Assembly: GCF_001936335.1 (NCBI RefSeq)
Contig: NZ_CP018888.1
Span: forward strand, 248,001-312,000
Reading direction: 5' to 3'
Length of the DNA: 64,000 bases
Source of the DNA: Amylolactobacillus amylophilus DSM 20533 = JCM 1125
GTDB taxonomy: Bacteria; Bacillota; Bacilli; Lactobacillales; Lactobacillaceae
Numbering within the stretch: position 1 is the first letter of the stretch; the number at the start of each line of letters is the position of its first letter. A program made the position numbers and the translations under genes. This document shows positions 1 to 64,000 of this stretch, piece by piece. The notes under the pieces were generated by a model, which searched no databases, was not told the origin of the DNA, and saw only the letters and a list, made by a program, of their open reading frames with translations.

Positions 1-1
1 T

Positions 2-409
2 GGGTTCAATAACAAACTGATTGTAGGTAGTCCAAAAAGCACAAAAAGTAAACGTACAGTTCCCATTTCAGACAACCTATTAACCGAATTGAGAAAATAT
101 AAACTGGCCAATGCTGAATTTGATAAACTTTTTCACACATATAAGGATACGTACGTTAGTCTATCAAAACCGGCACAATGGCTAAGGCAAGTTTATGATA
201 AGAATAAATCACTACGGCATATTACGACCCACAGATTTAGGCACACTTTTGCTAGTTTACTGTTTGAGAGTAATCCAAATATTAAGCCAACTGATGTTCA
301 AAAAATTCTTGGCCACGAAACCGTTGAGATGACTTTAAATATATATACCCATGTGACTAGCGATAGTGAAGCTCGTGTAACCAATGCAATTAATTTATTA
401 AATTTTTAG
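2..409 (+). CDS. Tyrosine recombinase/integrase, C-terminal part (cut by window edge)
   Basis: The reading frame is open to the first base of the window, so only the last 135 residues are seen. It carries a run typical of the core of phage and ICE integrases: a Lys/Ser/Arg-rich beta-hairpin (KSTKSKRTVPI), then the HxxR box (THRFRHTFAS), the LGH box (ILGHETVEMT) and the nucleophile Tyr in LNIYTHV near the C-terminus. All residues of the catalytic C-terminal domain that fall in this part are intact, so the gene may be functional. Such enzymes excise and integrate prophages or conjugative elements; the element would extend to the left of the window. A TTG at 89 is not the real start. Confidence 0.93.
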   Translation, partial: GFNNKLIVGSPKSTKSKRTVPISDNLLTELRKYKLANAEFDKLFHTYKDTYVSLSKPAQWLRQVYDKNKSLRHITTHRFRHTFASLLFESNPNIKPTDVQKILGHETVEMTLNIYTHVTSDSEARVTNAINLLNF

Positions 410-789
410 TCTGCCAAAAGTCTGCCAAAAACTTACTCAACGTTTATAAATCACTCTTAATAAAGGCTTATCTAATAATAGAGTACGCTACCCTTATTCT
501 CCGTTTTAGTGTTTATACACTTTCGTAAACGTTCGTAATGTTGATTTAACGTCATTTTGTCTTTGCCTATTTTCATAGATATTCAGATTTATGTAGTCAA
601 AATATAGTCAGAGTCTTAATTATCGCACCATTTAACAAAAATCCCCCTATCGATTATTCGCTGAAGGAGATTTTTTTATTTAACAACATTTGAAACTTTT
701 CAATAGTTTCAGTAATTTCAGCAATAAAAATAAGCCTAACCCTTAGCGGGAAGAGCTTACCAGTTCAGCCGGCGTACATACAGGCACGC
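410..789. other. Gene-free stretch after the integrase
   Basis: I see no convincing gene. Directly after the integrase stop there is a short direct repeat, TCTGCCAAAA twice in tandem (about 410-430). Later comes an imperfect hairpin with T-runs (637-678). The stretch probably holds the right end of the element encoding the integrase, but I could not identify an attachment core. Confidence 0.5.
637..678 (+). terminator. Possible bidirectional terminator
   Basis: Left arm AAAATCCCC and right arm GGAGATTTT pair with one mismatch around a long loop, followed by seven T on the plus strand and a T-run on the other strand. It lies between the integrase (plus) and the DUF3800 remnant (minus), which converge here. 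The long loop makes this a weak call. Confidence 0.4.
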
Positions 790-1005
790 TTAATTTGGAA
801 GTCTGATTAATTTTGAGGCTTTTAACTCCACTTCCATACCTATTTTGTTACGAATATTTCTGATCAAACTTTTATACTTTCTACTGGCTTTGTCACGATT
901 TTCTCTCCCAATAAAAACGTATCCTGCATACACAAAATATTCTTCCTTGGAATTATTGTGAAGAACACCCGAATCATCAAAATAGTAATATAAATGTTGA
1001 ACCAT
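790..1005 (-). pseudogene. DUF3800-type protein, truncated N-terminal fragment
   Basis: The 71-residue product begins with a DUF3800-like N-terminus: a strand with a Tyr/Phe-rich run followed by DDSG (YYYFDDSGVLH), then YFVYAGYVFIG and a basic helix ending in ELKASKL. Family members are usually well over 200 residues and contain further acidic residues of an RNase H-like fold, so this is only the first third. It stops shortly after the ELKAS element, consistent with truncation. DUF3800 genes are common cargo of mobile elements, which fits the neighbouring integrase. Function is not established and the fragment is probably inactive. An in-frame TTG one codon upstream is an alternative start. 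Confidence 0.6.
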
Positions 1006-1123
1006 CAAAATTCCAAACCTTATCGTTTTAAATCAGTATATCGTATATTATCCCACAAAAATAGCCACCACCAAACGGTGAGGGTTGTTTTTTGGCGCCG
1101 CTCATATATATATTTTAAAAGCA

Positions 1124-1155
1124 AAAGAAAAAAGCCAAGTCTTTCGACTTGGCTC
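1124..1155 (-). terminator. rrn operon 1 terminator
   Basis: On the minus strand AGCCAAGT and ACTTGGCT form a perfect 8-bp stem with a TTTCG-type loop, followed by a T-run. It starts about 7 nt after the 5S 3' end, so operon 1 carries no tRNA genes downstream of its 5S. Confidence 0.9.
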
Positions 1156-1161
1156 AAATGA

Positions 1162-1278
1162 GCGTGGCAACTTCCTATCCTCGCAGGCAGTCTCCCACCA
1201 ACTACTATCGGCGTTAAGAAGCTTAACTTCTGTGTTCGGCATGGGAACAGGTGTATCCTTCTTGCTATCGCCACCACA
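1162..1278 (-). rRNA. rrf: 5S ribosomal RNA (operon 1)
   Basis: The minus strand reads TGTGGTGGCGATAGC at the 5' side, contains the conserved CCGAACACAGAAGTTAAGC segment and ends in GTTGCCACGC, which pairs with the 5' end. Length is about 117 nt. It is identical to the copy at 18271-18387. Ends are placed by helix I pairing and may be off by one or two bases. Confidence 0.95.
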
Positions 1279-1369
1279 CTCTTCTTCTGAGTATTCTCAC
1301 ACTCAAAACTAAATACGATTCTTTTCTAGAAAACCTTTTGCGTTTGCCTATTGTGCTTGCGCTACTTCT

Positions 1370-4278
<2,909 letters not shown>

Positions 4279-4527
4279 ACAAATATTTTTAGTGATTCCT
4301 CACTTCGTTCTCGGCTTTTTCGTTCGCATTGAATATTCCTAGTCGTGCAACTACCACCAATCAATTCGCCTTAAGTCGCCTTCTTCAGTCACTACGTGAC
4401 CTTTGAAGTCTGCCTTAATTGCTCTTTGATTTAACGGTGTCAGCTGCACTCTTTTTTATATTCTCGGTTTTCTTTCTTTGAATCGTATTCAGTTTTCAAT
4501 GTGCTACTCATAGGACTTCTCGTCCTA

Positions 4528-4600
4528 TGGAGGTTAACGGGATCGAACCGATGACCTCCTGCGTGCAAGGCAGGCGCTCTCCCAGCTGAGCTAAACCCCC
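4528..4600 (-). tRNA. tRNA-Ala (TGC)
   Basis: Full cloverleaf: acceptor GGGGGTT/AACCTCC (one G-T pair), anticodon loop CTTGCAC, T-loop GGTTCGATCC, discriminator A. It lies in the 16S-23S spacer of operon 1 only. CCA is not encoded. It is the only tRNA-Ala in the window. Confidence 0.97.
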
Positions 4601-4630
4601 ATATCTTATTCCTAGCTTCCGTAAAAGCTA

Positions 4631-4704
<74 letters not shown>

Positions 4705-4824
4705 GATTTCGCTTGAATTTTAGATATTCTGTTCTTGAGAGTAAACCTCTCAAAACTAAACAAAGTTTCTCGTGTGCTTTTGTCGCGTGGCTTCCACGTA
4801 TTCCTACGCTTCTTCCCACTCGCT

Positions 4825-6407
<1,583 letters not shown>

Positions 6408-6558
6408 TCTTGAGATATTCTTCAAATAGCTCTTAGTTTTATTGTTTATTCACGAATTGACTTCGCTTAAATCTTTAGGGGTTTGACCCCCCGCACACTT
6501 AAATCGAAACTTTGTTCAGTTTTCAAAGGTCTACTGCGTCGCCGTTGACGACTTATAA

Positions 6559-6587
6559 ATGTTACCACGTCGCTCTAGGATTTGCAA
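6559..6587 (-). promoter_or_regulatory. rrn operon 1 promoter P3 (proximal)
   Basis: TTGCAA, 17-bp spacer, TAACAT on the minus strand. It is followed by the motif AAGTCGTCAA, which also follows P1 of both rRNA operons. The transcript then enters a leader with a boxA-like element (minus strand GACCTTTGAAAACTG, about 6516-6531). The leader is identical between the operons from about 6535 to the 16S start. Confidence 0.8.
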
Positions 6588-6651
6588 GCGCTTTTTAAAT
6601 CGCATTTGATGCTTTTCTTAAGCTCTTGTTTTCTCCCGACAACAAGATAAT

Positions 6652-6680
6652 ACTTTACCAGAACGTCGTTTGCTTTGCAA
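6652..6680 (-). promoter_or_regulatory. rrn operon 1 promoter P2
   Basis: TTGCAA, 17-bp spacer, TAAAGT on the minus strand. The -10 box is weaker than in the two flanking promoters. The roughly regular 90-100 bp spacing of the three promoters supports the call. Confidence 0.55.
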
Positions 6681-6749
6681 GAAGTTTTTTTAACTTCTAG
6701 CTCAGCTCGCCTTGACTTGCTTTCGCTTGTCCTCTTGACGACTTGAACT

Positions 6750-6778
6750 ATGTTACCTGATTCTTTTTATAAATGCAA
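6750..6778 (-). promoter_or_regulatory. rrn operon 1 promoter P1 (distal)
   Basis: TTGCAT, 17-bp spacer, TAACAT on the minus strand, followed by TTCAAGTCGTCAAG, a motif shared with P1 of operon 2. The -35 box lies directly beside the T-run of the ltaS terminator, so ltaS and the rRNA operon are packed with no spare sequence. Confidence 0.8.
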
Positions 6779-6807
6779 GAAAAAAAGAACAGCATTTGCT
6801 ATTCTTT
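6779..6807 (-). terminator. ltaS terminator overlapping its stop codon
   Basis: On the minus strand AAGAATAGC pairs with GCTGTTCTT (one G-T pair) around AAAT, followed by a run of T. The left arm contains the last two ltaS codons and the TAG stop, so the hairpin forms from coding sequence. It insulates ltaS from the strong rrn promoters that start right after it. Confidence 0.85.
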
Positions 6808-8889
6808 TAATTCTGGCGCGTCAGTCTTATATTTATCAAAGGTTGAGACGCCTTTATTTTGTTTTAGTAAACTAGTCGTCGTAGTTTTATCCAACTTTTC
6901 TAGGAGTTTTTGCGTGTCCTTGACCGTGTATGAATACTTGGATTTGTCTATCTTCTTGAACCACTTCGGCTCATAAAAGCGCAATAAATCCCCGGTAATC
7001 ACACGATCTGACAAAGATAACTCTGAGGTCACGCTATTGGCGATAGTCGCTAACTCATCCTTCTCCTCTTTCGTTGGTTTCTTAATCTTCTTACCCGTCT
7101 GAGTGTAGTAATAAGCAGTTGAGACCTTACTGTACTTCGGTGTAACGAAGTCACCATTCCGCTGCGCAACAATTTGGCGATTTGCAGAGGAAAGTAGATC
7201 ATTACCAAACTGAATCGTATTTTCGTTGTTCACTCCAAGAAGATTCAAAAGAGTCGGCAGGACATCAATTTCTCCACCGTATGTGTGATTAACCCCACCT
7301 TTTAATCCGGGCATGTGAAAAATCAACGGTACACGTTGAAATTGTAGATTATCGAAATCATCAAACGTCTTTTGGCCAAATAATTGGGCACTCGCCTTCT
7401 TGTGATTACCAGAAATACCGTAGTGATCCCCATACATCATAATGAGTGAATTGTTGTACAGGCCGGTATCCTTCAAATACTGAATAAATTCACCAAGAGC
7501 CTGATCAAGATAATGTGCTGTTTGTACGTAGCCATCCACAGTAGAATCACCAGTATCCGTCTTCACAATCTGTTGATTCTCCTTGTCAAGTGGGTATGGA
7601 TAGTGATTAGTCACAGTAATGATTTTGGTATAAAACGGCTGAGGTAATTGCTCGATATACTTACTTGACTGCTTAAGGAAGAGCTTATCCTTTAAACCAT
7701 AGTTCAGATAAAAGCCCTTCTTGTTCGTGTAGTCAGCCAAATCGAAGAAAAAGTCATACCCCCAAGACTTATAGGTGTTCTTCCTGTTCCAAAATGAACC
7801 CTTACCACCATGCATGACCGCCGTGGTATAGCCTTGTTGCCCCAGAATTGCCGGTGCAGCTTCGAACGTGTTGGCCGTACCATAGAGCGACATTGCAGAG
7901 CCTGAAGGTAACCCAAACAAGGAGTTCTCAAGCATCATCTCCGCATCACTAGTCTTACCCTGACCAACCTGATTAAAGAAGTTATCAAAACTGAGCGTAT
8001 TTTGGTCAGCCACTAACTTATTAAGATTTGGTGTTACTTCTTGCCCATCAACCTTATAGTTGATGAGGAACTGTTGGAAACTCTCTAGGTGGATGACAAA
8101 AACGTTTTTATTCTTCGCAACACCTGTATAAGCAGGATTTGGCGTTGCACGATACTTCTCGATGTAATCCTGCACGGTTTTTAGATCGCTGGCATTAGCC
8201 TTCGCCATCACAGCAGTGGTCTGTGCAGTCTTGACCCCATCATAGACGGCATAGGTATTTAAGCCCAGGTACTTCACGATATAATTATTATCGAAAGTTC
8301 TGGTCAATAATCCAGAGCGATCAGTCTGGGCCATTGTAAGGTTGAGCCCGATTAACAGGCCCGAGAGCGCCACAACCATGAAACTAGTCCTTGGTCGGAC
8401 GATGCGATTATCAATTCGAATTAGCTTGAATGACACTAGCAAAATTAAGAGGACAACATCTAGGAATGCTAGAAAGTCGGTTGGCAAAAGAATACCGATA
8501 ATGCTGTTACTGAGGTTATCAGAGGCTGAGCCCGAACTCTTGATAATGGACATTGAGAGAAAATCGGAGAATTCTCGATAGTAGAGGATGTTGGCAAATA
8601 ACCACAGCGAGAGCAAGAAATCGATTGCTATAATAATCCAATACGATTTACGTCCCTTAAAGAACAACCCAATTCCAAATAAGAGAATGGCTGTGGGGAT
8701 CGGATTAAACAGCAACAAGAACTGCTGCATTGCGCCAGTTGCACCGAGATTGAATTTTGTCTGATAAATCAGATAAGTTTTTAACCAGAATGAAAGTACG
8801 ACAATTGTGAAAAAGCCGATTTTTGTTTTAAAAAGCCAATCGACTAGCTTGATAAATGAGCTAGTCAACCGAGACTTTACGTTAACCAT
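6799..8889 (-). CDS. ltaS: Lipoteichoic acid synthase LtaS
   Basis: A 696-residue membrane enzyme that polymerises glycerol phosphate from phosphatidylglycerol onto a glycolipid anchor outside the membrane. Five hydrophobic segments fill residues 1-190; a signal-peptidase-like site AKANA-S is near residue 233; the rest is an extracellular sulfatase fold. Metal and catalytic residues expected for LtaS are visible: Glu269 in HLES, nucleophile Thr313 in GKTSDAE, and Asp488-His489 in YGDHYG. S. aureus LtaS has 646 residues, so this one carries a modest extension, mainly C-terminal. The ATG follows AAAGGAG. It is last in a block with lafA, lafB and a flippase-like gene, but 85 nt separate it from the previous gene, so it may also have its own promoter. 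Confidence 0.93.
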   Translation of the reverse strand: MVNVKSRLTSSFIKLVDWLFKTKIGFFTIVVLSFWLKTYLIYQTKFNLGATGAMQQFLLLFNPIPTAILLFGIGLFFKGRKSYWIIIAIDFLLSLWLFANILYYREFSDFLSMSIIKSSGSASDNLSNSIIGILLPTDFLAFLDVVLLILLVSFKLIRIDNRIVRPRTSFMVVALSGLLIGLNLTMAQTDRSGLLTRTFDNNYIVKYLGLNTYAVYDGVKTAQTTAVMAKANASDLKTVQDYIEKYRATPNPAYTGVAKNKNVFVIHLESFQQFLINYKVDGQEVTPNLNKLVADQNTLSFDNFFNQVGQGKTSDAEMMLENSLFGLPSGSAMSLYGTANTFEAAPAILGQQGYTTAVMHGGKGSFWNRKNTYKSWGYDFFFDLADYTNKKGFYLNYGLKDKLFLKQSSKYIEQLPQPFYTKIITVTNHYPYPLDKENQQIVKTDTGDSTVDGYVQTAHYLDQALGEFIQYLKDTGLYNNSLIMMYGDHYGISGNHKKASAQLFGQKTFDDFDNLQFQRVPLIFHMPGLKGGVNHTYGGEIDVLPTLLNLLGVNNENTIQFGNDLLSSANRQIVAQRNGDFVTPKYSKVSTAYYYTQTGKKIKKPTKEEKDELATIANSVTSELSLSDRVITGDLLRFYEPKWFKKIDKSKYSYTVKDTQKLLEKLDKTTTTSLLKQNKGVSTFDKYKTDAPELKE

Positions 8890-8974
8890 TAGGTTACTCC
8901 TTTGTTTAAACTACTGTAAAATAATACACTTTTATTGGCTCAAAGCGACAACTCGCGGCCTTTTTTAGTAAAAA

Positions 8975-9982
8975 TTAACTCTTTCGTGGCTTGGCCACGA
9001 GGGCAATCAGGCCAAGAATCATACCCAAAAAGTATGTGACAAATCGCCATAAGAACATTGCCAAAACCATTGAACTCTGATTAGTTAGAAACATCGCAAA
9101 CAATGATTTAAAGCTTAGCTCCGCGCCACCTGTACCGCCAGGAATTGGTACTATTGAAATAATCATCGTTATCATAACGTTTAATATTAGAACTTCAAAG
9201 TAATTAGCTTGCACGCCTACAGCAAGTAAAATGAAGTACGGTACTGAGTAGAACGCCAACCGATCAACGACTGTCAGAATCGTTGAAAAAAGAAGTTTTC
9301 GTCCCGCTCGCTTCAGCTGCATTCCTTCCTCATAGAAGTTGTCAATCTTCGTAATGGTGATATTTTGCCATGCCAATACCTTGTCGGGATTCAGATGGCG
9401 CCCTAGCAAATTAAAGACTGCCCGGACAATGCGCTTAGTCCAATCATACTTAAACATCACCAGCAATAAAAAAATAATTGAGATCGTATGAACGACGAAG
9501 CCAATCAAGATTAAGAAAACAAGGCCTGAAAATTGCTGCATCATTAAGTCAAAGCCGAAAAACAGGGTCAGGACGTAACTAACGAGGACAACAAACTGAA
9601 AGATGATAAACTTCATCAGCAAGATAGACGTCGCTCGGCCGCCTTCCACACCCATCTGAACGAGGCCGACCAACTGTGCTGGTTGCCCACCGGATGCCAT
9701 TGGCGTAATCGCATTAAAGAGTGCCTGCATCGCAGGTACCCGCAGAAACGCCCATTTTTTATTTCTTGGAAATCTGCGATCCCGCTCCAGAATATAGAAG
9801 ATTAGCGAGTCGGTCACAAATGAAACTAACATGACTAAGATAGCCACTAGAAAAAATCTGCTATTGAATCGGGCCAATGCGTGACCAACCGACTCAAAAT
9901 CAAGGTCAGAAATCTCATACCAGAAGACACCGCCACTAAGGACGAGAACCGCCAGCAAACCCAATACTTGTTTTTTCGACAT
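8975..9982 (-). CDS. Lysylphosphatidylglycerol synthase/flippase-like integral membrane protein (UPF0104, TIGR00374 type)
   Basis: 335 residues with about eight hydrophobic segments resembling the N-terminal flippase half of MprF and YbhN-type proteins; there is no aminoacyl-transferase domain. Motifs typical of the family are NAITPMASGGQPAQ early and PIPGGTGGAE near the C-terminus. The ATG at 9982 is preceded by AGGAG at a good distance and lies 1 nt after the lafB stop; an upstream TTG at 10012 would overlap lafB and has no ribosome binding site. Because it sits between the glycolipid glycosyltransferases and ltaS, a role in moving the glycolipid anchor or phospholipid across the membrane is a reasonable inference, but the family's substrate is not established here. 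Confidence 0.8.
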   Translation of the reverse strand: MSKKQVLGLLAVLVLSGGVFWYEISDLDFESVGHALARFNSRFFLVAILVMLVSFVTDSLIFYILERDRRFPRNKKWAFLRVPAMQALFNAITPMASGGQPAQLVGLVQMGVEGGRATSILLMKFIIFQFVVLVSYVLTLFFGFDLMMQQFSGLVFLILIGFVVHTISIIFLLLVMFKYDWTKRIVRAVFNLLGRHLNPDKVLAWQNITITKIDNFYEEGMQLKRAGRKLLFSTILTVVDRLAFYSVPYFILLAVGVQANYFEVLILNVMITMIISIVPIPGGTGGAELSFKSLFAMFLTNQSSMVLAMFLWRFVTYFLGMILGLIALVAKPRKS

Positions 9983-9983
9983 T

Positions 9984-11030
9984 CTATCTCCTAATTTGAC
10001 CCAATTTAACACCCTGATCGTACTGATCCTGATAAAATTGCTGCCAAATTCTAGTTAGGTTCTCCTCAGAATATTTAGATGAAGCCTCATTCGATTTTTG
10101 CTTGTATTCCTCTAAAATATTTGGGTGAGCCAGGACGTTTTTAATTTGGGCATCGAGCGCCGCATAATCAGCACCGGTGAGATAATAGCCGTCAATAATT
10201 GCGCGGTAGAGGTCTAAATCACGCAACAATACAGGTGCGCCACAACTGAACGCCTCAAGCACAGACATTGGAAATAGTTCATCAAATGACGGCAAGAGGA
10301 ATAGGTTGCATATATTGCAGTAATCCACTAGCCTGTTTCGATCAATGATACCGGTGAAAATGACATTTGCTGGTGGATTGTCGACCAGCTCCTTGTAATG
10401 ATCATAACCATCAGTTATTTTGCCGAAAGAGAAGCCTCCGGCCCAAATGAATTGGATCTCTGGATTATTTCTGGCCAACTTCACAAAGTCGTCGACACCC
10501 TTTCTTTCTTGGACCTGGCCGTCTCCAAAAATTACAAATTTGTCTGCTGGAATCCCAAGCTCTGCCCTAATCTTCTGCTTTTCCTCAGCTGATTTCTCAT
10601 AGAAGACCGATTTTGTGACGAAGTTTGGAATATACGCAATTTTTTCTCTTTTCAAACCATGAGCGACCAATTTATCGATAAAAATTGGGTTGACCACCAC
10701 AATCTGGTCCATTCTTTTGTAGAAAGAAATCACGTATTTATAGAAAATTTGCATCATAAACTGCGGCAATTTAATACTGCCTGCCAGTGTTTCGGGTAGA
10801 AAGTGGACGTAGCCAATCTTTCTGCCGCGCTTCTTACTGAAACTGTTCAGGTAAAACGTAGGGTTAATAGTGTGATAGTGTGTGAGATCAACCCGCTGAT
10901 GTTGGTTAATCGTCACCTCAAATTTATCCGCCAGATGAGTTTTCAAGAGGCGGATTAATTCTAGATAGGCGCTACCCACACCCTGACCTTTGACCGAGTC
11001 AGCTTCAGAAAACATATTAATTTTGATCAT
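9984..11030 (-). CDS. lafB: Glycolipid glycosyltransferase, second step (LafB-like, GT4)
   Basis: 348-residue GT4-family glycosyltransferase. It starts MIKINMFSEADSVKGQGVG and keeps the donor-site motif ELFPMSVLE (an E-x7-E) in the C-terminal Rossmann domain. The Lactobacillus LafB / enterococcal BgsA group adds a second sugar to monoglucosyl-diacylglycerol, giving the glycolipid that anchors lipoteichoic acid; whether the added sugar is galactose or glucose cannot be told from sequence. The start at 11030 overlaps lafA by 14 bp and is preceded by AGGA; an upstream in-frame start at 11051 is less likely. Tight coupling with lafA supports a joint pathway. Confidence 0.85.
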   Translation of the reverse strand: MIKINMFSEADSVKGQGVGSAYLELIRLLKTHLADKFEVTINQHQRVDLTHYHTINPTFYLNSFSKKRGRKIGYVHFLPETLAGSIKLPQFMMQIFYKYVISFYKRMDQIVVVNPIFIDKLVAHGLKREKIAYIPNFVTKSVFYEKSAEEKQKIRAELGIPADKFVIFGDGQVQERKGVDDFVKLARNNPEIQFIWAGGFSFGKITDGYDHYKELVDNPPANVIFTGIIDRNRLVDYCNICNLFLLPSFDELFPMSVLEAFSCGAPVLLRDLDLYRAIIDGYYLTGADYAALDAQIKNVLAHPNILEEYKQKSNEASSKYSEENLTRIWQQFYQDQYDQGVKLGQIRR

Positions 11031-12204
11031 CAAAAATATCCTGTCCTTCATTTGCTTTGTATGCGAAGTTGGCGATGATTTCTTGATAGTTTTCTATCAT
11101 GGCACTTGCAAATCTATCGGATGAGACGCTGTCCAATTTCTCAGCTAACAGAGCAGGATCGATTCTCCCCGGTCCCATCTTTAAGTAGTCTAAAATCTCA
11201 GTTAACATTTGGTCCTTACTTTTGAACGTGACGCCGAATTCAGCCGTATCAAAGAGGTTTTCAGTGTAATCAGTACTAAAAACTACACTCTTTGTGCCGG
11301 CTGCCATCGCCTCAACGTAAGTCAGTCCCTGGGCCTCGGTGTCACTGGCAGAGACAAACAGGTCCGCCATTCGATAATAATTACCGACATCGGTGTGTTC
11401 AACATTACCGGTGAAAATCACGTTGTCCTCGATCGAAAGGCGCTCAACCTGATCTACCAGCATGTCCATATCCGGTCCATCACCCGCAACCACCAGTTTG
11501 ACCGTCGGAAATGTTTCCAAGATTTCCGGTAAAACATCTAAGATATGATCAATCTTCTTCTCCGCGGCAACCCTACTCAAAGTCAGAATCAGGGGCGTAT
11601 CTTCTGCCAAGCCCAACTCTTTTCGAACATCCCTCTTCGAATTCTCATTAATGCGTGAAATATCCACACCGGTAGGAATCACGGTAATGGGCGATTTGAT
11701 TCCATAACGTTCAAGCGTCCGCTTAACCAGCTTACTAGGCGCGACAACTCCGTCATCGTTATGCATGAAGGCCCGGGCAAATTGCTTAACATGCACCGGC
11801 TTCAATAATTTACCATTTAGCACGTAATGGAGATAATCCTCGTACATCGTATGAAAAGTGTGCACACACGGAATCTTCAACGAATGTGCCACATATTTAC
11901 CAATCAGCCCCATGGAGAACTCGGTTTGGGTGTGAACGATGTCTAGGTCCAGTTCGCGCGCCACCTGCGTTGCATGAAATAAGCCACGAATAGCAATTCG
12001 CCGGTCCGTAAAGCTCACGAACGGCACGCTTTGAAACCGGAAGATATTTGGTTCAACGGTCGCCTTGTCCATGTGTGGGTCCGTGGTGGTGAAAATAAAG
12101 ACGGAATGACCTTGTTTCTCAAGACCAGTTTTCAATGTCTGGATCGACGTGGCCACCCCACTCACTTGGGGAAAATAGGTATCTGTAAAAATCCCAATAT
12201 TCAA
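11017..12204 (-). CDS. lafA: 1,2-diacylglycerol 3-alpha-glucosyltransferase (LafA-like, GT4)
   Basis: 395 residues. It begins MNIGIFTDTYFPQVSGVATSI, the classical N-terminus of GT4 diacylglycerol glucosyltransferases with the glycine-rich acceptor loop, and has EAQGLTYVE (E-x7-E) near residue 290 in the UDP-sugar domain. It transfers glucose to diacylglycerol at the inner membrane face, the first step of the glycolipid anchor of lipoteichoic acid. The start is TTG at 12204 behind GGAGG; the frame is open 19 codons further upstream but that part overlaps the promoter. First gene of the lafA-lafB-flippase-ltaS block. Confidence 0.88.
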   Translation of the reverse strand: MNIGIFTDTYFPQVSGVATSIQTLKTGLEKQGHSVFIFTTTDPHMDKATVEPNIFRFQSVPFVSFTDRRIAIRGLFHATQVARELDLDIVHTQTEFSMGLIGKYVAHSLKIPCVHTFHTMYEDYLHYVLNGKLLKPVHVKQFARAFMHNDDGVVAPSKLVKRTLERYGIKSPITVIPTGVDISRINENSKRDVRKELGLAEDTPLILTLSRVAAEKKIDHILDVLPEILETFPTVKLVVAGDGPDMDMLVDQVERLSIEDNVIFTGNVEHTDVGNYYRMADLFVSASDTEAQGLTYVEAMAAGTKSVVFSTDYTENLFDTAEFGVTFKSKDQMLTEILDYLKMGPGRIDPALLAEKLDSVSSDRFASAMIENYQEIIANFAYKANEGQDIFDDQN

Positions 12205-12226
12205 TGTACTACCTCCGATAAGAATG

Positions 12227-12255
12227 ATTATAAAGTTATTCCTAGACCGATGCAA
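12227..12255 (-). promoter_or_regulatory. lafA promoter
   Basis: TTGCAT, 17-bp spacer, TATAAT on the minus strand, 22 nt upstream of the TTG start of lafA. The perfect -10 box and good spacing make this a likely vegetative promoter for the LTA block. Confidence 0.8.
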
Positions 12256-12303
12256 TTTCATAACAAAAATGTAAGACTAATTTTAAGCTTTTTGACATCA
12301 AAA

Positions 12304-12335
12304 AAAGATCGCCTATCAATTAAGAAAGGCGAGCT
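12304..12335 (-). terminator. Terminator after the MupG/EIIA chimera
   Basis: Minus strand: TCGCCT and AGGCGA form a 6-bp stem around a 12-nt loop, followed by a T-run. It separates the decayed PTS locus from the lafA promoter. Confidence 0.8.
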
Positions 12336-12368
12336 TCTACTTCGAAACAACTAGCGTGTTTCATACAA

Positions 12369-13019
12369 TTATACAATTTCTCCCGCTAAATCACGAAAAG
12401 TTATTGCGTTCATAATATGGTCTTGTGCATGAAACATGAGCAGGCTAACTTCGGTATGGTCTCCTCGAGCTTCTGCGGTGAGCATCGCCGTCTGGGCATT
12501 GTGTGCGTCAACCATGAAGCCATCGGATTCCTTCAGTTTAGCGTGTGGTTCTTCGAAGTGACCTTCTTTTGCCGCCTTAATGGCTGCAAATGCTGCACCC
12601 TTAGCGTTGCCACCCGCCATAATCCGATCAACATAATTGGTTCCAGCACTGATGTTCAGTTCGATTTTCAACCCGTAAGGATTTCTGGTCATCTGAGCCT
12701 CTTCTAAGCCAGTGAAGCCCTCATCAAGCCTTAATCCCCACACGCCCAAGTCAGAGAAGAGCGAGAGATCGTCGTACTTGATGTTCAGTGATTGAAACAA
12801 ATCGGGATTAATATCTACAACAACTTTGAAATTCAGAGAGTTGGCATATGCGACAGTCTCCTTGAATTGACCAAGGATATCCGCACCATCATCATTCACC
12901 AATTGTAGTAATGAGGTAAAAACTCTGGTAAAACCATATTTATGTGCTAAATCTAAATACTTTTTATCATCCGCAATATCTGTTTGATCCGGATAAATTG
13001 AAACGCCTAGTTGACGCAT
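12369..13019 (-). CDS. Chimeric ORF: MupG/DUF871 N-terminal half fused in frame to PTS lactose/cellobiose EIIA
   Basis: The 216-residue frame joins two families. Residues 1 to about 135 resemble the start of DUF871 (MupG, 6-phospho-N-acetylmuramidase), a TIM barrel: MRQLGVSIYPDQ, VVVDINPD, LRLDEGF, KIELNISAGTNY. From about residue 133 it becomes a lactose/cellobiose-type EIIA: GNAKGAAFAAIKAAKEG, then AHNAQT and SLLMFHAQDHIM. The phospho-accepting His197 and the metal-binding Asp200 of the HAQD motif are intact. Normal MupG has about 350-360 residues and EIIA about 105, so the barrel is missing its C-terminal half and EIIA its first helix. A deletion between two neighbouring genes explains this. 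AAGGCGG precedes the ATG, so it may be translated. The barrel part cannot be an active glycosidase; EIIA function is uncertain. Confidence 0.8.
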   Translation of the reverse strand: MRQLGVSIYPDQTDIADDKKYLDLAHKYGFTRVFTSLLQLVNDDGADILGQFKETVAYANSLNFKVVVDINPDLFQSLNIKYDDLSLFSDLGVWGLRLDEGFTGLEEAQMTRNPYGLKIELNISAGTNYVDRIMAGGNAKGAAFAAIKAAKEGHFEEPHAKLKESDGFMVDAHNAQTAMLTAEARGDHTEVSLLMFHAQDHIMNAITFRDLAGEIV

Positions 13020-13087
13020 TACGATACCGCCTTTTTTATAAAACTTGACCAGTGATAGAGCTACTGACTAGTCAAACATCTATTTTA

Positions 13088-13303
13088 CTATTGAATTTTA
13101 TCACTATCATGCTCTTTTACTTTGCGTACATCTGCACGATGTTCACGAAAGAAGATTCTACCAGCAATGACTGCTAGTACTAACCCAATCACGGGTAGGC
13201 CATAATATAGCCAAAGTGCCACCCCTCTCAGAAAGGGACTGAGTAAAATCACGAAAAATGCACCGTTTAATAGTAATAGTGTTCTTCTAGTCTTTCGTTC
13301 CAT
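13088..13303 (-). CDS. Small membrane protein, unknown function
   Basis: 71 residues: a basic N-terminus (MERKTRRTL), two hydrophobic segments (about 8-24 and 29-49), and a charged cytoplasmic tail (EHRADVRKVKEHDSDK). The ATG has AGAAGGA at a good distance and begins 6 nt after the EIIC stop, so it was translated in the same operon as the sugar transporter. I do not recognise the family. The frame is intact, in contrast to its neighbours. Confidence 0.6.
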   Translation of the reverse strand: MERKTRRTLLLLNGAFFVILLSPFLRGVALWLYYGLPVIGLVLAVIAGRIFFREHRADVRKVKEHDSDKIQ

Positions 13304-13309
13304 TAGTAT

Positions 13310-14679
13310 TTATCCTTCTATTTCAACTGGTTTGATTCTGTTTGCAGCTTTGACAAATGGTAGGTAAATCAAGAAGCCAATTGCCATATTCACAACTTGG
13401 AGAATCGGTGCTCGCCAATCAAGCGTACAAACAAGGGCATTCAAGATGGGTGGCATTGACCATGCAAATTGTACCTTAATTGGACTGACTAGTCCTGCTG
13501 TAATTGCAAAGTATGCAACTGTCACCATCACCACTGGAGCCAAGATAAATGGAACAAAGTAAATTGGATCGAACACAATTGACATACCAAACATTACGGG
13601 CTCGTTAACGTTGAAGAACCCAGGTGCAATCGCTAATTTAGCAACAGCAAGTTGATCATCACATTTAGAGAACATCAGGATTGCGATAAGTAGGAGCATG
13701 CACCACCAATCCAAGCGTAGAGGTCAAAGGCATTTCTAGTCCACATATATGGTAAATCTTTGTGTTGAGCAAAAGCGTTGATGTTGGCAACTTGAGTAGT
13801 CAACCAAATACCGTCAAGCAATGGTCCAAGCACGTTTGTACCGTGAAGACCAAAGAACCAGAATACTTGAACTAAAACAGTCATTAGAAATTCGGCACCA
13901 TAACCTTGTGAAAGGTTAAGTAACGGTTCTTGAATAGTCTTTGAAATGAGTTCAATCACGGTAGTTGCACCAAACTTGGTTACAAGCCACGTGATTAGGC
14001 CGGAAACGTATAGTGCAACAGTTGCAGGAATAATACCGGTAAATGCTGCCGAAATTGCTGGTGGAACAGAGTCTGGCATCCTAATAGTGATGTTTTTGTG
14101 CATCAACCAAATATAGATTGCAGCCGCTAAGCCACCCATAATCATGACAGTGAAGAAACCTGCAGCACCAAAGAACTAGTTAAAGTTGAAGAAACCCCAA
14201 CCACTAATACTTGCCTTATCTACTGTGGCACCACTAGCCGTGATGATGTCCATTGACTTCTTGGACAAAGATTCTGTGAGTTGTACTTTGTAACCTTGTG
14301 GCAAGGTCATTAGGAAAGTTCCTAAAGTTACGATACCACCTGTGATTGGCTCAATTCTGCATTGAACTGAGAGTTGATAACCAAATGTAAATGAGAAAAT
14401 CAGACCGAGAACTGCTAGAGAACCCGTCCAAACCTGCGCATTGACACCGATAAGTGGTTGCATTGCATCCACAAAGCCATTCCAACCAAATTGATTTGGA
14501 ATATCTCTAACCAACGCGTTTAACAATGTGGCAACAGCACCGGCCATTGTGGCAGGCATAATGGAAATAAAAGCATCACGGAGCGCTACCAGCCACTTAC
14601 TACCAGCCACTTAATAGAAACCAATTTTAGCAGCAATGGGCACGATATGCTTATTGAGCCATTCTATTAATGCATTCAT
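13310..14679 (-). pseudogene. PTS lactose/cellobiose-family EIIC permease, broken (CelB type)
   Basis: Together the pieces resemble a full EIIC (about 440 residues): MNALIEWLNKHIVPIAAKIG, then LRDAFISIMPATMAGAV, GFFTVMIMGGLAAAIY, FWFFGLHGTNVLGP, and PGFFNVNEPVMFGMSIVFDP. Several lesions break it. (1) A TAA after codon 22 sits beside a 14-bp tandem duplication (AAGTGGCTGGTAG-T/C, about 14588-14615). (2) An in-frame TAG lies at 14176-14178 (GFFNFN-stop-FFGAAGFF). (3) A frameshift falls near 13690-13715 between YAWIGGA and LLLIAILMFSK. Each alone would abolish a sugar transporter. The start ATG has AAGGA 11 nt upstream. The sugar is unknown; linkage to a MupG-like gene suggests a MurNAc- or disaccharide-type substrate, which is inference. 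Confidence 0.9.
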
Positions 14680-14784
14680 ATCTTCAAATTCCTTTCTTCT
14701 AACAAACAAATTATTCAACCCATGACCGATGAACAAACAATTTGCTCACCTCCAACTGTAATCGGTTAATAGGTTATGTGTTAA

Positions 14785-14806
14785 TGGTATCGTTTTCAGA
14801 AAACGA
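14785..14806 (-). promoter_or_regulatory. cre-like site with overlapping palindrome
   Basis: Plus strand TGGTATCGTTTTCA (14785-14798) fits the catabolite-responsive element TGWNANCGNTNWCA with one mismatch, at position 3. It overlaps a perfect inverted repeat TCGTTTTC-A-GAAAACGA (14790-14806). It lies between the putative -10 box and the EIIC start, where CcpA bound to it would block transcription; ccpA is at 35877-36878 in this window. Confidence 0.65.
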
Positions 14807-14922
14807 ATTAAACATGCCAAACCGGCGTTAATGTAGGTATTATATAAGTTTTTTATAGATTTGATTGACCCAATCACTTCCGTTATGCTTGTAAATGTCT
14901 AGTTTGATAGCGTTTACAAGAA

Positions 14923-14944
14923 CATATCGGTATATACCAATATG
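14923..14944. promoter_or_regulatory. Palindromic operator, HutC/GntR type
   Basis: CATATCGGTATATACCAATATG is a 22-bp palindrome with only one mismatched pair. Its core GGTATATACC fits the GT-N-TA-N-AC pattern bound by HutC-subfamily GntR regulators, which often control PTS sugar operons. It is about 80 nt upstream of the putative minus-strand -10 box. No GntR gene is visible in the window. Confidence 0.5.
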
Positions 14945-15507
14945 CAATTTATTGAGATGACATGTGTGATTATTAGCGCTATGGTCATGAAACGCTACTT
15001 CATTTCGACAGAATTTGATTCACCTATCACTTTTTATCGCACTGATCGAGCCAAGTTCATCAATTAGTTGCATGTACAGTAGGCATTTTAAAATTTTTCG
15101 CGGTAAAACATGAACTATTATAGGTGTTATTTTTTGATTTTTTGGCGTTACAGACCAAATTAGTCCCAAAAAATACTTATTAAGTATCTATGAAGTACCA
15201 GATCACTTTTGAAGCAACCGCCAAGCGACAAATGAAATCTCAAAATCATTTATCAATTCAGACTATATTTCATATTTAACACAAAGCTCGCTTTGAGACA
15301 GGCTTCTACTTCCTATTTCAATAGTAGTAGTTGGCATGAAGATTGATTATGAATTATTTAAAACTGGGTGTTAGAGGCTGATACTTTACACCATCTATAT
15401 AAATAGAACAAATAAGCACAGTGGTCCAAGTTTAATCTCGCGCAAAAAATGAACTCTCACAAGTTAATCCACTCACAGTGGTAGATTGATACTGTATAAA
15501 TCACGGC

Positions 15508-15657
15508 ATGAATATCAAGGCCCTGTCCAAAAGACTAGGGCACCAAAATATTCAAATTACTCTAAATAAGTATGCACACATTTTAGACGAAATGGATAGA
15601 CAACAAAACGAACTTGTCAGCCAGGTTTTACTAGATCAATATAAAGCTTTTTCATAA
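15508..15657 (+). pseudogene. Tyrosine recombinase C-terminal remnant
   Basis: A 49-codon frame contains the last part of an integrase: MNIKALSKRLGHQNIQITLNKYAHIL, with the LGH box and the nucleophile Tyr in KYAHIL, then a helical tail. The frame is closed by a stop just upstream (15487-15489), so the HxxR box and everything before it are gone. It differs from the integrase at the left edge and is a different family member. It ends 160 bp from the tRNA-Leu(CAA) 3' end, the kind of place where integrases target. Probably a scar of an old integrated element. Confidence 0.75.
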
Positions 15658-15707
15658 CCATTTCCCGGCCGCTTCCCGACTACTTCCCGACTGAATCAGA
15701 AAAACAT

Positions 15708-15806
15708 AGTTTTACGAAGAAACTCCAGCAAATATAAAAAACCTTGTAAACGTTGCTGTATCAACAACTTACAAGGTTTTTAGATTAACGAAGTTTTACT
15801 AAGAAA
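15708..15806. repeat. Pair of near-identical 15-bp direct repeats flanking the tRNA-operon terminator
   Basis: AGTTTTACGAAGAAA at 15708-15722 and AGTTTTACTAAGAAA at 15792-15806 differ at one base. They enclose the terminator hairpin, and the second ends 11 nt from the tRNA-Leu 3' end. With an integrase remnant next door they could be attachment-site relics, but they may also be chance repeats. Confidence 0.45.
15737..15781 (-). terminator. Terminator of the rrn operon 2 / tRNA transcript (bidirectional)
   Basis: AAAAACCTTGTAA and TTACAAGGTTTTT form a perfect 13-bp stem with a 19-nt loop and T-runs on both strands. It is 36 nt beyond the last tRNA, tRNA-Leu(CAA), so the rRNA-tRNA transcript from about 23.7 kb can end here after 8 kb. 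It would also stop plus-strand transcription from the integrase remnant. Confidence 0.88.
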
Positions 15807-15816
15807 ACCTACAAAG

Positions 15817-15900
15817 TACCGATGATCGGGGTCGAACCGATACGCCCGTAAGGGCACCAGATTTTGAGTCTGGCGCGTCTGCCAATTCCGCCACACCGGC
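15817..15900 (-). tRNA. tRNA-Leu (CAA)
   Basis: Class II tRNA with long variable arm; acceptor GCCGGTG/CATCGGT, anticodon loop CTCAAAA, discriminator A. Last gene of the 27-tRNA array. CCA not encoded. Confidence 0.96.
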
Positions 15901-15929
15901 AAAAATTACCTAATTCAACTACATGGCAA

Positions 15930-16000
<71 letters not shown>

Positions 16001-16015
16001 ATATTAAATTAGAAA

Positions 16016-16087
16016 TTGGGTTAGATGGATTCGAACCATCGCATAACGGAGTCAAAGTCCGTTGCCTTACCGCTTGGCTATAACCCA
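16016..16087 (-). tRNA. tRNA-Gln (TTG)
   Basis: Acceptor TGGGTTA/TAACCCA with the weak first pair usual for Gln; anticodon loop CTTTGAC. Confidence 0.96.
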
Positions 16088-16093
16088 ATGAAG

Positions 16094-16167
16094 GGCGGTA
16101 TGTGGGGATCGAACCCACGCGTGCCGGATCCACAAACCGGTGTGTTAACCACTTCACCAATACCGCC
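16094..16167 (-). tRNA. tRNA-His (GTG)
   Basis: Anticodon loop TTGTGGA. The extra G at -1 pairs with C73, the histidine identity element; acceptor GCGGTAT/ATACCGC. Confidence 0.96.
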
Positions 16168-16178
16168 ATAATGGTAAA

Positions 16179-16249
16179 CAGGGATAGTAGGAATTGAACC
16201 CACACTGACGGTTTTGGAGACCGTAGTTCTACCTTTAAACTATATCCCT
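16179..16249 (-). tRNA. tRNA-Trp (CCA)
   Basis: Acceptor AGGGATA/TATCCCT, anticodon loop CTCCAAA, discriminator G. Confidence 0.96.
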
Positions 16250-16256
16250 AAATGAA

Positions 16257-16337
16257 TGGAGGAGAGTGGATTCGAACCACCGAACCCGAAGGAGCGGATT
16301 TACAGTCCGCCGCGTTTAGCCACTTCGCTACTCCTCC
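16257..16337 (-). tRNA. tRNA-Tyr (GTA)
   Basis: Acceptor GGAGGAG/CTCCTCC, anticodon loop CTGTAAA, long variable arm (class II), discriminator A. Confidence 0.96.
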
Positions 16338-16340
16338 AAA

Positions 16341-16413
16341 TGGCGCGGGACAGAATCGAACTGCCGACACATGGAGCTTCAATCCATTGCTCTACCAACT
16401 GAGCTACCGAGCC
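16341..16413 (-). tRNA. tRNA-Phe (GAA), copy B
   Basis: Anticodon loop TTGAAGC. The acceptor GGCTCGG/CCGCGCC has a T4-C69 mismatch where a T-A pair is expected; the second copy has the same mismatch. Confidence 0.94.
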
Positions 16414-16416
16414 AAA

Positions 16417-16490
16417 CGGTCCGTACGAGACTCGAACTCGTGATCTCCTGCGTGACAGGCAGGCGTCCTAACCAACTAGACCAACGGACC
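16417..16490 (-). tRNA. tRNA-Asp (GTC), copy B
   Basis: Acceptor GGTCCGT/ACGGACC, anticodon loop CTGTCAC, discriminator G. Identical to 17148-17221. Confidence 0.96.
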
Positions 16491-16493
16491 AAA

Positions 16494-16567
<74 letters not shown>

Positions 16568-16579
16568 ATAAGGTATAAA

Positions 16580-16669
16580 AGGAGGATGTGGGATTCGAAC
16601 CCACGCGCGGTATGACCCGCCTGACGGTTTTCAAGACCGTTCCCTTCAGCCGGACTTGGGTAATCCTCC
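16580..16669 (-). tRNA. tRNA-Ser (TGA)
   Basis: Class II; acceptor GGAGGAT/ATCCTCC, anticodon loop CTTGAAA, long variable arm. The discriminator reads T, so the exact 3' end deserves care. Confidence 0.95.
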
Positions 16670-16706
16670 ATAGCTGAAAATAATTATAATACACCAACTG
16701 GCGTAA

Positions 16707-16778
16707 TGACCCGTACGGGATTTGAACCCATGATACCGCCGTGAAAGGGCGGTGTCTTAACCACTTGACCAACGGGCC
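16707..16778 (-). tRNA. tRNA-Glu (TTC)
   Basis: Acceptor GGCCCGT/ACGGGTC (one G-T pair), anticodon loop CTTTCAC, discriminator A. Confidence 0.96.
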
Positions 16779-16814
16779 GTCTATATCTCTGGAACCTACC
16801 GGCACTTTGCCGTA

Positions 16815-16902
16815 CGGAGAAGGAGGGATTTGAACCCTCGCGCCGCTTACGCAACCTACACCCTTAGCAGGGGCGCCTCTTCAGCCACTTGAGTACTTCT
16901 CC
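16815..16902 (-). tRNA. tRNA-Ser (GCT)
   Basis: Class II; acceptor GGAGAAG/CTTCTCC, anticodon loop CTGCTAA, discriminator G. Confidence 0.96.
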
Positions 16903-16906
16903 AAAA

Positions 16907-16980
<74 letters not shown>

Positions 16981-16985
16981 ATAAA

Positions 16986-17056
16986 AGCGGGTGACGAGAA
17001 TCGGACTCGCGACTACAGCTTGGAAGGCTGTCGTTTTACCACTAAACTACACCCGC
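16986..17056 (-). tRNA. tRNA-Gly (TCC)
   Basis: Acceptor GCGGGTG/CACCCGC, anticodon loop CTTCCAA, discriminator T. Confidence 0.96.
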
Positions 17057-17071
17057 ATATTCATTAAACTA

Positions 17072-17144
17072 TGGCGCGGGACAGAATCGAACTGCCGACA
17101 CATGGAGCTTCAATCCATTGCTCTACCAACTGAGCTACCGAGCC
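17072..17144 (-). tRNA. tRNA-Phe (GAA), copy A
   Basis: Identical to 16341-16413, including the T4-C69 acceptor mismatch. Confidence 0.94.
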
Positions 17145-17147
17145 AAA

Positions 17148-17221
17148 CGGTCCGTACGAGACTCGAACTCGTGATCTCCTGCGTGACAGGCAGGCGTCCT
17201 AACCAACTAGACCAACGGACC
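17148..17221 (-). tRNA. tRNA-Asp (GTC), copy A
   Basis: Identical to 16417-16490. Confidence 0.96.
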
Positions 17222-17224
17222 AAA

Positions 17225-17298
<74 letters not shown>

Positions 17299-17321
17299 AT
17301 AATAAAAAATGCAGATCCGTA

Positions 17322-17395
17322 TGGACCTTGTAGGACTCGAACCTACGACCGGACGGTTATGAGCCGTCTGCTCTAACCAACTGAGCTAAAGGTCC
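17322..17395 (-). tRNA. tRNA-Ile2 (CAT, lysidine-modified), probable
   Basis: Acceptor GGACCTT/AAGGTCC and anticodon loop CTCATAA. From memory it closely matches Bacillus tRNA-Ile2, whose C34 is turned into lysidine by TilS to read ATA. The neighbouring CAT tRNA (17406-17479) looks like elongator Met, which leaves Ile2 as the best identity. Confidence 0.85.
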
Positions 17396-17405
17396 AAGCT
17401 ACCAA

Positions 17406-17479
17406 TAGCGGCGAAGGGGATCGAACCCCCGACCTCCCGGGTATGAACCGGACGCTCTAGCCAGCTGAGCTACACCGCC
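17406..17479 (-). tRNA. Elongator tRNA-Met (CAT), probable
   Basis: Acceptor GGCGGTG/CGCCGCT with G1-T72 and T6-G67 wobble pairs, anticodon loop TTCATAC, discriminator A; this resembles Bacilli elongator tRNA-Met. Confidence 0.85.
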
Positions 17480-17500
17480 AAAATATGTAATGAATTACAA

Positions 17501-17574
17501 TCGGGAAGACAGGATTCGAACCTGCGACCCCCTGGTCCCAAACCAGGTGCTCTACCAAGCTGAGCCACTTCCCG
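17501..17574 (-). tRNA. tRNA-Pro (TGG)
   Basis: Acceptor CGGGAAG/CTTCCCG, anticodon loop TTTGGGA, discriminator A. A 64-nt spacer with a small GAAAGT/ACTTTC hairpin separates it from tRNA-Arg. Confidence 0.96.
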
Positions 17575-17638
17575 TTATAAAAGAAAATCTTATAACCATT
17601 ACATATTAGGAAAAAAATAAGAAAGTTAAAACTTTCTA

Positions 17639-17712
17639 TGCACCCAGTAGGAGTCGAACCTACAACCTTCTGATTCGTAGTCAGACACTCTATCCAGTTG
17701 CGCTATGGGTGC
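17639..17712 (-). tRNA. tRNA-Arg (ACG)
   Basis: Acceptor GCACCCA/TGGGTGC, anticodon loop CTACGAA; A34 is expected to become inosine. Confidence 0.96.
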
Positions 17713-17724
17713 GTTTAATAATAA

Positions 17725-17810
17725 TGCCGAGGACCGGAATCGAACCGGTACGGTGATCACTCACCGCAGGATTTTAAGTCCTGTGCGTCTGCCAGTTCCG
17801 CCACCCCGGC
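17725..17810 (-). tRNA. tRNA-Leu (TAA)
   Basis: Class II; acceptor GCCGGGG/CCTCGGC, anticodon loop CTTAAAA, discriminator A. Confidence 0.96.
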
Positions 17811-17820
17811 ATATTATTAA

Positions 17821-17892
17821 AGCGGAAGACGGGATTCGAACCCGCGACCCCCAGCATGGCAAGCTGATGTTCTACCACTGAACTACTTCCGC
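17821..17892 (-). tRNA. tRNA-Gly (GCC)
   Basis: Acceptor GCGGAAG/CTTCCGC, anticodon loop TTGCCAT, discriminator T. Confidence 0.96.
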
Positions 17893-17896
17893 ATAA

Positions 17897-17969
17897 TGCC
17901 GACTAGACGATTTGAACGCCCGACCCCCTGATTACAAATCAGATGCTCTACCAACTGAGCTAAGTCGGC
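17897..17969 (-). tRNA. tRNA-Thr (TGT)
   Basis: Acceptor GCCGACT/AGTCGGC, anticodon loop TTTGTAA, discriminator A. The T-arm reads GACG-TTCAAAT-CGTC. Confidence 0.95.
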
Positions 17970-18014
17970 ATCAATGCAATATTAACATTGTAAATATCAT
18001 TTGGCTATCGCCAA

Positions 18015-18096
18015 TACGGGTGAAGGGACTTGAACCCCCACGTCATAAGACACTAGAACCTAAATCTAGCGCGTCTGCCAATTCCGCCACACCCGC
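18015..18096 (-). tRNA. tRNA-Leu (TAG)
   Basis: Class II; acceptor GCGGGTG/CACCCGT, anticodon loop TTTAGGT, discriminator A. Confidence 0.95.
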
Positions 18097-18112
18097 AGCA
18101 TATAGTACCAAA

Positions 18113-18185
18113 TGAGTCGCGAGAGGCTCGAACTCTCGACCCTTGGATTAAAAGTCCAATGCTCTACCAACTGAGCTAGCGACTC
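18113..18185 (-). tRNA. tRNA-Lys (TTT)
   Basis: Acceptor GAGTCGC/GCGACTC, anticodon loop CTTTTAA, discriminator A; only 2 nt from tRNA-Val. Confidence 0.96.
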
Positions 18186-18187
18186 AA

Positions 18188-18260
18188 TGGAGGATACAGG
18201 GTTCGAACCTGTGACCCTCTGCTTGTAAGGCAGACGCTCTCCCAGCTGAGCTAATCCTCC
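18188..18260 (-). tRNA. tRNA-Val (TAC)
   Basis: Acceptor GGAGGAT/ATCCTCC, anticodon loop CTTACAA. First tRNA after the 5S of operon 2 (10-nt gap, no terminator), so the array is co-transcribed with the rRNAs. Confidence 0.96.
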
Positions 18261-18270
18261 ATTTTGAAAA

Positions 18271-18387
18271 GCGTGGCAACTTCCTATCCTCGCAGGCAGT
18301 CTCCCACCAACTACTATCGGCGTTAAGAAGCTTAACTTCTGTGTTCGGCATGGGAACAGGTGTATCCTTCTTGCTATCGCCACCACA
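18271..18387 (-). rRNA. rrf: 5S ribosomal RNA (operon 2)
   Basis: Identical to 1162-1278. It is followed by tRNA-Val instead of a terminator. Confidence 0.95.
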
Positions 18388-18478
18388 CTCTTCTTCTGAG
18401 TATTCTCACACTCAAAACTAAATACGATTCTTTTCTAGAAAACCTTTTGCGTTTGCCTATTGTGCTTGCGCTACTTCT

Positions 18479-21387
<2,909 letters not shown>

Positions 21388-21709
21388 ACAAATATTTTTA
21401 GTGATTCCTCACTTCGTTCTCGGCTTTTTCGTTCGCATTGAATATTCCTAGTCGTGCCACTGCCACCAATCAATTCGCCTTAAGTCGCCTTCTTTAGTCA
21501 CTACGTGACCTTTGAAGTCTGCCTTAATCGCTCTTTGATTTAACGGTGTCAGCTGCACTCTTTTTTATATTCTCGGTTTTCTTTCTTTGAATCGTATTCA
21601 GTTTTCAATGTGCTAATGTTTGAGAGTAAACCTCTCAAAACTAAACAAAGTTTCTCGTGTGCTTTTGTCGCGTGGCTTCCACGTATTCCTACGCTTCTTC
21701 CCACTCGCT

Positions 21710-23292
<1,583 letters not shown>

Positions 23293-23443
23293 TCTTGAGA
23301 TATTCTTCAAATAGCTCTTAGTTTTATTGTTTATTCACGAATTGACTTCGCTTAAATCTTTAGGGGTTTGACCCCCCGCACACTTAAATCGAAACTTTGT
23401 TCAGTTTTCAAAGGTCTACTGTGTCGCTTTCAGCGACTTGATA

Positions 23444-23472
23444 ATTTTATCACATTATTGCGATTATGGCAA
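23444..23472 (-). promoter_or_regulatory. rrn operon 2 promoter P3 (proximal)
   Basis: TTGCCA, 17-bp spacer, TAAAAT on the minus strand, followed by ATCAAGTCG. A boxA-like TTTGAAAACTG is in the leader (about 23401-23416), as in operon 1. Confidence 0.75.
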
Positions 23473-23545
23473 GAAAGTTTTTAAAATAATTAACCTTAAA
23501 AGACTTGCTTATTTCGCTCAATTTCTCGCTTAGCAACAGTTAATT

Positions 23546-23574
23546 ATGTTACCAAAACCATTGCCCGAATGCAA
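23546..23574 (-). promoter_or_regulatory. rrn operon 2 promoter P2
   Basis: TTGCAT, 17-bp spacer, TAACAT on the minus strand. Confidence 0.75.
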
Positions 23575-23712
23575 CAAGTTTTTTAAACTTTTTTGCATCC
23601 TTGTTACCGCTAACAATGCTTTAAAAGCATACCAAAACCAGAAAAGTTAATCAAGTAATCTCAATGATTTTTTTAACGAAATTTCTGGCCGTCGTACTTG
23701 ACGACTTGAACA

Positions 23713-23741
23713 ATGTTATCAGTTGAACGGAGTACCGTCAA
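23713..23741 (-). promoter_or_regulatory. rrn operon 2 promoter P1 (distal)
   Basis: TTGACG, 17-bp spacer, TAACAT on the minus strand, then TTCAAGTCGTCAAG as at P1 of operon 1. The -35 box contains the TGA stop codon of the S1-domain gene, so there is no room for a terminator between that gene and the rRNA promoter. Confidence 0.8.
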
Positions 23742-24100
23742 GCATTTTTGTATTTTTTTAGTGCTTCGCAGACGAAGCCATTCATTTCCGAAGCAAGAGG
23801 TGCAAACCCCAGGCGGGTTTTACGCTGTGTCCAGGTATGCTTTGATCCGTACTTACGAGGTGTTGGTCGTTCCTCCATCGCTCTTAAGGACAGGCTGATC
23901 TGACCAGAGTATTCATCAATATCGATGATCATCGCTTGGACAGTTTGGCCAACAGTAAAAAGCTGATTAATATTTCCTACATAACCAGACTGACACTCAG
24001 AGATATGAATCAACCCTTGGCGTTTATTTGGGAGAAGCAGGAAAACACCATATGGCTGAATACCCTTTACAACTCCGGTAATTTTTTCTCCAATTTTCAT
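23738..24100 (-). CDS. S1 RNA-binding domain protein (YugI/CvfD/GSP13-like)
   Basis: 120 residues. An S1/OB-fold fills residues 1-75 (GEKITGVVKGIQPYGVFLLL, GLIHISE, VGQTVQAMIIDID, GQISLSLRA); the rest is a short basic tail. General stress protein 13 and CvfD-type proteins with this layout bind RNA and associate with ribosomes, affecting translation under stress. The ATG at 24100 is used; TTG one codon upstream is possible. The gene ends inside the rrn operon 2 promoter P1 and has no visible terminator, so its transcription may run into the rRNA operon. Confidence 0.85.
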   Translation of the reverse strand: MKIGEKITGVVKGIQPYGVFLLLPNKRQGLIHISECQSGYVGNINQLFTVGQTVQAMIIDIDEYSGQISLSLRAMEERPTPRKYGSKHTWTQRKTRLGFAPLASEMNGFVCEALKKYKNA

Positions 24101-24215
24101 CAAAACAATACCTCAAACTCAATTCTAATCTATTTAGCACTTGATTAAAAGAATGAAACTCGTGAACATTAATGTTAAAGTTGATATCACAAAGTCAAAA
24201 AGGTGGCAAATATTC

Positions 24216-25190
24216 ATGGAAGAAAATTATGACTTAGCAATTATTGGCGCTGGCCCAGTTGGCCTGTATGCCGGATACTTTGCATCTCTGCACGGGCTTT
24301 CTACTGTTATACTTGAAAGCCTTGCACAAGTTGGCGGGCAACCTGCTCAAATTTATCCAGCCAAGGAGTTACTAGATATTCCGGTTTTTTCAAGAATCAC
24401 CGGAGACCAGCTAACTGCAAATCTTAGTAACCAACTTAGCACGGAATCAGCAACAATTAAAACTAATTACAAGGTAGAGACAATCGATCAGAATAAGGCG
24501 GCTGCTGGCTTAATTATAAACGGTGAGCTCTCTGCTAAGAGTATAATTATTGCAACTGGGCTAGGAGCGTTCTCTCCAAAGAAACTGCCGCTCGATATCC
24601 CTGAATCTGCAAGACCGCATTTCCATTACTTCATCAAGGATCCAGCTGCCTTCACCAGCAAAAGAGTTGCTGTACTCGGTGGTGGTGACTCTGCCTTGGA
24701 TTGGGCTGACCTACTTCAACAAAATGGGGTCGACGTTGCCGTCATTCATAGAAGAAACAAGTTCCGTGGTCTCGACAGAACCATCGCTCATTTGAATGAT
24801 AGTGAGCATGCTGAGCTGATCACGCCTTACCTCCCCATTCAGGTTACGAGCACTCCATCCGGTCAAATTAAGCTCTCGCTAAAGGATGTCACTGAAGGTT
24901 CAACACTAGAAGAGACTTTCGACGAGGTACTTGTCGCATATGGATTCAAGACTAAGAATGACTTTGTCGACGATTGGGGCGTCAAAACAGACAACGGTTT
25001 TATCCATGTCAATCGCCAAATGGCGACCAACCGACCAGCCATTTATGCAATCGGCGATGCTGTAACTTATGAAAGTCGCGTGCCCATCATTGCCCTCGGT
25101 TTCGGCGAAGCCCAGATTGCCATCACCGACATTATGCGCAGTCGTTTTCCAGAGAAGAAAATCACGCTCCATTCAACGAGTATCAAATAA
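24216..25190 (+). CDS. Ferredoxin/flavodoxin-NADP+ reductase (YumC/TrxB-like)
   Basis: 324-residue soluble flavoprotein. FAD-binding GAGPVGLYAGYFAS lies at residues 10-25, the second Rossmann motif GGGDSALDWA (NADPH) near 160, and the C-terminal FAD motif AIGDAVTYESR near 280. The CxxC of thioredoxin reductase is absent, as in Bacillus YumC, so it should pass electrons from NADPH to ferredoxin or flavodoxin. The frame is open 25 codons further upstream, but the ATG at 24216 has AAGGTGG at a good distance and fits family length. A perfect palindrome AACATTAATGTT (24165-24176) sits upstream. Transcribed with pgpA (21 nt) and a DedA gene (9 nt). Confidence 0.9.
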   Translation: MEENYDLAIIGAGPVGLYAGYFASLHGLSTVILESLAQVGGQPAQIYPAKELLDIPVFSRITGDQLTANLSNQLSTESATIKTNYKVETIDQNKAAAGLIINGELSAKSIIIATGLGAFSPKKLPLDIPESARPHFHYFIKDPAAFTSKRVAVLGGGDSALDWADLLQQNGVDVAVIHRRNKFRGLDRTIAHLNDSEHAELITPYLPIQVTSTPSGQIKLSLKDVTEGSTLEETFDEVLVAYGFKTKNDFVDDWGVKTDNGFIHVNRQMATNRPAIYAIGDAVTYESRVPIIALGFGEAQIAITDIMRSRFPEKKITLHSTSIK

Positions 25191-25211
25191 ATAATAGAAA
25201 AGGATAATAAT

Positions 25212-25718
25212 ATGCCAGAACATTTTTACGATAGAACAATTAAGCTACTTGAAAGCAGAGGAGTGACGAAACGCGACTTTGTTGACCTAGTAATTTTTCT
25301 CCAGAAAGATTACATCAAAACATTAACACCAGAGATGATCTATGAAAGTCTCGACCTCGTATTGCGGAAAAGAGAAGTACAAAATGCGATCATGACCGGC
25401 ATTCAGCTTGACCTACTAGCAGAGGAAAAGAAACTATTCTCACCACTACAGGAAATTATTGAGAAGGACGAGGGGCTGTACGGAATTGATGAAGTAATGT
25501 CATTCTCAATCACTAATCTTTATGGCTCAATTGGCTTTACAAATTATGGCTATATAGATAAAGTTAAGCCTGGTATTCTAGCTATTCTAAACGACAAATC
25601 AACTGGCAAAGTTAATACTTTCTTAGATGACATTGTTGGGGCAATCGCTGCAGCTACCGCCAGTCGTCTTGCTCATAAGAATCCGAAACTAGAAGACGAC
25701 AACATCTATTCCAACTAA
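25212..25718 (+). CDS. pgpA: Phosphatidylglycerophosphatase A-like protein (YutG)
   Basis: 168 residues in the PgpA/YutG fold. Family features include an N-terminal helical region, YGIDEVMSFSITN, GSIGFTNYGYIDK and a C-terminal DDIVGAIAAATASRL containing an Asp pair. PgpA removes the phosphate from phosphatidylglycerophosphate to give phosphatidylglycerol, which is the substrate of LtaS encoded elsewhere in this window. AAAGGA precedes the ATG. It is the middle gene of a three-gene plus-strand unit. There is no long hydrophobic anchor, consistent with the soluble Firmicutes version. Confidence 0.8.
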   Translation: MPEHFYDRTIKLLESRGVTKRDFVDLVIFLQKDYIKTLTPEMIYESLDLVLRKREVQNAIMTGIQLDLLAEEKKLFSPLQEIIEKDEGLYGIDEVMSFSITNLYGSIGFTNYGYIDKVKPGILAILNDKSTGKVNTFLDDIVGAIAAATASRLAHKNPKLEDDNIYSN

Positions 25719-25727
25719 GGAGCACGC

Positions 25728-26378
25728 ATGCAACTAATCGACTTCATATTAAATATTGACCAACATCTCGTTGGAATTGTAAATAACTTCGGTAATTGGA
25801 CTTATCTCATCTTATTCCTCATCATCTTTATCGAGACAGGTTTGGTTGTCTTCCCCTTTCTACCGGGTGATTCCCTGATCTTCGCCGCCTCTGCTATGGC
25901 AGCAAACCCGAAGTACGCCCTAAATATCTGGTTGGCCTACTTCATCTTTATACTCGCTGCCATCCTGGGCGACACGATTAACTATGAAATTGGTCGTTGG
26001 TCAGCTAAAAAAGGAAGCGAGAAAAATTGGTTCAATAAGCTAATCAATCAGGACAAAAGAGCAGCAGCGGAACACTTCTTTGAGCAACACGGCGGGAAGA
26101 CGATCGTAATTGGTCGTTTCATCCCTTTCATCAGGACTTTCGTCCCCTTCGTTTCGGGTGCGGGTAAAATGTCTTACCGTCACTTCATCGCCTATAACTT
26201 TCTTGGCGGATTTCTCTGGGTCAGTCTGTTCAGTATCATCGGCTACTTTTTTGGCAACTTTCCCGTTGTCCAGGACCACTTCTCACTAATTGTAGTGGCA
26301 ATTATCTTAGTCTCTGTCGTTCCAATTATAATTGTCTATCTTCGCAAGAAAATCACACAAAGGCGCCAACTTCGTTAA
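25728..26378 (+). CDS. DedA family membrane protein
   Basis: 216 residues, four to five hydrophobic segments. Family signatures are FPFLPGDSLIFAA near residue 43 and GRFIPFIRTFVPFVSGAGKMSYRHF near residue 125, with the conserved arginines. DedA/VTT-fold proteins are implicated in lipid-carrier (undecaprenyl phosphate) or phospholipid translocation. AAGGAG lies ahead of the ATG, 9 nt after pgpA, and both gene products concern lipid metabolism. A basic C-terminal tail (RKKITQRRQLR) faces the cytoplasm. Confidence 0.88.
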   Translation: MQLIDFILNIDQHLVGIVNNFGNWTYLILFLIIFIETGLVVFPFLPGDSLIFAASAMAANPKYALNIWLAYFIFILAAILGDTINYEIGRWSAKKGSEKNWFNKLINQDKRAAAEHFFEQHGGKTIVIGRFIPFIRTFVPFVSGAGKMSYRHFIAYNFLGGFLWVSLFSIIGYFFGNFPVVQDHFSLIVVAIILVSVVPIIIVYLRKKITQRRQLR

Positions 26379-26393
26379 ACAGGCAATAAAAAT

Positions 26394-26435
26394 AAAGCAT
26401 GATAAATGAGCTAGTTCTCACTCGTCATGCTTTTT
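26394..26435. terminator. Bidirectional terminator between the DedA gene and the TIGR01906 gene
   Basis: AAAGCATGA pairs with TCATGCTTT around a 22-nt loop, with T-runs on both strands. It overlaps the last codons and stop of the minus-strand TIGR01906 gene. Confidence 0.8.
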
Positions 26436-27043
26436 CGTTTGGTGCTGAATAGAAAAGAGCCGAAGTAGATTTCATATAATACTAGAAACATTACGAAGCA
26501 ACTCGCGAAAAAGTTCTCCGACAAGACATTAATAATCGGATCGGTCACTGGATCAAAGAGCCAGTCGCTGTTGTGAAAGAATATTCCGTGGAAAAAGACA
26601 AAGAATGCATCGAAATTCATTGACGCAAAAGGAACGACCACCACGGGTAGAACCATGAATAACAACGCCATTTTTTTATCTAAGCGAAAGTCAATTCGCT
26701 GATACTTAGCAATAATGAGCGCTGCCAATAACAGCAAAAAGATTGCTAACACCAGTTGAAAAAGATTCTTCACCTCATAAAAATGACTGGCAGCAGAGAC
26801 TGATGTTGGTAAATCGCGCATTCTTAGTGTTTTAACAAATGGTGATAGTAAGTAAGCCATTAAATCATTATAATTACCCATTACTTGCTTAACCGATAAG
26901 GAAACCAACTTGTTCAGGTGCTCACCTTTCAAGAACAGGTAGAGGAGTGGCCAGCTCAATAAGATAGTACCCACAATTGCTGTCACGAAACCAAACAGCA
27001 ATTGCGTTAAACTGCGAAGGATGCCCGGTTCACGCGTTCTCAT
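26411..27043 (-). CDS. TIGR01906 (DUF1461) integral membrane protein
   Basis: 210 residues, five or so hydrophobic segments; family features include FLKGEHLNKL, MGNYNDLMAYLLSP, LPTSVSAASHFYEVKNLF and FHGIFFHNSDWLFDP. Function is unknown; it is a typical companion of the yutF/yutD cluster in lactobacilli. The ATG at 27043 overlaps the TGA of the HAD gene (ATGA) with GGAG upstream, showing translational coupling; a GTG at 27052 is an alternative start. Confidence 0.85.
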   Translation of the reverse strand: MRTREPGILRSLTQLLFGFVTAIVGTILLSWPLLYLFLKGEHLNKLVSLSVKQVMGNYNDLMAYLLSPFVKTLRMRDLPTSVSAASHFYEVKNLFQLVLAIFLLLLAALIIAKYQRIDFRLDKKMALLFMVLPVVVVPFASMNFDAFFVFFHGIFFHNSDWLFDPVTDPIINVLSENFFASCFVMFLVLYEIYFGSFLFSTKRKSMTSEN

Positions 27044-27825
27044 AGTTTCCACTCCGTTAGGTCATTAATTTCATAAGTTGGTTTAATCGGTTGTTGGGCC
27101 ACCTGATTTTTCGTTGACACACCAGTGTAGACTAAGAGGCTATCGAGTGCACTGTTGATACCCGCCTTAATATCAGTGTCATAGTTATCGCCAACTAGAA
27201 TGACATCATCTCTTGCAACGTCCAATTGTTTTAAGGCCATATCTACAATAATCCGTTCAGGTTTACCAATATATAACGCCTTTTTCTGGACGGCTGCTTC
27301 AACGAATGCGATCACCGAGCCAGCACCGGGCACCAGTCCCTCTTCATTTGGTAAGTTTTTATCGGCATTAGTACCAATGAAGTTACTACCGCTTCTGATA
27401 GCCAGAACAGCCTTCTTGACCTTGTCATACGTTAGGTCGTTGTCGAGGCCCACGACAACGTAGTCAGGGTGTTCGTTATCCAACACAAATCCGGCCTGCA
27501 AAAGCGCCTGATAAAGGCCAATCTCGCCCACGATATAGACCGAAAGTGGTTTCTTAGTGTCTGCTTTGTCTAGTAGGTAATCACGTGTGGCTAAACTCGG
27601 CGTGTAGATTTGGTCGACGGTGGCAGTAATCCCATGTCCTGCCAACTTATCCACCACCATTTGCCGCGTTCTGGTGGTGTTATTTGTCAGGAACAAATAG
27701 GGAATTTCTGCGTCCTGTAGTCGCTTGATAAAGTCTGTTGCTTCCGGTATTGACTCGGTACCCCGGTAGACTGTACCGTCCAAATCAATCAGATATCCCC
27801 TGTACTGTTTATGTTTATGATTCAC
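27040..27825 (-). CDS. HAD-superfamily IIA hydrolase (YutF/NagD-like)
   Basis: 261 residues. HAD motif I DLDGTVYRG near residue 16, motif II TNNT near 50, Lys in GKPERI near 190, and motif III/IV VGDNYDTDIKAG near 217. Members (TIGR01457) dephosphorylate small sugar phosphates or nucleotides; the physiological substrate is open. The start is GTG with GAGGG upstream, overlapping yutD by 11 bp. Four genes in a row (yunD, yutD, yutF, TIGR01906) overlap, so they form one operon. Confidence 0.88.
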   Translation of the reverse strand: MNHKHKQYRGYLIDLDGTVYRGTESIPEATDFIKRLQDAEIPYLFLTNNTTRTRQMVVDKLAGHGITATVDQIYTPSLATRDYLLDKADTKKPLSVYIVGEIGLYQALLQAGFVLDNEHPDYVVVGLDNDLTYDKVKKAVLAIRSGSNFIGTNADKNLPNEEGLVPGAGSVIAFVEAAVQKKALYIGKPERIIVDMALKQLDVARDDVILVGDNYDTDIKAGINSALDSLLVYTGVSTKNQVAQQPIKPTYEINDLTEWKL

Positions 27826-28318
27826 TTGTGTCCCTCTTCTTTATGACGAAGCTGTGTCGTCTTCTTTTGGTTGTTTTCTCGGCAACTTTACCTGTTAAAT
27901 TGGTTTTCTTCACAGGCTGCTCGTTGTGCCGTTTCTTATTTCTTGCTGGTACCTTAATTTTTTTCGGTGTTAGTGACTCCAAGACAAAAAAGGCGACACC
28001 TGGATTCAGATACTCGTAAATGTAATCCTCTATCGTTTCAACCCGCTTATCCAGGTTGATCTTATTCGATGTTCCCTTGAAAAAACCCTTTAGCCGCAGT
28101 TTATCACTAGAGACATCGCCCACTAAATAATCATATTTGTCCAAAAAAGGATCAAACTTTAATTTCAATAATTCGCTATCTAACGCATTGCGGTAATTCG
28201 TTACGACGCGGTACTTTAACTGGTTAATGACGACAAACTCCGGACTCACTAAAACTACATCTGCCGGTGCATGCCTGACCTTAACCTTATTTTCTTCTTG
28301 ATTTGACACCCTATTCAT
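27815..28318 (-). CDS. yutD: YutD family protein (DUF1027)
   Basis: 167 residues. The DUF1027 core covers about residues 20-115 (VVINQLKYRVVTNYRNALD, DPFLDKYDYLVGDVSSDKLRLKGF, YIYEYLNPG); the last 50 residues are strongly basic and look disordered. Function is unknown. It overlaps yunD by 8 bp and yutF by 11 bp. A GTG three codons downstream has better spacing from the GAGG and may be the real start. Confidence 0.85.
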   Translation of the reverse strand: MNRVSNQEENKVKVRHAPADVVLVSPEFVVINQLKYRVVTNYRNALDSELLKLKFDPFLDKYDYLVGDVSSDKLRLKGFFKGTSNKINLDKRVETIEDYIYEYLNPGVAFFVLESLTPKKIKVPARNKKRHNEQPVKKTNLTGKVAEKTTKRRRHSFVIKKRDTSES

Positions 28319-29678
28319 CCTCTAATTTATATTTGTGACTCAGATAATCGGCAACCACTTGCCTGAAGAACTTCGGAAAGTAGAATTTCGTTTCTCCCAT
28401 AATTTCAATGGTGGGAAAGAACGGTATAAACACGTAATGATCAAGCAGCGCAATGTAGTAATCACGCTCCGTATCAATCTCTTGTCCTTCTACATAAACT
28501 GTTCTCGTAGCTTGATCAACCTCAATTCCGAGGTACTTAATCTCACCAAATATTTTCCCCCGGAAGCTCATACCCTTGATTTTAAAATTCCGCAAAAAAT
28601 TACGGTTTTTCTCCATCTCCATGACTAAACGCCAGAGGTCTTCACCGCGTAGCTTAACCCGAACAACATGCATCGGATGTGGTAAGCCTTGGTGCAAGTC
28701 GTTCATTGTTAATAGTCCTGGCTGTAACTGTTGCACGAATAATCCCGTGTTTAAAATAGCTAAGTTTGTTCCAGCGGTTTGGGCAATTGCATGGAGCGCG
28801 TCTGCCATCTCTGTTTTTTTAGCAGCATATGAGGCTGGTAAAGTTGCGACGTGCTCATGCGCGAGTAATGCTTCACCCCGTTCAACATAGCCCGCAATTT
28901 CCTTTGCATCCCCCGGAAGAGTTTGCAAATCCGCCGTTTTAACTGTATTAACCTGCTGCTGCACCAATTGGTGATTGACATCGAACTCTAAGCGAATATC
29001 ACCAATATACCGGCCCCACTTTCCAGCAGCAGCAAGCATCGATTGATTCACCACTAGACCGTTCTCTAACAGATGGTGTGTGTGTGAACCGATAATGAGA
29101 TTTAGTTCCTTAAACTCATTAGCCAGATACTTATCCATGGTAATGCCTAGATGGCTCAGCAGGATTAGGTAATCATACTGTCCCCTAAGTTCGGCTAGCA
29201 GTCCTGGCAATACATCCGTAATCAAATGGATGTCCCACCCGTTTGGTTCGTACGTCAGGGGATATGCAGCCGTCAAGCCGAGTACAGCAATCCTAGTTCC
29301 CATTTTTGTTGTAATAATCTTGTAGGGCTGACAAAACGCCGGTCGTTTGCCATCTTGCTCAAACAAGTTCCCCAATAAAATATCGAAATTTGCGTGATCG
29401 AACAGGTGCTCAAGAATTGCATGCGGATTACCGATGCCTTCGTTATTGCCAATGGTCGCCCCATCATAGTGCACATTATTCATCAACTCAATGTTAATAC
29501 CGCCATCAGTTGCATCGGTCAGAGGATGACTCCTATCCATGAAATCGCCCAGATCAAAAGTAAGTGTCTGGGAAACAGTCTCATCCTTTTGTGCGCGTTC
29601 GATGTAACGTCTAATCACCGGCCAGTTTTCAAAATGTGAATGCAAATCATTTGTATGCACAATGCGAATTGATTCCAT
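28311..29678 (-). CDS. yunD: Metallophosphoesterase / 5'-nucleotidase family protein (YunD)
   Basis: 455 residues. The N-terminal calcineurin-like domain has HTNDLHSHFENW, DLGDFMDRS, GNNEG, LLSHLG and GSHTHH, all ligands of a two-metal centre; the C-terminal part (about 290-440) is the substrate-binding domain. No signal peptide and no anchor, so it is cytoplasmic, unlike surface 5'-nucleotidases. Likely releases phosphate from nucleotides or related phosphodiesters. First large gene of the yunD-yutD-yutF-TIGR01906 operon, 9 nt after a small conserved gene. Confidence 0.88.
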   Translation of the reverse strand: MESIRIVHTNDLHSHFENWPVIRRYIERAQKDETVSQTLTFDLGDFMDRSHPLTDATDGGINIELMNNVHYDGATIGNNEGIGNPHAILEHLFDHANFDILLGNLFEQDGKRPAFCQPYKIITTKMGTRIAVLGLTAAYPLTYEPNGWDIHLITDVLPGLLAELRGQYDYLILLSHLGITMDKYLANEFKELNLIIGSHTHHLLENGLVVNQSMLAAAGKWGRYIGDIRLEFDVNHQLVQQQVNTVKTADLQTLPGDAKEIAGYVERGEALLAHEHVATLPASYAAKKTEMADALHAIAQTAGTNLAILNTGLFVQQLQPGLLTMNDLHQGLPHPMHVVRVKLRGEDLWRLVMEMEKNRNFLRNFKIKGMSFRGKIFGEIKYLGIEVDQATRTVYVEGQEIDTERDYYIALLDHYVFIPFFPTIEIMGETKFYFPKFFRQVVADYLSHKYKLEDE

Positions 29679-29687
29679 TATAACTCC

Positions 29688-30002
29688 CTAACCAATATGG
29701 TTCGTCTGTAAGATAAGGTTAAACGCATCGGCAATCGGTCCCTCTGGTTTAGCCCACTCTTCCCAACTAGTTAACTGTAAACTTGGAAATTGATAGGTCT
29801 CATTGATATACTCCTCATAAGTTACTAGACTTTTACTACGGGGAATATTTAGTTGTAAGATTCTGACACTTTTGATTAATCCCTTAATTGCCGCAGCCTC
29901 CGCCACGCCATTCATCATGATATTTGCAACTTCGTAGTAGCGCGTTCCGTCAACACGCGTAATCTCTTCAATTAGATCAAATGTCTGATATGTTTCTGCC
30001 AC
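29688..30002 (-). CDS. Conserved hypothetical protein heading the yunD operon
   Basis: About 104 residues, acidic, soluble and mixed alpha/beta: AETYQTFDLIEEITRVDGTRYYEVAN, MMNGVAEAAAIKGLIKSVRIL, SWEEWAKPEGPIADAFNLIL. I do not recognise the family. GTG at 30002 is preferred because GGATGGAG lies 6 nt upstream; the ATG at 30014 would have its ribosome binding site directly adjacent. It is 9 nt from yunD, so the product may act with the phosphatase. Confidence 0.65.
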   Translation of the reverse strand: MAETYQTFDLIEEITRVDGTRYYEVANIMMNGVAEAAAIKGLIKSVRILQLNIPRSKSLVTYEEYINETYQFPSLQLTSWEEWAKPEGPIADAFNLILQTNHIG

Positions 30003-30097
30003 AAGAATCTCCATCCTTCAAAAAATTCATCTGAATTGCGAAATAGAAAAAAAACGGCATCCATGCTACAGTAAATATCTGTAAGGTGGTGAAACAG

Positions 30098-31498
30098 ATG
30101 CGTAAATTCTCTTTTTTTGTTTTTGCATTAATTATCTGGGTGACCCAAAGTGGGTTCACCGTCGTCGGTCATCGTGGAAATCCCGTCAAAGTTGCAGAGG
30201 AGACAATTGCTAGTTTCGACTCAGCATTCTCCGATGGTGCGGACTATGTCGAATTGGACCTTCATGTTTCAAAGGACAATCAATTAGTAATTTCACACGA
30301 CCGAGATTTACAACGAATCACCGGTACATCTGCTATTGTATCACAAAATAATTTCGCCTATTTAAGTACATTACACCAGGCTAACGGCGAACCAATGCAT
30401 ACCCTCAACCAGATTTTCGCTTACTACGCAGAACGTCCCGAGACTAAATTCCTTATCGAGACTAAGAAAACCAAGTACAACAATCCAAAGAACATGGAGC
30501 AATTACTGGTGGAGACGATTGAGCAATATCACATGGCAGATCGAGTCTTAGTCCATTCCTTCAGCTACAAGAGTCTGAAATCACTCAGCAAACTCATGCC
30601 TGGCCTACCTTTAATTTTCATCGTTGGCTCTCTTAAACGGATCAACTTTGATGTACTATCTTATGTTGACGGCATCAACATCTCATCGAAGCTAGTGAAT
30701 AGCAAGCTAATCTCGCAACTTCATTCATTAAACAAGAAAGTCTTTGTTTGGGATGAGATGCAGGAAAATCCGGCACAGTGGAATTGGCTAGTTAACTTAC
30801 CCATTGATGGCGTCGTGACTAACTACCCCTCGACAGGATTTCAGTACAAATTGGCCAAGGATGGCACCAAAGAGTATCGGGTTGACCGAGATGCAGTCGT
30901 CGTTTCTAAGGCGCCGCTAACCACACGGGTGAATCCCTACGTCGATCTTGGTACCAACAAGACCGTTCCACCATTTAGAAAAGTTCACGTAGACTCTGCG
31001 GTCATCGTCAACCATCGCACATTTTATCAGCTCGAAAATGGTGAGTTTATTCCCGCAGACACGGTTAATTTCAATCTCGATGAGAGAAACTATCTCCCTT
31101 ACATCAATCAGAAAATAATCTTAAAAGCTGGCGGAGCTAACTCCCTTTATGATAATCCGCTCACCCCCACCAAGGTCGTTGGTAAGCTAACTGCTAATAC
31201 CCCATTAAGTATCGTTGGCATGAACACCTCCGGCGGTGAGACGTGGTTTGAAACTACCCACGGGTGGATACAGGGAAAAAACGTGCTAATCTACGGGATT
31301 TTTCCGGACGAACACGCGGACCTATCCACTCAAATATTTTTTGCTCAGAAACCCGCAAAAAGGCTTTCAAACATTAGCTTACAACAGGCGATTGTGGCTC
31401 CTTTAAACCAGTTAAACCAGAAATTTATTAAATATTTCGCTATTTCGAACCTCGCGTTTAGTAGTATTAATGATAGAATTAAACTATCGAAATTTTAG
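30098..31498 (+). CDS. Secreted/surface glycerophosphodiester phosphodiesterase with C-terminal SH3/GW-like domains
   Basis: 466 residues. An N-terminal hydrophobic segment (MRKFSFFVFALIIWVTQSGF) looks like a signal peptide or anchor. The GDPD domain follows with GHRGN (about 25), ELDLHVSKD (about 54) and HD (about 67), the acid-base and metal residues. From about residue 280 there are two repeats of beta-rich SLAP/GW/SH3_8-like character (HVDSAVIVNHRTFYQLENGEF; NSLYDNPLTPTKVVGKL ... ETWFETTHGWIQG), likely for cell-wall association. It would hydrolyse glycerophosphodiesters or LTA-related glycerophosphate at the surface, the counterpart of LtaS. AAGGTGG lies 8 nt before the ATG. Divergent from the yunD operon. 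Confidence 0.82.
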   Translation: MRKFSFFVFALIIWVTQSGFTVVGHRGNPVKVAEETIASFDSAFSDGADYVELDLHVSKDNQLVISHDRDLQRITGTSAIVSQNNFAYLSTLHQANGEPMHTLNQIFAYYAERPETKFLIETKKTKYNNPKNMEQLLVETIEQYHMADRVLVHSFSYKSLKSLSKLMPGLPLIFIVGSLKRINFDVLSYVDGINISSKLVNSKLISQLHSLNKKVFVWDEMQENPAQWNWLVNLPIDGVVTNYPSTGFQYKLAKDGTKEYRVDRDAVVVSKAPLTTRVNPYVDLGTNKTVPPFRKVHVDSAVIVNHRTFYQLENGEFIPADTVNFNLDERNYLPYINQKIILKAGGANSLYDNPLTPTKVVGKLTANTPLSIVGMNTSGGETWFETTHGWIQGKNVLIYGIFPDEHADLSTQIFFAQKPAKRLSNISLQQAIVAPLNQLNQKFIKYFAISNLAFSSINDRIKLSKF

Positions 31499-31512
31499 GA
31501 GGTACTAGAGCA

Positions 31513-32910
31513 TTGACATTAGATTACAAAAAGTTAGCTGAAGAGAAACGCACAGAATTAATGCGCGATTTAAAAGACATGGTTGCAATTGATTCATCGC
31601 GCGACCTGGCAAATAAGACAGCTGAATTTCCTTTAGGACCTGGTCCTGCAAAGGCACTAGCAAAATTCTTAGAAATTGCTGCGCGAGATGGCTTTAAGAC
31701 CGCCAATATTGAAAATGTGGCTGGTCGGGTCGAGTTTGGTGAAGGAGACGAGACTCTCGGGATCATTGGTCACATGGATGAAGTTCCTGCAGGTGATGGT
31801 TGGGTCACGGATCCATTCACTGTGACAGCAAAGGACGGTAAGCTGTACGGTCGTGGTGTGGCTGACGACAAAGGTCCTAGCCTCGCTGCCTACTACGCAT
31901 TAAAGATTTTGAAAGAACAGGGCGTTAAATTAACTAAGAAAATTCACTTCATCGTCGGTACAGATGAAGAAAATGACTGGACCGGGATAAACCGTTACCT
32001 TGAAACGGAACCTAGACCTGACTTCGTCTTCTCACCAGATGCAGAATTTCCAATTATCAATGGTGAGAAGGGAATTGTATCCTTTGAACTAACATTCAAA
32101 GGTGTTGCAAACACCGGCAAGGACAAGCTGGTTTCCTTTAAATCTGGTCTGGCAGCAAACATGGTTCCGCAAACTGCTCAGGCAACCATTAATTCGGCTA
32201 ACTTCGCAGCAATCAAGCCGGCATATGAAAAATTCCTGGCCGAAAATCAACTAACCGGAACATTTGAACTTAACGGTGATAACGCAACAGTTGTGCTAAA
32301 CGGCCAAGGTGCTCACGGATCAGAACCAGAACTTGGTAGAAATGCCGCTACTTTCTTAGGCCTCTTCCTCAGCCAATTTGATTTTGCTGGTCGTGATTTA
32401 AACTACCTAAAGACAATTTCCTCCTTCTTGCACGAGGACTTCACGGGGAGCAAATTAGGCATCAATCATCATGATGACTTGATGGGTGAACTATCCAGTG
32501 CACCTAATGTCTATGACTACGATTCTGATAATGCCACAATCTTAATTAATGTTCGTTATCCAAAAGGAACTACACCAGACGAGATGGTGACTACCATTAA
32601 TGGTAATCTTGGAGAATTCGCTACGGCAGCAGTCAAGGGACATAATCAAGGACCACACTACGTCAGTGGTGAGGATCCGCTAGTTAAGACCCTACTCGCA
32701 GTTTACGAACACCAGACCGGTAAACCTGGTCATGAGACAATCATTGGCGGTGGAACCTATGGTAGAATCTTCGATCGTGGTGTAGCATTTGGGGCCCAAC
32801 CAGAAGATCAGCCAAACGTCATGCACCAACCAAACGAGTATATGCTGGAAGAAGCATTAATTGATTCTGTGGCAATTTACACGGAAGCAATCTACGAATT
32901 GACCAAATAG
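31513..32910 (+). CDS. pepV: Dipeptidase PepV (M20 family)
   Basis: 465 residues, matching PepV of lactobacilli (about 467). Metal-site motifs: GHMDEVPAGDGW, then GRGVADDKGP with the bridging Asp, GTDEENDW with the catalytic Glu pair, and a C-terminal His in HQPNEYM. It cleaves dipeptides with an unblocked N-terminus in the cytoplasm, the last step of peptide use. The start is TTG behind a strong AGGAGG. Followed by a clear terminator, so probably monocistronic. Confidence 0.95.
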   Translation: MTLDYKKLAEEKRTELMRDLKDMVAIDSSRDLANKTAEFPLGPGPAKALAKFLEIAARDGFKTANIENVAGRVEFGEGDETLGIIGHMDEVPAGDGWVTDPFTVTAKDGKLYGRGVADDKGPSLAAYYALKILKEQGVKLTKKIHFIVGTDEENDWTGINRYLETEPRPDFVFSPDAEFPIINGEKGIVSFELTFKGVANTGKDKLVSFKSGLAANMVPQTAQATINSANFAAIKPAYEKFLAENQLTGTFELNGDNATVVLNGQGAHGSEPELGRNAATFLGLFLSQFDFAGRDLNYLKTISSFLHEDFTGSKLGINHHDDLMGELSSAPNVYDYDSDNATILINVRYPKGTTPDEMVTTINGNLGEFATAAVKGHNQGPHYVSGEDPLVKTLLAVYEHQTGKPGHETIIGGGTYGRIFDRGVAFGAQPEDQPNVMHQPNEYMLEEALIDSVAIYTEAIYELTK

Positions 32911-32916
32911 TATGTT

Positions 32917-32943
32917 AAAAGACAGTTACATCTGTCTTTTTTT
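32917..32943 (+). terminator. pepV terminator
   Basis: AAAAGACAG, TTACAT loop, CTGTCTTTT plus further T: a perfect 9-bp stem. Confidence 0.9.
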
Positions 32944-33001
32944 ATGCGGCAAAAAAATAAATAAGTTATAATGGAAACACTAATTCAAAAAGGGTGTTAA
33001 A

Positions 33002-35788
33002 TTGAATAAAATCAACGAACTATTGGCACAGGTCAAACAAATTGCAATGAGGATATGGCACCAGCTTAGTGCGGTGTTTAACCGTTTGCGACAAAGCATC
33101 ATGACCCTACCAAGGGTCAGCAAATACGCCAACGAGAGTAACGCTAGCAAGGGCCAATTTTACTTAGGTACCGTGTACCTAACTATTAAAGGTATTGTTA
33201 AACGTTTTTTTCTTGTGCTCATTTTCGGTGCCTTTCTCGCTTTGGGTATTGGAATTGGCTTCGCCGTCGGCCTACTTCAAGATCAGCCCGTACCCTCGAT
33301 TGCCCAACTAGATAAGCAGATAAACCATCCGGAACAATCCTCCACACTCTACTATGCTGACATGCAGAAGATTTCCGACATCAAATCGGATATTAAGGCG
33401 ACCCATATCAGCAAAAATAAGCTTACACCGCTAGTTAAACAGGCGGTCATCTCCACCGAGGATGAGACATTTTACGATCATTCTGGTGTGCTTCCTAAGT
33501 CACTAATCCGCGCTATTTTCTCCGAACTAACGGGTATCGGTGTAAGAACCGGTGGTTCTACCCTCACCCAACAGTTGGTTAAGATGCAGTTTCTCACTAA
33601 CCAAACCACTTGGAAGAGAAAAGTAATCGAGATGTTTTTTGCCAAGAAGATTGAGGCACACTTCAGCAAGGACGAAATCCTGAATGCATATCTAAACGTT
33701 GTCCCGTTCGGTAAGAACAGTTCCGGCCAGAATATCGCGGGAATAGAGGAGGCTACTATAGGGATTTTCGGCAAAAAAATTGCGGATCTTACCCTCCCAC
33801 AGGCTGCCTTTATTGCCGGCCTACCTCAAAGTCCATCTGCCTACACCCCATTCACCATCACGGGAAAATTAAAGAAGGACTACTCACTTGGTTTGAAACG
33901 AAAGAACATCGTCCTTTTCCGGATGTACCGCAACGGAAATATCACAAAGAAGGAATACACAGCAGCAAAGAACTATGACCTCGCACAAGATTTCGCACAG
34001 CCGCAAAAGACTTCACAAGTCAATGGCTACAATAATTACCTCTATAATCTGGTCGCTAATAAAAGTGTCGAGTTGATCGCAAAGTCGCTCATCAGGCAGA
34101 ATAAAGAGCGAGTAGCTGATGTTGTCAAGGACGAGGCAGAATACAACCAATACCTTGCTCAAGCTAGCGAAATTTTGAAACAAAAGGGCTATCACGTCAA
34201 GACAACTATTGATAAGAATATGTACGCTATCATGAGTCAGACTGTTGCTAATGCCGAACTAGGAACGGTGCACACGACCACCAACTATGACACCTCACTG
34301 AATCGTAACGTCAATATAACCGAGAAAGCACAGAACGGCTCCGTAATGATTGATAACGAGACCGGCCGAGTAATTGCTTTTGCTGGTGGCGTAGACTTCG
34401 AGAATTCACAAGTCAATCATGCATTTAACACGTACCGTTCTCCCGGTTCATCGATTAAACCCTACCTTGTTTATGCTCCCGCAATTGAGAACAAATTGAT
34501 TGGTACGAAGACAGTATTACCCGACTTTCCAACCAACTATGGTAGCTATATACCAACCGACTATGGCCAAAGTGTTGAGAATCGCTTCATCAGTGCCGAT
34601 GAGGCCCTAAGAATGTCCTATAATCTGCCCGCTGTTAGTTTGTTCAACGAAGTACGCAAGCAAACCCCAGTTCAGGAATATATGCAAAAACTTGGTTTCA
34701 ACATCGAGAATAGCGAATTTAAACAGCTAGGACTCGCACTTGGTGGCACTAAGTATGGCTTCTCCGTAGCGGAGAACGCAGCTGCCTTTGCCTCTTTCTA
34801 TAATGACGGTGCAAGAAGTGAACCATATTATATCGATCAGATTACTGATCCTAGTGGTAAAGTAATCTATCAGCATCACACAAAGAAGACGAAGGTCTTT
34901 TCTAAGGGAACAGCCTATATTATGCAGAAAATGCTGCATGAGGTAACGACGCAGGGTACCGCTGCACAACTAAGTTACGGTTTGAATTTCGACACCAGTA
35001 ACCTGATTGGCAAAACCGGTACAAGTAACGACTACAGAGATATCTGGTTCAACGGTGCAACACCCGGCGTCACAATCTCATCATGGATGGGCTACGATAA
35101 CTTCTATGGTCACACGTATACACTGAGCGATAACGCCAGTTCTGTTAACATGAGCCTGTGGACTGAGATGGTCAATCAGCTGTATGCAACTAATCCTAAG
35201 ATATTCAAGTTAGACAAAGCCAGTGAGAAACCTGCTACTGTACATTCTCATGGAGTTTTGCGTCAAACTGGAACCAAGGCGGGTTCAGTGAACTATGACG
35301 GAGCCACGGTAAAGCTCACTGGATCAATGACCACTAGTCTGAGCCTCTCAACACACGCACGAGCAGCATCTGCTAAGTTCTCCGTCGGGGCAAACAAGAA
35401 GGATTATGATCTATTTTTTGATTATAAATTAGGCAAATTAAGTAATTATGGAACTAGGCTGTACTACACAGGTGAAACCATTAATACGAAAGAAAATGTT
35501 GCTGATCTGTTTGTGGATAACAAGAACTCTGCTCTGAACGAAAATTATTATGGAACAAACATTACACCTCCTTCTACTCCTAGTGCCAATACTGAGGTTG
35601 AAGGAAACGACGAAGAACCACAGACCACAGGTGGAACACCACCAACTAACTCTAACGAGAACCAACCGGCTGGTAATACGACTACCAACCAAACAGGTGC
35701 AGGCTCCAATGCAGAGTCACCGAACCAGAATACCCAACAACCTAGCCAGCAAACGAATCCGCCAGAAACAACTGGCGGCAACAACTAG
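33002..35788 (+). CDS. Class A penicillin-binding protein (PBP1A/PBP2A family)
   Basis: 928 residues. A cytoplasmic N-terminus of about 65 residues and one membrane anchor (about 66-92) precede the GT51 glycosyltransferase with catalytic Glu153 in STEDETFYDH and GGSTLTQQLVK. The transpeptidase follows with SSIK (Ser483, Lys486), SYN (539-541) and KTG (671-673). The last 75 or so residues are a low-complexity tail rich in Asn, Thr, Gln and Pro, probably an extended linker in the wall. It polymerises and crosslinks peptidoglycan. The start is TTG with AGGG upstream and a TATAAT at 32967-32972. A strong terminator separates it from ccpA. Confidence 0.92.
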   Translation: MNKINELLAQVKQIAMRIWHQLSAVFNRLRQSIMTLPRVSKYANESNASKGQFYLGTVYLTIKGIVKRFFLVLIFGAFLALGIGIGFAVGLLQDQPVPSIAQLDKQINHPEQSSTLYYADMQKISDIKSDIKATHISKNKLTPLVKQAVISTEDETFYDHSGVLPKSLIRAIFSELTGIGVRTGGSTLTQQLVKMQFLTNQTTWKRKVIEMFFAKKIEAHFSKDEILNAYLNVVPFGKNSSGQNIAGIEEATIGIFGKKIADLTLPQAAFIAGLPQSPSAYTPFTITGKLKKDYSLGLKRKNIVLFRMYRNGNITKKEYTAAKNYDLAQDFAQPQKTSQVNGYNNYLYNLVANKSVELIAKSLIRQNKERVADVVKDEAEYNQYLAQASEILKQKGYHVKTTIDKNMYAIMSQTVANAELGTVHTTTNYDTSLNRNVNITEKAQNGSVMIDNETGRVIAFAGGVDFENSQVNHAFNTYRSPGSSIKPYLVYAPAIENKLIGTKTVLPDFPTNYGSYIPTDYGQSVENRFISADEALRMSYNLPAVSLFNEVRKQTPVQEYMQKLGFNIENSEFKQLGLALGGTKYGFSVAENAAAFASFYNDGARSEPYYIDQITDPSGKVIYQHHTKKTKVFSKGTAYIMQKMLHEVTTQGTAAQLSYGLNFDTSNLIGKTGTSNDYRDIWFNGATPGVTISSWMGYDNFYGHTYTLSDNASSVNMSLWTEMVNQLYATNPKIFKLDKASEKPATVHSHGVLRQTGTKAGSVNYDGATVKLTGSMTTSLSLSTHARAASAKFSVGANKKDYDLFFDYKLGKLSNYGTRLYYTGETINTKENVADLFVDNKNSALNENYYGTNITPPSTPSANTEVEGNDEEPQTTGGTPPTNSNENQPAGNTTTNQTGAGSNAESPNQNTQQPSQQTNPPETTGGNN

Positions 35789-35815
35789 TTTCAGCTGGTA
35801 GTTGCGCCGCAATGC

Positions 35816-35856
35816 AAAAAAAAGGAATTAACGTTTTGCCGTTAATTCCTTTTTTT
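35816..35856. terminator. Bidirectional terminator between the PBP gene and ccpA
   Basis: AAAGGAATTAACG and CGTTAATTCCTTT form a 13-bp perfect stem with A/T runs on both sides. Confidence 0.93.
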
Positions 35857-35876
35857 GTTATCTGTCAGTGAGTTAA

Positions 35877-36878
35877 TTATTTAGTACTATTACGCTTTGA
35901 AATAGAATATGGCAATGTAACATGCTCCTCATCGAGTTCCTCGTTATTAATCAATTTAGTGAGCATTCTCATACTTACAGCGCCGATATCATACAACGGC
36001 TGTTTGATAGCAGTCATACTTGGTCGGACAATTTTAGAGATAATCGTGTTATTGGCAGAAATGATCTCTAAATCGGCTGGTACGTCCACCCCGGCGTCCA
36101 GGGCGGCATTCATTAACCCAGCAGCGGTCACATCTCTCGTCACAATCATTCCGTCAACATTATTTGCCTTAATCTTCTCATACAAATCGTAACCATCTTC
36201 GTAGCCAAAGTTATTCGGGAAGATCAAATCAGCGCTGTCGGTCAATCCTAGTTTGGTGGTAGCTTCAGCGAAGGCCTTCATTCTGTAAGAACGGTTAATA
36301 TCCGCATCCTCTTTGCCAACAACCAGGGCAAGTTTCTTACGCCCATTGTTAGCCAGCAATTCCACTGCCTCAGTAATTGATGCTTGGTAGTCGATATTGA
36401 CAGTTGGTAACTTAGATTCAGCATCAACTGTACCGGCTAGGACAACTGGCGTCCTGGTACGCGTGAAAGCGTCTCTTGCAATCGTAGAGAGCTCATTTGT
36501 CATGTAGATAACTCCATCTACCTGCTTGCTTAAAAGCGCTGAGATGACATCTTCTTCACGATTTACGCTAGTATCAACACTTGTAATAATAATATTGTAT
36601 TTATACATAGTCGCAATATCGTCAATTCCCTTCGATAACTCGGAGAAATAAAGGTTATTAAGTTCAGGCACAACTAGACCAATCATTGTCGTTCTCTTAC
36701 TTGCTAGTCCGCGAGCAACCGCATTTGGCTGGTAGTTAAGTCTATCAATAACAGCAAGTACTTTTTGACGTGTATCATCACGTACATTCTTATTACCGTT
36801 AACAACACGGGAAACAGTTGCCATAGAAACTTTAGCTTCTCGAGCTACGTCGTAAATTGTTATTTCTTGTTTTTCCAT
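35877..36878 (-). CDS. ccpA: Catabolite control protein CcpA (LacI family)
   Basis: 333 residues. LacI-type helix-turn-helix at residues 6-25 (ITIYDVAREAKVSMATVSRVVNG) with hinge helix NAVARGLASKRT, followed by the periplasmic-binding-protein-like core with CcpA features (IGLVVPELNNLYFSEL, SKQVDGVIYMTNE, FPNNFGYEDGYD). With HPr-Ser-P it binds cre sites and governs carbon catabolite control; a cre-like site stands before the PTS remnant in this window. GGAG precedes the ATG. Divergent from pepQ with a shared control region. Confidence 0.94.
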   Translation of the reverse strand: MEKQEITIYDVAREAKVSMATVSRVVNGNKNVRDDTRQKVLAVIDRLNYQPNAVARGLASKRTTMIGLVVPELNNLYFSELSKGIDDIATMYKYNIIITSVDTSVNREEDVISALLSKQVDGVIYMTNELSTIARDAFTRTRTPVVLAGTVDAESKLPTVNIDYQASITEAVELLANNGRKKLALVVGKEDADINRSYRMKAFAEATTKLGLTDSADLIFPNNFGYEDGYDLYEKIKANNVDGMIVTRDVTAAGLMNAALDAGVDVPADLEIISANNTIISKIVRPSMTAIKQPLYDIGAVSMRMLTKLINNEELDEEHVTLPYSISKRNSTK

Positions 36879-36913
36879 CGTTATTCTCCGCTTTCAATCG
36901 TCTGCACTTCTCT

Positions 36914-36942
36914 AAAATAACAAACATACCAAAAATTTGCAA
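36914..36942 (-). promoter_or_regulatory. ccpA promoter
   Basis: TTGCAA, 17-bp spacer, TATTTT on the minus strand. The -35 box lies within the cre-like site, so CcpA could repress its own gene. Confidence 0.7.
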
Positions 36943-36951
36943 GCGGTTACT
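36938..36951. promoter_or_regulatory. cre-like site in the ccpA-pepQ intergenic region
   Basis: TGCAAGCGGTTACT fits TGWNANCGNTNWCA with two mismatches. The position, overlapping the ccpA -35 and upstream of the pepQ -10 TATACT (36986-36991), matches what has been described for the ccpA/pepQ pair in lactobacilli, where CcpA activates pepQ. Confidence 0.65.
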
Positions 36952-37023
36952 AGCTGTTTTTTCGTTTACTTGCAGATGATTATGCTATACTTTTATTATC
37001 ACGAGAAAAGAAGGTTACAAATT

Positions 37024-38127
37024 ATGATACAACTTGATAAATTACAGAAATGGCTCCAGGATACTAACACCGATGTGGCGTATATTAGTGATCCCGTCAA
37101 TGTGAATTATTTCAGTGGCTACGGTTCTGACCCAGAGGAACGTGTGCTTGCACTCTTTGTTTTCAAAGATGCAGCCCCATTTCTATTTACCCCTCAACTA
37201 AACGTCGAGGAGGCTAAGAACTCCGAGTTTGATTCCGATGTATACGGCTACCTTGACCATGAAAATCCCTTTAAGATTATAGCAGAAAGAATTAAAGAGC
37301 GGACAAATCATTTTGAAAAATGGGCAATTGAGAAAGATAATTTATCGGTTTTCCGTTATCAAGCAATCAAAACAGCTTTTCCAACCGCCTCATTCACACA
37401 GGATGCATCTCGTTTCATCGAACAGACGCGGCTCTATAAGACACAACAAGAAATTGCCATCATGGAACAAGCCGGTGCGGACGCCGATTTTGCCTTTGAG
37501 GTGGCTTTCAACGCGGTCCAAACAGGCGTCTCCGAGCGTGGTCTGGTTGGTCAAATTGAATATGAACTGAAGAAACGCGGCGTGATGGAAATGAGCTTCG
37601 ATACAATCGTTCAGACCGGTGCTAATGCCGCCAATCCACACGGTGGGCCAACTTTGAGTACAGTTCAGCCTAACGAACTTATCCTGTTTGATCTTGGTAC
37701 TGTTAAAAACGGCTATATGAGCGATGCAACCAGAACGGTCGCTTATGGTACACCAAGCGATAAGGCGCTAGATATCTTCAAGGTTTGTCTTGAGGCGAAT
37801 CTCACCGCGATGGATAAGGCTAAGCCTGGTATCACCGCTGCTGAGCTAGATGCCGTTGCGCGGGACATCATCACTAAAGCCGGTTATGGTGAATACTTCA
37901 ATCACCGTCTCGGCCACGGTATTGGTAAATCGACCCATGAATTTCCTTCACTCATGGAAGGTAACGACATGGAGTTAGAACCAGGAATGTGCTTCTCAAT
38001 CGAACCAGGTATCTACATTCCAGGTGTTGCCGGTGTCAGAATTGAAGACTGTGGGCACCTAACAGAAAATGGCTTCGTACCATTCACACACACGCCTAAA
38101 GAGCTTAAAACAATTGCAGTTCACTAA
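37024..38127 (+). CDS. pepQ: Xaa-Pro dipeptidase PepQ (M24B)
   Basis: 367 residues, normal for PepQ. An N-terminal creatinase-type domain is followed by the pita-bread catalytic domain with [18 protein letters not shown] (two metal Asp), [13 protein letters not shown] (metal His), SIEPGIY and a final Glu in [10 protein letters not shown]. It splits X-Pro dipeptides, giving proline from casein-type peptides. The ATG at 37024 has AGAAGG upstream; the open frame reaches 29 codons further into the promoter and should not be used. Confidence 0.94.
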
Positions 38128-38129
38128 AA

Positions 38130-38164
38130 CAAAAAATCACACAATCAAATGTGTGATTTTTTGT
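38130..38164. terminator. Bidirectional terminator between pepQ and the YtxH gene
   Basis: AAAAATCACACA and TGTGTGATTTTT form a perfect 12-bp stem with a 6-nt loop. Confidence 0.93.
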
Positions 38165-38176
38165 TTACCAGAATAA

Positions 38177-38581
38177 TTAGTCTTTATCTTGCTCTTGGTT
38201 TAATTCATTTAAAATTCTGTCATTGTCAGTCGGGTCATCATTGAAGGCCTCTGTGTCATCGATGATGATATCGTCGAAATCTGTTAACTCTGAATCATCG
38301 TTCACAACCTGTTTAGGAAACGATTGTAACTGACTCTTAATCAGATCAGTGGAGTTATCATACTTTTTCTTGAGATTGTCAAGGGTTTCACCAGACACAC
38401 TGGACACCTTACTCTCGGCTTGATTCTTTAAGTCTAGAGCCTTGTCTTTTAAATCCTTCGTCTGGTTCTTCACTGAATCAGTTAATTCTTCAACAGTATC
38501 GGGTGTGAGCAAGGTTGTGGCAACGAGACTTGCAGCAGCACCGACCACCACACCAAACACAAAACTTCCAAATTTAGACAT
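38177..38581 (-). CDS. YtxH domain protein
   Basis: 134 residues. A glycine/alanine-rich transmembrane segment (FGSFVFGVVVGAAASLVATTLLTP) at the N-terminus, then Asp/Lys-rich heptad-like sequence predicted to be helical (SVKNQTKDLKDKALDLKNQAESK) and an acidic tail. YtxH-domain proteins are small membrane-anchored proteins of the general stress or envelope response; their molecular role is not settled. The ATG at 38581 has AAGGAG; another ATG two codons upstream is too close to the ribosome binding site. 11 nt downstream of a DUF948 gene, the usual pairing. Confidence 0.85.
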   Translation of the reverse strand: MSKFGSFVFGVVVGAAASLVATTLLTPDTVEELTDSVKNQTKDLKDKALDLKNQAESKVSSVSGETLDNLKKKYDNSTDLIKSQLQSFPKQVVNDDSELTDFDDIIIDDTEAFNDDPTDNDRILNELNQEQDKD

Positions 38582-38592
38582 ATGCATTCTCC

Positions 38593-39024
38593 TTATTTAA
38601 CTTCTTCTGAATTTTTCTTCTTTGGCATCACTTTTTTTAAAATCGTACCGGCAACACCAGCCTTCGTAGCCGTTCCGCTGAAACCTGACACACGATGAAC
38701 GATATTCTTAGAGCTCGTGTTAATATCAGAGACGCTCTGACCAAGGTCAGCAGCAGCAACGAATACAGGATCAAGCGTTTGAACCTTACCGTTAACGTCA
38801 TTCAGTAAAGTATTTGACTTAACCAGGAGACCTTCGACTTGTTGTGATAAGGCATCGACATTGTTAGTCACCTGCTCCACCGTCTTATTAGTGGTAGCAA
38901 CGGTTCGGCTTACTTCCTTCATGGTCTTTGCAGTCCTAACCAAGACTGGAATTAAAAATAAAACTAAAATAAGAAATGCAACGGCTGCAATTAGTCCTGC
39001 TAGTGCACCAAGCGATATATCCAT
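38593..39024 (-). CDS. DUF948 domain protein
   Basis: 143 residues. One N-terminal transmembrane helix (LGALAGLIAAVAFLILVLFLIPVLV) and a long coiled-coil-like stretch (TVATTNKTVEQVTNNVDALSQQVEGL), ending in a basic KKVMPKKKNSEE tail. DUF948 proteins are co-encoded with YtxH proteins and of unknown function; membrane-linked scaffolding is an inference. GGAGG precedes the ATG. Confidence 0.85.
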   Translation of the reverse strand: MDISLGALAGLIAAVAFLILVLFLIPVLVRTAKTMKEVSRTVATTNKTVEQVTNNVDALSQQVEGLLVKSNTLLNDVNGKVQTLDPVFVAAADLGQSVSDINTSSKNIVHRVSGFSGTATKAGVAGTILKKVMPKKKNSEEVK

Positions 39025-39057
39025 GATTAAATCCTCCAGATTTTTTCTATTATTTAA

Positions 39058-39086
39058 AGTCTAGCATTATTCAAACGTAGTCGCAA
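39058..39086 (-). promoter_or_regulatory. Promoter of the DUF948-YtxH operon
   Basis: TTGCGA, 17-bp spacer, TAGACT on the minus strand, 34 nt upstream of the ATG. Confidence 0.55.
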
Positions 39087-39123
39087 TTTTATTCGTAGCG
39101 GATTCAAAAATAAATTTGTAATT

Positions 39124-39648
39124 TTATAGACGGGGAAATTCGAAAGATAATTCTTCAACCAGCTTAAATTCGCGTGTATAATACTGTACCCGAAACGAGT
39201 CGGCAGCAACATCGATTATGGCGTAAGTACCACCAATTCTCGCATATTCTCCCCTAGGTAAACTGATTGAGCCAGGATTAACAATGAGTACGCCATAATC
39301 AATCATCGTCAGCAGTTGATGTGTATGCCCGTAGATAATGATATCTGCATCCTGCTCTCGTCCCGCTAAATAAATAGTATTAAGGCCGAAGTTCACGTTA
39401 TATTTATGGCCATGGGTCACGAATACCCTTGCTTCTGGTAAATCTAAGTTAATGGAAACGGGAAAGTCGGTTCCATAATCCATGTTCCCAACAACAATTT
39501 GAAAGTCCGCGATCAGCGGATTCCGAGGGTAAAACTCCGAGTCACCGGCATGAATCAGCACATCGACCTCACCCGCATAGCGCTTTGCTAGCGCTGTTAG
39601 AATCTGGTCATCACCATGTGAATCACTCACAACCAATAACTTACTCAT
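39124..39648 (-). CDS. YfcE/YsnB-type metallophosphodiesterase
   Basis: 174 residues in the MJ0936/YfcE family: SDSHGDDQ (residues 8-15), HAGDSEF, GNMDY, THGHKYN and YGHTHQL supply the two-metal centre. Such small enzymes hydrolyse phosphodiesters in vitro; the natural substrate is unknown. The start overlaps the rdgB stop by 8 bp, and murI-rdgB-yfcE is the same order as Bacillus racE-ysnA-ysnB. Confidence 0.9.
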   Translation of the reverse strand: MSKLLVVSDSHGDDQILTALAKRYAGEVDVLIHAGDSEFYPRNPLIADFQIVVGNMDYGTDFPVSINLDLPEARVFVTHGHKYNVNFGLNTIYLAGREQDADIIIYGHTHQLLTMIDYGVLIVNPGSISLPRGEYARIGGTYAIIDVAADSFRVQYYTREFKLVEELSFEFPRL

Positions 39649-40261
39649 TTACGTCTACACTTTCCAACCATTGGGGTAAGGCAGCCACTAAAGCACGGAT
39701 GGCCTTGCCACGGTGGCTAACTTCGTTTTTCTCCATCGCAGTCATACTAGCAAAGGTTTTGCCCTTATCCGAGACATAGAACAGCGGATCATAGCCAAAA
39801 CCGTCGCTACCCTCTGGCACAGTCAAGATTGTGCCCTTGGCTTCACCGGTCACGACCAAATCATCGTCAAATTTTCCCGGCCAGCTAAACACAATCACTG
39901 TTTTGAAACTTGCGGTACGCTTATCTTCCGGCACACCGCCCAGTTCAGCCAGCAACTTTGCATTATTACGGGCATCGTTATGTCCCTCACCGGCATAACG
40001 AGCAGAATAGATACCCGGTTGACCATTCAAGTAATCAACCATCAAGCCAGAATCATCCGCGATTGTGGGTAGTTGAGAATAGTTGGCCAGCTGATGAGCC
40101 TTTAACGTGGCATTTTCCTGGAAGCTTCTTCCTGTTTCGTTGACCTCTGGCGGATTAGTTAAATCCTGATTAGTAATTAGTTGATAGCCCATTTTTGCAA
40201 AAACAGGAGCGATTTCTCGGATCTTTCCCGGATTATTCGTGGCAAACAATACTTTTTTCAT
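39641..40261 (-). CDS. rdgB: XTP/dITP diphosphatase (RdgB/HAM1)
   Basis: 206 residues. ATNNPGKIREI at residues 7-17, ADDSGLMVD (metal-binding) near 68, SARYAG near 85, and SDGFGYDPLFY near 150 are hallmarks. It removes non-canonical purine triphosphates from the nucleotide pool, keeping inosine and xanthosine out of DNA. A 32-nt gap follows murI; AAAGGA precedes the ATG. Confidence 0.94.
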   Translation of the reverse strand: MKKVLFATNNPGKIREIAPVFAKMGYQLITNQDLTNPPEVNETGRSFQENATLKAHQLANYSQLPTIADDSGLMVDYLNGQPGIYSARYAGEGHNDARNNAKLLAELGGVPEDKRTASFKTVIVFSWPGKFDDDLVVTGEAKGTILTVPEGSDGFGYDPLFYVSDKGKTFASMTAMEKNEVSHRGKAIRALVAALPQWLESVDVNE

Positions 40262-40293
40262 TTCAAATTATTTCCTTTACAGTCACTTTATAT

Positions 40294-41091
40294 CTACGCA
40301 TCTAGCACGACCTTGTTTGCCGTCAAATTCTGGTCGTGTAACCACTTTTTGGCAACTAGGGCAAAATGAGTTGGTTCACCGGTGGTGAAATACTCCCGCT
40401 CCACATCGTCGCCTGTCCGGAGCAATCCTCTCTGGCGCAGAACATTTCTGGTGTAGATCGCTGTCTGATCTGCTGGATCAACCAACCGCACTTCACTTGA
40501 AACATTCTTTTGAATCTGCTCCGCAATCAGTGGATAATGGGTGCATCCGAGCACTAGAGTGTCAATATCACTATCGGCAAATGGTTGTAAGCTATCCACC
40601 AATTCCTGATTGATTGGCGTCACTTCGTTACCAGATTCAATCAACGGTACCAGTTTGGGTGTAGCGAGACCCATTACTTGGGCACCTGCAAGTCTAGAAC
40701 CGATTTCCCTCTCGTAGGCCATTGAATCGATCGTTGATCTCGTCCCGATTATTCCCACGTGACCGTTTTGCGTAACCTTAGTTGCTGCTAAGCTTCCTGA
40801 TTGAATCACACCAATAACCGGAATGTCTAATTGCGGCGCAATCTCATCGAGAGCGGCGGCTGTAGCCGTGTTGCAAGCGAAGACAATTGCCTTAACGTTT
40901 TTTTTCAATAAAAAATGAACCATCTGCCACGTAAATTCCTTAATTTCTGCTACCGAGCGGTCACCGTATGGTAGACGAGCCTGATCAGCAATAAAGACCA
41001 AGTTTTCCTCGGGCATTAGTTCAATAACTTTTCTCACGACAGTCAGGCCACCTAGGCCGGAGTCGAGTAATCCAATAGGTCTATTTTCCAA
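40294..41091 (-). CDS. murI: Glutamate racemase
   Basis: 265 residues. The two catalytic cysteines are in ACNTATAAAL (about 73) and LGCTHYPLI (about 183), with GLLDSGLGGLTVV near the N-terminus. It makes D-glutamate for peptidoglycan. First gene of the murI-rdgB-yfcE unit; divergent from yslB. Confidence 0.95.
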   Translation of the reverse strand: MENRPIGLLDSGLGGLTVVRKVIELMPEENLVFIADQARLPYGDRSVAEIKEFTWQMVHFLLKKNVKAIVFACNTATAAALDEIAPQLDIPVIGVIQSGSLAATKVTQNGHVGIIGTRSTIDSMAYEREIGSRLAGAQVMGLATPKLVPLIESGNEVTPINQELVDSLQPFADSDIDTLVLGCTHYPLIAEQIQKNVSSEVRLVDPADQTAIYTRNVLRQRGLLRTGDDVEREYFTTGEPTHFALVAKKWLHDQNLTANKVVLDA

Positions 41092-41179
41092 TATATCACC
41101 AGTTTCATCTTTCTGTTTTTATTATTGTGGATTTAGGGTAAAATATCAAGTTATAGACGTGATTTTAGGAGTGAATACA

Positions 41180-41587
41180 TTGACTGTATCTGAAGAGCAA
41201 ACATATTTTCTGAACCAACTTTACCGTGATTTCTTATTACCCACCATTCTCGGTTCAGATAATCGCGATATTCTCTACTGGGCAGGTAAGAAACTAGCTA
41301 GGCAATATCAACTCGATAACGTAAAAGACCTCCCGGACTTCTTCACCATTGCCAGCTTTGGCACACTAAAATTGATTTCTACTAAGCCTAAGAAGCTGCA
41401 ATTTGAACTTTCCGGGACCGTAGTTACGGACAGAATTGCCGCTAAATCAACAGAATTTAGTTTAGAAGCAGGTTTAATTGCCGAAACAGTCTCATTAGAG
41501 AACGGCCACACTGCAGAGTCCCAGTTCACTATCGATGAGAAGAGCCATACCGTTACCATTGATGTTGTGATTGATTTGAAAGATTAA
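41180..41587 (+). CDS. YslB family protein (DUF2507)
   Basis: 135 residues. YRDFLLPTILGSDNRDILYWAGKKLARQY is the family core; the rest is a beta-rich domain with GLIAETVSLENG. DUF2507 proteins have the V4R/TRAPP-like fold; their function in Bacilli is unknown. The start is TTG at 41180 behind AGGAG; the frame could begin at a GTG seven codons earlier, which would overlap the ribosome binding site. Confidence 0.85.
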   Translation: MTVSEEQTYFLNQLYRDFLLPTILGSDNRDILYWAGKKLARQYQLDNVKDLPDFFTIASFGTLKLISTKPKKLQFELSGTVVTDRIAAKSTEFSLEAGLIAETVSLENGHTAESQFTIDEKSHTVTIDVVIDLKD

Positions 41588-41609
41588 ACGCTACATCCAT
41601 AACAACCAT

Positions 41610-41651
41610 AAAAAAGGCGTCAATTGGCAAAAAGTCAATTGACGCCTTTAT
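41610..41651. terminator. Bidirectional terminator between yslB and trxA
   Basis: AAAGGCGTCAATTG and CAATTGACGCCTTT form a perfect 14-bp stem around a 9-nt loop. Confidence 0.94.
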
Positions 41652-41656
41652 ATTGA

Positions 41657-41968
41657 TTAATCTGTGTATTGGTTTAAGATTTCCATTAATTTCTCTTTTG
41701 GTGTGTAACCAACGAGTTTGTCAACGACTTCTCCATCCTTCTTGATGAGCAAAGTAGGAATTGCCATGATCCCAAATTCTTGGGGAGTCTTTTGGTTCTC
41801 ATCGACATCCATCTTAACGAATTTCACTTCGTCCATTTCCTCGGCAAGCTTGTCCACAACAGGACTCTGCATCTTACATGGACCACACCATGTTGCCCAG
41901 AAGTCTGTGAGTACAACGCCTTCACTTGTCTCATCAACGAAATTTTGATCTGTTACTTCTGTAACCAT
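41657..41968 (-). CDS. trxA: Thioredoxin
   Basis: 103 residues, standard length. Redox motif WCGPC at about residues 28-32 in TDFWATWCGPCKMQSP, cis-Pro in AIPTLL near 73. It reduces protein disulfides in the cytoplasm with thioredoxin reductase. Own promoter upstream; mutS2 lies before it on the same strand, the common Lactobacillales order. Confidence 0.95.
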   Translation of the reverse strand: MVTEVTDQNFVDETSEGVVLTDFWATWCGPCKMQSPVVDKLAEEMDEVKFVKMDVDENQKTPQEFGIMAIPTLLIKKDGEVVDKLVGYTPKEKLMEILNQYTD

Positions 41969-42004
41969 TTTTATTACCTCATCTATTTCATTTGTATATT
42001 TTTT

Positions 42005-42032
42005 ATTCTACCATGTCGCTTACTTTTTGCAA
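42005..42032 (-). promoter_or_regulatory. trxA promoter
   Basis: TTGCAA, 16-bp spacer, TAGAAT on the minus strand, 36 nt upstream of the trxA ATG. Confidence 0.6.
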
Positions 42033-42066
42033 GTTAACTGCTCAGAGTACTGATTAAATAACTTTC

Positions 42067-44427
42067 TTACTTGAATTCGACGATCGTCGCACCGGAACCA
42101 CCTGAACCTTCAGGCGCATAGCCGAAGCTCTTGACGCGCTTATTTCGCTTCAGATACTGCTGTACTCCCTGTCTAATAGCGCCGGTCCCGATACCGTGAA
42201 TAATTGTTGCACTATCGATTCCTGCTAGTAACACAGAATCAATATAACGATCTAGCTCTGTCATTGCCTCATCATAACGCTTACCACGTAGGTCTAGGCT
42301 CGAGGATGTACTGCTTCTCTTAAGCGGACTAGTATGTGAAATCTGGCGTTCAGGTTGTTTGCCGGTTTTTGCGACTTGATTTGTTTTTTCAAGATCGGCT
42401 TTTTTAACTTTGACCTTCAAGGCCCCAATCTGAACCTCGAACTCTGCATCAGACAGTTTCCGTGTTACCTGACCAAACTGGCCGTAACTCAGTACCTTAA
42501 CCTCGTTCCCCACCTTAATCTGCTGCTGTTTCTTCGCCCGTTTCAATACCCTATTGTGTGCCAGATTCTGATCACGTAACTGATTCAACGCACCCTTTGC
42601 GGCAATTAACTTATCATCCTTGACCGTTGCCGCCCCTTGGTCGCGTGCTGCTCGTAATTGATCAATAATCTTATCTGATTTATCTTGGGCATTTCTAATG
42701 ATCTCATCAGCCTTTTGCTTAGCGGCGTCCAGCTGTTTCTGCTCTCTTTGGTGATAGAATTCGAGTGCCTGTGTCAATTCATCCCGTAGTTTAACGGTCT
42801 GCTCAAGCCTTGATTCATACAATTTCTTAGCCTGAGTTGCTCCCTTTGTCTGTATATTCAATTTCGTGATCATCGAGTTCAAATCACTATCATCACTATT
42901 CATGAATCCACGTGCCTGTTTTACAATGGCTTTTGGCATCCCTAGACGCTCCGCAATCGCGAAAGCATTACTGTGACCAGGAATTCCTATTTGCAGGTTA
43001 AATGTCGGCGACAAGGTGGCTAAGTCAAACTCCATGCTAGCATTAGTCGTTCGCTTACGGTCATATCCGTATAACTTCAGCTCTGGATAGTGGGTGGTTG
43101 CGGCAACCTTACTATGTTTCGCCCTGACCGTATCCAGAATAGCGATTGCCAGCGCCGCTCCCTCTTCAGGGTCGGTTCCAGCGCCAAGTTCATCGAACAA
43201 AACAAGGCTATCCTCGTCATTTTGAGCAAGAATCTTAATGATGTTGTCCATGTGCGAGGAGAAAGTACTCAGGCTCTGCTCAATCGACTGCTCATCACCA
43301 ATATCCGCAAAAATTTCCGTGAAAACACCGACCTGACTGTTCTCGTGTGCCGGAATGAATAAGCCAGACTGCGCCATCAACTGGAGCAAACCCAGAGTTT
43401 TCAAAGTAATTGTTTTACCACCCGTGTTCGGGCCAGTAATAAGCATCGTGTCGAACTTCAGGCCGAGATTAATATCGTTTGGTACAACCTTCTTTGGGTC
43501 AATCAAAGGATGTCTTGCCTGAATCAGATTAATTTGATGTGCGTCATTAACTTGTGGTTCCGTGGCCCGCATTTGATCCGCCAAACGGGCTTTTGCCTGC
43601 AAGAAATCTAGTTCTACTAGTGCATCTGTCGTTACCGTAATTTCTGTGACGAAATCACCCGCCATTGACGATAATTCTGCCAGAATCCGTTTCACCTCAG
43701 CGCGTTCTTGAGCCACAATTTCCTGGAGCGAGTTATTAAACTCAACGACGCCCTTTGGTTCAATAAATAGGGTCTGACCACTGGCGCTTTGATCATGGAC
43801 CACACCGCCAAACTTATACCGGTATTCCTGACGGACAGGAATGACGTATCTTTCGTCTCTAATCGTGATAATTTGCTCACTTAAATATTTACTCTCGGAG
43901 CCGTGCAAATAGCTGTCCATCTTCTGCTTAATGCTTGCTTCCATCCGGACAAAGCTATGCCGAATTGAACCCAGTGCGCTACTTGCTGTATCTAGAATCG
44001 TTCCATCAGCTTCCAATGAGTCTTTCAGTCTCTTGTACAACTTTTCGGGAATCACAAGCTCCTGTTGCAGTTGATCTAATGCTGATAAATCTAACTCGTC
44101 GTGATCCGCTAAAAAGCGTTTGACATCAGTTGCAATTCGCAGAACAAGTAAGATGTTTCCTAACTCATTGGCGTTTAGTTCTGCCCCGATCTTCAATCGT
44201 TTAATTGCTGGCGCAACGTCTTGAAAGTTCACTATTGGTAGACTACCCATTACGCGCAGGACATTTGTCATCGCCAACGTCTCATTAATAGCAGACCGTA
44301 CTTCTTCTAAATCAGTCTGCGGCATGAGTGCCCTTGCACGCAATTTTGCCGCATCGGTCACCGCTAGTCCGGCTAAGCGGTCTAGAATCTTTGCGAATTC
44401 CAGTGTATTTAATATTTTTTCGTTCAT
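42067..44427 (-). CDS. mutS2: Endonuclease/recombination inhibitor MutS2
   Basis: 786 residues. It lacks the mismatch-recognition domain of MutS; core and lever are followed by an ABC ATPase with Walker A GPNTGGKTIT (near residue 335) and Walker B LVLFDELGAGTDPEEG. A coiled-coil and KOW-like segment leads to the C-terminal Smr nuclease domain with LDLRGKRYDEA and IHGIGTGAIR. MutS2 suppresses recombination and has been shown to rescue collided ribosomes in Bacillus. ATG at 44427 preferred; a TTG three codons earlier is possible. Confidence 0.95.
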   Translation of the reverse strand: MNEKILNTLEFAKILDRLAGLAVTDAAKLRARALMPQTDLEEVRSAINETLAMTNVLRVMGSLPIVNFQDVAPAIKRLKIGAELNANELGNILLVLRIATDVKRFLADHDELDLSALDQLQQELVIPEKLYKRLKDSLEADGTILDTASSALGSIRHSFVRMEASIKQKMDSYLHGSESKYLSEQIITIRDERYVIPVRQEYRYKFGGVVHDQSASGQTLFIEPKGVVEFNNSLQEIVAQERAEVKRILAELSSMAGDFVTEITVTTDALVELDFLQAKARLADQMRATEPQVNDAHQINLIQARHPLIDPKKVVPNDINLGLKFDTMLITGPNTGGKTITLKTLGLLQLMAQSGLFIPAHENSQVGVFTEIFADIGDEQSIEQSLSTFSSHMDNIIKILAQNDEDSLVLFDELGAGTDPEEGAALAIAILDTVRAKHSKVAATTHYPELKLYGYDRKRTTNASMEFDLATLSPTFNLQIGIPGHSNAFAIAERLGMPKAIVKQARGFMNSDDSDLNSMITKLNIQTKGATQAKKLYESRLEQTVKLRDELTQALEFYHQREQKQLDAAKQKADEIIRNAQDKSDKIIDQLRAARDQGAATVKDDKLIAAKGALNQLRDQNLAHNRVLKRAKKQQQIKVGNEVKVLSYGQFGQVTRKLSDAEFEVQIGALKVKVKKADLEKTNQVAKTGKQPERQISHTSPLKRSSTSSSLDLRGKRYDEAMTELDRYIDSVLLAGIDSATIIHGIGTGAIRQGVQQYLKRNKRVKSFGYAPEGSGGSGATIVEFK

Positions 44428-44445
44428 AATTTCCAATCTCTAACT

Positions 44446-44470
44446 TAAAAAAAGACCATGGTGGTCTTTT
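44446..44470 (-). terminator. Terminator/attenuator between cvpA and mutS2
   Basis: Minus strand AAAAGACC-ACCAT-GGTCTTTT followed by T. It overlaps the last bases of cvpA and lies only 20 nt before mutS2, so mutS2 expression may depend on readthrough. Confidence 0.75.
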
Positions 44471-45017
44471 AGATTATTCCAATAAATAGTTTTGTATAAA
44501 AAGCAGACCAAGGGAATGTGGCACGAGTTAAGAACTTAGCCAAGAATGAGTGTTCAATCATCCGTTGTACCCCTTCAAGCGGAATCATCGATAGCAACGC
44601 CAGTACCAGGCTAATCAGTGCTCCAGCAACTATCAGGCCTAAAATTATTGCCAAAATACTACTTAGGTTGTGTTGAAGACCAATATCCACATACCGTAAC
44701 TTAGCAAATCCCCTCAGCAAAATACCTATTAGCAGCCAAATCAATAAGAGTACTACGGAAAAGGCAATCCCGGCATAAAATGCTTTATCTAAGTTTAATC
44801 CAAGTGTTTGCGAGAAGAAAACAAATTTGCTTGCAGCAGTTGCCGAGGGGTAGGGTACCCACAACGAGACGAGTGGAATGAACAATCTGTACAGAAGTGC
44901 AGCTAAGAGAAAGCTGACCACAAATGTGATTGTGATGACTCCCTGGTAGATTAACCCACGTCTGTACGCCACATAGCCAAAGATGATAAAAGTAATGATG
45001 ATTAATAAACTTAACAT
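44469..45017 (-). CDS. CvpA family membrane protein
   Basis: 182 residues, four hydrophobic segments, with the family pattern GYVAYRRGLIYQGVITI near the N-terminus and a Gly/Leu-rich third segment. Bacillus YshB is the counterpart. In other bacteria CvpA is needed for colicin V production or envelope integrity; the role here is unknown. It sits 3 nt after zapA, as in Bacillus zapA-yshB-polX-mutS2. Confidence 0.88.
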   Translation of the reverse strand: MLSLLIIITFIIFGYVAYRRGLIYQGVITITFVVSFLLAALLYRLFIPLVSLWVPYPSATAASKFVFFSQTLGLNLDKAFYAGIAFSVVLLLIWLLIGILLRGFAKLRYVDIGLQHNLSSILAIILGLIVAGALISLVLALLSMIPLEGVQRMIEHSFLAKFLTRATFPWSAFYTKLFIGII

Positions 45018-45020
45018 GTA

Positions 45021-45359
45021 TTAGTCTGATTCCTGCTTCGTTAGTTTTGCGGGGACATTTGAATCGTCGAATAGATCACCATCGATCACCGAGTCACGCT
45101 TGTCCTCCCACTGGGTGTTTTTTGGTGCGTGCGCGTGATCCTCAGAATCGACCCGATCCTGTTTCAAGAAAGTGCTCACGGCATTGAATGCCAGTAGGAC
45201 ACTTGCTTCTTCCAGGGTAATTCCGGGCGAGAGACGTTTTAACTGCGCCAGCTGTTCATTGAGGTAGTTTGTGACGGCCGCCATATGTTCCTCACTACCC
45301 GGTCCGACAATGATATAATTCTTCTCACCAATTTTGGCCTTGTACCTTCTTTTCTGCAT
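45021..45359 (-). CDS. zapA: Cell division protein ZapA
   Basis: 112 residues. The ZapA core is at residues 1-85 (YKAKIGEKNYIIVGPGSEEHMAAVTNYLNEQLAQL, then LLAFNAVSTFLK), and the remainder is an acidic disordered tail longer than usual for the family (about 85 residues). ZapA bundles FtsZ filaments. Spaced 3 nt from cvpA. A perfect inverted repeat, ACATTCTA/TAGAATGT, lies upstream. Confidence 0.88.
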   Translation of the reverse strand: MQKRRYKAKIGEKNYIIVGPGSEEHMAAVTNYLNEQLAQLKRLSPGITLEEASVLLAFNAVSTFLKQDRVDSEDHAHAPKNTQWEDKRDSVIDGDLFDDSNVPAKLTKQESD

Positions 45360-45405
45360 CGCACACCTATCAAATTTGTCTCAAGTACACATTTACTGAA
45401 TAAGT

Positions 45406-45428
45406 ACATTCTAACTCTTTTAGAATGT
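45406..45428. promoter_or_regulatory. Inverted repeat upstream of zapA
   Basis: ACATTCTA-N7-TAGAATGT, a perfect 8-bp inverted repeat in the 127-bp zapA upstream gap, without a T-run. It may be an operator or part of a promoter (it contains TAGAAT); no -35 box fits well. Confidence 0.35.
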
Positions 45429-45453
45429 TGACGCGACCACAGTTTTTATCCGT

Positions 45454-45478
45454 AAAAAAAGACTAGTCGTAACTAGTC
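45454..45478 (-). terminator. Terminator after the DUF1292 gene
   Basis: Minus strand GACTAGT-TACG-ACTAGTC followed by seven T; 8 nt after the stop. Confidence 0.92.
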
Positions 45479-45486
45479 CTCATTTC

Positions 45487-45810
45487 TTACTCACCACTCA
45501 AACGATCATCATCTAGGAAAGTATTCAAGACACCTTCAACCATGTCCCATTCCGCTTCCGTCTCAATCTCGTGGAGGTCACCACTTGTTGCGTCACCTGC
45601 TTCATCCGCGTCAAAGCTAAATGCTTGAATCTCCACGTCTTCTTCATCAACAGTCGCTGCTGGGTAGAGTAAGACGTATGATTTCTCATAATCGTCAGAA
45701 TAAAATGTGAAGAGAACTTCAAATAATTCTTCATTGCCCTTCTCGTCAACCAAAGTAATTTGACGATCTTCCTCGGGTAGGTTGCTCTGATCATTAATTT
45801 TAACAGCCAT
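45487..45810 (-). CDS. DUF1292 family protein (YrzB)
   Basis: 107 residues, very acidic. ITLVDEKGNEELFEVLFTFYSDDYEKSYVLLYP is the family core, and the C-terminal half is Asp/Glu-rich. Function unknown. It shares one base with ruvX (TAATG), continuing the ireB-ruvX-DUF1292 operon found in most Firmicutes. Confidence 0.9.
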   Translation of the reverse strand: MAVKINDQSNLPEEDRQITLVDEKGNEELFEVLFTFYSDDYEKSYVLLYPAATVDEEDVEIQAFSFDADEAGDATSGDLHEIETEAEWDMVEGVLNTFLDDDRLSGE

Positions 45811-46241
45811 TAATTTACTCCATTTCTTTGTTGGTCGAGATAATTCTGTAGGATGAGCGTTGCCGCTAACTTATCAATCACGAGCTCTCGATCTTCGCGA
45901 CGGACATTCCCCTCTTCAATTAGCATCCGCTCTGCTTGAACGGTCGTTAATCTTTCATCGTTGTAGAACACAGGTAAGCCAAACTTAGTTGCCAGCCGCT
46001 TGCCATAACTTTCCGCCTTCAGAGCACGCTCTCCAACGGTATTGTTCATGTTCTTCGGCAGGCCGACTACGAAACCGTCAACTTCATATTCTCTGACCAG
46101 TTTCTTCATTCTGCGCATGCCGAAGTTCTCGGTCTCTTCATCAATCGGAATTATCTCAACACCCTGGGCAATAATACCCAACTGGTCACTGACAGCAACA
46201 CCGACTGTTTTGGACCCGACATCTAACCCCAATAAGCGCAT
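45810..46241 (-). CDS. ruvX: Holliday junction resolvase-like RuvX (YqgF)
   Basis: 143 residues with an RNase H-like fold: [19 protein letters not shown] (catalytic Asp7), [16 protein letters not shown] and [11 protein letters not shown]. YqgF proteins resolve junctions or process the 5' end of pre-16S rRNA. Overlaps ireB by one base (TAATG) and the DUF1292 gene likewise, so translation is coupled. Confidence 0.93.
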
Positions 46242-46498
46242 TACTTCGACTTACCGAGATAGTTCTTGACTAGTTCTTCAATTATTTCATCACGTTCATG
46301 TTTCAGAATCATGTTCCGTGCGTCATTATGCCGTGGAATATAGGCGGGATCACCAGACAGTAAATAACCAACAATTTGATTAATTGGGTTATAGCCCTTC
46401 TCTTCCAAAGCAGTATAAACATCGGCAAGTGTATCATGCACATTCTTGCCTTTATTCTCGTTAAAATCAAAGTGCATTGTCTTATCTAATGAGCTCAT
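46241..46498 (-). CDS. IreB family regulatory protein (DUF965)
   Basis: 85 residues. [24 protein letters not shown], then [38 protein letters not shown] is the highly conserved DUF965 core. In Enterococcus, IreB is phosphorylated by the Ser/Thr kinase IreK and restrains cephalosporin resistance; the N-terminal Thr equivalent is present (Thr7). The ATG at 46498 has GGGGAGG; the frame extends 9 codons further without need. Confidence 0.92.
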
Positions 46499-46558
46499 TT
46501 CTATACCTCCCCATTCATTGTTCATTCTACTGTAAACGCCTTATGAAAACAATTATTT

Positions 46559-49201
46559 TTAGTTTTCTTCGATTAATTTAATTGCTTGCGTGATGGCAGC
46601 CGGTAAACCTGCGGGGTTCTTACCACCAGCTTGGGCCAAGTTTGGTCGGCCACCGCCGCCACCGCCGAAGGTTGCAGCAACACTCTTAATCATCGCACCG
46701 GCTTTCAGACCACTTGTTAAGGCCTGGTCATTCAGTGAAATAATCATGTTTGCCTTACCATCAATGGCTGCCGCCAGAATTAGAACATCAGACTTACCTT
46801 GACTCTTCCAATCATCAGCGAACTGTCTCAGATCGTTCATGCTTGTGACTTCAATCTGCTTTGCAATCACCTGCAGACCGTTAACTTCCTGCACGTCATC
46901 GAAAATATCACCGGTCTTGCTGCGGTTAATTTCCGCCTGTAGTTGCTCGGCCTCTTTTTGACTCGACTTTAGTGCAACTTGTAACTGGTTCACCTTCTCA
47001 GGCACATCCTGGACCTTCGTCGATTTAACCTCATCCTTAATCTGTTGTAACAGGTTCGAATGCTCGTTCAAGTATTCAAATGCCTCTTTACTGGTGATGG
47101 CTTCAATCCTCCTGGTGCCGGCACCAATCGCCTGCTCTGACACAATTTTGAATAAACCAATCTCACCGGTATTCGCCACATGAGTTCCACCACAGAACTC
47201 GATTGACCAACCGCCGATGTCTACCACGCGTACTTCATCGCCATATTTCTCACCGAATAACGCGATAGCACCCATCTTTCTGCCAGTCTCCTGGTCGGTA
47301 ATCGTGGTCTCAACCGGAATTTGCGCCCAAATTTTTTCGTTGATCATTTTCTCTACCGCAACGAGCTGGGCCGGCGTAGTTGGCTCAAGGCTAGTGAAAT
47401 CAAAGCGGAGGTATGTAGGTTCAACGAGGGATCCGGCTTGATGTGTATGATCCCCCAACGTATTCCGCAGCGCCTGATCCAACAGGTGAGTAGCGGTATG
47501 ATTGCGCTGGACTTTTCTTCTAAACTCTGCGTCAATCTTCAATTGATATCGCGCACCCTTTTTAAGTGGCAAAATCACATCGACGTAGTGGAGATTCTGA
47601 CCATTTGGCGCATGCTGCACATCGGTCACATTAGCAACTACCTCGCCAGACTCGTCAAGAATTTGTCCGACATCGGCCACTTGTCCACCCATTTCTGCAT
47701 AGAACGGTGTTTTGTCGAAAATCAATTGAGCATGATCGGCGTTCGTTGTGTCAACGACCTGATCGTTAACTACAATCTCTAAAAGTTCGGCGTCATCAAT
47801 CTCGAACGTGCCGTAAACGAATTCACTGTTATCCTTCAGCGCCATCAAGGTCTCATCCTGTGAACCCATGGATTGTGCCTTAGTCCGTGCAGAACGGGCC
47901 CGTTCCCGTTGGGCAGCCATCTCTTGTTCAAAGGCCGCTTGATCGACGGCCAGCCCGGCATCGGACGCATATTCAAAGGTCAACTCATACGGGAAACCAT
48001 ATGTATCAAACAACTTGAATGCATCTCGTCCAGCGATTACTTGTTGCCCACTCGCTTTTGCATCCTCAATCAGGTTATTCAAGAGACTTAATCCATCAGC
48101 CAACGTTTCCTGGAATCGCTCTTCCTCAAGCCTGATTACTTTAGCAATGAAATCAGCCTGCTCTGAGACCTCTGGGTAGTAAGACTTCATTATTTCACCA
48201 ACCACTGGTACCAGTTTGTACAAAAATGCACCTTTTATACCCAGCTTTTGTCCATTAAGAGCCGCGCGCCGAAGCAAACGCCGCAAGACATAGCCCCGCC
48301 CCTCATTTGATGGCAAGGCACCATCACCGATGGCAAAGCTCACAGTCCGTGCGTGATCCGCAATGATTTTGTATGATACATCTGCGGTTTGGTCGTTCCC
48401 ATACTTAGGACCACTGGCCAACTCCTCCGTTGCGTGAATTATTGGTAAGAATAGATCAGTCTCGAAGTTTGTCTTCGCATTCTGAATGACCGAAACCAGG
48501 CGTTCAAGGCCCATTCCCGTATCGATATTCTTATGTGGCTGCTCAACGTAAGTTCCATCAGGTAGGTGATTGAATTCGGAGAAGACAATATTCCAGATCT
48601 CCAGGTAACGTTCATTTTCACCACCAGGATAGCTCTCTTCATCGTCTTCGCTCAGATTATTAAACTCCTGACCACGGTCGTAGAAAATCTCTGAGTCGGG
48701 GCCACTAGGTCCCTCACCTATATCCCAGAAATTATCCTCAACTTTGAAGAGGTGATCCTCTGGCAAGCCGACCTTCTCAAGCCAGATCCGCGCAGCCTCT
48801 GTATCTTTCGGGTAAACAGTCACATAAAGTTTTGCCGGATCAAAATCAAGCCATTTAGGGCTGGTCAAGAATTCCCACGCCCAGGGAATAGCGTCCTCCT
48901 TGAAGTAATCACCAACAGAGAAGTTCCCAAGCATCTCAAAGAAAGTATGGTGGCGCGCCGTCTTACCGACATTCTCTATGTCATTCGTTCTAATCGACTT
49001 CTGCGCATTCGTAATCCGTGGATTCTTCGGGATTACTGAACCGTCGAAATACTTCTTCAGCGTGGCCACACCAGAATTAATCCACAGCAAAGTGGGATCA
49101 TCCTTTGGGATGAGTGATGAACTTGGTTCAACCATATGATTCTTACTTTTGAAGAAATCGAGAAACATCTGTCTGATTTCTGCACTTGATAATTGCTTCA
49201 T
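46559..49201 (-). CDS. alaS: Alanyl-tRNA synthetase
   Basis: 880 residues, full length. The class II catalytic domain (residues 1-250) has SSLIPKDDPTLLWINSGVA and RHHTFFEMLGNFSVGDYF; the tRNA-binding middle follows; the editing domain has HTATHLLDQAL and CGGTHVANTGEIG (zinc ligands); a C-Ala coiled-coil domain ends in GGGGGGRPNLAQAGG. Starts at the ATG at 49201 behind AAGGAG; the longer open frame runs into the leader. Expression is under T-box control. Confidence 0.96.
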   Translation of the reverse strand: MKQLSSAEIRQMFLDFFKSKNHMVEPSSSLIPKDDPTLLWINSGVATLKKYFDGSVIPKNPRITNAQKSIRTNDIENVGKTARHHTFFEMLGNFSVGDYFKEDAIPWAWEFLTSPKWLDFDPAKLYVTVYPKDTEAARIWLEKVGLPEDHLFKVEDNFWDIGEGPSGPDSEIFYDRGQEFNNLSEDDEESYPGGENERYLEIWNIVFSEFNHLPDGTYVEQPHKNIDTGMGLERLVSVIQNAKTNFETDLFLPIIHATEELASGPKYGNDQTADVSYKIIADHARTVSFAIGDGALPSNEGRGYVLRRLLRRAALNGQKLGIKGAFLYKLVPVVGEIMKSYYPEVSEQADFIAKVIRLEEERFQETLADGLSLLNNLIEDAKASGQQVIAGRDAFKLFDTYGFPYELTFEYASDAGLAVDQAAFEQEMAAQRERARSARTKAQSMGSQDETLMALKDNSEFVYGTFEIDDAELLEIVVNDQVVDTTNADHAQLIFDKTPFYAEMGGQVADVGQILDESGEVVANVTDVQHAPNGQNLHYVDVILPLKKGARYQLKIDAEFRRKVQRNHTATHLLDQALRNTLGDHTHQAGSLVEPTYLRFDFTSLEPTTPAQLVAVEKMINEKIWAQIPVETTITDQETGRKMGAIALFGEKYGDEVRVVDIGGWSIEFCGGTHVANTGEIGLFKIVSEQAIGAGTRRIEAITSKEAFEYLNEHSNLLQQIKDEVKSTKVQDVPEKVNQLQVALKSSQKEAEQLQAEINRSKTGDIFDDVQEVNGLQVIAKQIEVTSMNDLRQFADDWKSQGKSDVLILAAAIDGKANMIISLNDQALTSGLKAGAMIKSVAATFGGGGGGRPNLAQAGGKNPAGLPAAITQAIKLIEEN

Positions 49202-49204
49202 ACT

Positions 49205-49405
49205 TGCTCCTTCACAAAAAAACACCCTTGCACACAAGGACGCGATTGCGCGGTACCACCTTGATTGCAACAGTGTTTTGTTACCTCTTTAGAGTTTATT
49301 TAATTATTTAACTTATGGGTAGCACCTGACCACTAATTAGGAATCTTTCCACCGCCGATTCTCTCTGTGCTAATCATTTAGGCCAAGCATGTCCCGTAAC
49401 TGTTA
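49205..49405 (-). promoter_or_regulatory. T-box riboswitch of alaS
   Basis: The minus strand contains the T-box AGGTGGTACCGCG (49249-49261), followed by the terminator hairpin CCTTG-TGTG-CAAGG and seven T. An upstream Stem I region includes a candidate specifier GCT (49321-49323) for alanine, within GGTGCTACC. Uncharged tRNA-Ala should stabilise the antiterminator and allow alaS transcription. The Ala specifier agrees with the gene downstream. Confidence 0.9.
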
Positions 49406-49406
49406 T

Positions 49407-49435
49407 ATTTTACAATGACAAAAAACGCGTGTCAA
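49407..49435 (-). promoter_or_regulatory. alaS promoter
   Basis: TTGACA, 17-bp spacer, TAAAAT on the minus strand. It begins 3 nt from the stop codon of the upstream helicase gene, with no terminator between them. Confidence 0.85.
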
Positions 49436-49437
49436 TG

Positions 49438-50793
49438 CTAATCTTCTCTACCTTTACGTGCGCGACGTGCATCACGAGCAGCCTGTCTTTGACTAATCTT
49501 GCGTTTCTGCTGCTGATCACGCGCAATCGCCGTCTTGATCCGTTTTTTATAACCAGGTTTTCTCTTAATCTTGGACTTCTTGACGAGTCCTACTAATTTA
49601 GGATCAAGCTTCTCATTCGTTGCCTCGCGTTTCTTTCTGCGACCGAAATCAGCTCGATCAACGAGTTCACCGTTCTTGATTGCCTTAATTTCAAACTTGA
49701 TACCTAGGTGCTCCAGTTGATGCACGGGCTCCATCTCGTCAGCAGTTACCAAAGAAATGGCAGTTCCCTCCATGTTGTTTCGACCAGTCCGACCGACACG
49801 ATGAATGAAGAATTCTAAATCTTTTGGTAAAGCAGCGTTAATCACCAGTGAGATGCCCTCAATATCAATTCCACGAGCTGCCAGGTCTGTTGCGACAATG
49901 TATTGATACTTCAGATCCTGTACATCACGCATTACTCGTTTGCGTTCACGAACCGAAATATCACCGTGAATCTTAGCGACTACGAGCCCTTTTTTGCTGA
50001 GATAATGATGAATCTCATCAACATCACTTTTCGTGTTGGCAAAAATCAGGACCATGTATGGCTGACCAATGTTTAACAAATCGTAAATAACACCGTTACG
50101 GCTGCGACCACCAATGTCAATCAAGTAATTATGAACAGTTGGGGAGATCACCGTTGGGTTATCAATCACGATATACTCCGGCTTCTGGAGATACTTGTTC
50201 AAGAACGGCTTAAGCCGAGCAGGAATGGTTGCTGAAAAGACGCTGATGTTAACATCTTGATTCAAGCGTGATGCAATCTCATCGATATCATTCAAGAAGC
50301 CTAAATCGAGTGTCATATCGGCTTCATCAATAATCATAGTTTGGACATCTTCAGCCTTAATTAACTTCTTCTCAATGAAATCCTTGATGCGGCCTGGTGT
50401 ACCAATCACTATCTGTGGCCGCTGGTGTTCCACCTTTGCCATCTGTCGTTCGCGGTCAATGCCACCGGCCAGATGCATGATACTCACCGCAAGTCCACTT
50501 CGTTCACGTAAGTCTCTGGCATTATCAAATAATTGCTGGGCCAGTTCCCGACTTGGGGCAGTAATAATTGCCTGCGTCGTCTTTTGTGCAGTGTCAATCG
50601 TGTTGAATACCGGAATCATGAAGGCATGTGTCTTACCCGAACCTGTCGCTGCCTGGACCACCAAATTATTTCCGTCCAGTAGCTTAGGAATCACTCCCGT
50701 CTGAACTCGCGTTGGTTCGCTAAAGCCTAGTTGCTTAATGCCGGCCCGTAGTTCCGGCCTAATGAGTTCGTTTTGAAAAATATTATTCGCCAT
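49438..50793 (-). CDS. DEAD-box RNA helicase (CshB-like)
   Basis: 451 residues. Q-motif FSEPTRVQTGVIP, Walker A ATGSGKT, motif Ib/GG, DEAD (IIDEADMTLD), SAT, and motif VI HRVGRTGRNN. The C-terminal 75 residues are strongly basic (RRKKREATNEK ... ARRARKGRED), typical for RNA-binding tails of CshB. Such helicases aid ribosome assembly, mRNA decay and cold growth. AAGGAG precedes the ATG at 50793, which overlaps the nrnA end by 11 bp. Confidence 0.9.
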   Translation of the reverse strand: MANNIFQNELIRPELRAGIKQLGFSEPTRVQTGVIPKLLDGNNLVVQAATGSGKTHAFMIPVFNTIDTAQKTTQAIITAPSRELAQQLFDNARDLRERSGLAVSIMHLAGGIDRERQMAKVEHQRPQIVIGTPGRIKDFIEKKLIKAEDVQTMIIDEADMTLDLGFLNDIDEIASRLNQDVNISVFSATIPARLKPFLNKYLQKPEYIVIDNPTVISPTVHNYLIDIGGRSRNGVIYDLLNIGQPYMVLIFANTKSDVDEIHHYLSKKGLVVAKIHGDISVRERKRVMRDVQDLKYQYIVATDLAARGIDIEGISLVINAALPKDLEFFIHRVGRTGRNNMEGTAISLVTADEMEPVHQLEHLGIKFEIKAIKNGELVDRADFGRRKKREATNEKLDPKLVGLVKKSKIKRKPGYKKRIKTAIARDQQQKRKISQRQAARDARRARKGRED

Positions 50794-51748
50794 GTTTCTC
50801 CTTTTTGTAGGCTGCTGAGGCTTCAATTAACTCTTGGATGATTTGCTGAACTTCAGTCTGATCCTTCGCGTTTGCGCCACTAGCTAGAGCGTGACCACCG
50901 CCGTCATGCTTCTTCGCCAATTCATTCACGATTGGACCCTTCGAACGGTAATGCACCCGATAGCTGCCGTTCGCTTTTTCCACGAAAATCAACCAGGCCA
51001 GAACTTCCTTCAAACGGCCCGGTCCACTAACAACGGCATTGGCACCCTCTTCGTCGACACCAAGTTCCTGTAACTTAGCCTGACTAATGACGACGTATGC
51101 AGCGCCGCTCTTGTCGATCGTCAATTCATCAAGCGCAGCATTTTGTAACTTAGCTTGAGCAAATGTGACAGACTGAATATTCTGGGAGATTTCGTTATGA
51201 TTGATGCCCGTTTCAACCAACTTTTGGGCCATCAAAAAAGTACTTGCACTAGTGGAGCTAAACAAGAATCTCCCTGTGTCACCGACGATACCAGCGTACA
51301 ATGCGTATGCAGAATCAGCTGTTAATGATAACACACCATTTGAGGATTCGATCAACTCAGCAATTATTTCCGAACTGCTGGACGCCTGATCATCAACGTA
51401 TTGCATGTCACCGTATGAATCGTCATTTGGGTGGTGGTCGATCTTGATGAGCTCAGCTCCTTGAAGGAAGCGTTGGTCACTAATTCTCGGTGTGTTTGCT
51501 GTATCCACCACGATGACCAGGGCGCCAACGTAATCGGCATCTGCCACGTTGTCCATCGTCGTAATCCAATCAAGATCACCAACTGATTCGCCGGCCATTA
51601 AGACCTGTTTCTGTGGAAAAGCATGCCGTAGTACAAGCGCAAGCCCGCTCTGTGATCCAAGCGCATCTGGATCCGGGCTTTGATGCCTGTGAATAATTAT
51701 CTTATCATATTCCTCAATTTTGGCTAAAATCTCACTAAATTTATTCAT
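50783..51748 (-). CDS. nrnA: DHH-family nanoRNase/pAp phosphatase (NrnA-like)
   Basis: 321 residues. DHH domain motifs: HRHQSPDPDALGSQ (residues 17-30), VVDTANTPR, and IDHHPNDDSYG; the DHHA1 domain ends with KHDGGGHALASGA. NrnA removes 2-5-nt RNA fragments and dephosphorylates pAp. The ATG at 51748 has AGGAAG at good spacing; earlier starts in the same frame are less likely. Overlaps the helicase gene, so RNA decay and unwinding enzymes are co-expressed. Confidence 0.92.
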   Translation of the reverse strand: MNKFSEILAKIEEYDKIIIHRHQSPDPDALGSQSGLALVLRHAFPQKQVLMAGESVGDLDWITTMDNVADADYVGALVIVVDTANTPRISDQRFLQGAELIKIDHHPNDDSYGDMQYVDDQASSSSEIIAELIESSNGVLSLTADSAYALYAGIVGDTGRFLFSSTSASTFLMAQKLVETGINHNEISQNIQSVTFAQAKLQNAALDELTIDKSGAAYVVISQAKLQELGVDEEGANAVVSGPGRLKEVLAWLIFVEKANGSYRVHYRSKGPIVNELAKKHDGGGHALASGANAKDQTEVQQIIQELIEASAAYKKEKHGE

Positions 51749-51776
51749 AAATTCCATCTTCCTAGCTCTTAAGCAA

Positions 51777-52901
51777 CTATTGTGTTTCAAATAACGGTAG
51801 TGTTAGTTCTTCCACTTGATCATCAATGAAGTTTGTTGTTGAAATACCGAGCAAACGAATACCAAGCTCTAAAAACTCGGGAAACTCGTCTAACAATGAA
51901 ACTGCGGCTCGGTAGATCACATCCTCATCCTGCGTAACCTCTTTAATTGTGGTGCGTTTCGTCACCGTCTCAAAGTCCTTCGATCTAATCTTCAAGACGA
52001 TTGTCTGGCTGCGTAAATGTTTCTCCCTTAGAATCTGCGCAATGGAGCCGGTAAAGTCCTGCAAGTAAGGCAGAGCCCGTTCCCTGTCCACAATAACCGG
52101 TTCAAACGTGCGCTCCTTCCCCACGGACTTTCTCTTACGCTGACCGATTACTTCTCGTAAATCGATTCCGTGCGCATGTTGCGCATAATAATAGCCAGCC
52201 TTCTTGAACTTAGCTATCAACCAGCGCACGTCCTTTTGTTGAAGATCATAACCAGTGTTGATCCCAATTTCGTGCATCAACACGGCCGTTTTCTTACCAA
52301 TGCCCGGGAAATCCCCCACATCTTTGGTCGCCAGAAACGCTTGCGCCACATCCGGCAGAATTATTGCTCTGCCAAACGGTTTCGCATACTCAGAAGCCAG
52401 CTTAGCCAGAAATTTATTGTAACTGATCCCAACGGAGCATGTTAAGTGTGTTTGGCGATAAATCTCTTGTTGTAAAAATTGGGCCAGCTCAATTGTGGTC
52501 AACTTGCCCAGCTTGTTCTGAGTGACATCCAGGTACGCCTCATCCAGTGCTACTGATTCTACAATGTCGGTTACCTCATGCATGATCGCATGAATAGTGG
52601 CCGAGACCGCCCGATACTTGACGAAGTCGGGTGTAACAAAGACGAGCTCTTTTGCCGGTATGTTGTCCAATGCTTTTTGCGCGGGCATGGCCGAGCCAAC
52701 ACCATATTTACGAGCGCGATAATTAGCCGTGGTAATTACGCCATGACCACGATGCTTCCGTGGGTCGTGTGCAATTACCAGTGCCTTCGTCTTCAGGACA
52801 GGATTATCCCGCTCCTCGACTGACGCGTAGAAGGCATCCATGTCTAAGTGAATTACTTTTCTATTTGTGTCATTTGGTGGCAATAGATCCATCGATGCCA
52901 T
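51777..52901 (-). CDS. dinB: DNA polymerase IV (Y family)
   Basis: About 374 residues. IHLDMDAFYASVEERDNP holds the first catalytic Asp, and SVALDEAYLDVT the second Asp-Glu pair; helix-hairpin-helix GIGKKTA near residue 190; C-terminal ELTLPLF resembles the beta-clamp-binding peptide. It performs translesion synthesis. The start is uncertain: ATG 52901, ATG 52892 and GTG 52916 are possible, none with a strong ribosome binding site. It overlaps or abuts the zwf end (52907), suggesting coupling to zwf translation. Confidence 0.93.
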   Translation of the reverse strand: MASMDLLPPNDTNRKVIHLDMDAFYASVEERDNPVLKTKALVIAHDPRKHRGHGVITTANYRARKYGVGSAMPAQKALDNIPAKELVFVTPDFVKYRAVSATIHAIMHEVTDIVESVALDEAYLDVTQNKLGKLTTIELAQFLQQEIYRQTHLTCSVGISYNKFLAKLASEYAKPFGRAIILPDVAQAFLATKDVGDFPGIGKKTAVLMHEIGINTGYDLQQKDVRWLIAKFKKAGYYYAQHAHGIDLREVIGQRKRKSVGKERTFEPVIVDRERALPYLQDFTGSIAQILREKHLRSQTIVLKIRSKDFETVTKRTTIKEVTQDEDVIYRAAVSLLDEFPEFLELGIRLLGISTTNFIDDQVEELTLPLFETQ

Positions 52902-52906
52902 TTGCT

Positions 52907-54340
52907 TTAAATCCACTTATCGGTCGCAGATTCGAAGATCTGGTTTGCTTCCTTTGGTCCCATGCAAAATGGTGGATATTGATGAAGGCCCTTTTTCCCA
53001 GCCTGTGCCCAGAATTGTTCGATCCGGTCGATATACTGCCATGAAGATTTTAGCTCGTGCCAATTCGTGAAATTGGTGCAATCCGCCACTAATGCATCCC
53101 CAATCAGACGCTCATAAGCATCCGGCACGTCATCTTTGATGTGCTCTTCGTACTCGTAGATTAGCCTCTGCTCCTTCAAGCCAGCATGTGCAACTCTTTT
53201 ACCGTTCAACACTAAGGAGATCGTATTAGTTGGGTCAATCTCCAGGGTCAACACATTCTGACTAGCATCGTCATACAGGTTGGTGGTGTTTTTAAAAATG
53301 ATATTGACCACACTCTGCTTGACAGCCATACGCTTACCTGTACGAATGTAGATTGGAACACCTGCAAGGGGACCGACACCAAACTTAATTTTACCTGCAA
53401 TGAAGGTCTCGGTACTCGAGTCTGGGCTAACCTGATTCTCAGCCACGTAGGCCAACGTATCTTCGTCGCCAGCATATTGACCACGGACAAAGTCGTGCGC
53501 TAATTCCGCAGCATCCGGCTCCACCAGACTATTGAGCACCGCTTGCTTACTTTCATGAATCTCGTGCGCGGTTAGGTTTTTAGGCTCAGGCATTGCTAAA
53601 ACTGTGGCAATCTGAAAAATATGATTTTGGACCATGTCACGCAATGCGCCTGCGGTCTCGTAGTAGCCACCACGCGCCTCGACACCTAATTGCTCAGCTA
53701 GTGTAATCTGAATACTTGCAATATTGTCCGCATTCCAAATGGCCTTCATGATGGGATTACTAAACCTTAACGGGAGAATATCTTGAATCATTTCCTTACC
53801 CAGGTAGTGGTCGATGCGGTAGACGTCTTCTTCATCGAAGGATGCATTAATCTGTTTATTGAGCACGGTCGCACTCTCTAGATTATTCCCAAAGGGCTTC
53901 TCGATGATCAGCCGGTTAAATCCCCGACCTAGAATGTGTTCATCATGAATGTGTGTCGCAATCGTGCCAAAGAAACGGGGTGACATTGCCATATAGAAAA
54001 TTCGGTTACCATGAGTCTGATACTTCTCTTCCAGCTGATCAGACAGTTGATTGAGCGCCTTGTAATGCTCCGTATCGGTTACGTCGTGTGATTGATAGTA
54101 GAAATGGGACGCAAATTCAGTTACGCCAGTCGTATCGTTTGTACTTTCCTCAATTGCTTCCGTCACAATATTTTGAAAGTATTCGTGGGACCAAGGTCTT
54201 CTAGCGGTGCCAATCACTGCGAAATGTTCCTTGATGAATCCCCGTTTATACAAATTGAACAAGGCTGGGTAGAGTTTCCTATGTGCCAGGTCGCCAGACC
54301 CGCCGAAAATAATAAATGTTGTTGAAATTTCTGTCTGCAT
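52907..54340 (-). CDS. zwf: Glucose-6-phosphate 1-dehydrogenase
   Basis: 477 residues. NADP-binding FGGSGDLAHRKLYPALF at the N-terminus, catalytic RIDHYLGKE near residue 175, and the C-terminal beta domain with RTGKRMAVKQS. Commits glucose-6-phosphate to the pentose phosphate/phosphoketolase route and makes NADPH. Of two adjacent ATGs the second (54340) has the better distance from GAGGA. Nearby terminator upstream. Confidence 0.95.
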   Translation of the reverse strand: MQTEISTTFIIFGGSGDLAHRKLYPALFNLYKRGFIKEHFAVIGTARRPWSHEYFQNIVTEAIEESTNDTTGVTEFASHFYYQSHDVTDTEHYKALNQLSDQLEEKYQTHGNRIFYMAMSPRFFGTIATHIHDEHILGRGFNRLIIEKPFGNNLESATVLNKQINASFDEEDVYRIDHYLGKEMIQDILPLRFSNPIMKAIWNADNIASIQITLAEQLGVEARGGYYETAGALRDMVQNHIFQIATVLAMPEPKNLTAHEIHESKQAVLNSLVEPDAAELAHDFVRGQYAGDEDTLAYVAENQVSPDSSTETFIAGKIKFGVGPLAGVPIYIRTGKRMAVKQSVVNIIFKNTTNLYDDASQNVLTLEIDPTNTISLVLNGKRVAHAGLKEQRLIYEYEEHIKDDVPDAYERLIGDALVADCTNFTNWHELKSSWQYIDRIEQFWAQAGKKGLHQYPPFCMGPKEANQIFESATDKWI

Positions 54341-54398
54341 CATTGTTCCTCTTTTATCCATTCTGCTTACATTCTACACTATTACTGATTAGCACGAT

Positions 54399-54425
54399 AA
54401 TAAAAAAACACCAAAAGGTGTTTTA
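54399..54425 (-). terminator. Terminator after yajC
   Basis: Minus strand AAAACACC-TTTT-GGTGTTTT plus further T; separates the tgt-yajC unit from zwf. Confidence 0.9.
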
Positions 54426-54441
54426 GTTTGATGCCTGTTTA

Positions 54442-54837
54442 TTAGTTATCTGACTTTTCGTCGTCAGTTGTCGGTTCTGCTTCTGTTTGGGCAGCACCCT
54501 CATCCTTCTCCGTAGACTGTTCATTTGTCGTTTCAGTTGTGACAGTCGGGATCACATCCCGGACTGCAGTCTGATTAAAGGTTAGGTAAATGCCATCAGC
54601 GTCAATCACAACAGTATGATTGCTATCATTGACTTCATCAATCTTGCCGTGTAGACCACTAATCAAGACAACCTGATCGCCCTTCTTCAAAGCCTTAATC
54701 ATTTCCATGCGCTTTTGGTTCTGTTTCTTTTGTGGACGGAGCATTGTGAAGTAGGTGAATGCAATCAGTAGCAAGAATGCGAATATCATGATCATGTTAC
54801 TGCCACCAGCTGCTGCTCCAACTAAAAAAGTATTCAA
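54442..54837 (-). CDS. yajC: Preprotein translocase subunit YajC
   Basis: 131 residues. One membrane segment (MIMIFAFLLLIAFTYFTMLRPQKKQNQKR) and the soluble YajC fold with ALKKGDQVVLISGLHGKIDEV. The last 35 residues are a Thr/Glu/Asp-rich tail not needed for the fold. Accessory to SecDF. The start is TTG with GAGG upstream. 20 nt after tgt, the usual queA/tgt/yajC arrangement. Confidence 0.92.
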   Translation of the reverse strand: MNTFLVGAAAGGSNMIMIFAFLLLIAFTYFTMLRPQKKQNQKRMEMIKALKKGDQVVLISGLHGKIDEVNDSNHTVVIDADGIYLTFNQTAVRDVIPTVTTETTNEQSTEKDEGAAQTEAEPTTDDEKSDN

Positions 54838-54857
54838 TCTAACACCTCATCTATTTT

Positions 54858-56009
<1,152 letters not shown>

Positions 56010-56013
56010 TCAA

Positions 56014-56042
56014 AAAAAGATTCACTAGCACATACTAGCGAA
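56014..56042 (-). terminator. Hairpin terminator/attenuator between queA and tgt
   Basis: Minus strand GATTCGCTAG-TATGTG-CTAGTGAATC (one G-T pair) followed by seven T. Strong enough to make tgt-yajC transcription partly independent of the ruvAB-queA operon. Confidence 0.85.
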
Positions 56043-56091
56043 TCAATGGTGTACAAGTCAAATAATCAGGTTATTTTTCTCCGTACATTAA

Positions 56092-57123
56092 CTATTTGAT
56101 AAACATTGCATCGCCAAAACTGAAGAAACGGTATTTCTCCTGCACAGCGTGTTTGTAGGCGTTTAGAATCGTCTCTCGTCCAGTAAACGAGGCCACGAGC
56201 ATTACGAGCGTGGACTTCGGTAAATGAAAGTTTGTGATGAACGCGTCAACAACCTTCCATTCATAGCCCGGATAAATAAAAATATCCGTCCAGCCAGATT
56301 CCGCCACGATTTTACCATCATTTCTAGTAGCAATAGTTTCGAGTGTCCGGATACTAGTCGTTCCCGTAGCCACGATTCGGCCACCGTTTTGTTTGACCTC
56401 GTTCAGGGTCCTTGCGGCGTCCTCAGACAGGGAATAGAACTCACTGTGCATCTCGTGATCCAGAATATTTTCTTCCGAGACTGGTCTAAAAGTCCCAAGG
56501 CCCACATGCAGTGTCAGATAGACTAGCTTAACACCCTTAGCCTGAACTTTTGCCAATAAATCTTTAGTCCAATGTAAGCCTGCTGTAGGAGCAGCGGCCG
56601 AACCCATTTCCTTCGCATAGACCGTCTGGTAGCGCTCCGGATCGTCCAGCTTCTCCTTAATGTATGGTGGCAGGGGCATCTCACCCAAAGCTTCTAATAC
56701 CTCAAGAAAGATTCCTTCATAACTAAACGTAATTTCTCGACCACCGAAGTCCAGCTCCTTAGTCACAGTGGCCTTCAGTGCGCCGTCACCAAAGTCAATC
56801 ACCGAACCTACCGGAACTTTTTTGGCTGGCTTAGCAAGTACTTCCCACTTATCACCTACGATATTCTTCAACAAAAGCAGTTCAATGTGGGCACCTGTCC
56901 CCTCTTTCAATCCATGTAATCTGGCAGGCATCACACGGGAATCGTTCATCACAAGTGCATCCCCGGCGTGCAACTGGTCAATGATATTGTAGAAATGTTG
57001 ATCCAGTAATTCGCCCGTTTGGTGATCAAGTACTAGTAGTCTTGAGGTGTCACGTTGCTCAATTGGAGTCTGAGCAATCAGTTCTTCCGGTAAATCGTAG
57101 TCAAAATCTTCAGTAGTTAACAT
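56092..57123 (-). CDS. queA: S-adenosylmethionine:tRNA ribosyltransferase-isomerase
   Basis: 343 residues. [25 protein letters not shown] at the N-terminus, [19 protein letters not shown] and [18 protein letters not shown] are family hallmarks. Makes epoxyqueuosine on tRNA from preQ1, the step after Tgt. Shares one base with ruvB (TAATG). Confidence 0.95.
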
Positions 57124-58133
57124 TAATCTTCTCCTAAAAAATCAATTCCAAGGTGCTTGTACGCCTTTTGGGTAACGGCGCGACCCCTTTGTGTTCGTTT
57201 GATAAAACCCTTTTGCAAGAGGTATGGTTCATACACCTCTTCAATTGTTTCTTGGTCCTCACCCACATTGGCTGCGATGGCCTTGATTCCAACAGGGCCG
57301 CCGTGATAGTTATTAATCATCATCAAAAGGAGCCGTCTGTCTGTCTGATCTAAGCCCTCGATATCAACCTGTAACTTGTCCAGCGCTTCACGCGTGGTTT
57401 CTAGGGAAATCTTCCGCTCGTTTTTCACCTCGGCAAAGTCCCGTACCCGCTTCAACAACCGATTGCTGACCCGTGGTGTCCCCCGTGAACGCCGGGCAAG
57501 CTCATCTGCCGCGGACACATCAATTTCAGAATCGAATACTTTTGCGGTTCGTTGCACAATTTTTCGTAAATCAGACACATCGTAGAACTGCATGTGCTCA
57601 ACAATGCCGAATCGATCGCGTAACGGGGCGGACAGTTGACCAGCACGCGTCGTCGCGCCGATGAGCGTGAACGGTGGCAGTGGAACGTGGACAGGATGGG
57701 TAGCCTGCCCCTGACCAACGACGATGTCAATGTAGAAGTCCTCCATTGCCGAATAAAGTACCTCCTCCACCGCCTTTGGCAACCTGTGAATCTCGTCGAT
57801 GAACAAAACATCTCCGGGATCAAGTTCTGATAAGAGAGCAACTAAATCTCCGGCTTTCTCAATGGCTGGCCCACTTGTACTCTTGATCTTCACCTGTAAT
57901 TCGTTTGCGATAACCATTGCAAGTGTAGTTTTACCGAGCCCAGGTGGCCCGTACAAAAGGACGTGATCTAGCGCCTCTTCTCTTTTCTTGGCCGCAGAAA
58001 TATAGATCGCCATCTCTTCTTTAACCTTTGTCTGGCCAATATACTGAGAAAGAAATTGTGGCCTGAGTGATAACTCTAATTTTTCTTCATCCGCATCATA
58101 GTTATCTTGTGCTAACAATCTATCGTCCGTCAT
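57123..58133 (-). CDS. ruvB: Holliday junction branch migration helicase RuvB
   Basis: 336 residues. [11 protein letters not shown] near the start, Walker [10 protein letters not shown], Walker B DEIHRL, sensor GATTRAG, and arginine finger RDRFGI; C-terminal winged helix with [14 protein letters not shown]-driven motor of RuvAB. The ATGA overlap with ruvA shows coupling. Confidence 0.96.
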
Positions 58134-58726
58134 TTAGTTACCTTTTTCAATAATAAATTTAACCCGAGTTTGATGTAATCCTCAGCGTGATCGAAATTAT
58201 TCTCCAATAATTTGGGTGTAATCTTATCGACTTCCTTCTGAGTATAGCCTAAGGCAACAAGTGCCAGTAATGCATCATTTAGATCGGGTGAGACAGCCGC
58301 CTGATCGAAGATACTTTGTTGTCCTACCGCATAATCACCCAATTTGCCCTTCAAATCAAGCACAATCTGTGATGCGGTCTTCCTTCCGACCCCGGGGAAT
58401 TTAGTCAAGTACGCTGTCTCGCCGTTCTCAATTGCGTTGGCCAGGCTAGTAGTGTTCTCTGCCGCCATAATTGCCAGCGCACTTTTGGGACCAATACCGG
58501 AGACACTCAAGAGCTTCAGAAATAAGGCCTTATCCTCAGCCGAGGCAAAGCCGTACAAGCTGTGCTCCGTATCCCGGATAATTTGTTCAACGAAAAGCTT
58601 CGCTTCTTGATTCACATCATAGGTGTAGGGCGTGGGACAATAAAGCTTGTAGCCAATACCAGAAACATCTAACACTAAATAACCGGGGGTAATTGCCGTA
58701 ATGATACCTTTCAAATATTCGTACAT
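58130..58726 (-). CDS. ruvA: Holliday junction DNA-binding protein RuvA
   Basis: 198 residues. OB domain ([20 protein letters not shown]), two HhH motifs SGIGPKSAL and PGVGRKTA, and a C-terminal RuvB-binding domain with [11 protein letters not shown]. Forms the tetramer that clamps the four-way junction. As in other lactobacilli there is no ruvC; RecU elsewhere should resolve the junction. Confidence 0.95.
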
Positions 58727-58764
58727 AGTAAAACTCCTCGATTCCTAAGTTGTTGCTGTCAAAG

Positions 58765-60714
58765 CTAGTCTAGTTCTAATTTAGCAGTTTTTTGGACTCG
58801 TTTAAACATCTTCTGCAGATCTCGCTTCGAGAAATGAACCAGAATCAGTTTACCCGTCGGGCTCTGGTATGGTGAATCGGCGTTTTGCAAGTCGTCTAAT
58901 AAGCTCTGACCAGTTTCTAGATTGAAGCGGGTATTCTGCTGCTGGCCGTGCTGCACGGACTGCTGCACCGCAAACAGCACAACTTGCTGTTTAAAATCCG
59001 ACACATCACTTCGTGGATTGTTGAAGTAGAGATTAAGCGTAGCTCGAGCATATTTCTCTTCAAAGCCCGCCGGTATCCAATTAGGATGGCTCTTCATGAT
59101 GAGGCTATTCCGGCCAAAATCCTCTAGTACTAAGCCTACTTCTTTAAACAAATCTAGATGGTCTAGTACTTGTTCATATTCTGTGTTGTTTAACTCCAAG
59201 ATTATGGGGGTCAACAGCACCTGCTGCGTGAGCGTCAGCTCAGTTAATTCTTGTTCCAGCTTGTTATACCGCAGGCGAGCCATTGCCTCCTTGGCGTCTA
59301 CCAGGTAAAATCCGCTGGTACTGTCCGCAACAATCAGCCCGTTATGTAGCTGACCGATATATGTTAACGCAGGAAAACCGGCTTGTAAAACCTGATCCGT
59401 CGAACCATGCGCCACATCTGTCGCTTTGACCAGTGCACCACCAAATGGCAACAATCCTGTCTGAATTTGGACGTTTTGTGCCCAGCTAGGTGAGACTAGC
59501 GACTGATCAGGGTCTGATACCGAAATATTGAGCTCGCTGACCTCAAGTTCTCTATGCTCTACCGTAAATCCAGCAGAATTCTCGTGTACCTCAGCACCCG
59601 CTTGCTGGTCGTTCTCTTTTGGGGCTGCGATGTCTGCCGCATTGCTTTTGTTCAGGTTAAACACCATTTGGTCGTAGCTCGTCGTATCTGTTGGGTTGGT
59701 TAGATTAGTCAGCGCGTCGCCCGAGTTCGAGTTTCGTTCAAGCGCTTTTGCAACCGTATTGATAATCAGTCTGCTAAGGCTTGATTCCTTTGATAAACGA
59801 ACCTCCTGCTTCGTTGGATGCACATTGACATCGACCAATAATGGATCCAATTTGATATTCAATACGAAAATCGGAAATTTACCTAGGCCAATTTTCGAGC
59901 CATATCCTGCCATAATTGCCTTACTCAGCTGAAAATTCTTGATATAACGCCCATTGAGGAGAATAGAAATGTAATTCCGATTCGCCCGCGTAATGTCGGG
60001 TGGCGTCATCAGGCCAGTAATGACAAAGTCTGCATCAGAACCGCTAAATTCAATCAGCTGACTGGCTACGATCCGCCCATAGATGTGCGCCATATCCTGG
60101 CGCAAGTCGCCACTACCATTTGTGAGTAGCAAATCTTTCTTTTCACTCTTCAGCGAGATCTTGAGCTCGGGATGACTCAGGGCAATCCGATTGACGATAT
60201 CAATAATCTTCGTCGTCTCCGTCGTCTCCGATTTGAGATACTTCAACCGCGCAGGCGTGTTGTAAAAGAGGTCCCGCACACTAATTCTCGTTCCCTTTTT
60301 CGCAGCAGCTGGCTTTTGCGTCAGCTTCCGCCCATCGGCAAAGGTGGCACTAACACCTGCAGCACCACCAGTATTAGTCAGAATAGCCACATGGGCTACG
60401 GCACTAATAGATGCGAGTGCCTCACCCCGAAAGCCCAGAGTGCGAATCTTAAATAAGTCCGCCTTTGTACTAATCTTGCTTGTCGCGTGCCGGCGAAAAG
60501 CTAAATCCAACTGATTTGGTGCAATACCACTACCATTATCCTCAATCACGATTTCCCGTAGTCCGGCCTCCACAAAGGAGATCTTGATTTGACTACTACC
60601 CGCATCAATGGCGTTCTCCAGTAATTCCTTCACCACCGAACTTGGACGTTCGATTACTTCACCAGCAGCAATTTGGTCACTCAATTCAGGTGATAATTCT
60701 TTAATTTCTGCCAT
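58765..60714 (-). CDS. mutL: DNA mismatch repair protein MutL with degenerate endonuclease motifs
   Basis: 649 residues. The N-terminal GHKL ATPase is complete: Glu/Asn in ERPSSVVKELLENAIDAG (Asn34), DNGSGI (59-64), GFRGEAL (94-100). A flexible linker (about 330-445) follows, then the dimerisation domain. A clamp-binding-like QVLLTP (498-503) is present. Against Bacillus MutL, DQHA(X)2E(X)4E reads DAKEAMARLRYN (473-484), and the later C-terminal metal sites read VQQSVQHGQ (583-591) and SPTGKL (618-623), where Cys and His ligands such as CPHGRP are expected. So the endonuclease appears inactive although the frame is undamaged. Directly follows mutS (1-nt gap). Confidence 0.93.
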   Translation of the reverse strand: MAEIKELSPELSDQIAAGEVIERPSSVVKELLENAIDAGSSQIKISFVEAGLREIVIEDNGSGIAPNQLDLAFRRHATSKISTKADLFKIRTLGFRGEALASISAVAHVAILTNTGGAAGVSATFADGRKLTQKPAAAKKGTRISVRDLFYNTPARLKYLKSETTETTKIIDIVNRIALSHPELKISLKSEKKDLLLTNGSGDLRQDMAHIYGRIVASQLIEFSGSDADFVITGLMTPPDITRANRNYISILLNGRYIKNFQLSKAIMAGYGSKIGLGKFPIFVLNIKLDPLLVDVNVHPTKQEVRLSKESSLSRLIINTVAKALERNSNSGDALTNLTNPTDTTSYDQMVFNLNKSNAADIAAPKENDQQAGAEVHENSAGFTVEHRELEVSELNISVSDPDQSLVSPSWAQNVQIQTGLLPFGGALVKATDVAHGSTDQVLQAGFPALTYIGQLHNGLIVADSTSGFYLVDAKEAMARLRYNKLEQELTELTLTQQVLLTPIILELNNTEYEQVLDHLDLFKEVGLVLEDFGRNSLIMKSHPNWIPAGFEEKYARATLNLYFNNPRSDVSDFKQQVVLFAVQQSVQHGQQQNTRFNLETGQSLLDDLQNADSPYQSPTGKLILVHFSKRDLQKMFKRVQKTAKLELD

Positions 60715-60715
60715 A

Positions 60716-63274
60716 TTAATCCTCGTTATTCAACTCTTGTTGCCATTGGCTCACTGTATTCATCAATTCAAGTGGCGTCTTGTCAGCCAAGTACAACGAC
60801 CTAATCGTGCTGATTACGTCCTTCTCTACGTCACTGATTGTATCTTCCGAATCAAACAGAGCTAATTGTTCCGTATTCTTGGTTGACGCGGAATGTTGGT
60901 CCTGCTCCAGCTGATGCAACATCGTCGTGGCTTCTGCAAGTACCGGTTGCGGGAGCCCCGCTAGCTTCGCCACATGAATCCCATAAGATTCGTCCGCTGC
61001 CCCAGGCAATACTTTATGCAAGAAAATTAATTCGCCATTTTTTTCGGTAGCACCGACATGCACGTTCTTCAAGTGGGTTAGCGTCTGATCGAGCATCGTC
61101 AACTCATGATAGTGTGTGGCAAACATTGTCTTAGCATGAATATTATTATGTAAGTACTTAATAATTGCACCGGCGAGTGCCATCCCATCATAAGTGGCCG
61201 TCCCCCGACCAATCTCATCGAAGATCACCAGGGACTTTTTAGTAGCATGCATCAAAGCCTGATTTGCCTCGTTCATCTCAACCATGAAGGTACTCTGGCC
61301 AGAAATCAGGTCGTCCGCAGCGCCAATTCTGGTAAATATTTGGTCAAAAATCGGCAGCTTGGCCGTTTCGGCGGGAATAAAAGAACCAATCTGGGCCATC
61401 ACAACAATCAGAGCTAGTTGGCGCATGTACGTGCTCTTACCAGACATGTTCGGTCCAGTAATCAAGAAAATATTGCTACTCTCATCCATTAGCACGTCAT
61501 TTGGGATATAGTCCCGTTTGGCCAGAACCTGTTCCACCACCGGGTGACGCCCGTTAACAATCTGAATATTCTGGTCTTTTTCATTGATGGTCGGCTTAGT
61601 GTACTGATTCTTCTCTGCTAAAACCGCGAAGTCCGCTAGGACATCCAATGTAGCTATCTCTTGACCCAACTTTTGTAGTTGGGGGATGTATTGCTTAATC
61701 TGATCGCGCAGCTTGACGAAAAGTTCGTGCTCGAGGTCCGTTGATTTATTCTCTGCCTCGAGAATTAAATGTTCATGCTCCTTCAATTCAGGCGTTATAT
61801 ACCGCTCTGCATTGGTCAAAGTCTGCTTTCTCTGGTAGCGCTCCTCAGGCACATTTGCCTTGTTTGCGTTAGTCACCTCGATGTAGTAACCAAAGACCTT
61901 GTTAAAGCCGATTTTGAGCGTATTAATTCCCGTCTGCTCACGTTCCTTTGCTTCAAGCTCCGCCACCCAACGCTTGCCATTTGTCATGACGTCAACGTAA
62001 CGGTCAAGCTGGTCATTATAACCCGGACGAATTAGTCCGCCATCTGTGGTGGAAACGGGTGGGTCATCGACCAATGCTGTCGTAATCAGCTCTGCCACAT
62101 TTTGCATTGGGTCAAGTTGTGAAGCAAAGTCTAGCAGCGTCTTGCTCTGGGACTGGCGAAGTGTAGCGAGTATCAAAGGAACCTGCTTCAACGAGCGGGC
62201 CAGCTGCAACAATTCACGTCCATTGACGCTGCCAAAAGCAATGCGGCCAGTCAAGCGCTCCAGATCATACACACCGGCAAGTGCATCTAGAACACTCTCC
62301 CGCGTGAAGTAATCGTCTAGCAGAGCTTCGACCATCTCTTGGCGTGCCACAACATCCTGTTTCCTAATCAGGGGGCGGTCAATCCACTGTTTAAGGAGGC
62401 GTCCACCCATCGCTGTCTTTGTTTGATCCAACAACCAGTACAGCGAACCCGCCTTTTTCTGTGTTTTGTTGGAATTTAGCAACTCCAAATTCTGCTTCAC
62501 GACGTGACTCATCTGGAGGTAACTACTTGGCTCGTATGTCTTGGCTATTTGGAGGTGAGCGAGGCTCCTCTTCTGGGTAGCCACCAGATAATCGATTAGC
62601 TGGCTCGTGCTTAGACGTTCCTCTTCGTTAGTGAGGTTCTGGGTGACAAATGACGTCTCACTTGACGGTTGTTCCGGTTTAAACGGCTTTGAAATGATGA
62701 TGTTAGCCTTGGCAAAATAATCTTTTTGCTGATCAGTGAGTGCGCCCGACCAAACAACCTCTTTCGTTCTGAGCGACAGTAATTCATTGAATGTGCTGTC
62801 AAAGTCCACTAGATGGGTCGTCTCTATCTCACCTGTTGCGAGGTCGGCATACCCCAATCCATAACCCGCGCTGGTCAGTACAACTGAGGTCAGATAATTA
62901 TTGGTCTTTGCATGATTGGGCCGATCATCAACCATTGTCCCGGGTGTGATCAGTTGAATGACATCCCTTTTGACCATCCCTTCAGCCAGCTTTGGATCCT
63001 CCAGTTGCTCGCTAATGGCGACCTTATAGCCTTTCTCAACCAGAGTATCGATGTAGCTTTGGACCGCGTGATGAGGCACACCGGCCATTGGAATTGGATG
63101 TTCAACATTCTTGTTTCTGTGCGTGAGTGTCAGTTCAAGAATCTGTGCCCCCTTCACAGCGTCGTCCTCGAAGAGTTCATAGAAATCGCCCACACGATAA
63201 AACAAGAAGGCATCAGCATACTGTGCTTTTATTTTCCTGTACTGTTGCATCATTGGTGTATCTGCTTGTGGCAT
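60716..63274 (-). CDS. mutS: DNA mismatch repair protein MutS
   Basis: 852 residues. Mismatch-reading motif in RVGDFYELF (Phe31-Tyr-Glu33), Walker A GPNMSGKST (607-615), Walker B LVIFDEIGRGTATYDG, and ATHYHEL. Near the C-terminus EQLALF fits the beta-clamp-binding peptide, so MutS should track with replication. The ATG at 63274 has AGGAG about 9 nt upstream; an ATG three codons earlier is too close, and the open frame reaches 31 codons beyond. TATAAT at 63311-63316 (minus strand) marks its promoter. Confidence 0.96.
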   Translation of the reverse strand: MPQADTPMMQQYRKIKAQYADAFLFYRVGDFYELFEDDAVKGAQILELTLTHRNKNVEHPIPMAGVPHHAVQSYIDTLVEKGYKVAISEQLEDPKLAEGMVKRDVIQLITPGTMVDDRPNHAKTNNYLTSVVLTSAGYGLGYADLATGEIETTHLVDFDSTFNELLSLRTKEVVWSGALTDQQKDYFAKANIIISKPFKPEQPSSETSFVTQNLTNEEERLSTSQLIDYLVATQKRSLAHLQIAKTYEPSSYLQMSHVVKQNLELLNSNKTQKKAGSLYWLLDQTKTAMGGRLLKQWIDRPLIRKQDVVARQEMVEALLDDYFTRESVLDALAGVYDLERLTGRIAFGSVNGRELLQLARSLKQVPLILATLRQSQSKTLLDFASQLDPMQNVAELITTALVDDPPVSTTDGGLIRPGYNDQLDRYVDVMTNGKRWVAELEAKEREQTGINTLKIGFNKVFGYYIEVTNANKANVPEERYQRKQTLTNAERYITPELKEHEHLILEAENKSTDLEHELFVKLRDQIKQYIPQLQKLGQEIATLDVLADFAVLAEKNQYTKPTINEKDQNIQIVNGRHPVVEQVLAKRDYIPNDVLMDESSNIFLITGPNMSGKSTYMRQLALIVVMAQIGSFIPAETAKLPIFDQIFTRIGAADDLISGQSTFMVEMNEANQALMHATKKSLVIFDEIGRGTATYDGMALAGAIIKYLHNNIHAKTMFATHYHELTMLDQTLTHLKNVHVGATEKNGELIFLHKVLPGAADESYGIHVAKLAGLPQPVLAEATTMLHQLEQDQHSASTKNTEQLALFDSEDTISDVEKDVISTIRSLYLADKTPLELMNTVSQWQQELNNED

Positions 63275-63310
63275 CTTAATCATCTCTCCTAAAAATAATA
63301 CTTTCTCATC

Positions 63311-63316
63311 ATTATA
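63311..63316 (-). promoter_or_regulatory. mutS promoter -10 box
   Basis: TATAAT on the minus strand, 37 nt upstream of the MutS ATG. I could not fix a good -35 box at 16-18 bp; the transcript would run mutS-mutL and possibly on into ruvAB-queA. Confidence 0.55.
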
Positions 63317-63339
63317 CCGTAAAATCTCCCCCGCAAACG

Positions 63340-63377
63340 ACAAAAAGAGAACAGCATGCTTGACCACTGTTCTCTAG
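63340..63377 (-). terminator. Terminator of the amino acid permease gene
   Basis: Minus strand AGAGAACAG and CTGTTCTCT form a perfect 9-bp stem around an 11-nt loop, followed by five T. Lies between the permease gene and the mutS promoter. Confidence 0.9.
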
Positions 63378-63402
63378 AATTAACATTAGTATTATTCTTA
63401 AT

Positions 63403-64000
63403 TTATTTTTTCAAATTATAGCTGTACGTTGCGACAATAATGTTTTCACGGCGCATAAAAGTCTGCTTCAAACGTAAAGCTGTCTGATTATGTAACGCGA
63501 AGTGCCAGTTCTTATTTGGGACGAACTGTGGGATCAACACTGTGGTTGAATAGTTACGTTGCGCTGCGTTGCGACTAATCACGTCCACGAAGCGACTGAC
63601 CGGCTTCACAATAGAGCGGTAAGATGAGTGGATATCGACGAAGCGAATATTCGGGTAATCTTTCGTGAACTCTGATTGAATTTCCTTCTCTTTATCGGGA
63701 TTCTCGTCCATCGAGACATGCATTGCAATGACGTAGTCACCGATTGACTCTGCATAACTGAGGGCGTTCTTAGTAACCTGAGTGACGCTTGAAACAAGCA
63801 CAATCACCGTTGAACCGTCAAATTGGTGGTAGGTTGCCTCATTATCCATGAGTCGCAGTTGTTCCGCCACATTTTTGTAATGCTGGTTAATCTTATGGAA
63901 GAGGTAGACGAGTGCAGGCATGATAACGAAAAACGGCCAGATTTCGGCTAAGCGATAGGTAAATAGAATTACCAGAATCGCGAAAGAAATCAGCGCACCG
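63403..64000 (-). CDS. APC-superfamily amino acid permease, C-terminal part (cut by window edge)
   Basis: The frame stays open to base 64000, so only the last 198 or so residues are visible. A last transmembrane segment (FAILVILFTYRLAEIWPFFVIMPALVYLF) is followed by a soluble C-terminal domain of about 170 residues with a universal-stress-like alpha/beta pattern (STVIVLVSSVTQVTKNALSYAESIGDYVIAMHVSMDE). Large APC permeases of lactobacilli (about 600 residues) have this tail. The amino acid transported cannot be told. The inner ATG at 63921 is not the start. Confidence 0.82.
   Translation of the reverse strand, partial: GALISFAILVILFTYRLAEIWPFFVIMPALVYLFHKINQHYKNVAEQLRLMDNEATYHQFDGSTVIVLVSSVTQVTKNALSYAESIGDYVIAMHVSMDENPDKEKEIQSEFTKDYPNIRFVDIHSSYRSIVKPVSRFVDVISRNAAQRNYSTTVLIPQFVPNKNWHFALHNQTALRLKQTFMRRENIIVATYSYNLKK

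What the first reader, a model, noticed from the sequence alone, without database searches (positions are those of the whole stretch)
58765..60714. MutL appears to have lost its endonuclease active site although MutS/MutL look otherwise intact
Seen: the motif DQHA(X)2E(X)4E reads DAKEAMARLRYN at 473-484, keeping only the leading Asp and scattered Ala/Arg/Tyr. The two later metal-binding segments of the C-terminal domain lack Cys/His ligands (VQQSVQHGQ at 583-591; SPTGKL at 618-623 where CPHGRP-type sequence is expected). Known: in bacteria without MutH/Dam, including Bacillus, MutL itself nicks the new strand through these motifs; E. coli MutL lacks them and uses MutH. Inference: this lineage has either a weak mismatch repair system, a different nicking enzyme (the Smr-type MutS2 is one candidate), or a mutator background. 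All three motifs are lost together with no frameshift, which points to long-standing loss rather than a sequencing error.
Basis: partly seen in the sequence, partly recalled or inferred. Interest (0 to 1): 0.72.

Follow-up and report, generated by a model that had tools for sequence, protein, structure and literature searches.

The report
Lactobacillus mismatch repair without MutL nuclease
In this bacterium and in the whole genus Lactobacillus, the repair protein MutL has lost the metal site with which it is supposed to cut the faulty DNA strand, no substitute cutter was found, and published mutation data suggest that mismatch repair nevertheless still works, which challenges the textbook account of how bacteria without MutH start this repair.

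Summary
MutL (58765-60714, minus) keeps its ATPase domain, fold and clamp-binding motif, but its endonuclease metal site (DQHA..E, the Cys of ACK, CPHGRP) is gone. It is not a local defect. Of 53 distinct MutLs from this genus and Lactobacillus sensu stricto, all have lost the site; 35/35 other MutL-bearing genera of the family and 90/90 fetched MutLs across the phylum keep it. A tree of the N-terminal domain gives one loss (support 100/100). In Lactobacillus two metal ligands were swapped in concert: Glu468 to Arg/Lys (51/51) and Cys604 to Asp (51/51). The domain stays under purifying selection (dN/dS about 0.05), in an intact mutSL operon with clamp motifs. MutH is absent (0/75 Lactobacillus genomes). 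A published mutation-accumulation study measured two strains that match genomes held here: Lb. crispatus (MutS intact, MutL site dead), 9.0e-10, Ts/Tv 1.5; Lb. acidophilus (mutS frameshift, MutL site dead), 2.0e-8, Ts/Tv 30. So MutS-dependent repair appears to run without MutL nicking or MutH. Pre-existing nascent-strand breaks are the likeliest.

The parts
58765..60714 (-). mutL, 649 aa, endonuclease-site-less MutL
   Evidence: Pfam MutL_C, DNA_mis_repair, HATPase_c_3; NCBIfam mutl TIGR00585 545 bits; single copy
59740..60714 (-). N-terminal GHKL ATPase region, residues 1-325, ATPase motifs intact (KELLENAIDA, DNGSGI, GFRGEAL, NTPAR, VHPTKQEVR)
59263..59298 (-). degenerate motif II (residues 473-484, DAKEAMARLRYN in place of DQHAAQERxxYE); H464 to K, E468 to A in B. 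subtilis numbering
59206..59226 (-). retained beta-clamp-binding motif QQVLLTP (residues 497-503); the Q, LL and P are invariant in 47 aligned MutLs
58942..58968 (-). degenerate motif IV (residues 583-591, VQQSVQHGQ in place of SCKxxIKAN)
58846..58863 (-). degenerate motif V (residues 618-623, SPTGKL in place of CPHGRP); C604 to S, H606 to T
60716..63367 (-). mutS, same operon; the real start is probably near codon 32 (about 63274). Mismatch-binding GDFYELF, Walker A GPNMSGKST, DEIGRGT and clamp motif QLALF intact
42073..44424 (-). mutS2, full length (profile positions 1-790), not specific to the loss clade
   Evidence: (G000:C1:290073-292424)

Best explanation
In the common ancestor of this genus and Lactobacillus sensu stricto, MutL lost its Mn/Zn endonuclease site once, and the domain was kept as a clamp-tethered, ATP-switched dimer (shown by sequence, tree, selection and fold prediction). 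MutS-dependent mismatch repair still works in the clade without MutL nicking and without MutH (strongly suggested by published mutation-accumulation data on two member strains). Inferred mechanism: MutS and MutL, both held by the beta clamp, whose loading orientation marks the new strand, direct helicase and exonuclease to breaks already present in the nascent strand (Okazaki-fragment ends, RNase HII nicks). MutL then acts as matchmaker only. Likelihoods: site loss 0.97; MMR active in Lactobacillus 0.8; pre-existing breaks as the entry point 0.5.
For: All ligands replaced in 53/53 clade members, intact elsewhere. One loss, 100/100, 0/500 shuffles. CTD dN/dS about 0.055, NTD 0.029, MutS 0.026. 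mutSL operon, MutS QLxLF, MutL QxLLxP and ATPase motifs kept in essentially all 28 clade operons. Predicted fold equals the B. subtilis MutL CTD. No MutH: 0/75 plus 0/2; no NucS: 0/18. RNase HII in 39/40, missing only in the 65% complete G001. Natural experiment (PMC12691593): Lb. crispatus ATCC 33820, chromosome 2,239,089 = G390, MutL site lost (L104, L214), SNM 9.01e-10, Ts/Tv 1.50, equal to Lc. lactis 8.36e-10; Lb. acidophilus ATCC 4356 = G511 (1,978,847 here, 1,978,850 in the paper; mutS frameshift seen here), MutL site also lost (L407), SNM 1.97e-8, Ts/Tv 30.0, mostly 1-nt indels. Initiation at natural nicks has been proposed before (PMC8744996).
Against: The mutation data compare two species, not isogenic strains; Lb. 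acidophilus lineages also lost alkD, adaB and mfd. They test MutS, not MutL. No mutation data exist for the window's own genus. Nothing here shows where the nick comes from. In P. aeruginosa some motif residues matter in vivo but not for in vitro nicking (Correa 2011, title only), so motif loss need not mean zero activity. My inter-species Ts/Tv test was too weak to be decisive: the MutL-less control genus differed only modestly.
Confidence: 0.6

Rival explanations
1. A different, unrecognised endonuclease recruited by MutS-MutL makes the nick, so MutL works as in E. coli, with a MutH analogue not related to MutH.
For: MMR seems active while MutH, NucS and the MutL nuclease are absent. E. coli is a precedent for a matchmaker MutL (PMC12733681). 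An Smr-less MutS2 paralogue is enriched in the clade.
Against: No candidate tested tracks the loss: full-length MutS2 and RNase HII are present with either kind of MutL, and the MutS2 paralogue has no nuclease domain and is in only about half of the Lactobacillus genomes. Gene content was tested for only four families.
Confidence: 0.2
2. MutS-MutL were retained mainly to reject heteroduplexes in recombination, a role that needs no nicking, and replication-error repair is lost or weak.
For: E. coli MutS and MutL block strand exchange between divergent DNA (PMC6382021). This would explain purifying selection without a nuclease.
Against: Lb. crispatus has a normal spectrum and a rate equal to Lc. 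lactis, while mutS loss in Lb. acidophilus goes with a 22-fold rise and Ts/Tv 30 (PMC12691593). It cannot be excluded for the window's genus itself.
Confidence: 0.12
3. The active site was remodelled, not lost: the retained Asp462 and the new Asp604 (with Asp/Glu473 and Asp600 in Lactobacillus) bind a metal in a new geometry.
For: In Lactobacillus Asp replaces Cys604 in 51/51 and Asp462 is kept in 50/51; motif V has become DPYxDxxG.
Against: The other key ligand became Arg/Lys in 51/51, which suits a salt bridge better than a metal. The window and G001 have Ala and Ser instead, with no acidic set. H464 and H606 are gone everywhere in the clade.
Confidence: 0.06
4. The system is decaying and the clade is a natural mutator lineage.
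For: CTD constraint is looser than in intact genera (dN/dS 0.055 against 0.003-0.022). mutS is repeatedly broken in Lb. acidophilus (PMC12691593).
Against: dN/dS stays far below 1 and mutS/mutL frames stay open across the genus, apart from the known acidophilus mutS frameshift and fragmentary draft assemblies. Homopolymer avoidance is as in intact genera (O/E 0.10 for runs of 8 or more, against 0.84 in the MutL-less genus). The Lb. crispatus spectrum is normal.
Confidence: 0.05

Closest known systems
MutL of Bacillus subtilis (MutH-less type; DQHA..E, ACK and CPHGRP endonuclease; clamp-licensed)
   Same: Domain order, CTD fold (TM 0.84/0.92 with 3gab and 3kdk), clamp motif QxxLxP, mutSL operon, no MutH in the genome
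   Different: All metal ligands except Asp462 replaced; not expected to nick
MutL of Escherichia coli (matchmaker without endonuclease, activates MutH)
   Same: No endonuclease site; would act as matchmaker
   Different: CTD much closer to B. subtilis than to E. coli (1x9z TMq 0.60-0.62); no MutH in the genome; independent loss
Human/yeast MLH1-PMS1 (MutL-beta) and the MLH1 subunit (MutL homologues without the DQHA site)
   Same: MutL family members that lost the site but kept ATPase and dimer
   Different: Eukaryotic; a sister complex (PMS2/Pms1) still nicks, whereas here MutL is the only one
Lactobacillus sensu stricto MutL (Lb. crispatus, acidophilus, kitasatonis and others)
   Same: Sister clade, same loss
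   Different: E468R/K and C604D pair in Lactobacillus; E468A and C604S in the window's genus

Membership tests
Bacterial MutL (mismatch repair GHKL ATPase) | GHKL ATPase domain with conserved motifs | tested here: met
   Pfam/NCBIfam and motif checks
Bacterial MutL (mismatch repair GHKL ATPase) | MutL_C dimerisation domain with MutL fold | tested here: met
   PF08676 92 bits; AF2 pLDDT 92 and PDB match 3gab/3kdk
Bacterial MutL (mismatch repair GHKL ATPase) | Operon with mutS | tested here: met
   mutS overlaps or ends within 8 bp upstream on the same strand in 28/28 clade loci
MutL endonuclease subclass (MutH-less bacteria) | DQHA(X)2E(X)4E motif | tested here: not met
   DAKEAMARLRYN; H464K, E468A
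MutL endonuclease subclass (MutH-less bacteria) | Cys of ACK and Cys/His of CPHGRP | tested here: not met
   V, S and T at these positions
MutL endonuclease subclass (MutH-less bacteria) | beta-clamp-binding motif QxxLxP in the CTD | tested here: met
MutL endonuclease subclass (MutH-less bacteria) | Mn-dependent nicking in vitro | not testable with these tools
   needs purified protein
MutSLH (E. coli-type, methyl-directed) | MutH endonuclease in the genome | tested here: not met
   0/29 clade genomes, 0/75 Lactobacillus genomes
NucS/EndoMS mismatch repair | NucS endonuclease | tested here: not met
   0/18

The most novel reading that the evidence does not exclude
A third bacterial mode of MutS-MutL mismatch repair: a whole genus and its sister repair replication errors with neither MutH nor a MutL endonuclease, by using breaks already present in the new strand (or a still unknown nickase). 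The first step that is held to be universal, a nick made by MutH or MutL, is then dispensable.
Probability: 0.55. Interest if true: 0.87.

Novelty: new variant of a known kind. Interest (0 to 1): 0.76.

Why it matters
How bacteria without MutH tell the new strand from the old is an open question, usually answered by clamp-licensed nicking by MutL. A genus of common, culturable commensals and food bacteria that lost that activity once, kept the rest of the machinery and still shows a MutS-dependent mutation spectrum gives a natural test of whether the MutL nick is needed at all. It also affects genome annotation (these proteins are named 'endonuclease MutL') and the reading of mutation-rate data in lactic acid bacteria.

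Tried and rejected
(1) Intact motifs elsewhere in the protein or window: none. (2) A second MutL paralogue: none. (3) MutH, NucS or MutS2 as the specific replacement: absent, absent, and equally present in intact genomes. RNase HII is universal, so it is compatible but not diagnostic. (4) Ts/Tv at fourfold sites between species as a test of repair: Lactobacillus 1.5-2.0 at 6-8% divergence, intact genera 0.9-3.3, MutL-less control 3.9 at 5% and 1.8 at 22%. There is no mutator sign, but the control separates poorly, so this is inconclusive. (5) Homopolymer avoidance: Lactobacillus behaves like intact genera and unlike the MutL-less genus, but the expected direction is debatable, so it is only weak support. 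(7) Pillon et al. 2010 and 2015 on B. subtilis MutL are not held, so the B. subtilis residue numbers rest on PMC2965676 and general knowledge. (8) The '1 TAG' flags on some Lactobacillus MutL hits fall at the true gene end, since these MutLs read as complete open frames; they are not internal stops.

Full report
Observation. The mutL frame is a complete 649-aa ORF on the minus strand, with ATPase and MutL_C domains, single copy in the 1.61 Mb genome. An alignment with 108 intact Lactobacillales MutLs places them at the metal-binding positions. In B. subtilis numbering (motifs as described in PMC2965676): His464 is Lys, Glu468 is Ala, Cys604 is Ser and His606 is Thr. Only Asp462 remains. The window holds no CPHGRP-encoding stretch elsewhere.

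What is kept. The ATPase motifs and the clamp-binding motif QQVLLTP are intact. The neighbouring mutS has its mismatch-binding, Walker and clamp (QLALF) motifs. An AlphaFold model of the C-terminal domain (pLDDT 92) matches the B. subtilis MutL C-terminal domain best (TM 0.84 by query and 0.92 by target).

Extent of the loss. In the family survey, 395 of 400 genomes have MutL; the five without it are all genomes of one genus, g28. Its Oenococcus identity is inferred: Oenococcus oeni is known to lack mutSL (PMC6498615). All 35 other MutL-bearing genera inspected keep DQHA; one genome (G008) has a stop further down in the domain. All Lactobacillus sensu stricto MutLs (51 distinct sequences) and both members of the window's genus have lost the site. 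In a phylum-wide sample, 90 of 90 fetched MutLs keep the His/Glu and Cys/His ligands: 72 by strict motif and 18 on inspection of motif variants. A maximum-likelihood tree of the N-terminal domain alone, which does not contain the site, puts the loss group on one branch with support 100/100 and a single change. From its sister position, genome size and two-genome genus I take the window to be Amylolactobacillus or close to it; this is an inference.

A signature of re-stabilisation. In Lactobacillus the replacement is ordered. Glu468 is Arg in 50 and Lys in 1 of 51, and Cys604 is Asp in 51 of 51. In B. subtilis residues of these motifs meet at the metal site (PMC2965676). I infer that a metal bridge was replaced by a salt bridge. 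The window's genus solved it differently, with Ala and Ser. The structure tool gives no coordinates, so this is not tested.

Selection. Between close Lactobacillus species dN/dS is about 0.055 for the C-terminal domain, 0.029 for the N-terminal domain and 0.026 for MutS. In intact genera the C-terminal domain has 0.003-0.022. Constraint is looser but strong. The mutSL operon is conserved in 28 of 28 clade loci.

No known substitute nickase. MutH: 0 of 29 clade genomes and 0 of 75 Lactobacillus genomes, with E. coli ringing as control. NucS: 0 of 18. MutS2 is in 60 of 60 genomes with either kind of MutL. RNase HII is in 39 of 40, the exception being a 65% complete genome.

Does repair still work? 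Hale et al. 2025 (PMC12691593) measured mutation accumulation in two Lactobacillus strains and did not mention MutL (0 occurrences). Lb. crispatus ATCC 33820: 9.01e-10 substitutions per site per generation, Ts/Tv 1.50, no repair defect found, mutS intact in 483 genomes. Lb. acidophilus ATCC 4356: mutS frameshift, 1.97e-8, Ts/Tv 30.0, 1,042 small indels against 71. Lc. lactis: 8.36e-10. The genome G390 held here has a chromosome of 2,239,089 bases, exactly the Lb. crispatus length in their Table 1; its MutL lacks the site (L104, L214). Genome G511 has 1,978,847 bases (paper: 1,978,850) and a mutS split by a frameshift after about 90 codons; its MutL is open and also lacks the site. The identification is by length and the mutS defect, not by name. 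If it holds, losing MutS in a background that already has a dead MutL site goes with about 22 times more substitutions and the MMR-minus spectrum. This means MutS-dependent repair was running without the MutL nuclease. Caveats: two species, further repair genes lost in Lb. acidophilus lineages, and no test of MutL itself.

Mechanism. Shown: site loss, single origin, retained machinery. Supported: active repair in Lactobacillus. Inferred: entry at breaks already in the new strand, with orientation given by the clamp that binds both MutS and MutL. This route was proposed for MutH-less bacteria before MutL nicking became the accepted answer (PMC8744996). The main rival is an unknown nuclease partner; heteroduplex rejection only (PMC6382021) and a remodelled metal site are less likely.

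Weak tests. Inter-species Ts/Tv and homopolymer avoidance show no mutator sign in Lactobacillus, but the MutL-less control genus separates poorly in the first, and the meaning of the second is uncertain.

Novelty. Searches of the open full-text library found no paper describing the loss (general MutL searches). Subscription papers are not held, so prior description cannot be excluded. MutL proteins without the site are known (E. coli, eukaryotic MLH1 and human PMS1), so I class this as a new variant of a known kind. What is unusual is the lack of any known nicking partner.

Noticed in passing
Lactobacillus genomes, e.g. G390:C1:1078949-1080457, G164:C1:1721566-1723077: A second MutS2-like gene of about 550-650 aa that ends before the Smr nuclease domain is present in about half of the Lactobacillus genomes sampled and almost nowhere else in the family (one broken copy in G016).
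   Followed up: no
G000:C1:400046-401032 (outside the window): The window's genome carries a 358-aa frame matching MutS2 positions 3-89 and 386-628, apparently a relic of the Smr-less paralogue with an internal deletion.
   Followed up: no
MutL C-terminal domain of 51 Lactobacillus sequences: Paired substitution Glu468 to Arg/Lys with Cys604 to Asp in 51/51; motif V turned into DPYxDxxG. The window's genus has Ala and Ser instead.
   Followed up: partly
G028, G062, G091, G116, G140 (genus g28): No MutL in any of five genomes, and no homopolymer avoidance in coding sequence (O/E 0.84 for runs of 8 or more, against 0-0.43 elsewhere). Probably Oenococcus.
   Followed up: partly
L135 (G008:C20:7670-9666): MutL with intact DQHA but a disruption further down the C-terminal domain, a possible separate recent MutL loss or an assembly error.
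   Followed up: no
L162 (G034), L163 (G023): MutH-family domains inside roughly 500-aa frames in two genera with intact MutL, probably Sau3AI-type restriction enzymes.
   Followed up: no
window 60716-63367: The longest mutS frame starts at a GTG some 31 codons upstream of where homology begins; the real start is probably near 63274.
   Followed up: partly
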